Assembly: GCA_022448265.1 (NCBI GenBank)
Contig: JAKVCC010000005.1
Location: 172,536-220,817, forward strand
Reading direction: 5' to 3'
DNA: 48,282 bases
Origin: Pirellulales bacterium
GTDB taxonomy: Bacteria; Planctomycetota; Planctomycetia; Pirellulales; Lacipirellulaceae
Part shown: positions 1-48,282 of the stretch, in pieces
Layout of the letters: every line of letters starts with the position of its first letter
Numbering within the stretch: position 1 is the stretch's first letter
The notes under the pieces: generated by a model
Told to the model about the DNA's origin: nothing
What the model saw: the letters and a program-made list of their open reading frames with translations, nothing else
Databases searched by the model: none
Made by a program: the position numbers and the translations under genes

Positions 1-1
1 C

Positions 2-307
2 AGCCGTAAACAGTCTGGCTGCTGCGAAGCGAGCTGTGGCTGTGATGACGGTTGCTGCGATGACGGCTGCTGTGATGACGGTTGCTGCGAAGCGAGCTGT
101 GGCTGTGATGACGACTGCTGCGATGACGGCTGCTGCGATGACGGTTGCTGCGAAGCAAGTTGTGGCTGTGCTTGCAGCTCGAGCTTTGCACCGGTTACGG
201 CAGATCCGAGCGAAGCGGCTGCCCCAATTCCACCTGCCCCGACGGCCGATCCTGCTGCCAGGATTGCCCAGCCGCGCAAGGTGGTCAGCGCTAGCTTTGT
301 TCGCTAG
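2..307 (+). CDS. Cysteine-rich tandem-repeat protein, C-terminal part (5' truncated)
   Basis: An open frame enters from the left edge with no start codon in the window and ends at TAG 305-307, giving 101 visible residues. It contains a 21-residue repeat that begins GCCEASCGCDDGCCDDGCC. Two full copies and a third partial copy lie at nucleotides 17-79, 80-142 and from 143. Copies differ by silent changes and a G-to-D change, so selection on protein sequence is likely. A Pro/Ala-rich tail follows and ends VVSASFVR. Dense Cys with Asp pairs suggests metal binding or disulfide cross-linking, and such Cys-rich proteins are familiar in planctomycetes. The function is unknown. A second forward frame in the same stretch (36-383) has an ATG but gives an Ala/Met/Thr-rich translation that runs past this stop. 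A strong terminator follows at 339-379, which supports this frame. Confidence 0.7.
   Translation, partial: SRKQSGCCEASCGCDDGCCDDGCCDDGCCEASCGCDDDCCDDGCCDDGCCEASCGCACSSSFAPVTADPSEAAAPIPPAPTADPAARIAQPRKVVSASFVR
17..165 (+). repeat. 63-bp tandem repeat, about 2.4 copies
   Basis: Copies start at 17, 80 and 143, exactly 63 nt (21 codons) apart. Each begins with a Gly-Cys-Cys-Glu-Ala-Ser-Cys-Gly-Cys coding block followed by Asp-Asp-Gly-Cys-Cys sub-repeats of about 12 nt. The array encodes the Cys-rich segment of the truncated gene. It probably continues beyond the left edge and may explain why the contig breaks here. Confidence 0.85.
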
Positions 308-338
308 TAAATGGTATTTGAGGTGTCCCCCTCTGAGG

Positions 339-379
339 ACCTGTCTCGGGCTTACGGGCCTGGGGCAGGTTCTTTTTTT
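339..379 (+). terminator. Intrinsic terminator after the Cys-rich gene
   Basis: A 13-bp stem (arms 339-351 and 358-370, including G-T pairs) with a short loop around TTACGG is followed at once by TCTTTTTTT (371-379). It lies 31 nt after the stop codon at 307 and reads in the same direction. The geometry is that of a classical Rho-independent terminator and it is the clearest one in the window. Confidence 0.8.
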
Positions 380-532
380 ATGAACCGAGGGCTGAGCAAA
401 CGTACAGCATCAAGGAAGACTTGCCTGCGCATGTGCTTGAAACCCAAGCAATCTATTTTTCATCTGAAACGGAAACGCCGGAAGATCCACTTACGAAGTT
501 GCCCCACGCTGTTTTTCTCTCCAGTCGTTGCG

Positions 533-538
533 TATAAT
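533..538 (+). promoter_or_regulatory. Candidate -10 box for nadA
   Basis: A perfect TATAAT lies 39 nt before the nadA start, beyond the upstream terminator. The -35 position (510-515, TGTTTT) is a poor match, so this is only a candidate for a housekeeping-sigma promoter. Confidence 0.3.
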
Positions 539-576
539 CCGGCTGTCCTGCTAGCATTTTTTGGTAGCCAAGAGCC

Positions 577-1713
577 TTGAACGTTGTGATCCAAAAACCT
601 CAGTTCGGACTGCCACCTTACAAGTCGCTAGAAAACGATGAGTTGGTAGCCCGCATTCAAACTGTCCGCGACCAGTGGGGCCCTCAGCTTATGATTTTGG
701 GGCACCATTACCAGCAGGATGAAGTGATTGCACAGGCGGACTTGCGAGGCGACAGCTATCTTCTCAGTCAGTTGGCTGCTGATAGCAGCGATTGTCGCCA
801 CATCGCCTTTTGTGGCGTGCACTTCATGGCCGAGACGGCTGATATTTTGGCAAACCGGCCAGAGAAGCTTGCCGAGCGCGGCGGCAAGCGGGTACAAGTC
901 TATCTACCCGACATGGCGGCCGGTTGTTCTATGGCCGACATGGCTGGCATCGCCCAGATCGAAGATGCCTGGGAGCAGTTAGGTGAAGTTGTCGACACGC
1001 AAGACGTCACCCCAGTTACCTACATCAACTCTGCCGCCAGTCTGAAAGCCTTTGTCGGGAGGCATGGCGGCATTGTATGTACGTCGTCGAACGCTCGCGC
1101 TGCACTTGAGTGGTCGTTCCGCCGGACCCGACGCGTGATGTTTTTTCCGGATCAACACTTGGGACGAAATACTTCGCTGGGGCTGAATATCACGGAGGCC
1201 GAGATGCCCGTGTGGGATCCCCACGCTGACGAGCTTGGCGGCAACACCGAAGAAGAGCTACTGGCTAGTAAAGTTATTCTGTGGAAGGGACATTGTAGTG
1301 TGCACCAGATGTTCAAAGCCGAGCACGTCGCAATGTTCCGCGACAAATATCCGGGCATCCGAGTACTAGTTCATCCTGAATGCCCACAGGAAGTATTTCA
1401 ATTGGCCGACGCGTCGGGTTCGACGGGCCATATTATCAAGACCGTTGAGGGAGCCCCTGCTGGTAGCAAGTGGGTCATCGGCACGGAATTGCACCTGGTC
1501 AACCGGCTCAAAGACGAACATCCCGAGCAAGAGATTTATTTTCTTTCGCCCGTTGTCTGCATGTGCGCAACGATGTACCGCATCGATCTTGCCCATCTTT
1601 GCTGGACGCTTGAAAATATGGCGGCTGGCACCCCGGTCAACACCATTGAGGTCGATGAGGAAACGGCCCAATGGTCACTCGTAGCCTTGCAGCGGATGTT
1701 GGAAGTGAAGTAG
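577..1713 (+). CDS. nadA: Quinolinate synthase NadA
   Basis: Condenses iminoaspartate (from NadB) with dihydroxyacetone phosphate to quinolinate, the first committed step of de novo NAD synthesis, using a [4Fe-4S] cluster. The 378-aa product has the family signatures: GHHYQQDEV near residue 42, FCGVHFMAETADIL near 79, CTSSNA near 167, HPECP near 265 and a late CMCATM. The conserved Cys contexts for the cluster are present. Length matches the longer NadA group. The frame is closed by TAG 563-565, so the start is the TTG at 577 or the GTG at 586; neither has a convincing ribosome-binding site. No nadB or nadC is adjacent. It is transcribed alone and faces the 1792-2538 gene. Confidence 0.95.
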   Translation: MNVVIQKPQFGLPPYKSLENDELVARIQTVRDQWGPQLMILGHHYQQDEVIAQADLRGDSYLLSQLAADSSDCRHIAFCGVHFMAETADILANRPEKLAERGGKRVQVYLPDMAAGCSMADMAGIAQIEDAWEQLGEVVDTQDVTPVTYINSAASLKAFVGRHGGIVCTSSNARAALEWSFRRTRRVMFFPDQHLGRNTSLGLNITEAEMPVWDPHADELGGNTEEELLASKVILWKGHCSVHQMFKAEHVAMFRDKYPGIRVLVHPECPQEVFQLADASGSTGHIIKTVEGAPAGSKWVIGTELHLVNRLKDEHPEQEIYFLSPVVCMCATMYRIDLAHLCWTLENMAAGTPVNTIEVDEETAQWSLVALQRMLEVK

Positions 1714-1791
1714 CCCACGAGTGGTCCGATCCTGGGCACTAGTTTAGGGACCGGATTGTAGAAACTGGATTGGTGCGATACCGGGTCTCTA

Positions 1792-2538
1792 TTAGGCGTC
1801 GTGCGTGCGGCAGTACGCGATCATCTCGTCGATGCTCATGACCGACCTGTCGACGGGGCGCACGACCGAGTCCGTGTCAGTGGAATCCTGAGAGGCCATG
1901 TCTGAAACTGGGGCATTTAGCGTCGGTTCAGGCTCAGCCGGAGGGGATGCCTCGTGCGATTTTGGCCCGCTGGCGGCCGCTGCCGCCTCACCACGGGCGG
2001 CGGCTAGAACGTCGGCCACTGACATTTTCGAGCGATCGGATTTGGCCGGCGCACCTTTGTCAGCAGCGCTGGTGGCTGCATCCGATTTGGCGGTACCTGC
2101 CGACTCCGAATCGCTCGGCGCATTGGCCAACTCGCCCCGCGCAGCAGAGAGCACGTCTGCGGTGGAGGTCTTGGGCTTGTTTGCACTATCGGCCTGTCGA
2201 GCCATCTCTAGCGGCGAAAGCTTCTTTGCGCTGGTCGTCGGGGCGGGCTGTTGGGCATCGGGTTGCGCCGTTGTCTTTGTGCCGGCCTTTTTCGCAACGG
2301 GCGTCTTCTGTTTGGGGGACGGCTTGTCAACGACTTTGAGATAGTCCAGATCAATGTCGAACCAACTGATATTAAGATGGTAGTCTTGAAACTCGACTAA
2401 GGCACGCCCACTCATATTGATGGTTTTGACTTGACCGACCAGTTCCCTAAACCGGGCTAGCTCAGGTCGCTTGCCGTCTACCATGACATACTTGTCGGTG
2501 TATTGCCGTTTGATTTTCTCGATCTTCTCAAAAACCAT
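1792..2538 (-). CDS. Planctomycete-type protein: SH3-like N-terminus, low-complexity linker, short repeated motifs
   Basis: The 248-aa product starts at ATG 2536-2538, preceded by AGGAGA about 12 nt upstream. Residues ~1-75 look folded (KIEKIKRQYTDKYVMVDG, then ELVGQVKTINMSGRALVEF) and resemble a small SH3/KOW-like barrel. Residues ~80-230 are Ala/Pro/Ser/Lys-rich and probably disordered. The linker carries two near-identical motifs, STADVLSAARGE and SVADVLAAARGE, plus a related LSPLEMAR. The protein ends MSIDEMIAYCRTHDA. I recall proteins of this build from other planctomycetes, without a known function. The frame is open upstream to 2778, but that part is low-quality protein. It faces nadA convergently. 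Confidence 0.7.
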   Translation of the reverse strand: MVFEKIEKIKRQYTDKYVMVDGKRPELARFRELVGQVKTINMSGRALVEFQDYHLNISWFDIDLDYLKVVDKPSPKQKTPVAKKAGTKTTAQPDAQQPAPTTSAKKLSPLEMARQADSANKPKTSTADVLSAARGELANAPSDSESAGTAKSDAATSAADKGAPAKSDRSKMSVADVLAAARGEAAAAASGPKSHEASPPAEPEPTLNAPVSDMASQDSTDTDSVVRPVDRSVMSIDEMIAYCRTHDA

Positions 2539-3033
2539 CGCTGAAAAAGTCTCCTGAGAAAAGGTCCAGTATTTTGTGACGCCCGATTTTTCGGAGGGAC
2601 GCAGCCTTTGCCTCGAATGGGCTAAACATTGGCTGCGCGGCGACGACAGGGTGGGCCCCAGGGGTTCTCGATTGTGCCCCAAAGGATCGTCCTTGGCAAT
2701 GACCCGTGGGTTGAATGGCAGTCGCCGATGTTGAGATTTCCCATTCTGCCGGAAAGCGGGCCTTAACCACTTCGACACGCATCGACCAATGGCAGGTTGC
2801 TGCTCCGTTTAAATAAAGAGTTGCGCCTTGCCGATGCAGTTTAGCCAGACAGGAACTGGGGAGGAAACCAGTTATCCGGGGTGTCTTCGAGCGACCTCAG
2901 GATCGGAAGAATCCTGTTTTGCTGGGCGACGGAGATCGAGTGCGAGTACCGATCGTTGGGCTACCGAAACGCTACTTGCACCCCGTTCTTGTTGCTCCCG
3001 AAGGCCTCAAGCATAACCGGGGCCTTTCGCCAC
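2539..3033. other. Intergenic stretch between prfB and the 1792-2538 gene
   Basis: I see no convincing gene here; all frames give low-quality translations. It must hold the leader and promoter of the minus-strand gene starting at 2538. An inverted repeat (aaggcc at 3001-3006, ggcctt at 3021-3026) lies 8 nt past the prfB stop but has no T-run on either strand, so it is at best a weak transcript-end structure. Confidence 0.5.
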
Positions 3034-4156
3034 TCAATCCGCTTCCTCCTCGATGGGTTGTCCGGCACGCCAACGCAGCACTGCGTCCAAAAATCCCTGA
3101 ATGTCACCGTCGAGTACCGCCGAAAAATTTCCCATCTGGTACTTCGTTCGCGCGTCTTTGACCCGCTGGTCCGGGTGCAGAAAATAATTACGAATCTGCG
3201 ATCCGAAACCGGTCTTGGCCTGCTGCTGGCGCCGGGCAGCATCGCTGGCTTCGCGCTGTTCCTCTTCTTGGCGGGCGATGCGGGCACGCAGCATTTTCCA
3301 CGCTGTCGCACGATTCTTATGCTGGCTGCGTTCGTTTTGGCACTGTACCACAATGCCGGTCGGCGCGTGCGTAAGCCGGATCGCGCTATCCGTTTTGTTG
3401 ACGTGCTGTCCCCCTGCCCCGCTGGCTCGGTACGTGTCGACGCGGACATCCGCTTCATCGATGTCGATCTCCACCGAATCGGAGATCTCCGGTGCCACAT
3501 CGACCGCAGCAAAGCTGGTTTGTCTTTTGCCTTCTGAGTTAAACGGACTGATACGTACGAGACGATGCATGCCGGTTTCGCCACGCAGGTAGCCGTAAGC
3601 CATTGGCCCGCGGATGACTATCGCAGCGTTGTTGATGCCCGCTTCATCGTTGTTCTGTCGATCAATGAGCGACACTGAATAGTCATTTTTCTGCGCCCAT
3701 TGTGTATACATCCGCAATAGCATCTCGGCCCAATCGTTGGCGTCGGTCCCACCGTCGCGGGCATTGATGGTGAGTATGGCTCCCGTACCGTCATGGGTGC
3801 CGCTCAGAAGGGCGCGCAATTTGAGCTGATCGACATCCGTCTCCAGCCGCTCCACCTCGGCAGGCACTTCGGCGGCAAAGGATTCGTCTTCGGTGGCCAT
3901 TTCGATCATGGTCTTCAGATCGTCGACGGCCGCCAGCGACTCGTCCAGCGGCTTCACGACCGAGACCAGGGATTTGCGGTCGGCGACGGTTGTTTTTGCC
4001 GCCTCCTGATCACTCCAAAAATCAGCCTGGACCATTTTTTCGTCGATGACGGCTATCTGCTTGGCCTTGCCAGCACAGTCAAAGAGAGTCTCGGAGCTGG
4101 AGGATGGCGGAGTGGATCGCAGCGGCACGATCTACCCATTCTTTGTCCACACCCAT
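3034..4156 (-). CDS. prfB: Peptide chain release factor 2, made by programmed +1 frameshift
   Basis: RF2 recognises UGA and UAA and triggers peptide release. Reading starts at ATG 4154-4156 (MGVDKEWVDRAAAIHSAILQ...), preceded by GGAG. It runs 25 codons to an in-frame TGA at 4079-4081 in the context CTT-TGA-C. Sliding +1 on CTT continues as DCAGKAKQIAVIDEKM to the stop at 3034, giving 373 aa. In that numbering the UGA-recognition tripeptide SPF is ~203-205 and the catalytic GGQ ~248-250, close to E. coli RF2. Known logic: scarce RF2 slows termination at the UGA and favours the shift, giving autoregulation. The usual AGGGGG stimulator before the slip site is replaced by CGAGAC. A start at 4128 in the downstream frame would give a poor N-terminus. 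Divergent from mnmA. Confidence 0.95.
4078..4084 (-). promoter_or_regulatory. prfB +1 frameshift site CTT-TGA-C
   Basis: The heptamer CTTTGAC is the classical RF2 recoding site. The zero frame stops at TGA (4079-4081), and the +1 frame resumes at GAC (4078-4080). The codons upstream read CAG CTC CGA GAC TCT, so no AGGGGG-like anti-SD pairing element is visible at the usual 3-nt spacing. Confidence 0.9.
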
Positions 4157-4222
4157 AGTGATTTGGACTCCTGCAGGGAAACGAAAAATCTCTGGCACAC
4201 GAGTAAATGAAGCGAAGTAGGG

Positions 4223-4231
4223 ATTATACCA
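4223..4231 (-). promoter_or_regulatory. Extended -10 promoter candidate for prfB
   Basis: On the minus strand TGGTATAAT forms an extended -10 (TGnTATAAT), with the hexamer at 4223-4228. It would start transcription near 4216, about 60 nt before the prfB ATG. The -35 region has no good match, which is tolerated by extended -10 promoters. Confidence 0.45.
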
Positions 4232-4301
4232 AACTATTGAGATCCATCGAGGTCAGCTAAGAACCCACGACTGGCTACCGTGCCTGGCTTGCCTGGGTGA
4301 C

Positions 4302-5480
4302 ATGCCCGTTCTAGACTCAACCGCTATGGCGCGCATCGTACTAGCTATGTCTGGCGGAGTCGATTCAAGTGTCGCCGCTCATTTACTCATCGAGCAGGGA
4401 CACGAGGTTATTGGCGTGTTTATGCGCCACGGGCACCAATCTCCGGTTGCCTGTGGCGCGACCGACGGCGACTTTGCAGCTTCCGCAACTGGGCAGCTAC
4501 CGGTCGTCGATCGGTTTGCGACCGTCAGTTCTCCCACAGCTCGATTGGATCACAAGCAGGGCTGTTGCACCGCTGCGGATGCAGAAGACGCCCGGCGCGT
4601 TGCCGACAAGCTTGCCATTCCCTTCTATGCGCTCAACCTGGACCGACAATTTGGCCGGATCATCGACTATTTCATCGATGAATACACAGCTGGGCGCACA
4701 CCCAATCCGTGCGTGCAGTGCAACAATTGGATCAAATTTGGAAAGCTGTTTGACTACGCCGATAGCGTGGGGGCAAAGTTTGTGGCTACCGGGCACTATG
4801 CGCGCTTGCAGCCCTTGGCCGGAAAACCGCCGGCACTTCTACGGGGAATCGATGCAGGAAAGGATCAGTCGTATGTGCTCTTCGGCGTCAAGCGATCCTA
4901 CTTGCCGCGCATGATCCTTCCGGTCGGGGAGTATCAAAAGCCGGCAATTCGAGAGATGGCGGCCAGCCTGGGATTGGCGGTTGCGGACAAAAAAGATAGT
5001 CAAGAGATCTGCTTTGTAACTGAGGGACGTTATGACGAGTTTGTCCGCGGCTGTCGGGAGTCGGTAGATACGTCTGGTGAGTTGGTGACGACCGATGGCA
5101 CGGTGGTGGGTCAGCACGCCGGTATTGAAGGATTCACCGTAGGTCAGCGAAAGGGATTAGGTGTCGCTCTTGGCTTGCCTAAGTACGTAGTGCGGATTGA
5201 GCGTGAGAGTCGCCGGGTGGTATTGGGTGATCTGGAAGAGCTGGCAAGAGCCTCTCTTACGGCCGCCAACACGAATTGGTTGGTAGATCCGGAAGACGTT
5301 CCTGCGGACTGCCATGTGCAAATTCGCTACAACTCGGCACCGGTGCCCGCTACGATCCAACTCCAGGCTGGGAACCGCTTGCAAGTTCAATTTCAGCAAT
5401 CCCAGCGTGGAGTCGCGCCCGGACAAGCGTTGGTTTGCTACGACGGTCAGCGTACACTTGGCGGAGGCTGGATCGAATAG
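4302..5480 (+). CDS. mnmA: tRNA-specific 2-thiouridylase MnmA
   Basis: Adenylates and thiolates U34 of Lys, Glu and Gln tRNAs using sulfur relayed from a cysteine desulfurase. The 392-aa product has the PP-loop SGGVDSS (17-23). Catalytic Cys candidates are C140 in GRTPNPCVQCN and C237 in DSQEICFV, and the C-terminal beta domain is complete through GGGWIE. Residues ~46-85 hold an insertion compared with E. coli MnmA, rich in Ser/Ala/Thr, before the conserved GCCTAADAEDARRVADKL. The ATG at 4302 has a weak GGGTGA just upstream; the ATG at 4326 (MARIVLAMSGGVDSS) is an equally good start. Divergent from prfB; followed by floA after ~195 nt. Confidence 0.95.
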   Translation: MPVLDSTAMARIVLAMSGGVDSSVAAHLLIEQGHEVIGVFMRHGHQSPVACGATDGDFAASATGQLPVVDRFATVSSPTARLDHKQGCCTAADAEDARRVADKLAIPFYALNLDRQFGRIIDYFIDEYTAGRTPNPCVQCNNWIKFGKLFDYADSVGAKFVATGHYARLQPLAGKPPALLRGIDAGKDQSYVLFGVKRSYLPRMILPVGEYQKPAIREMAASLGLAVADKKDSQEICFVTEGRYDEFVRGCRESVDTSGELVTTDGTVVGQHAGIEGFTVGQRKGLGVALGLPKYVVRIERESRRVVLGDLEELARASLTAANTNWLVDPEDVPADCHVQIRYNSAPVPATIQLQAGNRLQVQFQQSQRGVAPGQALVCYDGQRTLGGGWIE

Positions 5481-5675
5481 GAGAGATGAAACTGCTACAA
5501 TGTGGCCCAGAAATGGGTTATGATGCTCGCTTCCGAGGGTTGCTTTGCGACGTTAGCGGGCTCGCTCACGGAAAATTGGTGAGCATAGATTATCTGGTGA
5601 CGACATCAGAGGGCTGGGATCCGAGTTGAGAATCACACTTTTAGCACACAGTTATTAGATTACTGTTAGGGTTTC

Positions 5676-6692
5676 ATGGCCATGGTTTCTGTAAGTTTTC
5701 GATCTTCGCCTGCCGCACCGCTCCAACCGCCCTTGCCGATGGCACTGGAGAGCCAGGATATGATGCTGTTGGTCGCGTTGGGCTTCGTCGTCCTCATCGG
5801 CATCGTGTTTCTTTTTGCAATCACCAAATACTTCACGCTTTGGCTGCAAGCATATATGTCTAACGCACGGGTGGGCATGCCTAGCCTAATCGGCATGGGC
5901 CTGCGGCAGGTGCATGCCCGTACCATCGTGGCCGGCAAGATCATGGCGATGCAAGCGGGAGTGGGCACAGATCCTCAGTCGGGCATTACGACGCGCGGGT
6001 TGGAATCGCACTACCTGGCAGGAGGAGACGTGCCGCGGGTTATCAATGCAATCGTCGCGGCGCAGCGAGCGGATATCGATTTAGATTTTGACCGCGCTGC
6101 CGCTATAGATCTGGCGGGTCGCGACGTACTCGATGCGGTACGTACCAGCGTTTACCCGAAAGTCATTGACTGTCCAGATCCGGAAAAATCCTCGAAGACG
6201 ACGCTCAGCGCGGTTGCTAAGAATGGAGTTGAGCTACGGATTCGCGCTCGGGTGACCGTGCGGACCAATTTGAGCCAGCTCATTGGTGGTGCAACGGAAG
6301 AGACGATCACTGCTCGCGTAGGCGAAGGCATTATTACCTCTATTGGTTCGGCCGCCAACCACCTTGAGGTATTGGAGAATCCTGATCGAATTTCTAAGGC
6401 TGTCTTGGCACGCGGACTTGATGCGCACACGGCCTTTGAGATTGTTTCGATCGATATAGCAGATATCGACATTGGCCAGAACATTGGCGCTCGACTCCAG
6501 GCCGATCAGGCAGAAGCTGATACCCGCAAAGCCCAGGCGTTGGCTGAGCAGCGCCGGGCGAATGCGATTGCTCTTGAGCAGGAAATGAAGGCCAACGTGG
6601 CTCAGAATCGTGCTGAGGTGTTGCTGGCTCAAGCCGATGTGCCTAAGGCAATGGCCCAAGCGTTTCGAGAGGGCAACCTCGAAGTGGCCTAA
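5676..6692 (+). CDS. floA: Flotillin-like protein FloA
   Basis: FloA-type flotillins scaffold functional membrane microdomains and affect membrane fluidity and protein oligomerisation. The 338-aa product has one hydrophobic segment at ~28-52 (MMLLVALGFVVLIGIVFLFA) and then the family core: NARVGMPSLIGMGLRQV, YLAGGDVPRVINAIVAA, and a SPFH-like region. The C-terminal helix is rich in Ala/Glu/Gln (ADTRKAQALAEQRRANA) and likely drives oligomerisation. Length fits the family (~330 aa). The ATG at 5676 follows TTAGGG at good spacing; an ATG at 5739 would shorten the N-terminus by 21 residues. FloA genes often sit beside an NfeD gene, but none is present here. Confidence 0.9.
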   Translation: MAMVSVSFRSSPAAPLQPPLPMALESQDMMLLVALGFVVLIGIVFLFAITKYFTLWLQAYMSNARVGMPSLIGMGLRQVHARTIVAGKIMAMQAGVGTDPQSGITTRGLESHYLAGGDVPRVINAIVAAQRADIDLDFDRAAAIDLAGRDVLDAVRTSVYPKVIDCPDPEKSSKTTLSAVAKNGVELRIRARVTVRTNLSQLIGGATEETITARVGEGIITSIGSAANHLEVLENPDRISKAVLARGLDAHTAFEIVSIDIADIDIGQNIGARLQADQAEADTRKAQALAEQRRANAIALEQEMKANVAQNRAEVLLAQADVPKAMAQAFREGNLEVA

Positions 6693-6713
6693 AATAGAGT
6701 CGGCTAAGGCCGC

Positions 6714-7334
6714 CTAGTGTCCAAGAGCATACTTGAAAAATTGGCGATCGAGATCGCTCTCCGGCTCTTGTTCTAGTTGCCATTGATCATGCATGTAAAT
6801 GAGGTGAAAAGTGGCCGATTCTTGCTTGTGCAGTTCTGGCACGGGCGCTGTAGTTGTCGGCGTCTGCTTCAGCGTGGGAGCAGGGTAGATATCGTCGAGA
6901 AACTCAGCGTCAGGATCGGCGAGGGGATCGGCAGATATGCCTGGACTGAGCGGTGCATTGGCTTCGCTTGATTTTAACGAGTCTTCCGGCTGTTGGCGCG
7001 AGGGCCGTTCGTATAAGTAAGCGGTCGACGTATCGATGATGACGACCGCTGTGGGGTTGGCTCGCAAAGCATCTGGAGCCTGGTATTCGAATCGCATCTC
7101 GCGCTTAATATGCAATCCGCTTCCGCCCGATGGCGGGTTGATCTGGATCGCGCTGGCCAAACGTTGCATGATCCATTTAAGTTCGGTCTTGGGATCTGAA
7201 ACGGTTAAGGCAGGCCCAGCACGCCGGTCGCAGCCTAAAAGACTGCACGTAAAAATTGAGATGGCCAGCATCCATGGCAAAAGGACTCTGTTTTCCCGGG
7301 CGATAGCAGGAGGGTGCCGACGGAGGGCAAGCAT
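6714..7334 (-). CDS. Predicted lipoprotein of unknown function
   Basis: The 206-aa product begins with a long lipoprotein signal: a charged start, hydrophobic LLPWMLAISIFTCSLLG, then the lipobox Cys at residue 35 (LLGC-DRR). The mature part has no family I recognise. It includes a plausible folded N-half (KTELKWIMQRLASAIQI ... EMRFEYQAPDALRANPTAVV), an acidic Pro-rich linker (~125-165) and a C-terminal segment ATFHLIYMHDQWQLEQEP. A second ATG at 7271 (MLAISIFTCSLLGC) would also give a valid lipoprotein signal. It lies downstream of two TPR genes on the same strand and converges with floA 21 nt away. Confidence 0.65.
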   Translation of the reverse strand: MLALRRHPPAIARENRVLLPWMLAISIFTCSLLGCDRRAGPALTVSDPKTELKWIMQRLASAIQINPPSGGSGLHIKREMRFEYQAPDALRANPTAVVIIDTSTAYLYERPSRQQPEDSLKSSEANAPLSPGISADPLADPDAEFLDDIYPAPTLKQTPTTTAPVPELHKQESATFHLIYMHDQWQLEQEPESDLDRQFFKYALGH

Positions 7335-7468
7335 CGGATGGGACCCTTTCCCGGAAAACTTTTTTGAGGACAGATGCCCGCATAGGAATGGACAAGAGCC
7401 TGTCTGGGCTAAAACCCTAAGATCTCTTCAAGTTGTTCTGGTCTCTGCGAAGGGGTCGCCGCCTTCTT

Positions 7469-8506
7469 CTACCTCTGCGGGACCCACCCCGGCAGCGGCG
7501 CAGCTGGCTGACTTATCCAGCGACCAAGTTCAAAAAAAAATCTCTCCGACGCTGAGGTGCCGCCCGGGTCTGCAACCAGTAATGTGTCAGATGTAGGAGG
7601 GCCGCCCGCAACGGACGCAGATTCTTCAGAGAACAGATCGCCTGGCTCAGTTATAGGAGCTTCGAATTCACTGAATGGATCCTCGTCGACTGCCTCGTCA
7701 GCCGTCTCTCCTTCATCTGGGGCCCCACTACCCCTGTCATCTTCGTCGCTCGTTGCTTCTGAGGGGGCCGCTTCAAAACCGAAGGGATCGTTCTGGTCAT
7801 TTTCGGCAGCGACTGCATCTTCAGTCACCGTATCCCCGAACGCTGATTTACCAATTCCCTGATCGCCAACCCCCAGGCCCCCAGTTTTCGGAGCTTTTTC
7901 TCTGGGCTCCGACAAGCTGGGCTGTGGTGAGCGAGTACCGGCGGGAGCGGTCGCGCCCGAAGAGGGGTCTAACAGTAGTTCCAACCGGACCGGATTGTCT
8001 TGGTAAAGAACGATATCGCCGCGGCGCTGCAGTTGCTCGTAGCGATTTTTCGTTTGCGAGCGAATTAACTGGGCGCGCTCGAGTCTCGCTTGCCGCCGAA
8101 ACTTTTCCAGTGTTCGCCTTCCGTGGCCCTGAACGCGTTGCAAAGCCTTGCTAATTGAGGGCCGGTCGCCTAACTGTTGAGCTTCAAGATTCGCACCCAC
8201 GCGCATGTCGTTTTCCGCCTCAAATTGACGGCCTAATTGCAGTCGAGCCATGGATCGAAAATAGTACACGCGCGGATCTGTCGAACCAGCTGCGATTGCT
8301 TGCGAGAAGCCTTGCTCGGCCTCATGCAGCTGCCCCGCAAAATACGCGTGCACACCTCGGCCGTAGGTGCCTCTTAAGTTGCTAGAATCTCGGGCTGCTG
8401 TCGGCCGCGTAGTAGTGGCGATCGCGCAAACGATCGCAAGAAGACAACAACGCTCACAGACTGAGACAATAGGAAATGCAGGTCGGATTGACAGCTGGAG
8501 ATTCAT
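7469..8506 (-). CDS. Exported TPR-containing protein of unknown function
   Basis: The 345-aa product starts at ATG 8504-8506 with a Sec-type signal (CLLAIVCAIATTTRPTAARD, cleavage probably near residue 39). Residues ~45-110 form one or two TPR-like helical pairs (GVHAYFAGQLHEAEQGFSQAI, then DPRVYYFRSMARLQLGR). A basic helix follows (HGRRTLEKFRRQARLERAQL). The C-terminal 150 residues are acidic, rich in Asp/Glu/Ala/Gly and probably disordered, then end FFELGRWISQPAAPLPGWVPQR. No enzyme motif is visible. It sits between a lipoprotein gene and a giant TPR gene on the same strand, so an envelope-assembly or scaffolding role is inferred only from context. Confidence 0.65.
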   Translation of the reverse strand: MNLQLSIRPAFPIVSVCERCCLLAIVCAIATTTRPTAARDSSNLRGTYGRGVHAYFAGQLHEAEQGFSQAIAAGSTDPRVYYFRSMARLQLGRQFEAENDMRVGANLEAQQLGDRPSISKALQRVQGHGRRTLEKFRRQARLERAQLIRSQTKNRYEQLQRRGDIVLYQDNPVRLELLLDPSSGATAPAGTRSPQPSLSEPREKAPKTGGLGVGDQGIGKSAFGDTVTEDAVAAENDQNDPFGFEAAPSEATSDEDDRGSGAPDEGETADEAVDEDPFSEFEAPITEPGDLFSEESASVAGGPPTSDTLLVADPGGTSASERFFFELGRWISQPAAPLPGWVPQR

Positions 8507-8661
8507 GGCACGAAAGGAATTTATGGAAGGAGCCTCTCACAGCAGATGAAAGACTTTGAAGTATCAATGATAGCCAGCGCCCGGACACAGGACAAGGAAA
8601 TCATGGAAAACACGGTCCCGGGTCAGCTGCCGGTGAACGGAGCCCAGCATGTCCTGCGTCG

Positions 8662-11600
8662 CTATTGCAGCAACTCCACCTGCTTTTCAAAGTCCTGAAA
8701 GGCTGATTGCTCGAGGAATCCAAGTTTGTCTACCTCGAATCCCCATTTCTTTGCTTGCTTCCAGGACGTGAGGGCAGCCGCATCATTTCCAGCGAGCAAT
8801 TGGGCCAATGCCAGATGATAGTACTTTACGGGATCACGGCTAATTGACACAGCAAGCTTCATGTCTTCGGCTGCCAAATCATACTCCTTTCGAGCAATCC
8901 TTACGACGGCTCGTGTATCTAGCATGTCGTCGATCGGCCCATAAATGTCCATAGCCTTATTTACTAATTGGATGGCTTCGTCGAGTCGGATGTTCTTGAG
9001 AGCCAATAAATATCCGAGATTGTTCATCACCGAGGCCCGCATTTGTAGCGGCATGTCGTCACCCAAAATCAATAGCTCGTCATACGCTTCGATACTGCGG
9101 TCGTACTTCTGCTGGACCTCAAACAACTCAGCGCGCATGGTTCGTCGTGCATAAGAGTCGGGATCTTCGCGAATTGCGGACGCAAACATTTTGTCGAGCA
9201 CCTCATCAAAGCGATTCCCGATCGCGGCACGTCGCTTGCGAAGCATTTGAAGTGCGAGACTCATTGCGGGTTCGGTATTGGTTGCAAATTGCTGTTCAAG
9301 CATACCGAAGGCCTCCTCGTAATCGCCATACATGGCCAAAAAACTCGTGAGTTCCCCGGTCGAATTCGGTCGGCGGTTCACATAGAATCGCAAGAGTTGC
9401 TCGGCAAATTCGTTGTCGTTGTACTGGGTCGCCAGGGAAGCCGTGGTCAAGACCATCTTTAGCTGAGCGGGCGTTACGGCGCCGGGTCCGACAGGTGCAA
9501 TGCGTTTTAGTAACTGGCGGACTTGCGCTTGATTGCCTTGTGCGGCTGCTAGCCGAGCGCGCAGTCGCATAAAGGTCATCACATCCGGCCCTATTTCAGC
9601 CAGCGTTTTGAGGCGTAAATTCGCTTTTGTGTATTCGCGCTGGTCAATTAGCGTGTCGATATAGGCGGACCATAGAAGAGAGTCGTTTTGATGCTTCGCC
9701 AACGCGTCGGTCAGCAGCGACTCGCACCCCTCCCAGTCGTTAATGCGATTCAAAAGATTTCCCAGCAAAAGGATGTGTTTCTTCTCCAGTGTGCTGCGCT
9801 CACGAAGATTCTCTAGGATTTCGATCGCTCGAAGTTGCGATTTCGGACCGCGCTGGGACGCGAGGATCTCAGCTAGTAATAACTGCTGCGCTCTACTGTC
9901 ATTTGGGCCGCCGCTTTCACCGCTACTTTGACCGATAGCTTCCAAGCCCGATGTCAGCAGCCGCTCGGCCTTGACAGACTGCTGGTAATCATTGGTACTG
10001 GCCAAATACCGCGCTGCCTTATTGCGAGCCCAGGCAATGTGCCGGTTATTGGCCGGAACCCGGCCTTCATTTGCCGCACGCAGTATGCGGTTGATATGGG
10101 AGAAGGCACGCACCCGTTGTGACTCAACAAAGTTTCCCCAAAGGATATAGAATTCGGCCATGCGCCGACTGATGCTGACTTGATCCAACCGGTCCGAGTA
10201 AATTGCGAGATAAAGGTCTTCTGCGAACTGGAGTTGGCCGCGAACTTCAAATGCCTTAGCCTCTAAAATTGGTATAAACTCCGCGTCGACTGCCAGCTGC
10301 GCGCTGCGCAATGTTTGTTGCACCAAGTCGCCATTTTTGCTTTTCCAATACAAGTCAGCAAGCCGCGTCCAATGACTAGGCCGTGCTGGTTCAAGATCGG
10401 TCGCGCGATGCATCGCGGCAATGGCTGCCTCCACCTTTTCCGCTTGTTGGGCAAACTCCGAAAACCAGACTTGAATCTCGATATCGTCTTGTCGCAACGA
10501 TGCGAAGTTCTTAGCGGACTCGTAGGCAGCTTCTTTTTCTCCAGTCTGCCAAAGTATGATGGCTTCGAGATTGCCCAAGTTGTGTTCTCGGAATGCCTTG
10601 GGAAGAAGCTCCATTTTTTTGCGGGCAGAAGCATAACGATGTTCTGCCGCTAGCAGGGTGATGTGCTGTGCTACGGCTGCGGGATTGGGGGGACCCCATG
10701 CGAGCGCATTTTCGAAGTGCTCTATAGCCACTAAAGGGTCTTCTTTTAGTATCGATAGTAGCTGTCCATACACGATGTGAAGTTCATGCCACTGTGGGCG
10801 CTGGGCGACAGCGTCGTCGAGTAGCTTGCGTGCGGTGGCGAGATCTTTGCGTGAAATCCTTCCAGAGATAAAGCCAGCCATCATCCGTTTTATTTCCGTA
10901 AGGATATAGGATGGGTTGGTCTTCACTTTCACGATTTCCAAGATGGCATTTTGGGCCTCTTGCATCGTTTCGTCATCTTGCTGTTCAAATGCGATTTGAA
11001 ACTGCTGCATCTGCAGCGGGAGATTGTTCGGCCTCAATTCGAGGACCCGCTTCCATAACAGGTTGACCTCGTCAAACTTGCCCATCTGTTGCAAATGCGT
11101 TACCATTACCGCATACAGCGCCACTCGTTCCTGCTCGGGCCACTCATCAACTCCCTCTGCTAATGCCATTAGTTGCTGTAGCAGACGTTCCGGCTCCAGG
11201 TCCATCGCTAACAGCAGTTGAGCTCGCAGATTTCTGGATTGGAGGGTGGAGCCGGTCTTGGCGACGATTCGATCCAGCAACACCATGGCCTTGGCGGGAC
11301 CTTTCTTCGGGTTCGCGGAGATTAGGGTGACGGCGGTATACTGAACTTGGAGATCGTCGGGTTCGCGTTTTGCCTCCGCCGCGATTATCTTCTCGGCCTC
11401 TTCAAACATCTGCCGCTTGATGTAAACCTGCGCGCGAACGACATTCGCCTGTGTTTCCGAGAAGTTGAAATTTTCGGCAGTCTTTTCAACTGCCCGATCA
11501 ATTACGCTCCAGTCTTGCTCGGCTTCGGGGCGGGCGAGCATCTGGTTGACGAGAAGATTGATTCCACCATCTCGATTGGTCTTTTCGGGTTGAAGGATTC

Positions 11601-12960
11601 TGTCGATGCGTTCAATACCCTCTACGGCTCTCTGGAAACCTGGGGAAGCGCGCAGGACCACAGTGTAGGCTGCTTTGGCAAGATCGAGATGGCCCAGTTG
11701 TTCATGGCAGAATCCGGCCAGAACGCCCGCCTTGGCTTGCAGAAGCGGATTGCCATCCAGCTGGGGTAGCACCTTTGTCAGGGTGTCAACTGCCTCGCGC
11801 CAACGCTTCTCGGTTACTGCCAGACGGGCCTCTACGTAGTCGATATACGGTCTGTAAGCTGAGACATTGAGTTTCTTAAGTTCTTTGACAGCCTTGTTAA
11901 CCGCCTCCTCGTCCTTATTTATAAGATGGACGTCAATGAGCAGCATACTCAGCCCAACGGTTTGTCTGAGCGTGAATTTCCGGATGCCGTTTTTGGCGAT
12001 CGCGACCGCTTCGTCATAATTGGCTCTAGAGAATTCAGTTTGTGCGAGCAACGTGTGAAAGCGGACGTCCTCTGGATGCTTTTCCAGAGCCTCGTTGAAA
12101 ATAGCCGCCGCCGCGTCGTACTCTTTTTTGCGAATAGCCGCATATCCCTTTCGACTAAGTATTTCAGCGTCTAAAGGGTCCAAGACATATGCCCTATCGA
12201 GAGCGGCTGCAGCTTCTTCTGGTTCCTCGAGCAAATTCAGCATGGCACTTCGCCGGAGGTGGGCGATCGGCGATTCGGCGTTGACTTCGACCATGCGATC
12301 GATCACTTTTCTGCAGGCCTCTTTGATTTTTACGTTTTGGAGAAGCGATTGCGCCAGCAATGCGTAGATTTCGGGTTGATCGCCCACGACAACCTTATCG
12401 TCGTCGAACTGCCCCGTGCTCGTGTTGTAGCCGATCAAGTTGGCAGCCAGAGTATTCGCACTGCGGAAATCCTTTGAGCGGTAAAGCGCTTGCACCTGGA
12501 GCTTGTTGAGTTCAGGGTCGCCTGGGTTGTCGAGAAGCAGTTCTTCCAGGTGTTCAATCGCGTCAACAACACGGCTGGGCGGCTGATAAAGGAGGATCAG
12601 CTTGGCCAATTCGCGACGCAAATGGGACGCCCCTGTTCGCCGCACGACGTCGTCTAGTACATTCCATCCATCGACACGCTGTTTTAGGTCGGCTTCCGGA
12701 AAATTAATAACTTCCAGCGCAATATCGCCCAGTTCGATTCTGGCATCATCTTCGTCGGGGCGCAACCTTGCGTAATCCTTCATCATCTGCAGGGCACTTA
12801 AGCAGTCACCATCTTCCAGATTTTGTTGCGCAATTGTGCGAAGCGATCCGGCTTTGCGATTGACCTGCCAGGATTGCAAGAAAAAGGCCAACGCTCCTAA
12901 TACGAGCGTGCCGATGAACAGGCTGACGACGAGTCGATGATTAATCCGGTATCGTTGCAT
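8662..12960 (-). CDS. Giant membrane-anchored TPR repeat protein
   Basis: The 1432-aa product starts best at ATG 12958-12960 (MQRYRINHRLVVSLFIGTLV). This places a single transmembrane anchor at ~10-30 (LVVSLFIGTLVLGALAFFLQ) right after a short basic N-terminus, leaving about 1400 residues outside the cytoplasm. Almost the whole remainder is helical repeat sequence with TPR signatures, for example AAAALDRAYVLDPLDAEILS, AAIFNEALEKHPEDVRFHTL and the C-terminal LGYLLALKNIRLDEAIQLVN. Earlier in-frame starts (up to 13038) would add an unlikely extension. No catalytic domain is seen. TPR solenoids bind partner proteins, so this is probably a scaffold for envelope protein complexes. The partner is unknown; the two downstream exported proteins are candidates by position. 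Confidence 0.8.
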   Translation of the reverse strand: MQRYRINHRLVVSLFIGTLVLGALAFFLQSWQVNRKAGSLRTIAQQNLEDGDCLSALQMMKDYARLRPDEDDARIELGDIALEVINFPEADLKQRVDGWNVLDDVVRRTGASHLRRELAKLILLYQPPSRVVDAIEHLEELLLDNPGDPELNKLQVQALYRSKDFRSANTLAANLIGYNTSTGQFDDDKVVVGDQPEIYALLAQSLLQNVKIKEACRKVIDRMVEVNAESPIAHLRRSAMLNLLEEPEEAAAALDRAYVLDPLDAEILSRKGYAAIRKKEYDAAAAIFNEALEKHPEDVRFHTLLAQTEFSRANYDEAVAIAKNGIRKFTLRQTVGLSMLLIDVHLINKDEEAVNKAVKELKKLNVSAYRPYIDYVEARLAVTEKRWREAVDTLTKVLPQLDGNPLLQAKAGVLAGFCHEQLGHLDLAKAAYTVVLRASPGFQRAVEGIERIDRILQPEKTNRDGGINLLVNQMLARPEAEQDWSVIDRAVEKTAENFNFSETQANVVRAQVYIKRQMFEEAEKIIAAEAKREPDDLQVQYTAVTLISANPKKGPAKAMVLLDRIVAKTGSTLQSRNLRAQLLLAMDLEPERLLQQLMALAEGVDEWPEQERVALYAVMVTHLQQMGKFDEVNLLWKRVLELRPNNLPLQMQQFQIAFEQQDDETMQEAQNAILEIVKVKTNPSYILTEIKRMMAGFISGRISRKDLATARKLLDDAVAQRPQWHELHIVYGQLLSILKEDPLVAIEHFENALAWGPPNPAAVAQHITLLAAEHRYASARKKMELLPKAFREHNLGNLEAIILWQTGEKEAAYESAKNFASLRQDDIEIQVWFSEFAQQAEKVEAAIAAMHRATDLEPARPSHWTRLADLYWKSKNGDLVQQTLRSAQLAVDAEFIPILEAKAFEVRGQLQFAEDLYLAIYSDRLDQVSISRRMAEFYILWGNFVESQRVRAFSHINRILRAANEGRVPANNRHIAWARNKAARYLASTNDYQQSVKAERLLTSGLEAIGQSSGESGGPNDSRAQQLLLAEILASQRGPKSQLRAIEILENLRERSTLEKKHILLLGNLLNRINDWEGCESLLTDALAKHQNDSLLWSAYIDTLIDQREYTKANLRLKTLAEIGPDVMTFMRLRARLAAAQGNQAQVRQLLKRIAPVGPGAVTPAQLKMVLTTASLATQYNDNEFAEQLLRFYVNRRPNSTGELTSFLAMYGDYEEAFGMLEQQFATNTEPAMSLALQMLRKRRAAIGNRFDEVLDKMFASAIREDPDSYARRTMRAELFEVQQKYDRSIEAYDELLILGDDMPLQMRASVMNNLGYLLALKNIRLDEAIQLVNKAMDIYGPIDDMLDTRAVVRIARKEYDLAAEDMKLAVSISRDPVKYYHLALAQLLAGNDAAALTSWKQAKKWGFEVDKLGFLEQSAFQDFEKQVELLQ

Positions 12961-13637
12961 AGTGGGAATCCCGTATGGCGACTTCAAGACAACCTGAGGA
13001 CTGGCGGAGACCATCCGACCCGTACCAGCAAGGCTCATTTTTGACGTCGGAGCGAAGTGTCATGTTCTTATGCTGAGATCGCTTGCCAAGATAGCCGTCG
13101 ACGTCGAGTTGCGTCCCCCGCATTCTCATCGTATCCCCGAGACCCACGGTGTCAACGTTAACTGCACTGGCGACACTTGATACCGCCCGGTCTAGGCGAT
13201 TATCTCAACAACTGCTAGATCAGGCTCCTATTGATATGGTGGGCGCAAGCGGCTGAAGCCGACCGAGATTAATATTTGAGTAAAGGGGGGGTATTCGAAT
13301 GATTTGAACAAGGCAGGTGTATTGGACCGGTTCCAGCTGCTTTCATCCTGCTGACACTAGGTGTCCGTATTCTCAGGTACCGCGCAAACCTATAATGGGC
13401 ATTTGGCGACCGGGTGGTTGTGCACCCGGGCGGTGAAGTTACCAGCGGCGCCCGCGTCACAGCGCGTTGACAATCAGCAATTACGGGTCGAAGATGGAAT
13501 TCCGTTAAGTGTGGACGGACCAAGCTGGTCCAGACGGGGTTGACCCAGATGGGGCTCGGTTCTTGTATGAGCTGCCGCCCGCGACGTAATCCATCAATCA
13601 AAATACCTAAGCCCTTACCAGCGGGCTAGGAGTTGCC
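12961..13637. other. Divergent intergenic region before purE
   Basis: This 677-nt region separates the giant TPR gene (-) and purE (+) and has no convincing ORF. It holds a perfect TATAAT at 13391-13396 with a poor -35, a hairpin (arms 13410-13416 and 13423-13429), a TTGACA at 13467 with a poor -10, and the purE ribosome-binding site. No purine riboswitch pattern was recognised. Confidence 0.5.
13410..13429. other. Hairpin in the purE leader region
   Basis: A perfect 7-bp stem, CCGGGTG (13410-13416) and CACCCGG (13423-13429), with a 6-nt loop lies 14 nt after a TATAAT box. It has no T-run and so is not an intrinsic terminator. If transcription starts from that box, it would form at the 5' end of the purE transcript. 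Confidence 0.4.
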
Positions 13638-14135
13638 ATGGCCGACGGAACCACGCCACGAGTAGGCGTGATTATGGGTAGCGAGACCGATTGGGAAACC
13701 ATGCGCGCTGCGGCAGAAGTTTTGCAGCAGTTCGATGTTGCCCACGAGTGTCAGATTGTTTCGGCCCATCGCACTCCGGAGTGGATGACCGAATATGCGC
13801 GGTCGGCCGAATCGCGCGGTCTGGAGGTAATCGTTGCCGGTGCGGGTGGGGCAGCCCACCTGCCGGGAATGGTGGCAGCGATGACAGTACTTCCCGTGCT
13901 GGGCGTACCGGTCGAGAGCCAAGCGCTTAGTGGGTTGGATTCGCTGCTGTCGATCGTGCAGATGCCGGGTGGCGTGCCTGTGGGTGCGCTGGCCATTGGC
14001 ACAGCTGGGGCAAAAAACGCGGGCCTATTGGCTGTCAGGATATTGGCCGGTCGGAACGAAACGCTGCGCAAAAAATTGCACGAATATCACGATCAGCAAG
14101 CCAAGAATGTCAGGCGGGGTACGCTTTCCAATTGA
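13638..14135 (+). CDS. purE: 5-(carboxyamino)imidazole ribonucleotide mutase (class I PurE)
   Basis: Moves the carboxyl group of N5-CAIR to C4 to give CAIR in de novo purine synthesis. The 165-aa product shows the class I signatures: [13 protein letters not shown] at the N-terminus, [14 protein letters not shown] with the catalytic His, [16 protein letters not shown], and [19 protein letters not shown]. Length is normal. The ATG at 13638 is well supported by AGGAG eight nucleotides upstream. It is followed by purK, so the mutase pairs with the PurK carboxylase. Confidence 0.97.
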
Positions 14136-14240
14136 CTCCTGCGATTCGTATCACCGTGTCCTATCGTTGCAACTTTTTATCTCTGAGTGCAAACATGAAT
14201 GGGGGTGTCCCTCCCTGGCTGCGCAGAGACCCATAATACC

Positions 14241-15392
14241 ATGCCCAATGAGAAACTGATTTTGCCGGGGGCGACGCTCGGTATTCTGGGAAGTGGCCAA
14301 TTAGGTCGTATGTTTGCCATAGCTGCGGCTCAAATGGGATACCGGATTCACGTCTACTCACCTGACTCCGACAGCCCGACGAGCCAGGTAGCCACGGCAC
14401 AAACGGTCGCCGACTACGCCGATACAGCCGCCTTGGAGCGTTTTTCCAGTGCGGTCGATGTGGTGACGCTGGAGTTTGAGAATGTGCCTGCCGAGGCAAT
14501 TGCCACGCTTCGCCGGCGCGTTCCGGTGAGGCCGTCGGGATCCGTACAGCATATTGCCCAGAACCGCCTACGTGAGAAAAAGTTTCTCCAGCAGGCAGGA
14601 ATTGCCTGCACCCCCTTCGCCGAAGTTACCACGGTCGGCGGGCTGGCAAAGGCGGTCGAGCGGATTGGGCTTCCCGCGGTACTCAAGACGGCCGAGTCGG
14701 GCTACGACGGCAAGGGGCAAGTCAAAATTACTACACGCGGTGAAGCTGCCGCCGCCTGGGTCAGCCTTGGCGAAGCTCCCGCGATCCTGGAAGCTTGGAT
14801 TGACTATCAGTGCGAACTTTCGATGCTGGTCGCCCGTTCGCCAGCGGGCCAGGTGGCCCTGCACGGTCCGATTGCGAACGAGCATGTGAATCATATTCTC
14901 GACGTATCGATGTATCCGCTTCCCGAGTTGCAGCCCATCGCTGCAGAGGCCCGGCAGATCGCAGAGACGATTGCCGAACAGATCGACTTGCATGGTATCT
15001 GTTGTATCGAATTTTTTCTCACGACTGGGGGCCAACTACTGGTCAACGAAATTGCACCCCGGCCCCACAATTCGGGGCACCTCACGATCGACGCTTGTGG
15101 GACGTCGCAGTTTCAGCAGCAGGTGCGCGCCATCTGTAACGCACCGTTGGGCTCGGGCGAGGCTGTGTCGGCCGCCGCCATGGTGAATCTGCTGGGTGAC
15201 TTGTGGCAACAGGGTGAACCGGCATGGCATCGGGTGCTGGCAGATCCCCGGGTCCGCCTGCACCTATACGGCAAGGCCGAACCGCGGCCCGGGCGAAAAA
15301 TGGGCCATCTCACCGTGCTGGGCACCACCGCCACCGAAGCTGCCGAGTGCGCGCTGGAAGCCCGCCGACTCCTCACCAGCGCCACGCCATAG
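14241..15392 (+). CDS. purK: 5-(carboxyamino)imidazole ribonucleotide synthase PurK
   Basis: ATP-dependent carboxylation of AIR to N5-CAIR, the step before PurE. The product is an ATP-grasp enzyme of 383 aa from the ATG at 14241: N-terminal ATLGILGSGQLGRMFAIAAA, the FENVPAEAI motif, ATP-grasp core KTAESGYDGKGQVKI, metal-site region CCIEFFLTTGGQLLVNEIAP, then PHNSGHLTIDAC. A start at 14199 is open but adds 14 residues unlike the family. The gap from purE is 105 nt, longer than a tight operon but consistent with co-transcription. Confidence 0.95.
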   Translation: MPNEKLILPGATLGILGSGQLGRMFAIAAAQMGYRIHVYSPDSDSPTSQVATAQTVADYADTAALERFSSAVDVVTLEFENVPAEAIATLRRRVPVRPSGSVQHIAQNRLREKKFLQQAGIACTPFAEVTTVGGLAKAVERIGLPAVLKTAESGYDGKGQVKITTRGEAAAAWVSLGEAPAILEAWIDYQCELSMLVARSPAGQVALHGPIANEHVNHILDVSMYPLPELQPIAAEARQIAETIAEQIDLHGICCIEFFLTTGGQLLVNEIAPRPHNSGHLTIDACGTSQFQQQVRAICNAPLGSGEAVSAAAMVNLLGDLWQQGEPAWHRVLADPRVRLHLYGKAEPRPGRKMGHLTVLGTTATEAAECALEARRLLTSATP

Positions 15393-15471
15393 CAGAAGGG
15401 CTGCGGCAGGCGCAATTGCGTAGCTCACGCGGGCGTTTTACTCGACGATTTCGCAGTCCGTGTAATGCTGG

Positions 15472-16143
15472 CTACTCCACCAGATGCACTTCCGCCCAGC
15501 AGCTAGGATCTTCTTCGTAGGGAAAACCGGCACCTGCCGAAAACGTTTGCAAACCGCGCTCACGGTCGATAACCGAGTAGGTAAACCCCAGCCGCGGCTG
15601 TGCCGCCGGATCAAAACCACCCAGCGCGTCCGCTGGGACAAACGCGGACATCTCATAGGCCTGTTCGCTTGTCTGACTCAGTGCTTGAAGCTGGCGAACA
15701 GCCACCGGCCGCGCGTTCTCCCGCGCACGAGTGATCAAGAGCTGGTCGGCCACCGGCTCTCCAGCCGACCGGCCACCGCCGCGGGGCAAAAACACAAACC
15801 GATGACAATAGCGACTCGCCCGATGGACGCCGCTGGTCGCGCGCGTATCGATCCAAACCTGCAGGCCATCGCTTTCTTCCAGCCTCGATTCCCGGCACCA
15901 GGGCAATTGGCACCGCTGCCCCACGCGAACCCACCAGGCGAGTCCCTGCGGGCTCCATGCCATGCGGACATCGGCAAACGGATTCTCACCGTCTAACTCA
16001 CCAAACGGCGCCAGTCGGTAGCTTTTGTCGAGCACTGCACCCCGTTCCGCCGACCACAATGGGTCGCAGCGGCGCACGTCCGCTGCAAAACGAAACAAAA
16101 ACCGGGGGTGGATGAGCGAGTTGTCAGTGGTGGGGTTTGGCAT
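15472..16143 (-). CDS. CBM9-like (DOMON-fold) domain protein
   Basis: The 223-aa product from ATG 16141-16143 (MPNPTTDNSLIHPRFLFRFA) resembles the family 9 carbohydrate-binding-like domain found as a stand-alone protein in planctomycetes. The pattern is YRLAPFGELDGENPFADVRMAW, then SDGLQVWIDTRATSGVHRAS, a Phe-rich strand, and a C-terminal LGFTYSVIDRERGLQTFSAG. No signal peptide is visible, so it is probably cytoplasmic. Longer starts to 16347 give unconvincing sequence. Whether it binds sugar is inference only. It is divergent from the secreted beta-propeller gene at 16443. Confidence 0.65.
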   Translation of the reverse strand: MPNPTTDNSLIHPRFLFRFAADVRRCDPLWSAERGAVLDKSYRLAPFGELDGENPFADVRMAWSPQGLAWWVRVGQRCQLPWCRESRLEESDGLQVWIDTRATSGVHRASRYCHRFVFLPRGGGRSAGEPVADQLLITRARENARPVAVRQLQALSQTSEQAYEMSAFVPADALGGFDPAAQPRLGFTYSVIDRERGLQTFSAGAGFPYEEDPSCWAEVHLVE

Positions 16144-16442
16144 ACTGATTTTCCGCGATCTGGGACGCGGCGCTCGTGTGTTGTGGTCCGAGTCAAACAC
16201 GCTGGTCGAAGTAGAACCAGTTTCAAAAATTGGTTTGATACTATAATCTGCGGGGGTCTTGTCGCCGACGGATGGTTTTGGAAGGGGTTCCAAGTATTTT
16301 AGGAGGAAGGTCCTGGGACCGAGTCCCCAATGCCCAAAAAACCCCAAAAAATAATGCGTGAGCTCTTCTTGGGCATCCCAACTGTGACGACATCTGGTTA
16401 CCGCTGCTAGTTTGCCAGTGTTTAAGGCAGTACGATTGACGC

Positions 16443-17813
16443 ATGCGCGCGACGATTGCCCTTGTTGGGATCATCCTGTTTCTGTTGGCCTTTCCGGTGT
16501 GGGGCGCCGCAGAATCGCTACCTGAGGACCTTGGCTCAGGCCGGCCTGGCGCGGATTGGCCTGACTTTCTAGGCCCGAGGCGGACCAGCACCTCACCGGA
16601 AACGGGACTCACCACCGATTGGTCACAGCCGCCGAAGATCGTCTGGCAATGCAAACTGGGTACTGGCTACAGCGCTCCAGTGGTGAGCCGGGGCCGGCTA
16701 CTGCATTTCGACCGGCATGGGGACCAGGTTTGGCTCACATGTCGTCACAGTGAAACCGGCAAACTGTTGTGGCGCTACCAGCACGATACACATTACACCG
16801 ACATAGTTGGCTTCAACAACGGACCCCGCTGTTCGCCGGTAGTCGATGGCAATCGGGTTTATACGTTTAGTGCAGAGGGAGAATTGCACTGCGTACGCTT
16901 GGCAGACGGACAGCGAGAGTGGCGCATCGATACCAACAAGGAGTTCGGTGTTGTCAGAAACTTTTTTGGCGTCGGGAGCACGCCGCTCATATGGGGCGAG
17001 CTGTTGCTTGTTCATATTGGTGGTAGCCCACCGAGCGAGCCAACCGACATCTATAGCGTTCAGGGCCAGATCGATGGGAATGGGACGGGTGTTGTCGCTT
17101 TTGACAAGTTGACCGGTGAGATTCGCTGGAAGGCAACCGACGAATTGGCGAGTTACGCGAGTCCCGTACCCGCCACAATTGCGGGCCGGCCCTGGTGTTT
17201 TGTCTTGGCCCGAGGTGGATTAGTGGGCCTGGACCCTCGCACCGGCGTGGTCGACTTTGAATTCCCCTGGCGGGCCAAAGGTCTGGAGACAGTTAACGCT
17301 AGCAGTCCCGTCGTGGTCGGCAATCGCGTTTTTATTTCCGAAACGTATCAGCGCGGCAGCGCCCTCCTGGAAGTGCAATCTGGTGAGTCTTCCATTGTGT
17401 GGCAAGACGAAACCGGCAGTCGTGACAAATCAATGGAGCTGCATTGGAATACGGCCATCCACCACAATGGCTATCTCTATGGCAGTAGCGGTCGGCACAC
17501 CCAAAACGCCGAGCTACGCTGCGTAAATTTTGATTCGGGTAAAGTTGCCTGGAGCGAGCCAGGAATGGGCCGCGCATCGCTGCTCGCGGTAGATGGACAT
17601 CTCATTTGTCTTGGTGAATATGGGGCATTGAGGCTCTTGGAGGCCACGCCCCAGCGCTACAACCTAGTGGGCAAAGTTGAGCTTCGGAACGCAGATGACG
17701 AGCCGCTGTTGGACTACCCCGCTTGGTCTGCCCCCGTCCTCTCCCACGGCCTACTCTACGTGCGTGGCAAGAGTCGATTAGTTTGCCTGGAGGTGATTCC
17801 CGTTGCCCAGTGA
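16443..17813 (+). CDS. Secreted PQQ-like beta-propeller (BamB-type) repeat protein
   Basis: The 456-aa product has a clear signal peptide (MRATIALVGIILFLLAFPVWGA, cleavage near 22-23). It continues with DWPDFLGPRRTSTSPETGL, a signature of planctomycete outer-membrane-assembly-like or pyrrolo-quinoline-quinone-type propellers. Blade motifs repeat about every 50 residues: GYSAPVVSRGRLLHFDRHG, GPRCSPVVDGNRVYTFSAEG, GTGVVAFDKLTGEIRWKA, YASPVPATIAGRPWCFVLA, NASSPVVVGNRVFISE. No dehydrogenase active-site motif is seen, so a structural or binding role in the periplasm is more likely than a quinoprotein enzyme. Confidence 0.8.
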   Translation: MRATIALVGIILFLLAFPVWGAAESLPEDLGSGRPGADWPDFLGPRRTSTSPETGLTTDWSQPPKIVWQCKLGTGYSAPVVSRGRLLHFDRHGDQVWLTCRHSETGKLLWRYQHDTHYTDIVGFNNGPRCSPVVDGNRVYTFSAEGELHCVRLADGQREWRIDTNKEFGVVRNFFGVGSTPLIWGELLLVHIGGSPPSEPTDIYSVQGQIDGNGTGVVAFDKLTGEIRWKATDELASYASPVPATIAGRPWCFVLARGGLVGLDPRTGVVDFEFPWRAKGLETVNASSPVVVGNRVFISETYQRGSALLEVQSGESSIVWQDETGSRDKSMELHWNTAIHHNGYLYGSSGRHTQNAELRCVNFDSGKVAWSEPGMGRASLLAVDGHLICLGEYGALRLLEATPQRYNLVGKVELRNADDEPLLDYPAWSAPVLSHGLLYVRGKSRLVCLEVIPVAQ

Positions 17814-18186
17814 ATCGCATTAATGCGGAAACTCCATTCTGGAAGCCGAACAGAGCAAGTGCGCACCCGTTGTGGCATGCCTAGCACCGGTTTCGCCTGG
17901 CTGGTCAGAGAGTGCCGGTGTGGGCCGCAGCAGAGTGACCAATCCTACCGAGCGGGTAGTTGACGTTGATGAGCAAAGTGAACGTAGGAGGTTGTTTCGG
18001 CTCCGGTTCAGGGTTTTGATGTTATCCCCAGGGCAGAGACGTCTGAGGTGCGCGGCGCGTGGCGTGCCTCAGACGTCTGCCACTTGGGGTGCCGTCCCCC
18101 CCCATCCTCGCCGCACATTGGAAGCCAAGGCTAACAAGTGCGACCAGCGGCAAAATCACATTGTACAAGGATTCATGCGATCCCGA
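17814..18186. other. Intergenic region with a large hairpin
   Basis: This stretch holds no convincing gene. Its notable content is the near-perfect inverted repeat at 18026-18089, described separately. It lies between convergent genes (the propeller gene and the small lipoprotein), where transcripts from both sides end. Confidence 0.55.
18026..18089. repeat. Long inverted repeat / hairpin between convergent genes
   Basis: The core arms AGACGTCTGAGG (18038-18049) and CCTCAGACGTCT (18067-18078) are perfect complements and each contains the palindrome AGACGTCT. The pairing extends outward through GGCAG/CTGCC with a 2-nt bulge and then CCCCA (18026-18030) with TGGGG (18085-18089). The loop is a GC-rich ~17 nt. 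No T-run follows on either strand. It may act as a bidirectional transcript end or RNA-stability element, or be one copy of a dispersed element. Confidence 0.75.
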
Positions 18187-18429
18187 TCAGCGTTGTTGCT
18201 CGCTGATCTGGTTGGCGGCCTGCTCTTTGAGCGCGGCGGCTTCGCGGGCAAGTTTGAATTCAGGCCCTGGAGCGTAGTACTGTGGATCGTCCTTAAGCCA
18301 ATACGGACTTGGCAAGGTTTGCCCGGCGATATCCATTTGGCACCCTGTCGCCGAGAGCGACGCGATTAGCATTAGCCCGCTGCCAGCCAAAGCAGCCGTG
18401 CTCCGGGTTCGGGAAGACGAGGTATTCAC
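18187..18429 (-). CDS. Small planctomycete lipoprotein (80 aa)
   Basis: Starts at GTG 18427-18429, with GGAG ten nucleotides upstream. The signal region (SGLMLIASLSATGC) ends in a lipobox with Cys at residue 30. The mature 51 residues read QMDIAGQTLPSPYWLKDD and then PGPEFKLAREAAALKEQAA. I recognise this as a very short lipoprotein repeatedly found in planctomycete genomes, with unknown function. The sharp conservation of the QTLPSPYWL and GPEFKLAREAA parts suggests a binding role. It is followed by the 18026-18089 hairpin. Confidence 0.75.
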   Translation of the reverse strand: MNTSSSRTRSTAALAGSGLMLIASLSATGCQMDIAGQTLPSPYWLKDDPQYYAPGPEFKLAREAAALKEQAANQISEQQR

Positions 18430-18465
18430 AATGGCTTGACTCCAAGTCGAGGATAAATGACGCGC

Positions 18466-18481
18466 CCCGCTCCAGAGCGGG
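18466..18481. other. Short perfect hairpin upstream of the small lipoprotein
   Basis: CCCGCT (18466-18471) and AGCGGG (18476-18481) flank a 4-nt loop. It sits 37 nt upstream of the lipoprotein GTG and could form in its leader. There is no T-run. Confidence 0.4.
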
Positions 18482-18653
18482 TGAGCATAATCGTTATCGT
18501 CGTCCTGACCGTTAAACTTTTACAGAAGGTGACAATTTGGCGCAGAATAGTTGGCTGCCAGCGGCACCTGGCTTGTGGGCGTGATGCGGGAGGGTAAATC
18601 AAAGAGCCTGTTCTCGTTGTTTTAAGGGAAAAAACCGTTTTTGGCAGGCGACT

Positions 18654-18662
18654 TGTTAGAAT
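18654..18662 (+). promoter_or_regulatory. Extended -10 promoter candidate for the CHAT gene
   Basis: TGTTAGAAT fits an extended -10 (TGn plus TAGAAT, hexamer 18657-18662). It would place the transcript start about 45 nt before the GTG at 18712. The -35 hexamer is poor. Confidence 0.4.
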
Positions 18663-18711
18663 AGCAGCTGTCGGCAGTGATCCCCTGTGCGGAAACTAGA
18701 AGAGGTGCAGC

Positions 18712-21700
18712 GTGCCAAAATTATCTACCGGCCCGACGCGCGCAGCGATGCTAGCATTGGTGGGGTTGCTTGGCACCCATCTGAATCCCGGCCCTGTCGC
18801 GGCCCAGCAGGCGCCGCAGCTCGCCCGCGACTCGATTCCCTCGCGGATTTACTTCCAGGCGATCGAAGAGCTTTACCGGGGTGAGTACCGCGATGCCGAG
18901 CGCGTCTTTAAGCGGGAGGTGCGTGGTGGAGTCAAAATTGGCGTTACCGGACGCTGGATCGATACGATTTGTTACCGCGCCATGCTGGGGGAGGTCTACT
19001 ATCACCAAGGCCATCCAGCGCTGGCTCTTGAGCAATTTGACCAGGCCTGTGAGATGTTTTTGCAATATCCGAACTGGCTATTGCGGGTTGAATTCAAACC
19101 GCTGCAGGCGGATACGAATCGATTGAATCGTCCGCCTCCATGGGGCAACGGGAGCCGGAAATTTACGTTGGGAAGATTTCCACGGCAAATGCTCATCCGC
19201 CAAGGCGATCTTTTCTCGGCGAAGCGGGCGGTTCAACAGGGCGGGGGAGTTATCTCGCAGCTTCAGTTCTGGCAAGTGAATGTCGTGGAAGTGGTTCGTG
19301 CGACGGCGCTTGCGATTCGGCGTCGCAATGAATTGCTAGGCCCTTTGGCCGCCTACGATGCGCTTTCCAAAGAGTTGATCACCGCCTTGTCCCATGGTGG
19401 TGCGCCGCCCAATCATTGGTCTAATGCATGGGTCGATTTACAATTAGGACTGGCTTATGCCGATCCTAAGCTGGCACTACCACGATTGCAGCGTGCAGAA
19501 CGTGTCGCGGGGAAATACGACCATCCGCTCACCTGTGTGGCGCTGCTCGAGATGGGCCGGTTGAACCTGCAAGTCGGTCATCTGGACGCAGCTCAGCAAT
19601 TGTTTGAAGACGCAATTGCCTCGGCTTTTTACTACGACGATACCGGTGTTATCGATGAGGCGTTTCGACTGCATTCGATCTGCCGGATGGCCGCGAATCG
19701 CGAAGGCGTCAGCGCTGCTCTGGATACGGCTATCGCTTGGGCACGAAGAAACCGCTATGACCACGTCGTGGCCCGGCTGTGCTTTGCGCTGGCCGACGAG
19801 TCGATGGCGGCAGGCCACTGGGAGGCGGCGGCCACGGCACTGAAAGCGGGCCAGGCGCGATTGAAGGATGCGGATGCCGGTTTGTTAGGCAACCGGTCGC
19901 GTTTTTTGCAAGGCCGCCTACTGCAGGCGGATGGGCATGCGTCGGCACGAGAAACGCTGCTGACGGCAATCGCCCAGCACGTCGGAATGTCGACGCATAA
20001 CAACCAGTTGGTACTCGCCAATGCCCGCTTCGACCAACGGCAACTTTCAACCCGATCCGCGCTCAAGGTGTATCAGGAATTACTGGGCGATCCGAAACCT
20101 GTCGAGCAGGTGCTGGCGCCCCTGGAAACGCTCGCCAGGCTTAAGACGCCCCATCAAGATGCTTTCGATCGTTGGTTTGCCGCTGTTTCACCCAAAGATA
20201 TAGGCAGGGCCCTGGAGATCAGCGATCTGGCGAAGCGGCATCGTTATTTGCAAAGGCTTCCTTGGGGAGGCCGGCTGGCCGCTCTCCGCGGCGCGCTGGA
20301 AGCGCCGGATGAGTTGCTTACTCAACACGCTCGCGGGCAGCGCAACGAACTTCTGCTGCGGTTTCCGGAGTATGCCGAAGCGCGCAAGTTGAGTCGGAAC
20401 TGGGAAGCCGAGCTTCGTGCGCGGTGGAAAGCAGTTCCCGATGCAAGGGCCGAGCGAGATCTGGCCAAGGTGTGGCGCCGCTGGGAAGCCTCAGTTAACG
20501 ATCGCGAAAGTATGCTCGGCGCAATGAGTACTGTGCGGGTGCCGGCCGATATCCAGTTCCCTCCCATCAAGGCCACTGCGGATTGGCAGGCGCAGCTCAA
20601 ACCAGGGCAGGCAGTGATGGTATTTCACGATACACCCGCTGGGCTGCACGGTTTTTTGCTCACGCGCAAGTCGGCCACGCGCTGGAATTGTGGCCCCAGT
20701 GGCCGCCTGGTCGGTCCGCTACAGGCCTTCCTCCGCGGTCTGGGTAACTACGACGCCAACCATGAGTTGTCAGCGGATGAACTGACCTCGCAAGATTGGC
20801 TTACATCGGGCAGCAGGTTGGCGCAGGCCTTATTGAAAGATTCTTCGATTGACCCTAAATCGATGACCGACTTACTGATCATCCCCGACGGCCTGGGCTG
20901 GTACGTGCCCTGGGCGGCTCTTCCGAGTTTGGGCGAAACCACGTTGATACCCCTGATTAGCACGACGCGCATCCGCTTCGCGCCCACTGTGGGCCTCGCT
21001 TTTGCGCCGCACGCGTCCTTGCGGCGGGTCCAGCGAAGTGGACTTGCGGGCCACAGCATCTTGCCCGGCAAGACGGATGCCCAGAGAGAAGAATCGCTGG
21101 TCCGCTTGCGCGCTTGCCTCGAAAACCCACTTGATTTAATCAGATCCTTGCCGGTGCCCAATTCGATTTCGGGTGCATTGCTGGAAACGCTGGTGGTTCT
21201 GGACGAGACAGAGCTTAATCTGGACGAACCGCTGGTATGGTCGCCCATTCCAGAGGGCCGTTCTGCCCGGCAGACTTCGCTCGGTGACTGGTTGCGCCTG
21301 CCCCAGTTTGGTCCGCAGCGCGTTATTTTTCCGGCTACCCATACGATTGCCGAGCGGGGCGGTAAAGGCTCGAAACGCAGAGGGGCGGCCGCGCCGATGG
21401 GTACCGAACTGTTTCTTGCCAGTTGTGGCTTGATGGCGTCTGGCGCCCAAACCATTTTGCTGAGCAACTGGCGGGTAGGGGGGCGATCCACGGTGGAGAT
21501 TGTCCGAGAGTTCTTGCAGGAACTGCCGCACATGACGGCAGCCGACGCGTGGCAGCGGAGTGTGCAGCTGGCTCGTGAAATGCCGGTCGAAGCAGCCACC
21601 GAGCGGCGGGTGAAGGCTGGCAAAAACGACGCACTGATTACCGCGTCGCACCCTATTTTTTGGGCTGGTTACCTGCTGCTGGATATCAGCGAGCCAGTGC

Positions 21701-21780
21701 CGGTTGCCGGGGAGGCGGGGGAGCAGAATCCGCCGATTGCACGGCTGGGAAAAATGGCAGCCAGTGGACGCTCGAATTAG
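18712..21780 (+). CDS. Secreted TPR-CHAT domain protein (caspase-like protease fold)
   Basis: The 1022-aa product starts at GTG 18712 with GAGGTG six nucleotides upstream. A signal peptide is visible: AAMLALVGLLGTHLNPGPVAA, cleavage probably before QQAPQ near residue 31. Residues ~45-480 are helical with TPR-like repeats (YFQAIEELYRGEYRDAERVF, HPALALEQFDQACEMFLQYP). Residues ~620-1000 form a CHAT domain: LLIIPDGLGWYVPWAALP, then the His of ATHTIAERGG (H877) and the Cys of LFLASCGLM (C905), then IFWAGYLLLD. CHAT proteins are clan CD-type peptidases related to caspases and separase. The His/Cys dyad is intact, so activity is plausible, but the substrate is unknown. No gasdermin-like or CRISPR partner lies nearby. 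Confidence 0.85.
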   Translation: MPKLSTGPTRAAMLALVGLLGTHLNPGPVAAQQAPQLARDSIPSRIYFQAIEELYRGEYRDAERVFKREVRGGVKIGVTGRWIDTICYRAMLGEVYYHQGHPALALEQFDQACEMFLQYPNWLLRVEFKPLQADTNRLNRPPPWGNGSRKFTLGRFPRQMLIRQGDLFSAKRAVQQGGGVISQLQFWQVNVVEVVRATALAIRRRNELLGPLAAYDALSKELITALSHGGAPPNHWSNAWVDLQLGLAYADPKLALPRLQRAERVAGKYDHPLTCVALLEMGRLNLQVGHLDAAQQLFEDAIASAFYYDDTGVIDEAFRLHSICRMAANREGVSAALDTAIAWARRNRYDHVVARLCFALADESMAAGHWEAAATALKAGQARLKDADAGLLGNRSRFLQGRLLQADGHASARETLLTAIAQHVGMSTHNNQLVLANARFDQRQLSTRSALKVYQELLGDPKPVEQVLAPLETLARLKTPHQDAFDRWFAAVSPKDIGRALEISDLAKRHRYLQRLPWGGRLAALRGALEAPDELLTQHARGQRNELLLRFPEYAEARKLSRNWEAELRARWKAVPDARAERDLAKVWRRWEASVNDRESMLGAMSTVRVPADIQFPPIKATADWQAQLKPGQAVMVFHDTPAGLHGFLLTRKSATRWNCGPSGRLVGPLQAFLRGLGNYDANHELSADELTSQDWLTSGSRLAQALLKDSSIDPKSMTDLLIIPDGLGWYVPWAALPSLGETTLIPLISTTRIRFAPTVGLAFAPHASLRRVQRSGLAGHSILPGKTDAQREESLVRLRACLENPLDLIRSLPVPNSISGALLETLVVLDETELNLDEPLVWSPIPEGRSARQTSLGDWLRLPQFGPQRVIFPATHTIAERGGKGSKRRGAAAPMGTELFLASCGLMASGAQTILLSNWRVGGRSTVEIVREFLQELPHMTAADAWQRSVQLAREMPVEAATERRVKAGKNDALITASHPIFWAGYLLLDISEPVPVAGEAGEQNPPIARLGKMAASGRSN

Positions 21781-21836
21781 TCGGCTCGATGTGCTAGACT
21801 GGCATCCCTTGCGTTTGCCTGCCCCTGTGGGATGGC

Positions 21837-21909
21837 CTCAAAGCCTGGTCTCAAAGCCTGGTCTCAACGCCTGGTCTCAACGCTTGGCCTCAACGCTTGG
21901 CCTCAACGG
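21837..21909 (+). repeat. 13-bp tandem repeat array, about 5.6 copies
   Basis: Units of the type CTCAAAGCCTGGT start at 21837, 21850, 21863, 21876, 21889 and 21902 (partial). Sequence drifts from AAAGCCTGGT to AACGCTTGGC along the array. A 13-nt period cannot preserve a reading frame, so the array is non-coding. It lies between the CHAT stop and the candidate pckA promoter. Confidence 0.9.
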
Positions 21910-21981
21910 GGCGCCTCTCGACGAGTGGTCTGCTGGTGCGGTTGGTGGAGGCGACAGCTGGAATGGAATTTTTTACACGAA

Positions 21982-21987
21982 TATAAT
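21982..21987 (+). promoter_or_regulatory. Candidate -10 box for pckA
   Basis: A perfect TATAAT in an A/T-rich patch lies 35 nt before the pckA ATG. The -35 position reads TGGAAT or CTGGAA depending on spacing and is weak. The local drop in GC relative to the surrounding sequence supports a promoter. Confidence 0.4.
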
Positions 21988-22022
21988 TTGTACTGATGGT
22001 TTTGATATAGGAGAGATTTAGT

Positions 22023-23621
22023 ATGAGTGATGACATTAACCTAGCCCAATACGGAATTTCCGTAACCAATATTTTGCGCAATGGCGCCCCGGGTCGTTTG
22101 TACGAAGAAGCGATTCTCCATGATGGGGGAGCGGTCGTCTCCACCGGTGCTATACAGACAGACTCAGGTGTCAAGAAGGGCCGCAGCCCCAAAGACAAGC
22201 GGATCGTTGAAGAAGAGTCGAGCAAAGACGATGTGTGGTGGGGATCGGTGAACAAGCCCCTTTCCCAAGACTCTTTTGAGAAGAACAAGCAGATCGCACT
22301 CGACTTTTTGAATCAATGCGACCAGATCTTTGTTGTAGACGGATTTGGTGGGTGGGATCCGGAATCGCGGATTAAAGTGCGTATCATTTGTACGCGCGCC
22401 TATCACGCGCTTTTCATGCACAACATGTTGATACGGCCCACTGCTGAGGAATTGGCCGATTTTGGACAGCCCGACTACGTCATCTTCAACGGTGGCCAGC
22501 AAGATGCCGACACCAGCGTTGATGGCGTCGAGAGCCCAACGAGCGTCGCACTCAACTTTGCGAAGGGCGAATTCGTCATTCTCGGCACGCAGTACGCCGG
22601 CGAGATGAAGAAGGGCGTGTTCACCATCATGCACTACTTGATGCCCAAGAAGGGCGTGTTTTCGATGCATTGTTCGGCCAATGAAGGTTCCCAGGGCGAC
22701 GTTTCACTGTTTTTCGGTCTCTCGGGCACAGGCAAGACCACGCTCTCAGCCGATGCGAGCCGGGCCTTGATTGGCGACGACGAACACTGCTGGAATGATG
22801 CGGGCATCTTCAATATCGAAGGCGGCTGCTACGCCAAGTGCATCGATTTGTCGGCCGAAAAAGAGCCGGAAATCTATAATGCCATTCGATTTGGGACTGT
22901 GTTGGAAAATACGGTGCACGATCCGGCCTCCCGCGAAGTCGATTATGCCGATGTGTCGCTTACACAAAACACGCGGGCCAGCTATCCGATCGAGCACATC
23001 CCTAACGCAAAGGTGCCTTGCGTGGGCGGACATCCAGACAATATTATCCTGTTGACTTGTGATGCGTTTGGAGTTTTGCCGCCCGTTAGTCGGCTTTCGC
23101 CCGAGCAGGCCATGTACCATTTCATAAGTGGCTACACGGCCAAGGTGGCGGGGACCGAAGTGGGCGTCACTGAGCCGGAAGCGACGTTCTCAGCTTGTTT
23201 CGGTGCGCCATTCCTGGTGTTGCACCCCGCACGCTACGCGGAACTACTGGCTGAAAAAATGCGCAAACACAGCGCGGCTGCATGGCTGGTGAACACGGGT
23301 TGGAGCGGCGGTGCCTGTGGTACGGGCAATCGCATGAGCTTGGAGTATACCCGCGCTATTATCGACGCAATTCACAACGGCCAGCTGGCCCAGGCAGCCA
23401 CTGAAACCGACCCCGTCTTTGGCCTGGCCGTACCCGCCGAGTGTGCTGGTGTGCCAGCAGAGATCTTAGTGCCCAAAAATACTTGGGCCGACAAAGGGGC
23501 CTTTGACGCCACTGCTGGTAAATTGGCCGGTCTGTTTGTAGAGAACTTTAAAAAGTATGCCAACGACGCCTCCGACGATGTTAAAGCCGCTGGGCCAAAA
23601 GTAGTTGTAACTACAGCATGA
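22023..23621 (+). CDS. pckA: Phosphoenolpyruvate carboxykinase (ATP)
   Basis: Converts oxaloacetate and ATP to phosphoenolpyruvate, CO2 and ADP, the entry to gluconeogenesis. The 532-aa product is normal for the ATP-type enzyme. It has the RSPKDKR substrate region near residue 54, the kinase-1a P-loop GLSGTGKTTLSAD near 231, the metal-site region DDEHCW, and the adenine-binding region NTGWSGGACGTGNRM. The start is well defined: AGGAGAG lies just upstream of ATG 22023. It is a single-gene unit, downstream of a 13-bp repeat array. Confidence 0.97.
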   Translation: MSDDINLAQYGISVTNILRNGAPGRLYEEAILHDGGAVVSTGAIQTDSGVKKGRSPKDKRIVEEESSKDDVWWGSVNKPLSQDSFEKNKQIALDFLNQCDQIFVVDGFGGWDPESRIKVRIICTRAYHALFMHNMLIRPTAEELADFGQPDYVIFNGGQQDADTSVDGVESPTSVALNFAKGEFVILGTQYAGEMKKGVFTIMHYLMPKKGVFSMHCSANEGSQGDVSLFFGLSGTGKTTLSADASRALIGDDEHCWNDAGIFNIEGGCYAKCIDLSAEKEPEIYNAIRFGTVLENTVHDPASREVDYADVSLTQNTRASYPIEHIPNAKVPCVGGHPDNIILLTCDAFGVLPPVSRLSPEQAMYHFISGYTAKVAGTEVGVTEPEATFSACFGAPFLVLHPARYAELLAEKMRKHSAAAWLVNTGWSGGACGTGNRMSLEYTRAIIDAIHNGQLAQAATETDPVFGLAVPAECAGVPAEILVPKNTWADKGAFDATAGKLAGLFVENFKKYANDASDDVKAAGPKVVVTTA

Positions 23622-23815
23622 GAGTGGAGCCATATGGTTGCGTGCGGATGTGCTCCGTGAGATACTGGAAGGGGTTGCTTGCCTGCTTCCCCGAAGCCAA
23701 TCCAAAACCATCGATTGACGGCAAGATCCCCGAGGATTTTAACCCCAGGTCAGATGTTTAAACTGGCCCGGTTTTGACGCAGGTTCTACTTGCTACACTG
23801 CTGAGGTTTGGGAAA

Positions 23816-24118
23816 ATGAGAAAACTTGCTGTGTTGCTCGTTGCGGCGACTTTTTGGTTCGCTTGCCAGGCGGATGTTGAGGGGCAAACCGCATATGTGA
23901 CCTATTATCAACCGGTGACTGTCTGCCGCCCGTACATTGCAAGCTGTCCGGCACCCCAGGTTGCCTGCTACGCACCAGCGGTTGCTCCCGTGATGTATCA
24001 ACCTGTCGCGCGGGTCCGCACGCGTTACCGAGGTTTTTTAGGGGGTGTGGTATCTCGAGTCCGCTACGGTTATAGGCCAGCGAGCGTTGTGCCCTACCCC
24101 GTGATGCGGGCCTATTGA
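23816..24118 (+). CDS. Small secreted Tyr/Pro/Val-rich protein
   Basis: A 100-aa product from ATG 23816 (MRKLAVLLVAATFWFACQAD), with a Sec-type signal ending near VEGQTA. The mature part is built from YVTYYQPVTVCRP, a Cys/Pro block (YIASCPAPQVACYAP), PVMYQPVARVRTRYR and GVVSRVRYGYRP. Similar tiny secreted proteins with YVTYY and PV-rich runs are common in planctomycetes and have no known function. An upstream start at 23774 would bury the signal peptide behind 14 residues. Three Cys suggest disulfides or cross-linking in the envelope. Confidence 0.65.
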   Translation: MRKLAVLLVAATFWFACQADVEGQTAYVTYYQPVTVCRPYIASCPAPQVACYAPAVAPVMYQPVARVRTRYRGFLGGVVSRVRYGYRPASVVPYPVMRAY

Positions 24119-24278
24119 AGCGGGGCGCTTGTCTGTAGGCGCTCCGTGGTGAGGGTTTGAAGATTCTCCGGCGAGTGCACGGCAGTCGGCGGTTGGTGCG
24201 GCGGGATTGGCGAGTCGGAGTTGGCAAGTCGCTGTTGGCAACTGGCGGCTGGTGCCTAGCGCCCAGCGCCTACATATC

Positions 24279-26984
24279 ATGGCCGAGCTGAAAACGTTTC
24301 TGTTTACCGACATTTTCCGTAGCGTCGATCTGAAGAATGAGATGGTCGGCCGAAGCGTGACGGAGCGCGATCAGGCCTTTATCGAAACCATCCTCACGCC
24401 CCATCGGCAACGCATCGAAGGGCACTTGGAAGAGCATGGCGGGCGCGTGGTGTCGACGGCCGGCGACGGCCATTTCTTGGTGTTTGACAATACGGTGCGT
24501 GCGGCCCTGTGGGCCGTCGACGTCCAGTGCGATCATCGCGACAATCGGATCCAGACTCCCGGTGATGGCCATGTCGAAGTGCGGATCAGCATTCACGTCG
24601 GCGTGCCTCAGGCCGATCCGTGCGACCCACATAACTTTGTTGGCAAGAGCGTTGATTACGCGTCCCGTTTGAATGACTACGCACAGGGGTCTCAGGTCCT
24701 GGTTTCCCGCAGTGTCATGGCTATTTTGCACGACGTGGGCCTCGAAGGCATCGACTTCCATCCGCATGGCCGGCGGCATTTGAAGGGAATTGGGCGCGTC
24801 GAAGTTTATGAACTTCTGTACGACTCCAGTCAGCCAGCGCCCCTTCGACAACGCCCGGCAAGCCAGTCCGACCGCCAATGGACGGTGTTGCCGACCGAAG
24901 GCCTAGACGAAACGCGCGAAGGGGGTCTGGCATCGGATGCCGCCATTGCGTCGACGGAGATGCTCAAGCGGGTCGGCAACTATGAACTCGAAGAGCGACT
25001 TGGCAGCGGAGGCATGGGCGATGTTTACAAGGGTCGCCATATTCAATTTGGCCGCGAGCGCGCGATCAAAGTCATCAAGCCACAATATGTTGCATCCGGC
25101 AATGAGGATGTGATCAGCCGCTTCTATCGCGAGATAAAAGCGGTTGGCGCTATGGAGCACAAAAATATTGTAGTGGCGATCGATTCTTCTGCCCCCACCG
25201 ACAAGCATCACTATCTGGTGATGGAATACATAGACGGGGTGGCTTTGAATGATTTAGTGGATCAGGTGGACCATCTTTCGCTCGCCAACGCTTGTGAGGT
25301 GGTACGTCAGGCCGCGCGAGGGCTGCAGTACATTCATCGTCATGGCATGGTACACCGCGACATGAAGCCGTCAAACTTGATGCTCACGTTGGTGGACGGC
25401 GACGGCATGGCTACCGACTCCTCTCAGGTTCAGTTCGCCGAAGGCGTCCAGGGTGTTGTGAAGATTCTTGATCTGGGGCTAGCACTTTTGTCTGAGGAAA
25501 AGCATGATCGGGTCACGCGCTTTGACAACAAGGCGATGGGCACCGGCATGTACATGTCGCCTGAGCAGTGGAAGACGACAAGCGTCGATATTCGTGCCGA
25601 TATCTACAGCTTGGGCTGCACGCTCTATCATCTGCTCGCGGGCAACCCGCCTTTTTTCGACACGGATTTGCGACCCGAGAAGGCGCACGAAAAATCGCGG
25701 CTCCCACCCATCCGTGTCGGGACCCCATTGCCGCGCAAACTTTGGGAAGTGCTGCGGAAGATGATGGCAAAACAGCCCGATGATCGCTATGGTACTCCCG
25801 CAGAAGTTGCTGTCGCTTTGCTGCCGTTTACCGAGGGACACAATCTGGCCAGCTTGGTGCGGAACTACACGCATTCGGATGCCGAGTCCAGCTCGCATCA
25901 CCACACGCGTTCCGACTCGTGTACCCGTATAGACACTTGGCTCTCTCGCGCCAGTCACATTTGCCCTAACGGGCGATGGCTGCTCAGCCGCGGCCTGCCC
26001 TTACTGTTGGTGGGAGGGTTGCTGGCCGGATTATTTTGGAAAATTGAGCAGGGCAACAAACAGACGATTGCCAACGCCATGCGGCGCGAAAAAAACAGCC
26101 TGCTCAAATTCGCGGAAGAAGTGGCTGAGGACAAGATCAGTCCTGAGATTACCGAGCGATTTGAAATCTTGCTCCAAGGCGCCAGCGATCCGGAATTGAT
26201 CGCGATGATGGAGGTGTTTAGCGAACAAGAGGCGCGTGCCAAGGGGAGCGATTATCCTCTCGCCAAATGGATCGAAAAGCAGCGAAAGGATCATGGCGTT
26301 GAATTCAGATCTAGCAGTTGGTTTATCAATGATGCGCAGGGACGGCAGATTTCTCGTCATCCGCTCCTCGATAAAGATGGCCAGATCGTTTCGACATTTA
26401 TGAATGATTTCTCATTCCGAGATTATTTCCATGGTGAAGAAAAGGACCGGTCTCCTGACAACACGGCGGGAGTCAAGCCGATCACGGCACCGAATATCAG
26501 TGCAATCTACGAGAGCCGTAATAGTGGTAAGCTCAAAGCAGCCTTCTCGGTGCCCATTTGGTCGGCACATGAAGACCCCGCTGCCCGTCGCCAGCTAGGC
26601 GTCCTCTCCAGTTCGTTCAACTTGGGTGAATTCGAAATATCGGACCTTAGTTACAGCGCAGGAAAACAGGTCATACTGGTTGATTTGCGTCGCGACTTCC
26701 TAGATGGCACGGCCCGGCAAGGACTCATTATCAATTACGACGACCAGAGTATTTGGAAGCAGGAGATTCCACCACGCATCGATTCTCGAGTTCTTGCAGC
26801 CCTGGAATCTCCCCACGAGAACTTTGTGGCTGGTTATCACGACCCGTTATCGGTTAAGGCCAAGACCACGTATTGGGGCGCCTTTAAGGGCGTGACCTAC
26901 AAGATTTCCCATCCCGTCACGGGCCACCTCCAAGAGGTGCCTGCCGGATGGTTCGTGCTGGTACAAACGGAAGCCATACAGTAA
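24279..26984 (+). CDS. Receptor-type fusion: class III cyclase-like domain, Ser/Thr kinase, membrane segment, extracytoplasmic sensor
   Basis: The 901-aa product starts best at ATG 24279 (MAELKTFLFTDIFRSVDLKN). Residues ~1-185 are a class III nucleotide cyclase homology domain. Metal aspartates D11 (FTDI) and D63 (AGDG) and R130 are kept, but the specificity Lys is S59, the specificity Asp is N119 and the transition-state Asn is D126. Residues ~234-505 are a Hanks-type kinase: LGSGGMGDVYKG, AIKVIK, HRDMKPSN (catalytic D361), ILDLGLA and GTGMYMSPEQW, so it looks active. A transmembrane helix (LPLLLVGGLLAGLFW) lies near 570-590. The last ~300 residues resemble a Cache/PDC-type ligand sensor (SSSWFINDAQGRQISRHPLL). 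It is probably a membrane receptor kinase. The cyclase part may be regulatory or use a different nucleotide. Confidence 0.85.
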   Translation: MAELKTFLFTDIFRSVDLKNEMVGRSVTERDQAFIETILTPHRQRIEGHLEEHGGRVVSTAGDGHFLVFDNTVRAALWAVDVQCDHRDNRIQTPGDGHVEVRISIHVGVPQADPCDPHNFVGKSVDYASRLNDYAQGSQVLVSRSVMAILHDVGLEGIDFHPHGRRHLKGIGRVEVYELLYDSSQPAPLRQRPASQSDRQWTVLPTEGLDETREGGLASDAAIASTEMLKRVGNYELEERLGSGGMGDVYKGRHIQFGRERAIKVIKPQYVASGNEDVISRFYREIKAVGAMEHKNIVVAIDSSAPTDKHHYLVMEYIDGVALNDLVDQVDHLSLANACEVVRQAARGLQYIHRHGMVHRDMKPSNLMLTLVDGDGMATDSSQVQFAEGVQGVVKILDLGLALLSEEKHDRVTRFDNKAMGTGMYMSPEQWKTTSVDIRADIYSLGCTLYHLLAGNPPFFDTDLRPEKAHEKSRLPPIRVGTPLPRKLWEVLRKMMAKQPDDRYGTPAEVAVALLPFTEGHNLASLVRNYTHSDAESSSHHHTRSDSCTRIDTWLSRASHICPNGRWLLSRGLPLLLVGGLLAGLFWKIEQGNKQTIANAMRREKNSLLKFAEEVAEDKISPEITERFEILLQGASDPELIAMMEVFSEQEARAKGSDYPLAKWIEKQRKDHGVEFRSSSWFINDAQGRQISRHPLLDKDGQIVSTFMNDFSFRDYFHGEEKDRSPDNTAGVKPITAPNISAIYESRNSGKLKAAFSVPIWSAHEDPAARRQLGVLSSSFNLGEFEISDLSYSAGKQVILVDLRRDFLDGTARQGLIINYDDQSIWKQEIPPRIDSRVLAALESPHENFVAGYHDPLSVKAKTTYWGAFKGVTYKISHPVTGHLQEVPAGWFVLVQTEAIQ

Positions 26985-27016
26985 TGGGCCTCTTAGGGCG
27001 CAGCAACCGGCCTTGA

Positions 27017-28060
27017 TCACCGCTGGTGGCGATCCAAAAACCAGTTTGCGGCGCCAGCAACGACGTGTTGCAAGAGCGTTGCCATGACGATCATCAGAAT
27101 CACGCGGGGTTCTTCCTGCAGCACCTCGCCCGCCAGCACGAGGGCCAGCCCAGTGTGTTTCATGCTGAAACCAAAGGTGAGCGATGCCCGCGATGCCAGG
27201 CCAAGGTCGAGCAGATGGGACAGAACCCACGCGCTGACGATGCCGATTAGCGAGAGGCTTACAGCGAGCCCGCCGGCAACAATTAGGGTCGTCGCACCTT
27301 CCTCTTCTAACACGCGCGGCAGGGCCAGTGCGGCATTGGCGTAGTTAAGCGTTAGTAGTGCTATAGCGCTTACCAGGCGAAGCAATCCACGTGCACGATC
27401 GACACGTTCCGGACCGGCAAGCACGTTGAATAGCGTTCCGGCACTGGCGGGCAGGATCACCCAGATAATAAAGAATATTCCGGAAAACTTTCGCACCAAT
27501 TCTGCGCACTGCTCGGTTTCCTGGCCGGAAAGCGACAGGCCCATGAAGTTGAGCATCTGGGGCGTGGCCAATGGGCACAACACGATGGTGAGTATGATCA
27601 GACCCAGCCCAAGTACCACGTTGCCGCGCGCGTTTTGGGCCCATGCGACCGACGAATTCGCCACCGGCATGGCGGCCACGATGGCCAATCCGACCAGCAT
27701 ACCGCCTGCCAGGGAGTTTCCCATCAGCCAGGGAAGAATCCATCCCAGCGCACTGACGAACAAGCTGGGCACAAGCCAAACGGCCAGCAGCCCCAGCAGC
27801 AGTATGCCCGGGCGCTGTATCAAGCCGCGTATTTGCGACCCGCGCACGACCGCTGAGGCACTAAACAGAAGCGTCGCCAGCAGCAGCATGGACGCTGTCA
27901 AGTCGTCGCCAAGCGAAAATTCCCGAATGGCCAACCCGGGGCCAGGCAACAGCGCGGCCAGCAGGTAGCTCGCCAAGAGCAACCAGAGGAAATGGCGGTG
28001 GACTGCGTCGACCACGACGGTCAAGCGATTGGCACCGGGGCTGCTGTCGGAAGATGCCAT
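27017..28060 (-). CDS. BASS-family (bile acid:Na+ symporter-like) transporter
   Basis: The 347-aa integral membrane protein has about ten hydrophobic segments from FLWLLLASYLLAALLPG to the C-terminal MIVMATLLQHVVAGAANWFL. The order fits the BASS fold. The crossing region MPVANSSVAWAQNARGNVVL corresponds to the discontinuous ion- and substrate-binding helix with its Asn/Ser-rich motif, and the second repeat has FGFSMKHTGLALVLAG. The substrate cannot be told: family members carry bile acids, pantoate, pyruvate or sulfated compounds. It converges with the receptor kinase gene 32 nt away. Confidence 0.75.
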   Translation of the reverse strand: MASSDSSPGANRLTVVVDAVHRHFLWLLLASYLLAALLPGPGLAIREFSLGDDLTASMLLLATLLFSASAVVRGSQIRGLIQRPGILLLGLLAVWLVPSLFVSALGWILPWLMGNSLAGGMLVGLAIVAAMPVANSSVAWAQNARGNVVLGLGLIILTIVLCPLATPQMLNFMGLSLSGQETEQCAELVRKFSGIFFIIWVILPASAGTLFNVLAGPERVDRARGLLRLVSAIALLTLNYANAALALPRVLEEEGATTLIVAGGLAVSLSLIGIVSAWVLSHLLDLGLASRASLTFGFSMKHTGLALVLAGEVLQEEPRVILMIVMATLLQHVVAGAANWFLDRHQR

Positions 28061-28165
28061 GTTTTGCAGCAGGGACGTGGTGATCAGTGATATCGGCCCA
28101 GAACGGGATCCAGGATACCAGAACGGTAGTTACATTTCATCGGCATTGACACCCGATGCGCTCGG

Positions 28166-28342
28166 ATGGAGATCTCAAGCGATCTGTGTGACTATGCGCG
28201 CCGTTTCTCAGTAGGAGTGTCACAGATTTGGGAAGCGCTTATACTCGGAGTTCCCACGGCACTCGCGCCTGAAGATCGCCGCATGGCAGTGGCTGGCATG
28301 CGGCTCATGGGCCCCGTCGTTTTGAAGCTTGTCTTGCAGTAG
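28166..28342 (+). CDS. Possible 58-aa protein, doubtful
   Basis: ATG 28166 to TAG 28340-28342 encodes MEISSDLCDYARRFSVGVSQ and onwards through an amphipathic to hydrophobic stretch ending VVLKLVLQ. The translation has protein-like composition, but there is no Shine-Dalgarno sequence and I recognise no family. The frame is open from 28130. It could be a chance ORF or the remnant of a larger gene. Confidence 0.2.
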   Translation: MEISSDLCDYARRFSVGVSQIWEALILGVPTALAPEDRRMAVAGMRLMGPVVLKLVLQ

Positions 28343-28594
28343 TTAGGCCAGTTGCAAACGGAAGTCGACGCCGTGGAAAACCCCTTGCGCGACCGAGACG
28401 CGGCCATTCAGCAAATCGTCGGAAGATGTCGCCGACACAGCTCCGGGAGTAGTATTGGGATTGGCGCTGTGCAGCCAACTGTAAAAATAATTAGACGGAA
28501 AACTCGAGATTATTTGCAGCGATGCGAGTGTGGCAGTGACGTTGTATCTGCTGCTCGCCATATAAGTGTGCTCCCCCGTGTGGGTCGTGAGCAA
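28343..28594 (-). CDS. Possible small Ser/Thr/Asn-rich protein, doubtful
   Basis: A minus-strand frame from TTG 28592-28594, or better ATG 28559-28561 (MASSRYNVTATLASLQIISS), runs 72-83 residues and ends GVFHGVDFRLQLA. Alternating small/aromatic residues and the Phe-Arg-Leu-Gln ending resemble outer-membrane strands, but no family is recognised. It ends exactly where the plus-strand 58-aa ORF ends. Confidence 0.22.
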   Translation of the reverse strand: MLTTHTGEHTYMASSRYNVTATLASLQIISSFPSNYFYSWLHSANPNTTPGAVSATSSDDLLNGRVSVAQGVFHGVDFRLQLA

Positions 28595-28797
28595 ACCGGC
28601 TACCGCCTAGTGGCCGCAGTAGCCGCAGCCTAGGCCAAGCGATATAATGGAGGCCCTGCGCAATCCTCCCGCCCTATTTCTAGCAGCCCTACAGGGCCCG
28701 AACGGCCCATGACGGGCCGCGCCCGGCGCCGACCCGTACGAGCATTTCGTTTTTATCCAGTTCGCAATCCTCAATCCGCAACCCGGGCCCCCATCCG

Positions 28798-31647
28798 ATG
28801 CAAACAGACGAACTGCGGGAAAAATACCTAACCTTCTTCCAGTCCAAAGGCCATAGCCGTCAACCGAGCGACGTCCTTGTTCCGACTTGGGATCCCAGCG
28901 TACTCTTTACTCCGGCGGGGATGAACCAATTCAAAGACCACTTTCTCGGAAAAACAAAGCTTGATTTCACCCGGGCGACGACCTGTCAAAAATGTCTACG
29001 TACCGGCGATATAGATAACGTGGGCCGCACTGCCTATCACCACACGTTTTTTGAGATGCTGGGCAATTTTTCTTTCGGCGATTACTTCAAACGTGAAGCA
29101 ATCCATTGGGCGTGGGAGTTTCTGACTGAGAAACAATGGCTGGGACTGGAACCCGAACGGCTGAGCGTCACTGTCTACAAAGACGACAAAGATGCCGCCC
29201 AGATTTGGGCCAGCGAAATCAAGCTGCCTGACAGCCGTATTGAGTGGATGGACGAAGACGAAAATTTTTGGCCTGCCAGTGCTCCCAGCCAGGGTCCCGA
29301 CGGGGTTTGCGGGCCGTGCAGCGAGATTTATTATCATCCCGGCCAGCCTTCCGAATTGGGGGGCGATTCGGTAGAGATTTGGAACTTGGTCTTTACGCAG
29401 TTTAATCGGATTGGCAATCCGCCAGACAATCTGCGACCGCTGCCATCCCAGAATATCGACACGGGAATGGGTCTGGAACGCACAGCGGCCACACTGCAAG
29501 GAGTGTCTACGAATTACCACATAGACATTTTGCGGCCCCTGGTTGAGGCGGCTGCTGAGGTATGTGGCGTGCGCTACCAGCCTGAGAGCGAAACGGGTCG
29601 TCGCTGCCGGCGCATTACCGATCACGTGCGGGCGTGTACGTTTGCCGTTCACGAAAACGTCTACCCTGGCGCCAACAAGGAAAAATACGTGGTTAAACGC
29701 TTGCTCCGTCGGGCTGTACTTGATGGACACCAGCTGGGTTTGCGGGAGCCGTTTTTGCACCAGTTAGTGCCTCAAGTTGTTGCCGTGATGCAAGGCGCTT
29801 ACCCCGAACTTGTGGAAACGACTGAGCGTGTGGCGGGAGTCATTAAGAATGAAGAGGCAAACTTTTTTGGTACGATCGACGCGGGGCTCAGCCGCATCGA
29901 GCACGTATTCGACGACATGCGTTCCAAGGACCGGGTGAAAGTCGAAGGGGACATCGCTGCGGAACTGTATCAAACCTTTGGCGTGCCTCCCGAACTGTTC
30001 GAGTCTTTGGCTGCGGAACGCAACTTGGCTTTTGATTGGGACGCTTACGCGCAGGCCATGGAGTTACACGGCGAGGTCTCCGGGAAATTGCAACATACGG
30101 TTATGGGGGCTAAGGGCCCCATCGATTCGCTCAAGCATGCACTGCATGGCACGGAATTTGTGGGCTACGAATCGACCGAGGTCGCGGCGGTCGTGAAAGG
30201 CATTGTGGCGGGTTCGCCGCCAGACGATCATCTTTGCGACCAAATGGAAGAGCAAGGCCGCGACAGTGCAGTACGTGTGGTGCTCGACAGCACCCCGTTT
30301 TACGGGGAGAGCGGTGGGCAGGTCGGCGATACGGGGGAACTCGTGGGTGAGTCTTTCGTGTTTGAGGTGACTGACTCGCAGAAAGACGGTCAGCTTTTTA
30401 TCCACCACGGGCACTTAAAATCCGGCGTCATGCTTGAAGGTGACACCGTTTCCGCCCGTGTGAATACGGAGCGCCGCGACGCCATTCGCCGCGCACACTC
30501 CGCCACGCATATTCTGCACCACGCACTGCAAACGCACTTGGGATCCCATGCCCAGCAGCAGGGTTCCAAAGTCGATGCTGACTGGCTTCGCTTCGACTTT
30601 ACAAACTTGAGCCCGGTCACGAGTGATCAACTGGCTGCCATTAGCAAGGACGTCACAGCGAGGGTTTTGGCAGCCGAACCGGTTTCCTGGGAAATTCTTC
30701 CACTTGCCGAAGCGCGTCGGCAGGGGGCGATGATGCTCTTTGGTGAAAAGTATCCCGACCCGGTCCGCGTGGTCTCGATGGGCAGTCCTCCAGAAAGGGC
30801 GTTTAGCAAGGAATTATGCGGCGGAACCCATTTGCAAAATACCAGCCAGATCGAAGCTTTTGAGATCCTTAGCGAGGAAGGTGTTTCGGCAGGGACCCGC
30901 CGCATCACCGCGATAACCGGCCGGCGTGCCGCGGAATTCGCCGATCAGACCCTGGAGGCGCTAGAGCGCGCGGCGGAATTGATTGGATGCGCTCCCATCG
31001 CAGTTCCGTCTCGCAGCGAAGCGATCCTCAATCGACAGCGAGGACTTAAAAAACAGCTTGCCTCAGGCGGTACGTCAACCGCTTTCCCAGCGGTGGAAGA
31101 GCGGCCAGATGAGGGCGTCGAGACGCTTGGTGCAGTGGAGGTGAAAGCCATCTTGGCCGACACTGCGCAACTGCTGTCGGTCGCGCCGCTCGCAGTGGTG
31201 GAGCGGCTTTCGGCGCTCCAGCAAGAAGTTGCCGCGCTTGAAGAGCGACTGGCGGTGCGCGCAGCGGCGGGACCGCTAACGGCCGACAGTTTGATGGAAG
31301 AGGCGGAAGCGATGGGCAGCGCCACAATCGTCATTGCCGAGGCCCCTACGGCTGAGGCGAATCTGATGCGGCAACTGATCGACCAGATTCGCAAAAAAAC
31401 GGGCACCAGCGCGGTTCTGTTGGCCAGCATCCAGGGCCAGGACAAAGTGACGCTGGTGGCTGGAGTTTCGCCCGATCTCCAGGAAAAAGGGGCGCACGCG
31501 GGCAACTGGATTCGTCCGGTCGCGCAAGTGCTCGGCGGCGGCGGCGGCGGGCGGCCCGACATGGCCCAAGCAGGTGGCAAAAAGCCCGCCTGCTTACCGG
31601 AAGCGCTAGCCGTGGCCAAAGAAACGATTGCCGCCATGCTCAATTAA
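28798..31647 (+). CDS. alaS: Alanyl-tRNA synthetase
   Basis: Class II synthetase that charges tRNA-Ala and edits Ser/Gly mischarging. The 949-aa product is complete. It has the catalytic domain with MQTDELREKYLTFFQSKGH, motif 1 (TTCQKCLRTGDIDNVG), HHTFFEMLGNFSFGDYFK and the GMGLERTAA motif. The editing domain has zinc ligands in AHSATHILHHAL and ELCGGTHLQNTSQI. The C-Ala domain ends with a Gly-rich GGGGGGRPDMAQAGG loop. The linker near residues 730-780 (ASGGTSTAFPAVEERPDEG) looks slightly expanded. The start at 28798 matches the family N-terminus although no strong ribosome-binding site is seen. Confidence 0.97.
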   Translation: MQTDELREKYLTFFQSKGHSRQPSDVLVPTWDPSVLFTPAGMNQFKDHFLGKTKLDFTRATTCQKCLRTGDIDNVGRTAYHHTFFEMLGNFSFGDYFKREAIHWAWEFLTEKQWLGLEPERLSVTVYKDDKDAAQIWASEIKLPDSRIEWMDEDENFWPASAPSQGPDGVCGPCSEIYYHPGQPSELGGDSVEIWNLVFTQFNRIGNPPDNLRPLPSQNIDTGMGLERTAATLQGVSTNYHIDILRPLVEAAAEVCGVRYQPESETGRRCRRITDHVRACTFAVHENVYPGANKEKYVVKRLLRRAVLDGHQLGLREPFLHQLVPQVVAVMQGAYPELVETTERVAGVIKNEEANFFGTIDAGLSRIEHVFDDMRSKDRVKVEGDIAAELYQTFGVPPELFESLAAERNLAFDWDAYAQAMELHGEVSGKLQHTVMGAKGPIDSLKHALHGTEFVGYESTEVAAVVKGIVAGSPPDDHLCDQMEEQGRDSAVRVVLDSTPFYGESGGQVGDTGELVGESFVFEVTDSQKDGQLFIHHGHLKSGVMLEGDTVSARVNTERRDAIRRAHSATHILHHALQTHLGSHAQQQGSKVDADWLRFDFTNLSPVTSDQLAAISKDVTARVLAAEPVSWEILPLAEARRQGAMMLFGEKYPDPVRVVSMGSPPERAFSKELCGGTHLQNTSQIEAFEILSEEGVSAGTRRITAITGRRAAEFADQTLEALERAAELIGCAPIAVPSRSEAILNRQRGLKKQLASGGTSTAFPAVEERPDEGVETLGAVEVKAILADTAQLLSVAPLAVVERLSALQQEVAALEERLAVRAAAGPLTADSLMEEAEAMGSATIVIAEAPTAEANLMRQLIDQIRKKTGTSAVLLASIQGQDKVTLVAGVSPDLQEKGAHAGNWIRPVAQVLGGGGGGRPDMAQAGGKKPACLPEALAVAKETIAAMLN

Positions 31648-31960
31648 TTGCACCCAGCACGCGCACCCTCCCCTCTCTCAGTACAAGCGATCCCGTGGGA
31701 AATTCGCGTCTCTGCTTGTGTGCCTGAGCCGCCCGCCACAGCAACCGCCAGCGCGCCGGCCAAATTCGTCTAGACAAGGAGTACAAGCCTGGCAGTCTTC
31801 GATCTTTTTCGCTACCGATTGCGTAGAGCATCCGAGCGCATAGTTCGCTCGTTGCTAGGAAGCGAGCGGGTCTAGAACGGCTTTGCATCCAATCTAGCAT
31901 CCAACTATTGGGCATGGCTGCCCCCCTGCGCAGCCCTCTTTTGGAAGTTGGAGGCGGGAA
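31648..31960. other. Intergenic gap between alaS and the STAS gene
   Basis: The gap has no ORF of interest. It contains a small hairpin, CGAGCG (31833-31838) with CGCTCG (31846-31851), and the GGAGG ribosome-binding site of the STAS gene. No T-run terminator was seen after alaS. Confidence 0.5.
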
Positions 31961-32332
31961 ATGTCGAAACTGCACGTGTTAGCGGAACTGGAAGTCGTGG
32001 GTCGCGGGCCCGACTGGTTATTCATCAGGCTGCGTCCCGATCCGGAGCATCTTGACGACTTGGCCGAACGTTTGTGGAAACTCATGAACAAACATTTTAT
32101 TCACCGCCTGGTGCTTGAAATGGACGAGGTCGAGTATCTGCCAAGACGTCTGATTGGCCAGTTGGTGATGTTGCAGAGGCAGGTACTCCAGCACGACGGG
32201 GCGCTCCGGTTGTGCGGCCTCTCCGTGGCCTGTACTGAATCGCTGCACCTGTGCCGGCTGGACCAAGCCTTGCCTAATTTCGTTTGTCGCGAAGACGCCG
32301 TACGCGGCTGCAAGGCAGCCAAGCCGCGCTAA
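31961..32332 (+). CDS. STAS-domain (anti-anti-sigma-like) protein without the usual phospho-Ser
   Basis: The 123-aa single-domain protein starts at ATG 31961 behind a clear GGAGG. It has the STAS layout: strand VVGRGPDWLFIRL, helix HLDDLAERLWKLM, strand HRLVLEMDEVEYLP, helix RRLIGQLVMLQRQVL, strand LRLCGLS and a final helix. In classical anti-anti-sigma factors the loop before the third helix carries a phosphorylated Ser (D-S-S-G). Here that place reads LPRRLIGQL with no Ser or Thr, so switching by an RsbW-type kinase is unlikely. It is isolated, with no kinase or phosphatase gene beside it, and converges with the GH10-like gene 2 nt away. Confidence 0.75.
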   Translation: MSKLHVLAELEVVGRGPDWLFIRLRPDPEHLDDLAERLWKLMNKHFIHRLVLEMDEVEYLPRRLIGQLVMLQRQVLQHDGALRLCGLSVACTESLHLCRLDQALPNFVCREDAVRGCKAAKPR

Positions 32333-32334
32333 GG

Positions 32335-33819
32335 CTAAGTTAAGCAACTCTTGTGCAAGTCACGCATCAGTGCCAGCGTCGGCTTGGCTTGGTCGTTGGC
32401 GTCAAATAAACCCGCATGGGGAAAATCGTGCGGCAGACGGTCGCTCAATTGATTCCAAAGAATAACTTGCACTGCACTGCGCGCCAGCAGCAAAGGTAGC
32501 ACTTCGGCAGCCCACTGGCGCTGCGCATCGGACGAGTCTTCGCCGGGATCGCCCGCTAGGTCGACGGTAATGTCTTTTTTTGCCAGTGCGTCTACCGACG
32601 TAGCACTGGCAGTCGACAGATGAAACATCAGCGGCAATCCCCAAATGCTCCATTCATCGATAAGACGGCCCAATTCAAAGGCAGGACGATGGCTGCTGCC
32701 GCCAGGTCGAAAGCCGGCGTTGATTTCCAAGCCGAACCCCGAGACGCCCAGATCGGCGCGCACCAGCGCATCGGCATAGTGGAGCGGTGCCAGGTCCTCT
32801 TTCTCGTGCGCCAAATACTCGGCCCAAGGCTGGTCGAACGATACCACTGTCGGCGTACGGCTGTCGAGCTGACGTACCACTTCGATGGCGTGGGCGACTA
32901 GCTGCAGACGTTGTTCTTCCTCCAGGGAGAGCAAGCGGCCCGTATTCACTCGCGAGGCGACGTGCCACAAATGCACCCGGCCTCTATAGCGTGAAACGAC
33001 GGCACGGACATGATCAACCATTAGCCGGAACAGGTTTTCGCTATCGCCTTCCCACAGAACTAGCCAGTCCGGAACGCCCGCGTCGTCCATTCTAAGTAAG
33101 GGGCCGGCCGCCACCTTCAAGCCAGCCTTTTGGCACCAGGCGAGTTGCTCATCGGTATGTTTCCAGTTGCGCCGGCCCTCTTGCGATTCAATGGACCGCC
33201 AGGCGATAGGAAGCTGCACGATATTGCACGCTTCGACTAACTGACGGCGTGTTTTTACCAGCGGGGTTTCCGGGCTCAGGGAGACTCCCATCAGTGTGGC
33301 AAGCGGCGCCTGCTTTTTCCGCCCGGTGATCGCTTGCTCCGCATACCCGGCCACCAAAGTACGGGCCGTGGTGAGCCCCAGCGCCAGCGCGCGATTGGCG
33401 GCGGCGCTGGCAAGTGCCGGATCTTGCTGGGAAGTCGCCGCTCGGGAAAACTCTCGCGTGGCTGCATGCAACTGCCCGAGCAAATCATCGGATGTCTCAA
33501 GCCCTATCAATTCCCAAATGTAGAGACGATTGCGCAGCCGCTGAATCAGTCCGCGGGCCAGTTCCACTTCGAGCAGATAGGGCCTTTCCCGCTCCATCAA
33601 CGTGGTGGTCGTCAGTACGTTTTGCCCATGACCATCCACCCGCCAAGGGACGTGCACGCAGCCCGAGTCGCTCGTTGAGCGCTCTACAACTAGCTCATCC
33701 CCTTCCCAACTAACGCGGGTTGACCACGGCATTTCTTCCATGTCGGCCACGTAGATGCGCTGCAAGCTATCCGACGGAACGCGATCGCGGTCGTGAATTC
33801 GGAATCGCATCTGTCCCAT
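32335..33819 (-). CDS. GH10-like TIM-barrel protein, probably catalytically altered
   Basis: The 494-aa product has an N-terminal beta-rich part of ~100 residues (MRFRIHDRDRVPSDSLQRIY) resembling the carbohydrate-binding extension seen in planctomycete GH10-like proteins. A barrel follows. The C-terminal half has GH10 landmarks: VHLWHVASRVNTGRL at the WDVVNE position, GVSGFGLEINAGF at the nucleophile strand, and QVILWNQLSDRLPHDFPHAGLFDANDQAKP at the W-G-x-x-D ... LLFD-x-x-x-x-PKPA end. The acid/base Glu after WDVVN is not present, while a Glu remains in GLEIN. There is no signal peptide. It is either a divergent enzyme or a sugar-binding pseudoenzyme. Confidence 0.65.
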   Translation of the reverse strand: MGQMRFRIHDRDRVPSDSLQRIYVADMEEMPWSTRVSWEGDELVVERSTSDSGCVHVPWRVDGHGQNVLTTTTLMERERPYLLEVELARGLIQRLRNRLYIWELIGLETSDDLLGQLHAATREFSRAATSQQDPALASAAANRALALGLTTARTLVAGYAEQAITGRKKQAPLATLMGVSLSPETPLVKTRRQLVEACNIVQLPIAWRSIESQEGRRNWKHTDEQLAWCQKAGLKVAAGPLLRMDDAGVPDWLVLWEGDSENLFRLMVDHVRAVVSRYRGRVHLWHVASRVNTGRLLSLEEEQRLQLVAHAIEVVRQLDSRTPTVVSFDQPWAEYLAHEKEDLAPLHYADALVRADLGVSGFGLEINAGFRPGGSSHRPAFELGRLIDEWSIWGLPLMFHLSTASATSVDALAKKDITVDLAGDPGEDSSDAQRQWAAEVLPLLLARSAVQVILWNQLSDRLPHDFPHAGLFDANDQAKPTLALMRDLHKSCLT

Positions 33820-33905
33820 ACGGCTCGTCCCGGTTGTAGATTGTGCCGTATCTCTGCGACTTATTCTCAGCAGTAAACCGGCACTACCCGCGATTTGCTA
33901 TCAGT

Positions 33906-33935
33906 TTAGCAATTATTGGCGGCACACGGTATACT
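33906..33935 (+). promoter_or_regulatory. Candidate promoter for purC
   Basis: TTAGCA (33906-33911), an 18-nt spacer and TATACT (33930-33935) form a reasonable housekeeping promoter about 40 nt before the purC ATG. Confidence 0.45.
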
Positions 33936-33974
33936 GGGAGCGTTTCGCCCCGGCCACTGACCACAAGCTGACCA

Positions 33975-34868
33975 ATGCTTCGTACTCCACTTCTGGAAAC
34001 CAACCTGCCCGAGCTACCGTTGAATCGCGGCAAAGTGCGCGATGTCTACGATCTAGGACAACAACTTTTGATTGTTAGCAGCGATCGCATCAGTGCCTTC
34101 GACTGGGTATTGCCCACGGGAATTCCCGACAAGGGTCGCGTGCTAACTCAGGTTAGCAATTTCTGGTTCAATTTTCTCGGCGAACCACACCACCTCCTCG
34201 TTACCGAAGTCGACAAGATGGATCTCCCAGACGGGGTGGAGCGAGAAGCCCTAAAGGGGCGGGCTGTGCTGGTCCGCAAGACCCAAGTGGTACCCATCGA
34301 ATGTGTCGTGCGCGGGTTCCTGGCCGGCTCGGCCTGGCAAGAGTATCAAGCCAGCGGTCAGGTGTGCGGGGTCAGGCTCCCTGCGGGTCTGCGAGAAAGT
34401 GACCGATTGCCGGAACCCATTTTTACACCGGCCACCAAGGCAGCCATCGGTGCGCACGACGAAAACATCACTTTTGACCAGATGTGTCAGCAGGTAGGCG
34501 GTGACCTGGCGGCCGAGTTGCGGCGGCGTAGCATCGCGATCTACAAGCGCGGCGCTGCCCATGCCCGTGAGGTTGGCATTTTGGTAGCTGATACCAAGTT
34601 TGAGTTTGGCCAGGTGGATGGCGAGGTAATTTTGGTGGACGAAGTCCTGACCCCCGATAGTTCGCGTTTTTGGCCCGCGCAGAGTTACCAGCCGGGATGC
34701 AGTCAGCTCTCATTCGACAAGCAGTTTGTTCGCGACTGGCTGCTGAGCAGCGACTGGGACAAAAATAGCCGGCCGCCGGAACTGCCTGCTGAGGTGGTCG
34801 TTGGCACGCGGGAAAAATACATTGAGGCCTGTGATCGCCTCACTGGCGTTGAGTTTGCATGGAAGTGA
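33975..34868 (+). CDS. purC: Phosphoribosylaminoimidazole-succinocarboxamide synthase
   Basis: Joins CAIR (the PurE product) with aspartate using ATP to form SAICAR. The 297-aa product matches the longer, yeast-like SAICAR synthetases. It has RGKVRDVYDLGQQLLIVSSDRISAFDWVLP, VVPIECVVRGFLAGSAWQEY, ADTKFEFG and the metal-site motif VDEVLTPDSSRFW near the C-terminus. It lies about 19 kb from purE-purK, showing that purine genes are dispersed here. No strong ribosome-binding site is visible. The start matches the family N-terminus (LLETNLPELPLNRGKVRDVY). Confidence 0.97.
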   Translation: MLRTPLLETNLPELPLNRGKVRDVYDLGQQLLIVSSDRISAFDWVLPTGIPDKGRVLTQVSNFWFNFLGEPHHLLVTEVDKMDLPDGVEREALKGRAVLVRKTQVVPIECVVRGFLAGSAWQEYQASGQVCGVRLPAGLRESDRLPEPIFTPATKAAIGAHDENITFDQMCQQVGGDLAAELRRRSIAIYKRGAAHAREVGILVADTKFEFGQVDGEVILVDEVLTPDSSRFWPAQSYQPGCSQLSFDKQFVRDWLLSSDWDKNSRPPELPAEVVVGTREKYIEACDRLTGVEFAWK

Positions 34869-35167
34869 GCTGAAGTGAAGTGCACGAGGGTGGGCTGGCC
34901 GTGTGGGCGTAAGCTAGCACGCGCTTTTTGGCATGGACTGAGCCTTTGCCTGGGCTGCCGTTTGTTGGTTTTAGCCGCGAAATCAAGCGGATCTGCCGTC
35001 TGGTTTGCCTATCCTTCCACGCCTGGCCCATGTAGAATATGTCGTGTCATAGGCCTGCTCGCCTTGCGTGCTTGGCGTTTGGCTTCTAATCTTCTGCTGC
35101 CCTGTCCGGGCAGGCCCCCAGAGGGCCCCGAGAGGCCTGGGCCCCTAATTGTTGTGGTGTTCCTACC

Positions 35168-36307
35168 ATGCTGCGTTATTGGACTGCGGGTGAATCCCAT
35201 GGCAAGACCTTGCTGGCGCTGGTTGACGGATTTCCGGCTGGCGTGCCCATAGAGACCGAGCCAATTGACTACGAATTGCGGCGGCGTCAGGGCGGCTATG
35301 GTCGGGGCGGACGACAACGGATCGAGACTGACAAGGTCGACATCCGCAGCGGCATTTGGAAAGGCGTTACCCTGGGTAGCCCCATTGCACTGGAGGTCGT
35401 CAATCGCGACCACAAGCTCGAGCGGCTTGACGATTTGCCCCGACCGCGCCCCGGGCACGGTGATCTCACGGGCGCCATGAAATACCTGGGTAGCGTGCGG
35501 GGCGTGCTGGAACGCGCTTCCGCCCGCGAAACGGCCGTACGAGTCGCAGCCGGTGCGTTGGCCAAACAGCTTTTGGGCCAGTTCGACATTAGCGTTCTTG
35601 GCTATGTCCTGGAAATTGGCTCCGAGCGCATTGAGCCCGTCGAGGGTACGCTTGAGGAGCTGCGCGCAGTGCGCGACCAAAGCGAGGTGTATGGGTTGAA
35701 TTTGCAGCGTGACGCACCAATTAAGAAACTGATCGACAACGCTGGAAAGCATGGCGATACGTTGGGCGGAATTGTCGAAGTGCGCGTCGATGGCTGTCCG
35801 TTCGGCTTGGGTACCCATGCCCAATGGGATCTCAAGCTCGACGGGCGCTTGGCCCAGGCGGTGATGGCGGTGCAGGCGATCAAAGGCGTGGAGATCGGCT
35901 TAGGATTCGAAGCGGCCCGCAGGCCGGGCTCGCAAGTCCACGATCCGATCCATTTCGATCCCCAAAAAAAGAATACTGCGACCCTTGGTTACGAGCGCCC
36001 GACTAATAATGCCGGCGGACTTGAAGCAGGTATGACCAATGGCCAGCCCATTGTTATCCGCGCAGCAAAAAAACCCATTAGCACGCTCGCCAAGCCGTTA
36101 GCGTCGATCAATCTGGACACCAAGCAACCTGAAGAAGCCAGTTACGAACGGAGCGACGTGTGCGCAATTTCTGCGGCCAGCGTGATCGTCGAATGCGTCG
36201 TGGCATTTGAAATTGCGAGAGCCGTAGTGGACAAATTTGGCGGCGACAGCCTAGAGGAGACGCGCGCCCGGTACGAGGCGTTTCTGGCGATGGCGAGGGA
36301 GAGGTGA
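35168..36307 (+). CDS. aroC: Chorismate synthase
   Basis: Converts EPSP to chorismate, the last common step of aromatic amino acid synthesis, and needs reduced FMN. The 379-aa product shows all three family signatures: GESHGKTLLALVDGFPAG at the N-terminus, GSVRGVLERASARETAVRVAAG in the middle, and RSDVCAISAASVIVECVVAF near the C-terminus. The FMN-site GRQRIETDKVDIRSG and RPGHGDLTGAMKY are intact. Length is normal. The 299-nt gap upstream is GC-rich, with small inverted GGCC-type repeats but no clear promoter. The next gene begins 29 nt after the stop. Confidence 0.97.
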   Translation: MLRYWTAGESHGKTLLALVDGFPAGVPIETEPIDYELRRRQGGYGRGGRQRIETDKVDIRSGIWKGVTLGSPIALEVVNRDHKLERLDDLPRPRPGHGDLTGAMKYLGSVRGVLERASARETAVRVAAGALAKQLLGQFDISVLGYVLEIGSERIEPVEGTLEELRAVRDQSEVYGLNLQRDAPIKKLIDNAGKHGDTLGGIVEVRVDGCPFGLGTHAQWDLKLDGRLAQAVMAVQAIKGVEIGLGFEAARRPGSQVHDPIHFDPQKKNTATLGYERPTNNAGGLEAGMTNGQPIVIRAAKKPISTLAKPLASINLDTKQPEEASYERSDVCAISAASVIVECVVAFEIARAVVDKFGGDSLEETRARYEAFLAMARER

Positions 36308-36336
36308 GTGTCGTGTCTCGAAGCTCATAACTCATA

Positions 36337-37617
36337 ATGTTCCTACTTCACGAAACCACGCAGCGCACCATTTGCCGCATACTGTTTTTCGTGTGCTGTG
36401 TCGTGCCATTATTGGCGACGGTGGTGTGGATTGCCTACTGCCATCGTCCTTGGCAGCTCAGCGACTGGCAGCACCGGTTGACCGAAAATCTGCACTTGCG
36501 GGTGGCCGTGGAAAACGTTGCCCGCCCGCGACCGGGTGTCACGACGCTGGGCAACGTGCGGCTGGCCGATTTGCGATCGAACGGTTTGCTGGGCCGGCTT
36601 AGTGACTTGCGCTGCCAGTGGGAGAGCGGTCGGCTACGGATTCAGGCCGACCTTCTGGAAGTCGAAGCCCGACACCTGATGCAAGCGAGCGCAGCCCTCG
36701 CCACATGGCTCTCGGTGGGGGAGCATGTGTCGGTTGATCTGCAGGTAAATCAACTCGTGTTTATCGGCAGACATTCATCCGGAGCCGCTTGGAAAAATCT
36801 GCAAATGAGTAGCCGCGCCGAAGGTCCGCAAGGCCGAACCGTCGAGTTGTGGGCAGAGGCATCTGAAGAAAAAAGACCGGTTCATTTGGTTGTCCGCGCG
36901 CAGCCTAGCCCAGTCGGCCCGGTCATTCATGCTATATTCGACACCCAGCAAAGCGCACTACCTGTCTGGCTCATGGACGATCTGATTCCTGGCGGGATGT
37001 ATCGGTCGCCGGCGGCCCGTTTTACCGGAACGGCACAAGTCGAGTGCGGTGCCCAGCACGTCCGCGGTACATTGCAAGGCAATTTTGCTCCCATCGATCT
37101 TGCAAAGTGGCTGGGGCCGACCACACCGCACCGGGCGGCGGGCTCGGCCACGGTGCAGTTAAAAAGACTCGTCTGGCAGGACGATCGTGTCCTGATCGCT
37201 AGGGGAGAACTGCGCGCCGTTGGGGGCGGGCTCAATGGGCCCTTGTTATCGGCGGCTAGCACCCTCTTCCATTGTGAAATACCAGCGGCCGTGCAAAGAG
37301 AGCTCGACCGGGACCCGGCTGCTGTACTGCCGTTTGACGAAATGGCTTTGGGTTTTCAGTTGGACGACACGGGAATCCATATCACGGGCCAGGCGATGGC
37401 GGGCCCAATCCTAGCGGGCAACAAGTCGGCGGGTGTACGTGAGGTGGGCTGCTTGTTGGCCCATCAGGGCCAGCAGCTCCTGCTGGAACCGCCCCGCCCA
37501 CTGCCGGTCGCGCGGCTGGTGCAGCTGCTGCACCTCCCTGTAGCGGGCTGGCTTCCCGATACGGAAGAGGCGCATGAAATGGCGGGCAGGTTGCCCCTGC
37601 CAAGCGCCACGCGTTAG
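36337..37617 (+). CDS. Membrane-anchored AsmA-like protein of unknown function
   Basis: The 426-aa product has one N-terminal transmembrane helix (ILFFVCCVVPLLATVVWIAY, ~14-33) followed by a long extracytoplasmic part rich in beta-strand patterns. These include LHLRVAVENVARPRPGVTTLGNVRLADL, RLRIQADLLEVEARHLM, GTAQVECGAQHVRGTLQGNF and HITGQAMAGPILAG. This build (anchor, then strand repeats of 'LTENLHLRV' and 'GNVRL' type) recalls AsmA/TamB-like or DUF3971-type proteins that act at the envelope; the assignment is inferred from pattern only. It begins 29 nt after aroC and may share its transcript. Confidence 0.6.
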   Translation: MFLLHETTQRTICRILFFVCCVVPLLATVVWIAYCHRPWQLSDWQHRLTENLHLRVAVENVARPRPGVTTLGNVRLADLRSNGLLGRLSDLRCQWESGRLRIQADLLEVEARHLMQASAALATWLSVGEHVSVDLQVNQLVFIGRHSSGAAWKNLQMSSRAEGPQGRTVELWAEASEEKRPVHLVVRAQPSPVGPVIHAIFDTQQSALPVWLMDDLIPGGMYRSPAARFTGTAQVECGAQHVRGTLQGNFAPIDLAKWLGPTTPHRAAGSATVQLKRLVWQDDRVLIARGELRAVGGGLNGPLLSAASTLFHCEIPAAVQRELDRDPAAVLPFDEMALGFQLDDTGIHITGQAMAGPILAGNKSAGVREVGCLLAHQGQQLLLEPPRPLPVARLVQLLHLPVAGWLPDTEEAHEMAGRLPLPSATR

Positions 37618-37749
37618 CTCAGATGCCGTTTAATAAACGTTTCTTTTGTTGTGGCTTGCGTTGCAGGTGCCCATGCCACCGCCGGGAAAAGCACTGCCTC
37701 CCTGCTAAATGCCGCTTGCGTTGGCGAATTGGCTTCCTGTTTTACGAAG

Positions 37750-37777
37750 TTCTCACACAGTCTGTATTTGCTATAAT
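37750..37777 (+). promoter_or_regulatory. Extended -10 promoter upstream of the K+ channel
   Basis: TTCTCA (37750-37755), a 16-nt spacer and TATAAT (37772-37777) preceded by TGC form a TGn-extended -10 promoter in an A/T-rich patch. Transcription would start near 37784, leaving a ~219-nt leader before the channel ATG, or ~45 nt before the 55-codon ORF. Confidence 0.5.
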
Positions 37778-37828
37778 TGCAATTAGCCGATTGCAAAGTG
37801 TGCTGTCGCACCTGTCCCAGTGCACGTG

Positions 37829-37996
37829 ATGGAGACTTGGGCGGGTCATGCGCTGCGGAAGTTTGAGTCCGGTTTCGAATTACTCAGTAAAGCGAGCTGT
37901 GCCGAGTGCCACGTTGCAGGGGCAGTGGTCCAAAGTTGTTTCAGTAACACGCCGGAAGATTTCCTTTCGCCGCCAGCAATCCTGTCCCTCGGGTGA
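37829..37996 (+). CDS. Possible 55-aa leader protein with a CxxCH motif
   Basis: ATG 37829 to TGA 37994-37996 encodes METWAGHALRKFESGFELLS, then KASCAECHVAG, ending SPPAILSLG. The stretch FELLSKASCAECHVAGA is reminiscent of a cytochrome c heme-attachment region (CxxCH), but there is no signal peptide and no Shine-Dalgarno sequence. It ends 6 nt before the K+ channel start and lies downstream of a good promoter, so translational coupling is possible. It may also be a chance ORF or a gene remnant. Confidence 0.3.
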   Translation: METWAGHALRKFESGFELLSKASCAECHVAGAVVQSCFSNTPEDFLSPPAILSLG

Positions 37997-38002
37997 AAGC
38001 CC

Positions 38003-38854
38003 ATGCCTCTTACGAAGTCAGTAAATAGCTCCGCCAAGAGTTTGAAGGAGCGTCTCTACGAAATCATCTTCGAAGCTGACACACCTACCGGCAAGCTGTT
38101 CGATGTCGCGCTCCTTGCCGCTATTCTCCTGAGCGTGTTGGTGATCATGTTGGAGAGCGTGGCGGACTACCACGAAAAATATTCGTTGGAGCTACAGGGT
38201 GCGGAATGGTTTTTTACAATACTCTTCACTGTAGAATACGCCGCACGCATCGCCTGTGCCCCGCGTCCCTGGAGATACGTGTTTAGCTTTTGGGGGATTG
38301 TCGATCTCTTGGCAATCTTGCCCACCTACCTAATCCACATTTGCATTCCAGACGCAAGTGAGGTAGCCGGAGCACAGCGAATGACAGTGGTACGCGTGCT
38401 GCGGCTGCTGCGGGCGTTTCGTATCTTCAAACTGGCACACATGCTCTCCGAGGCGAGTGCACTGCGAACCGCGATCTGGGCTGCCCGGGCCAAGGTAGCC
38501 GTCTTTCTCACGTGCATTGCAATTTCCGTGGTGATTGTCGGCTCGGCGATGCATGTGATCGAGGGGTCGAGTCCGGGCTTTGAATCCATTCCAGAGAGCA
38601 TGTACTGGGCTGTCGTCACCATGACCACGGTAGGCTATGGCGATGCTACGCCAGCGACCGCGCTGGGTAAGACGCTCGCCGCGGTAATGATGGTGTTGGG
38701 CTACAGTTTTATTATTATTCCGACGGGTATCGTCTCCGCGGAACTTGCTCATGCAGGCAGCAAGCAGCTGACCACCCAAGTCTGCCCCGAATGTATGAAA
38801 GAGGGCCACGACTCCGACGCAGTGCACTGCAAATTCTGCGGCGGCTTCCTTTGA
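38003..38854 (+). CDS. Voltage-gated-type potassium channel with C-terminal zinc ribbon
   Basis: The 283-aa six-helix channel reads as follows. S1 is LFDVALLAAILLSVLVIML. S2 is the region EWFFTILFTVEYAARI. S3 is WGIVDLLAILPTYL. S4 has regularly spaced Arg (VVRVLRLLRAFRIFKLAHM). S5 is VAVFLTCIAISVVIVGSAM. The pore loop has the K+ selectivity filter TVGYGD near 208-213, and S6 is LAAVMMVLGYSFIIIPTGI. The cytoplasmic tail carries CPEC (~261) and CKFCG, a zinc-ribbon pair not typical of KvAP-like channels, so regulation by metal or a partner is plausible. It starts 6 nt after the 55-codon ORF. Confidence 0.9.
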   Translation: MPLTKSVNSSAKSLKERLYEIIFEADTPTGKLFDVALLAAILLSVLVIMLESVADYHEKYSLELQGAEWFFTILFTVEYAARIACAPRPWRYVFSFWGIVDLLAILPTYLIHICIPDASEVAGAQRMTVVRVLRLLRAFRIFKLAHMLSEASALRTAIWAARAKVAVFLTCIAISVVIVGSAMHVIEGSSPGFESIPESMYWAVVTMTTVGYGDATPATALGKTLAAVMMVLGYSFIIIPTGIVSAELAHAGSKQLTTQVCPECMKEGHDSDAVHCKFCGGFL

Positions 38855-38976
38855 CCCCTAGATGCTAATCGTTTTGACCCGGCGTGGCCTGTCGGGTAGT
38901 TTAGTAACTGTCACTGTCATTGGCCTTGAAGTAAATCCACCGCTGCACATCTGACAGGACCCCTGAGAACCACGTG

Positions 38977-40914
38977 ATGAATGAATCAAGCGAGCACGCG
39001 CCCCCCCAGGGGCTGCTCCGAACCCTCTTTCAGCCTGTCGATATCGCTTCGCTGGTTGTCTTTCGCATCGCATTCGGCTTGCTTTTGGCTCAAGAGTGGT
39101 GGAAATATTTGTCCACCGGCAAGGTCCAATCGATGTGGATCCAGCCGGTTTTTCTGTTTACCTACGAAGGTTTCGATTGGGTCCGGCCCTGGCCTGGGGA
39201 CGGTATGTACTGGCACTTCATTGCTCTGATAGCGCTATGCCTGATGATCGCACTGGGGTTGTTTTACCGCGCGGCATGCGTGCTATTTGCGATCGCGTGG
39301 GCTTACGTGTGGCTACTAGACAAGGGACAGGAGAACAATCATTACTACCTGATCAGCCTGCTGGGATTCTTGATGGCATTTGTCCCAGCACATCGAGCCT
39401 ATTCGCTCGATAGCCTGTTGTTTCCCAAAATCCGCAGTCAATTTGCGCCCACATGGGGCCTGTGGCTGATTCGATTTCAGTTGGCGGTGCCCTATGTCTT
39501 TGGCGGCATTGCCAAGATCAACGCAGATTGGCTGCTTACGGGTGAGCCCATGCGTAAGTTTATTCACGACACGCGATTCTTTTTTTTCCGAAAGATTGTT
39601 GAGCAAAACGACTTCGATTTAACCGAAGCGGTAGTTTATTTCATGAGTTGGTCTGGGATGCTCCTGGACTTATTCATAGTACCTGCACTGCTTTACAGGC
39701 GAACCCGCATTTTTGCCCTGGTGGTAGTGACCCTGTTTCACATGTTGAATTCGAAACTCTTCAACATTGGCGTTTTCCCTCCGCTCATGTTCGCCGCAAC
39801 ACTAGTATTCTTCGCCCCCAGTTGGCCCCGCAGGTTGGGCACCTGGCTGACATTCATCGATGAACGGCCGCCGCAGCCAAATGAGTTAGATGCCGGCAAA
39901 TTGCCGTTTCGGATTACTGCTGCCCGTAAAATCGGCCTGGGCTGTTTTGCGATTTTTGCCGCAATCCAATTACTGGTGCCGTTAAGGCACTTTCTTTACC
40001 CAGGAAACGTGAGCTGGACCATGGAGGGCAACCGGTTTGCCTGGCGTATGCGCTTGGTGACAGCCGTCGCGCGTGGACAGTTGCACGCTACTAGGCCGGA
40101 TACTCAAGAGACGTGGGAGCTTGACCCGCTCGACCACTTGACGTTCAAACAGTACAGCATGTTATTCAACTCGCCGGACATGATCCGCCAGTTCTCGCAT
40201 TATCTGGCCGACGAGCTTGCTGCGCAAGGACAACCGGACGTTCAGATTCGAGCCACAGTCTCCAAGTCGGTCAATCTACGCCGTCAGCAGTTGTTCATCG
40301 ATGCGAACCAGGATTTGGCATCGACTGAGTTCTCATTCTGGCCCGCGGAGTGGATCATCCCCCTGGAGGTTTCGCGTACTGATCGGATTGGCGAGCTGGA
40401 CGATTTGCAGCTCTTGTTCGAAAAGTCGGCCATCGAAATCACCACCCTAGGTCGGCTGGCCTCCCAGCTTGGCAGCCCTGGAGCTGCGGTTGGGCAATTT
40501 GAACTTGCGGTCGAAAAAGATCCGACTTCGGCCAAAGCCCATGCGTATCTTGGTCGGGCCCATCTTCTCACCCAGCAATTCAACACGGCCGTGGGCCCTC
40601 TAAAAAAAGCCATTCGTCTCGACCCCATGTTGGCGATGGCATACTCGGATTTGGCCAAGCTCCTGATGACCCATGCCGATCCCAGCCAGCGGCGGCCCCA
40701 AGAAGCGCAGAGTCATGCGCTAAAGGCCGTTGAGCTGACCGACGGTAAAGATCTGGCATCGTTGATCGTATTGATCAAGGCCTACGTGGCCAATAATCGA
40801 GGACAAAAAGCAGCCGACACGATCCAACGTGCCGTGGCCCTTGCCGAAGAGCGGGGCAACCGCTCCGCGGCGAATCAATTGCGCCGGCTTATCATTAAGT
40901 CCACTTCACCTTAG
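38977..40914 (+). CDS. Gamma-carboxylase-like HTTM membrane protein fused to TPR repeats
   Basis: The 645-aa product (ATG 38977; GTG 38974 also possible) begins with a multi-helix HTTM domain related to vitamin K-dependent gamma-carboxylase: LFQPVDIASLVVFRIAFGLLLAQ, FIALIALCLMIALGLFYRAAC, and FQLAVPYVFGGIAKINADWL with Lys ~180 at the place of the proposed carboxylase base. More helices follow to ~320, then a soluble region where VSWTMEGNRFAWRMRL is also typical of the family. The last ~170 residues are TPRs (AVGQFELAVEKDPTSAKAHA, LKKAIRLDPMLAMAYSDLAK). Bacterial members may modify proteins or oxidise quinones. No substrate gene is evident nearby. Confidence 0.8.
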   Translation: MNESSEHAPPQGLLRTLFQPVDIASLVVFRIAFGLLLAQEWWKYLSTGKVQSMWIQPVFLFTYEGFDWVRPWPGDGMYWHFIALIALCLMIALGLFYRAACVLFAIAWAYVWLLDKGQENNHYYLISLLGFLMAFVPAHRAYSLDSLLFPKIRSQFAPTWGLWLIRFQLAVPYVFGGIAKINADWLLTGEPMRKFIHDTRFFFFRKIVEQNDFDLTEAVVYFMSWSGMLLDLFIVPALLYRRTRIFALVVVTLFHMLNSKLFNIGVFPPLMFAATLVFFAPSWPRRLGTWLTFIDERPPQPNELDAGKLPFRITAARKIGLGCFAIFAAIQLLVPLRHFLYPGNVSWTMEGNRFAWRMRLVTAVARGQLHATRPDTQETWELDPLDHLTFKQYSMLFNSPDMIRQFSHYLADELAAQGQPDVQIRATVSKSVNLRRQQLFIDANQDLASTEFSFWPAEWIIPLEVSRTDRIGELDDLQLLFEKSAIEITTLGRLASQLGSPGAAVGQFELAVEKDPTSAKAHAYLGRAHLLTQQFNTAVGPLKKAIRLDPMLAMAYSDLAKLLMTHADPSQRRPQEAQSHALKAVELTDGKDLASLIVLIKAYVANNRGQKAADTIQRAVALAEERGNRSAANQLRRLIIKSTSP

Positions 40915-41052
40915 TCCAGATTTTTCCGCTTGCGTCGCTCCGCGCCCACAAAGAAGTGTCACTAAATGCATAGTGCCACCTTCACCGCCCGCCCGGTATT
41001 CTTGCCCAGGAAATGAGTATCGGCTGCAACGATCCCTGGCTGCCAGTGAGAG

Positions 41053-41067
41053 GCTGAGCTGCTCAGC
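41053..41067. other. Perfect 15-nt palindrome upstream of the FkbM gene
   Basis: GCTGAGC (41053-41059), a central T, and GCTCAGC (41061-41067) form a perfect inverted repeat. It lies 30 nt before a TTGACA (41097-41102) whose -10 partner is weak. It could be an operator for the 41-44 kb gene run, but there is no further support. Confidence 0.3.
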
Positions 41068-41175
41068 TCGCAATTTCGGATGTGTGCCTAGTTTACTTGA
41101 CATTGGGCCTCAATTACGATTGATCTGTTTCTAGGCTGATTTTATGGCCTCGGATTGCACGCGACTGGGACTCTC

Positions 41176-42006
41176 ATGCCGCCACGCCGACCCTATGCGC
41201 TGCCCAACGGCCTGGAGGCCTACGGTCTGTCACGCACCGACACCGATTTGATTTACCAGGAGATTTTCGCGGAAGACGTCTATCGCCAACATGGAGTTGC
41301 GATCCAGGACGGTGACTGTATCTTCGACGTCGGTGCCAACACCGGGCTGTTCGTCGTATTCCTGAATCAGATCTGCCAGCGACTGAGCGTTTACGCATTT
41401 GAGCCGATTCCCGCGATTTGCCAGATCCTGCAAAAAAACGTCGAACTGCACGACAGGCTTGGCGTGAAGGTGCATGAGATAGGGCTTTCTCGCGAACCGG
41501 CAGTGACCACGTTTACCTACTATCCACGTATCTCGTGTGCATCAACCATGTACCCGGACAATTCACAAGAGGAAAAGCAGCTTGCCTGCCAATTCATCCT
41601 TGCTCAATTTCGCAAGGTGTCCAATCGCCAACTCCGCTGGCTGTTGTGCGCGATACCGATTCCCGTACAGCGGATGATTGCCGTCCTGGTACGAAAGTAC
41701 TATGCCAAGGCGCAGCAGGTTACCTGCGCCTTGCGGACCATTTCGGAAATGGTTGCGGAGTACGGAGTCCAGCGAATTGACCTGCTCAAGTTGGATGTCG
41801 AGCGTAGCGAGCTCGACGTATTAGCGGGAATTGCACTCGACGATTGGCCGAAAATTCGGCAAGCGATTGTCGAAGTTCACAGCGGACAGGCGGACAGGCA
41901 GGCCGTTGAACAGCAGTTTGTCGAGCACGGTTTTAACGTCACGGTCGACCGGAATCCACACCTTCCAAATATTTACATGTTGTATGCGGTGCGGCCGGTG
42001 GCGTAA
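41176..42006 (+). CDS. FkbM-family SAM methyltransferase
   Basis: The 276-aa product from ATG 41176 (MPPRRPYALPNGLEAYGLSR) fits the FkbM family, which O-methylates sugars and polyketide/peptide intermediates. The N-terminal LPNGLEAYGLSRTDTDLIYQE and YRQHGVAIQDGDCIFDVGAN lead into the SAM-binding loop FDVGANTGLFVVF. The acidic AFEPIP, a middle insert (~120-190) and the closing DLLKLDVERSELDVLAGI are typical. The frame is open to a TTG at 41155. It is the first of three genes read together, suggesting a small glycan or natural-product modification unit. Confidence 0.85.
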   Translation: MPPRRPYALPNGLEAYGLSRTDTDLIYQEIFAEDVYRQHGVAIQDGDCIFDVGANTGLFVVFLNQICQRLSVYAFEPIPAICQILQKNVELHDRLGVKVHEIGLSREPAVTTFTYYPRISCASTMYPDNSQEEKQLACQFILAQFRKVSNRQLRWLLCAIPIPVQRMIAVLVRKYYAKAQQVTCALRTISEMVAEYGVQRIDLLKLDVERSELDVLAGIALDDWPKIRQAIVEVHSGQADRQAVEQQFVEHGFNVTVDRNPHLPNIYMLYAVRPVA

Positions 42007-42062
42007 CCCGGCTGCGACTCGCGATCTAACTTGGCCCCGATTCCCTGGTAACATCCCGTCTG

Positions 42063-42974
42063 ATGAAATTGCCACTACCGCCGCCGCTAGTCCCGTTGCT
42101 GAACGACGACCAGCAGCTTATCAAGATTATTGCCGAAACTTTGGGCAGAAGCCCGGAGCTGGTGCGCTCGGATTTGCGCGAGGAAGAGAGCGACCTGGGC
42201 AAGTTTCACCGAGAGGATTTCAAGCGAGCCGGGTTGACACCACACGTCTGGGATGAGCGATTTGAGACGTTTTATCGCGATACGCCCGCGCCTCTAACCG
42301 GTCACGTGGTCTGGAATCGCCGATCGGAAAAACTGAAAATGCGGGCATGGGTTGGAGAATACCTAGCTCGCGGGCGTGGGAGCAGATTGCAGGTACTGGC
42401 GATCGGCGACGGGACGGGATTCGACAGCCTTTACCTGGCGCAGTGCGGGCACGACGTCACGTACTTTGAGCTGGCCAAAGACTGTATTACCTTTGCGCAG
42501 CGGATCTTCGATTTGGCCGGCCAGCCGGTGAAAATCGTCGTCGACACCGATGAGCTGGCGAGCCAGTCCTTTGACGTGGTGTTGTGCTTAGACGTCCTGG
42601 AGCATGTGCCCAATCCGCCTGAGTTTGTCCGCCAACTGGCCAGTTATCTGCGTCCCGGAGGCCGGATGATCGTCCATGCGCCATTCTTCTACGTAACCTA
42701 CCATAATCCCACGCATCTTCGAGCGAACCAGAAGTACAGTGGTGATCTGTCGCGGCTTTACACGCAAAACGGATTGCACTTGGTCGACGGCAGCTTGCTT
42801 TGGGACCCGTTGGTGCTCCAGAAGGCCGACGCCCACGGACAGGCGCCCCGCCTCCGCCGCTTGCGCGTGTGGATGTTGCGCGCGGCCGGGTGCCTGCTGG
42901 CCGTTGCCCGTTTTTGGTCGTTTCCGCACAACCTGATTGCCGCTGCCATTATGAAAAAGACGGCCCGCCGTTGA
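42063..42974 (+). CDS. Class I SAM-dependent methyltransferase
   Basis: The 303-aa product has a Rossmann methyltransferase core: VLAIGDGTGFDSLYLAQCGH (motif I), VTYFELAKDCITFAQRIF, FDVVLCLDVLEHVPNPPEFV (motif IV with the LDVLEH pattern) and LRPGGRMIVHAPFFYV. The N-terminal ~90 residues (LIKIIAETLGRSPELVRSDL) form a helical extension of unknown role. A hydrophobic C-terminal helix precedes the basic end IMKKTARR. It is 56 nt after the FkbM gene and 23 nt before the glycosyltransferase-like gene, consistent with one operon. The substrate is unknown. Confidence 0.85.
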   Translation: MKLPLPPPLVPLLNDDQQLIKIIAETLGRSPELVRSDLREEESDLGKFHREDFKRAGLTPHVWDERFETFYRDTPAPLTGHVVWNRRSEKLKMRAWVGEYLARGRGSRLQVLAIGDGTGFDSLYLAQCGHDVTYFELAKDCITFAQRIFDLAGQPVKIVVDTDELASQSFDVVLCLDVLEHVPNPPEFVRQLASYLRPGGRMIVHAPFFYVTYHNPTHLRANQKYSGDLSRLYTQNGLHLVDGSLLWDPLVLQKADAHGQAPRLRRLRVWMLRAAGCLLAVARFWSFPHNLIAAAIMKKTARR

Positions 42975-42997
42975 CCCCGCCCATGAGGATGCCCCCG

Positions 42998-43915
42998 ATG
43001 ACTTCCGCCGCCAATGCGCGACACGACGCCAGTACCTTTGGTGTGGATGGCACGCCCGTTTCTATCTTTTGCGCGCCTAAACCTTTTGAAGGACACATCG
43101 GTGTGATCCAGCGGAACGCAATTGAGAGCTGGACGAGGCTCGAGCCGCGCCCGCAGGTCATTCTGGTAGGCGACGAAGTGGGCACAGCCGAAGTGGCGTC
43201 TGAGATGGGTGCGACCCGTGTGCCCGAGGTGGCCTGCAATGAGTTCGGCACTCCGCAGATCGACGACATTTTTCGGCAGGCCCGCCGCGTGGCGACGGGC
43301 CCAATACTAGCCTATCTGAATGCAGATATTATGCTGCTGGACGATTTCCCGCCGGCCATTGACCGGATCATGTCCGCCGGCAACGATCGGTGGTTGGTCA
43401 TTGGTCGCCGTACCGATTTAGACGTTACAGAGCGGATTGATTTTCAGTCGAGCGACTGGCAGCAGACGCTTCGCGCCAGGGCTAGGCACCAAGGCAACCT
43501 CGCGCCGCGGGTGTGCAAAGATTACTTCATCTTTCCTAGCTTCATGTACGAGGACATGCCTGCCTTCGCTGTGGGACGCGGCAACTGGGATAATTGGGTC
43601 GTCTACCATGCCCATCACATCCGCGCGCCCGTAATCGAAGCGACTGGCAGCATCACGGCAATTCATCAAAACCACGGCTACGCCCACCTTGCGGGAAGCC
43701 GGGCGCTGGTTTACGTCACGGGCCCGGAGGCCCGTCGAAATCAGGAGTTGGCGGGCGGGCGGCATCTGGTCAATGGCTCGGCCAGTGGATGGAAACTTAC
43801 ACCAAGCGGCGTTCGCAGGAAGATATTAGCCTCGCCACTGCTCCAGTTCGTTATCGATCTACCGCGGTTCTTACGGCTAGTGATCGATTTGGCTGGCTTC
43901 CGCAAGCAGAATTGA
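42998..43915 (+). CDS. Glycosyltransferase-like (GT-A type) protein
   Basis: The 305-aa product has VSIFCAPKPFEGHIGVIQRN at the N-terminus, EVASEMGATRVPEVACNEFG, then GPILAYLNADIMLLDDFPPA. The NADIML stretch sits at the place of the metal-binding DxD of GT-A glycosyltransferases. Further on are KDYFIFPSFMYEDMPAFAVG and GNWDNWVVYHAHH, a ligand-site-like block, and a hydrophobic end. AGGA eight nucleotides before ATG 42998 favours this start (MTSAANARHD); ATG 42983 and 42989 are alternatives. As third gene after two methyltransferases, transfer of a sugar that is then methylated is a reasonable inference. Confidence 0.65.
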   Translation: MTSAANARHDASTFGVDGTPVSIFCAPKPFEGHIGVIQRNAIESWTRLEPRPQVILVGDEVGTAEVASEMGATRVPEVACNEFGTPQIDDIFRQARRVATGPILAYLNADIMLLDDFPPAIDRIMSAGNDRWLVIGRRTDLDVTERIDFQSSDWQQTLRARARHQGNLAPRVCKDYFIFPSFMYEDMPAFAVGRGNWDNWVVYHAHHIRAPVIEATGSITAIHQNHGYAHLAGSRALVYVTGPEARRNQELAGGRHLVNGSASGWKLTPSGVRRKILASPLLQFVIDLPRFLRLVIDLAGFRKQN

Positions 43916-44247
43916 ATAAAGGGGGCGCATTTGGTGAAGCGATCTTCGTATTTTGCGCCCAGTCGCGTTGATATCTGTGACTCGGAGCGGGGCGCTGACG
44001 TCAAGAACTGACGTGGCAAACTCCGATATTTATTGGCTTCTCCGATGTTTCGCAGTGCGATAACCAGACCACGGCCTCGGGAATCACGTGGGAGGCCCGC
44101 TGTTGGCCGTGGTCCGCTTTTGGAATTTCCTCTACCCGTGGTGGCTGGTGGGCCTCGCGACCTGCGGCAAGGCGGAATTGAGCTTGGCGGGCAGGCTGCA
44201 CTCGCCACAAGTAATATTTCTGCTTCTCTCTCGTCCGCTCATCGTCC
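43916..44247. other. Gap between convergent glycosyltransferase-like and argS genes
   Basis: No convincing gene is present. It begins with a hairpin just past the glycosyltransferase stop: outer arms GGGCGCA (43923-43929) and TGCGCCC (43954-43960), and an inner GAAG/CTTC stem. It has no T-run but could mark the 3' end of the operon. Confidence 0.45.
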
Positions 44248-46224
44248 TCACATCCGCTCAACCGTTTCGATGCCCAAAAGATTTAGCCCCTGGGCAATTG
44301 TGCGGGCGGTAAGGTCGCAGAGCAGTAAGCGGCTATCCCGGACCTCCGTGCTGGCTGCCTTAAGTACCGGGCAGTTCTCAAAGAAGACGGCGTAGAGGCT
44401 GGCCAGCTCAAAAAGATAGGACGTGAGGTGATTGGGCCGGTAATCGGAGGCAACCCGCTCTAGCGCTTCACTAAATTGAAGCAGCGCCAAGGCCAGTGCT
44501 CGCTCGGCCGGTTCGGCGATTAAGATCGCGGCCCCCGATTCGCGCAAGGCGTCGGCCTCTACACCTCCCTTGGAGAAAATGCTCCGCACGCGGGCGTAGC
44601 TGTATTGCATGTAGGCCGCCGTATTGCCGTTCATCGCTAGCATCTTGTCGTAGCTAAACACGTAGTCGCTCGTGCGATTGTGGGCCAGGTCGGCATATTT
44701 GATCGCCCCGATCCCGATCCGCTTGGCCACTAGCTGCCGCTCATCCGCGGACAGTAATGGAATGTCGCGAGCATCGTCATTGTCGCAGACCGTGCGCAGC
44801 GCGCGCTCGACGGCTTCGTCCAACAAGCCGCTCAGGCCGACGGCCGTGCCCGAGCGAGTTTTATAAGGCCGTCCGTCCTCACCGAGAACCGTGCCGAAGC
44901 TAATATGTTGCAGCTCAAGATCTGCGTAGCCCGACAGGCGAGCTGTGGCAAAGAGTTGTTCGAAATGCAGCGATTGACGATGGTCTACCACATAAAGAAT
45001 CGCGTCTGGCGACCACTCCTGGCAGCGATAGTCAATCGTTGCCAGATCGGTTGTCGCATAGAGAAATGCCCCATCTTTCTTTTGCACAATAAAAGGCGCA
45101 CTGTAACCCTTTAAAAAAACGCACTTGGCTCCGTCGCTTTCCTTGATCAGCCCATGCCCGACGAGTTTTTCGACAACGCCCATCAGGCGATTGTGATAAA
45201 AGCTTTCGCCCAGGGCGTGGTCAAACGTCACGCCAAGCCGCCGGTAGGTCACCGAGATTTCTTCCAGGCATGCCGGTAGGAATCGCTCCCACAAGGCGCG
45301 GTTGTTAGCGTCGCCTGCGTGCAATGCCGCGGTTTCGGCAAGTACCTTATCACTGATGTCTGGGTGGGCCGCGGCTTGCGCAGTAAGTTCCGCATCTTCA
45401 TCCACAACGACCAGTTTTTTTCGTAGGTTGTCGAGTGTTTGGCGCAATTCGGCCAGTCGCGCCTCCGTTTGCCGCAACCGTTTTTCAGATTTTTTGTTCT
45501 CTTTGGGATCTTTGAGCACTGTGGTGTCGTGCATTTCTTCTAAGCGGGCCACATGCTCTAGAAGCTGCTGCTCGATTGCCGGAATCTTTTTCGTGCGGGT
45601 AATATGATAATCGGCAAGCTGATTGACCCGTTGGTACAGGCGGCCAAGTTCCCCTACAGTATCGTCTCTGAGTTTTGCTGCATCGGAAAAATGCTTGCTG
45701 CCGTAAATGATCATCCCAAACTGGGTACCCCAGTCGCCGATGTGGTTATCACTGATGACCTTATGGCCCAGTTGTCTCAGTACCCTGCACAGAGCGTCGC
45801 CAATGACGGTCGACCGAATATGTCCCACGTGCATGGGCTTGGCGACATTTGGCGAGGAGAAATCAAGTACAAACGTTCTGGGGTTGCTAGTCGGTACAAT
45901 GCCAAGCTTATCGGTATCGCCAAGCAAGTCGTGCAGTTGCTCAACCAGCCAGGTTTTTTTTAACCGTAAGTTGATGAATCCCGGTCCTGCAATCTCGCAC
46001 GGGTCACAGATGTCGGCCACATCCAAGGACTCCACCAGCAACTGGGCGACCTCACGAGGTGGTTTGCCCAATCGTTTTCCCAGCGGCATTGAGCAGTTGG
46101 CCTGGTAATCGCCGAACTTGGCGTCCTGGCTCGGCAGGACCATACTGGCCAGCTCCGCCGCGCCGGAATCCATTTTTTTCAGCGCCACGCGAAAGCGATT
46201 ACGAAGTTCATCAAGGACATTCAT
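44248..46224 (-). CDS. argS: Arginyl-tRNA synthetase with a coiled-coil insertion
   Basis: Class I synthetase that charges tRNA-Arg. The 658-aa product has the Add1-type N-terminal domain, HIGH-equivalent HVGH (132-135) in VAKPMHVGHIRST, SDNHIGDWGTQFGM, the KMSKS-equivalent YKTRSGT (454-460) and the C-terminal helical DALR domain (YMQYSYARVRSI). It is ~80 residues longer than E. coli ArgS. Residues ~205-285 hold a charged heptad-like stretch (EQQLLEHVARLEEMHDTTVL ... RLRQTEARLAELRQTLDNLR) between the Rossmann core halves. The start ATG at 46222-46224 is natural. rsfS lies upstream on the same strand, 149 nt away. Confidence 0.95.
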   Translation of the reverse strand: MNVLDELRNRFRVALKKMDSGAAELASMVLPSQDAKFGDYQANCSMPLGKRLGKPPREVAQLLVESLDVADICDPCEIAGPGFINLRLKKTWLVEQLHDLLGDTDKLGIVPTSNPRTFVLDFSSPNVAKPMHVGHIRSTVIGDALCRVLRQLGHKVISDNHIGDWGTQFGMIIYGSKHFSDAAKLRDDTVGELGRLYQRVNQLADYHITRTKKIPAIEQQLLEHVARLEEMHDTTVLKDPKENKKSEKRLRQTEARLAELRQTLDNLRKKLVVVDEDAELTAQAAAHPDISDKVLAETAALHAGDANNRALWERFLPACLEEISVTYRRLGVTFDHALGESFYHNRLMGVVEKLVGHGLIKESDGAKCVFLKGYSAPFIVQKKDGAFLYATTDLATIDYRCQEWSPDAILYVVDHRQSLHFEQLFATARLSGYADLELQHISFGTVLGEDGRPYKTRSGTAVGLSGLLDEAVERALRTVCDNDDARDIPLLSADERQLVAKRIGIGAIKYADLAHNRTSDYVFSYDKMLAMNGNTAAYMQYSYARVRSIFSKGGVEADALRESGAAILIAEPAERALALALLQFSEALERVASDYRPNHLTSYLFELASLYAVFFENCPVLKAASTEVRDSRLLLCDLTARTIAQGLNLLGIETVERM

Positions 46225-46373
46225 GGAGCGCCGTTCTGTTGTTTCGGCGCGTTGGCCCGCCCCAGGGCTTTTGCCGAACGAGATTCTGTTGCCGCAAGAG
46301 GCACTGCTTCCGGAAGAGAGCCGTATAGCTCCGCGACTCGATCAGGAAAAAGAAAATTTTCTGGCAGCAAGTC

Positions 46374-46802
46374 TCATTCCTCACCTTCACTGGTGCCAGG
46401 CGGATCATGCCATGGCAGCAAGACGCGCTTCGCTTTGCTCCAAAATTGCTCGAGTGCGTAATACTCTCGCATTTCATCGTCGAAAAGATGCATGACGACG
46501 GTCCCATAATCGAGCAAAATCCACCGGCTCTCGCTATATCCCTCGATGCCCATCCGCTTATCGCCCAGTTCCTCTTCCAGGCAATGATCGATCTCTTCGC
46601 TAATCGCATGCAGTTGTCGCCGGCTATTACCGGTGACAATCACAAAATAGTCGAATACCGGGGTGATCTCGCGCATGTCGAGCACGACAATGTCCTGGCC
46701 CCGGTTATCGTGAGCTGTGCGGGCCGCAGCCAGCGCGAGTTGGAGGCTTCGCTCAGAGATCTGTTCGGCTGTAGTCGTTGGTTCGGGGATATTGAATCTC
46801 AC
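46374..46802 (-). CDS. rsfS: Ribosome silencing factor RsfS (Iojap)
   Basis: Binds ribosomal protein uL14 and blocks subunit joining during starvation. The 142-aa product has the Iojap core: DIVVLDMREITPVFDYFVIV, TGNSRRQLHAISEEIDHCL, GYSESRWILLDYGTVVMHLF and DDEMREYYALEQFWS. Residues after ~125 are a Pro/Glu tail. It starts at GTG 46800-46802 (VRFNIPEPTTTAEQ) with no evident Shine-Dalgarno sequence. In many genomes rsfS sits with nadD; here it is beside argS instead. Confidence 0.93.
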   Translation of the reverse strand: MRFNIPEPTTTAEQISERSLQLALAAARTAHDNRGQDIVVLDMREITPVFDYFVIVTGNSRRQLHAISEEIDHCLEEELGDKRMGIEGYSESRWILLDYGTVVMHLFDDEMREYYALEQFWSKAKRVLLPWHDPPGTSEGEE

Positions 46803-47173
46803 GTCAGGAAAGGGAATATATAAAATCCATCAGAAGCAAGTATTGTACTCGCGCTAAGACAGGCGGGCGAGGGGGGAGGTCAGAGAGCTGAGGCCTGAGA
46901 GCGGATATCTGAGGGTGGGGGGAGGTAAGAACCCGCAATAGGAGCAGTGCGAACACCACTATTCCGATCGGAACGAGGAATATGGCGTCGAGTGTAGTTG
47001 ACACCGGCCACAGCCATATCTGTCGCCGAGCTCGGATCTCGGGCCATGCGGTGCTGCGATTCAGCTTGCAAAGCCAACTGCAATTTGCGCAGGCACCTAG
47101 CCGTGGTCGGGCATTTGGCTAGGATGCACCAGTTGTTTTTCTACACAGCTAGCCCCATGGATTGAGATATTTT
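46803..47173. other. Gap between rsfS and bcp
   Basis: It contains a doubtful minus-strand 66-codon ORF (46804-47004) and a purine/pyrimidine-skewed patch at ~46860-46925 made of CTGAGG-type phrases. A TACAAT at ~46848 on the minus strand is a weak rsfS -10 candidate. No clear bcp promoter was seen. Confidence 0.45.
46804..47004 (-). CDS. Possible small single-pass membrane protein, doubtful
   Basis: From GTG 47002-47004 the frame reads MSTTLDAIFLVPIGIVVFAL plus LLLRVLTS, a credible transmembrane helix, then a Pro/Leu/Ser-rich tail encoded by the low-complexity patch, ending DFIYSLS. The TGA (46804-46806) is 1 nt from the rsfS GTG, which would allow coupled translation and fits the lack of an rsfS Shine-Dalgarno sequence. 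The tail looks like chance translation, so confidence is low. Confidence 0.22.
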   Translation of the reverse strand: MSTTLDAIFLVPIGIVVFALLLLRVLTSPHPQISALRPQLSDLPPRPPVLARVQYLLLMDFIYSLS

Positions 47174-47644
47174 ATGAGTGATTGGATTGAAGTTGGCGGG
47201 AAGGCGCCAGCGTTTACTCTTTTGGCGGACGATGCTACGAAGGTGCGGCTGGCAGATTTGCAAGGCACGCCGGTCGTCCTTTACTTTTATCCCAGAGACG
47301 ACACGCCGGGCTGCACCCGGGAGGCGTGTGCCTTTCGCGACCAGAAAACCGCCTTGAAAAAGCTGGGGGCCCAGGTCTTTGGGGTCAGCCCGGACGATGT
47401 GGCCAGCCACGCGAAATTTCGGGACAAGTACAAGCTGAATTTTCGGCTGTTGGCCGACCCCGACCAAAAAGTAGCGAAAAAATACGGTGCATGGCGTGAG
47501 AAAAACATGTACGGAAAAAAATCTATGGGCATTCAGCGAAGTACCTATCTGATCGATGCGAAAGGCAAAGTTGCCCGGATTTGGAAGCGAGTCCGGGTCG
47601 ACGGTCACGACGAGCAGGTGCTTGAAGGGCTGGCAGATCTCTAA
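47174..47644 (+). CDS. bcp: Thiol peroxidase of the Bcp/PrxQ peroxiredoxin family
   Basis: Reduces hydrogen peroxide and organic peroxides with thioredoxin-type donors. The 156-aa product from ATG 47174 (MSDWIEVGGKAPAFTLLADD) has the PrxQ motif YFYPRDDTPGCTREACAFRD. The peroxidatic Cys is C47 and the resolving Cys is C52, the spacing typical of atypical 2-Cys PrxQ. The later KYGAWREKNMYGKKSMGIQRSTYLID is the family's dimer and active-site region. Length is normal. A TTG at 47162 is open but unnecessary. Confidence 0.95.
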   Translation: MSDWIEVGGKAPAFTLLADDATKVRLADLQGTPVVLYFYPRDDTPGCTREACAFRDQKTALKKLGAQVFGVSPDDVASHAKFRDKYKLNFRLLADPDQKVAKKYGAWREKNMYGKKSMGIQRSTYLIDAKGKVARIWKRVRVDGHDEQVLEGLADL

Positions 47645-47862
47645 CCCTCAGGTGCAAGCCAGTCTGCAGTGTGGGTGACCAGGATCGCGACCGGAGCCAG
47701 GGACGTGGCGGCTACAGGCTGGGCAATCCAGGCTTCTGCCGCCAGCGAACTCGTGCTTCCGGGTACGTCGGCCGTGCCGGGTACCGCCCGTTTTTGCCAC
47801 CATTGCCTGCTCTCTTCGATTTGAATAATCGGCACCTTCCGGAACGAAACCCTGATCGTCAA
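47641..47862 (-). CDS. Possible 73-aa protein convergent with bcp, doubtful
   Basis: The frame runs from TTG 47860-47862 to TAG 47641-47643, overlapping the bcp stop by 3 nt. It is closed upstream by TGA (47890-47892). The translation (MTIRVSFRKVPIIQIEESRQ ... HTADWLAPEG) has protein-like composition with high GC at third positions, and a TTGACA lies upstream on the same strand (47888-47893). No ribosome-binding site, family or convincing -10 was found. Confidence 0.25.
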   Translation of the reverse strand: MTIRVSFRKVPIIQIEESRQWWQKRAVPGTADVPGSTSSLAAEAWIAQPVAATSLAPVAILVTHTADWLAPEG

Positions 47863-48282
47863 CCTAGAAGTAAAAGTGTTCGGGCCGTGTCAATTCTGGC
47901 TTTCCGTTTTTGAAAATAAACGGCCTGTTGGGAAATCAGTTGGCCCCGGCGCTGGGACGGGGTGTAAAGTTGCACTGTACACGGCAGATACAATGCCGCG
48001 TCGGGCGAACCAGTGAACGGCTCCTCAATAGCTCGTCTGACAACATGGCCATTCTCATTTGGCTGTCCGAGACTTCTTGTGAATTTGCATTCGTGACAGG
48101 ACGGCAAGTGCCGTGGCGATGAACCTTGCTGTGGGGACGGGGGTCCTATTTGCGGCAAGGCGACTACGTGAAAGTGAAGTGGGCGGCGGGGGGGCGGCGG
48201 CCCCCGGACCCCATTTTTAACACACCCACGGGGGGGGCCCGCCCGCCCCACACCCCGCCCCTGCTCGCACATGGCAAAACCC
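47863..48282. other. Right-end region, no supportable gene; last ~100 bp extreme G/C
   Basis: Frames on both strands give only unconvincing translations. From about 48178 the sequence becomes runs of G or C (for example eight G at ~48230) with very few A/T, unlike the rest of the window. This looks like a low-quality contig end rather than genomic signal. Confidence 0.6.

Follow-up and report, generated by a model that had tools for sequence, protein, structure and literature searches.

To understand what a class III cyclase homology domain (CHD) with an altered active site does at the head of a Ser/Thr kinase, we analysed one gene in a 48,282-nucleotide stretch of a Lacipirellulaceae genome (hereafter the window; contig JAKVCC010000005.1 of assembly GCA_022448265.1). 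The gene lies at 24279–26984 of the forward strand, stop codon included, and its open reading frame translates from an ATG start into 901 residues. A longer alternative start, TTG at 24207, is unneeded because the aligned relatives start MA(E/Q)L(K/R)T. The product comprises, in this order and all on the forward strand, the CHD (residues 1–186; 24279–24836), a variable linker (residues 187–232; 24837–24974), a Ser/Thr kinase domain (residues 233–520; 24975–25838), a variable juxtamembrane segment (residues 521–567; 25839–25979), a single transmembrane helix (approximately residues 568–586; 25980–26036) and a predicted extracytoplasmic sensor (residues 604–901; 26088–26981). The original prediction had read the cyclase-like domain, the kinase, the one transmembrane helix and a C-terminal Cache-like domain from the sequence, and had proposed that the C-terminal sensor reads an outside signal while the CHD either tunes the kinase by binding a nucleotide or makes a non-standard product. 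In the AlphaFold model of the whole protein (pTM 0.40), residues 110–123 of the CHD and residues 194–228 of the linker had pLDDT values below 50, and the best 50 matches of a fold search with this model were kinases only.

The class III assignment of the N-terminal domain was borne out by both profile and PDB searches. Pfam Guanylate_cyc (PF00211) matched residues 6–179 with an E value of 5.4e-9 and a score of 36.3 bits, above the cut-off of 21.9, and the nearest solved relative by sequence was Ma1120 of Mycobacterium avium (4wp9, 4wp3 and 5d0g), matched with E 2.3e-8 by residues 1–191 as a single sequence and with E 4.8e-14 by a profile of 13 sequences; other class III cyclases of the PDB were likewise matched by the first 191 residues. 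Equivalences for S59, N119, D126 and R130 were read off the Ma1120 alignments, using the Ma1120 numbering K101, D157, A164 and R168 given in PMC4215837. They confirmed the residue assignments of the original prediction, giving the six active-site positions as D11-S59-D63-N119-D126-R130. Both metal aspartates, D11 (24309–24311, opposite the FTDI motif of Ma1120) and D63 (24465–24467, in a GDG motif), and the transition-state arginine R130 (24666–24668; R168 of Ma1120) are kept. The adenine-reading Lys/Asp pair is replaced by S59 (24453–24455; K101 of Ma1120) and N119 (24633–24635; D157 of Ma1120; within the low-pLDDT stretch of the model), and the transition-state Asn by D126 (24654–24656; A164 in Ma1120). 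The whole-domain PF00211 match, the two metal aspartates and the Arg are thus those of a class III fold. In all 40 rows of the family alignment described below, the Lys/Asp pair and the Asn of canonical adenylyl cyclases are absent, and the first base-reading position carries Ser instead of the Glu of canonical guanylyl cyclases.

Class III sites can be divided into residues that hold the metals and the triphosphate and residues that recognize the base and place the ribose, and class III CHDs function as dimers, both of which are established knowledge (PMC4215837 and PMC4886424 for the site halves; PMC4886424 for the dimers). Ma1120 resembles the window CHD in having both metal aspartates and the Arg but no transition-state Asn; it differs in that Lys101 and Asp157 are kept, its structures are of an isolated cyclase domain and it makes cAMP. 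As described in PMC4215837, Ma1120 is active with Ala at the Asn position, and changing this Ala into Asn drastically lowered its adenylyl cyclase activity; Rv1900c is an active cyclase with His at this position (PMC4886424). The original prediction took the absence of the transition-state Asn to be telling, and this premise is therefore weaker than had been assumed.

The substitutions are fixed across the relatives. A search with residues 1–186 through 296 genomes of the order Pirellulales found CHD matches in 48 genomes, among them 40 of the 43 genomes of the family Lacipirellulaceae, the window's own included; the three family genomes lacking a match include G016, which is 96% complete. Of the eight matches outside the family, that in G105 was strong (E 5.8e-47, 44% identity); the other seven were weak, with E values of 5.4e-8 or higher. 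Among the named relatives are Bythopirellula polymerisocia and Aeoliella straminimaris, whose genera are placed in the Lacipirellulaceae by the title of PMC13315336. For the alignment, a 113-residue fragment from G005 was left out, and the other 39 family carriers were combined with G105 to give 40 rows, of which two (L086 and L093) are truncated by contig ends. The residues D-S-D-N-D-R stood at positions 11, 59, 63, 119, 126 and 130 in 40 of 40 rows, G105 included. Of the 186 CHD positions, 39 are invariant, and these include all six site positions, for which the chance with six random positions is 6e-5 if the kinship of the rows is ignored. By eye, many invariant residues crowd in the stretches that form the site (D11/S15; G55-R56-S59-T60-G62-D63-G64-H65-F66; N119/G122/V125/D126/Y127/R130). 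The decay of a canonical cyclase, which we had considered as an explanation of the altered site, was rejected, since all aligned homologues share the identical residue set. Both outcomes that would have refuted the original prediction, an N-terminal domain unlike class III cyclases and homologues with the canonical Lys/Asp/Asn, were thus contradicted. Mean identity to the window protein over 19 relatives was 74% for the CHD, 73% for the kinase, 42% for the linker and 39% for the sensor (38% over residues 521–568), indicating that the CHD is under as tight a constraint as the kinase.

The kinase domain was matched by Pfam Pkinase (PF00069) at residues 235–506 with E 2.6e-47, and its top solved folds in a fold search were PknB and PknA of M. 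tuberculosis. The catalytic motif set is complete, as the original prediction had it, with a G-loop, a VAIK-type Lys, an alpha-C Glu, an HRD motif, a DFG-type Asp, a Pro-Glu motif and an alpha-F Asp, to which we add that the kinase reads DLG instead of DFG. G244, G245, G247, K264, E285, H359-R360-D361, K363, N366, D398-L399-G400, T422, E429 and D441 were conserved in every row covering them (38 to 40 of 40), and G242 and A262 each had one deviating row. The kinase is PknB-like and, by these motifs, intact, and it looks alive.

Behind the kinase, the strongest hydrophobic 19-residue segment (Kyte–Doolittle peak 1.82 at residue 568) occupies the corresponding position in all 38 rows longer than 600 residues, in agreement with the single transmembrane helix originally predicted. 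Pfam gave no domain match C-terminal of Pkinase. An AlphaFold model of residues 604–901, made with 19 relatives, had a mean pLDDT of 89.0 and a pTM of 0.89, and showed a long N-terminal helix followed by two PAS-like lobes, as in double Cache domains. It matched PscC (6mni) with a Z score of 19.3 and an rmsd of 2.8 over 227 aligned residues, followed by chemoreceptors and the sensors of histidine kinases; Foldseek matched it to DctB (E 1.4e-9) and also to PctA and PctC. Residues 604–901 are thus predicted to be an extracytoplasmic double Cache domain, which sharpens the earlier description of a Cache-like sensor. Because the one hydrophobic segment precedes the sensor, the CHD and the kinase would lie inside the cell and the double Cache domain outside, the layout proposed originally and supported by the AlphaFold models, the 6mni match and the hydrophobic peak. 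By-eye reading of the sequences indicated that another C-terminal region replaces the Cache sensor in two family genomes (G022 and G026) and in G105, where the matches to the query stop at residues 588 and 532, suggesting that the outside input is not constant.

The gene neighbourhood was also inspected. Upstream are a gene for a TPR-CHAT protein, one for a PEP carboxykinase of the ATP type, and a 114-residue ORF lacking a Pfam match; downstream are an SBF-type transporter gene on the opposite strand and then alaS. At 21 loci of relatives the transporter was seen again in 12 and alaS in seven, absences meaning little because several of these loci are short, and no kinase-specific partner gene was seen in the 21. 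Neither TOMM genes nor a cyclic-nucleotide receptor (PycTIR and PycTM included) were found among the nearest genes, from the PEP carboxykinase gene to alaS. One cNMP-binding protein was found in the assembly, on another contig, and the genome has two further PF00211 domains, with sites DKDDNR and DDDGNR, both with the Asn. Promoter-like sites were no more numerous than in shuffled sequences; terminator-like sites numbered eight against 4.1 (sd 2.0) in shuffles.

Whether Asp at position 126 goes together with fusion to a kinase was considered in CHDs outside the family. The first 300 loci from Planctomycetota, which were enriched by a search with the query's own profile, gave 172 CHDs; L101, which belongs to the family and has Gln61, was removed to leave a sample of 171 non-family CHDs. 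Fourteen of these were fused to a kinase, with nine Asp, two Ser, one Asn, one His and one Ala at position 126; the CHD preceded the kinase in 11 of them (eight Asp, one Ser, one Asn and one Ala). Among the 157 CHDs lacking a kinase there were three with Asp and 143 with Asn, 134 kept the Lys, and 127 kept both Lys and Asn. For a less biased census we took PF00211 domains in 13 genomes, at 121 places of which five were not fetched, and counted 115 different CHDs. Of five with the CHD before the kinase, three had Asp, all from one genome (G308), one had Asn and one Ala; the single kinase-then-CHD protein had His; and the CHDs lacking a kinase had Asn in 101 of 109 and Asp in none. Three census loci (L279, L282 and L288) have no row of their own, their CHD being counted under another locus; L288 is the same as L133, a TIR-FHA protein with Asp at position 126 and no kinase. 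Pfam scans of six such kinase-fused proteins found, behind the kinase, WD40 parts (two), TPR (three, the match being weak in L169) and a sulfatase-modifying-factor domain (one). Asp126-type CHDs that lack a kinase stand N-terminal of NB-ARC, TIR-FHA and TPR parts, and kinase-fused CHDs with Asn exist (L278, and L339 with the kinase first). Related variant CHDs are N-terminal to kinases, to a TIR-FHA protein and to an NB-ARC protein, where an input module would be placed.

On a CHD tree of 109 rows, for which 45 Asn rows were drawn at random, the Asp rows fell into two main groups. The window's clade, which includes G105 and an NB-ARC protein from G662 and has support of 100/100, was apart from the other Asp group. 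An AU test (20 rows, L315 left out) did not reject a single Asp clade (p 0.294), and independent pairs on the tree showed no association of Asp126 with the kinase; one ancestral change from Asn to Asp suffices. A rule that Asp126 marks kinase-fused CHDs is thus not established, given that shared ancestry is enough and that Asp without kinase and kinase with Asn both occur; we treat the association as a lead, not a result. Outside the phylum we took 30-locus samples of the best matches to a profile of kinase-fused CHDs, which are biased to that profile. Of 31 CHDs sampled from the phylum to which the Myxococcales genome G678 belongs, two had a kinase in the fetched stretch (L331 with Asp and L339 with Asn). 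There was none among 29 from the phylum of the Anaerolineae genome G679, where His was the commonest residue at the 126 position (15 of 29), and none among 28 from five single genomes, with Asn in 24. Non-canonical CHDs are thus not rare, and the window CHD falls in a broad and poorly known zone of such domains.

How, then, might the CHD serve the kinase? The reading that we prefer, and to which we give about an even chance, is a two-input, single-pass receptor Ser/Thr kinase in which the pairing of the kinase domains is controlled by metal-nucleotide binding to the CHD. Outside the cell, the double Cache domain would bind a small molecule. Inside, the CHD retains the metal-triphosphate half of the class III site (D11, D63, R130 and probably S15), with the base-reading pair changed to Ser/Asn and the ribose-positioning Asn to Asp. 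Metal-nucleotide binding is proposed because the first half is kept and the base and ribose residues are replaced. A CHD homodimer would hold the metal-nucleotide at its interface and most likely cyclize it slowly or not at all. Nucleotide-dependent pairing or re-orientation of the CHDs, combined with the pairing of Cache domains, could bring two kinase domains together for trans-autophosphorylation. The kinase would then respond to both an outside ligand and the nucleotide state of the cell. This reading is favoured by the fixed D-S-D-N-D-R set, by the equal conservation of CHD and kinase, by the Asn-bearing sites of the genome's two other PF00211 domains, by the lack of a cyclic-nucleotide receptor among the nearest genes and by the N-terminal place of related variant CHDs. 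Counting against it are the low-pLDDT stretch around N119, the inconstant C-terminal region and the three family genomes lacking a CHD match. The domains and their order, the conserved residues and the one membrane helix are shown by the sequences, and the sensor fold is predicted; nucleotide binding, the CHD dimer, control of the kinase and low turnover are what we infer, and low turnover is a guess, because active cyclases lacking the Asn exist (Ma1120 and Rv1900c).

For the same reason, a working cyclase with another substrate or product is kept as a possible, though less probable, explanation. Here the Ser/Asn pair would admit GTP, one of the pyrimidine triphosphates or more than one NTP, while Asp126 would take on the function of the Asn and the kinase or the sensor would regulate the enzyme. 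The invariant metal aspartates and Arg and the strict conservation of all six sites fit an enzyme, and in cyclases making cCMP and cUMP the residues that read the base are quite different (PMC11224242). However, in full-length family members the CHD is fused to an equally conserved kinase, the nearest genes lack a cyclic-nucleotide receptor, and the cNMP-binding protein of the assembly could serve the genome's own cyclase with a canonical site (L009). The PycC models of PADLOC, which have no curated cut-off, also matched the CHD weakly (best E 1.9e-4, 19 bits). That the pocket is a relic binding no nucleotide, and the CHD a pairing scaffold only, is improbable; a fused class III CHD, being dimeric, could pair kinases ligand-free, and none of the canonical Lys, Asp and Asn is left, but a relic pocket would drift, and the 40 rows show no change at the six sites or at many of their neighbours. 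Least credible, and in our judgement very improbable, is an ordinary cAMP-making adenylyl cyclase with inconsequential local substitutions. The significant matches to Guanylate_cyc and Ma1120 agree with it; against it, neither of the adenine-reading residues is kept and their substitutes are fixed, and the non-family CHDs lacking a kinase mostly keep the Lys and the Asn (134 and 143 of 157 respectively). Nucleotide binding with altered or no turnover, used for pairing or orienting the kinases, seems the most economical reading.

The window protein shares parts of this design with several known systems. In single-pass receptor kinases of the PknB type the kinase lies inside and a C-terminal sensor outside, and the window protein has a related kinase in the same layout; PknB/PrkC-type kinases (NF033483; 225 bits for the window protein against a cut-off of 450) carry PASTA repeats, whereas the window protein has a double Cache domain and a CHD ahead of the kinase. 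Animal receptor guanylyl cyclases combine an outside sensor, one helix, a kinase-like domain and a working cyclase domain in one chain, with the order along the chain reversed. Their kinase-like domain is without catalytic residues (PMC1262709), whereas the kinase of the window protein looks alive and its cyclase site is altered. PKN2 of Myxococcus xanthus, as described in PMC1262709, has a kinase, a guanylate-cyclase-like domain, a transmembrane helix and approximately 200 outside residues. Its active Ser/Thr kinase is joined, as in the window protein, to a non-standard CHD in a chain that crosses the membrane once and has its C-terminal part outside. PKN2 differs in its order (kinase before CHD), in its base-reading pair (Glu-Thr rather than Ser/Asn, with other site residues differing too) and in its outside part, for which that paper reports no similarity to known domains. 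The TOMM system kinase/cyclase fusion (TIGR03903) also has both domains in one chain, but with the kinase (model positions 4–235) before the CHD-matched part (362–446, E 0.0037), and the kinase part of the window protein reached 102 bits against its curated cut-off of 705.75. Kinase–cyclase fusions are therefore already known from PKN2 and TIGR03903, in the opposite domain order. N-terminal cyclase modules of multidomain signalling proteins have been described in STAND and conflict systems, with Gemmata among the hosts (PMC8195603); these are joined to iSTAND2, TRADD-N or caspase parts, and the window CHD to a Cache receptor kinase. The word 'cyclase' does not occur in the main text of a survey of Planctomycetota Ser/Thr kinases (PMC11032199; word search of the main text). 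Among the titles and abstract openings listed by searches of the open-licence PMC literature there was no description of the window protein's family.

Taken together, a conserved, non-canonical CHD in a predicted receptor kinase is a real observation, and non-canonical bacterial cyclase-like domains were frequent in the samples taken. More tentatively, the fixed S59/N119/D126 set may have turned the CHD into a new intracellular input for receptor kinases, acting either as a switch gated by a nucleotide or as a cyclase whose product is non-standard, with the change from Asn to Asp as a possible hallmark of effector-coupled CHDs in Planctomycetota and beyond. Whether the CHD senses or makes a nucleotide is directly testable, because the variant is fixed across the family and kinase output is easily assayed. 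If the CHD gates the kinase, these proteins would be receptor kinases that integrate an outside chemical signal with the nucleotide state of the cell.

Around the kinase gene, the forward strand carries several further genes. A TPR-CHAT protein of 1022 residues (window 18712-21780), with a TPR match and a predicted C-terminal CHAT domain, a caspase-like peptidase domain, is encoded upstream of the PEP carboxykinase gene. Directly upstream of the kinase gene lies a 114-residue ORF (23774-24118, +) that is rich in tyrosine, proline and valine and has a hydrophobic N-terminus. A Pfam search with this ORF gave no match, and similar ORFs were found in four of the 21 relatives' loci, several of which are short. 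Past alaS, a short STAS-domain protein of the anti-sigma-factor antagonist type is encoded (31961-32332, +).

A long, different C-terminal region takes the place of the double Cache sensor in the relatives at loci L112, L113 and L110, with open frames of 1268, 1230 and 1111 residues respectively; the CHD and kinase are retained in all three although the sensor has been exchanged. Histidine replaces the transition-state asparagine in 15 of 29 CHDs from the phylum of Anaerolineae genome G679 (L361-L390, best matches to a profile of kinase-fused CHDs and biased towards it), and the lysine position of these His-bearing domains is mostly aspartate, arginine or serine.

Variant CHDs also occur in non-kinase proteins. 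An NB-ARC/STAND ATPase fusion of genome G662 (L121/L150, truncated by the contig end; site DGDNDR) lacks a kinase, yet its CHD falls within the kinase-gene CHD's own clade in the tree. A TIR-FHA protein of genome G366 (L133, 1399-2892; also L288) carries a variant cyclase domain with the site DDDLDR, a cyclase-like module placed before a TIR effector.
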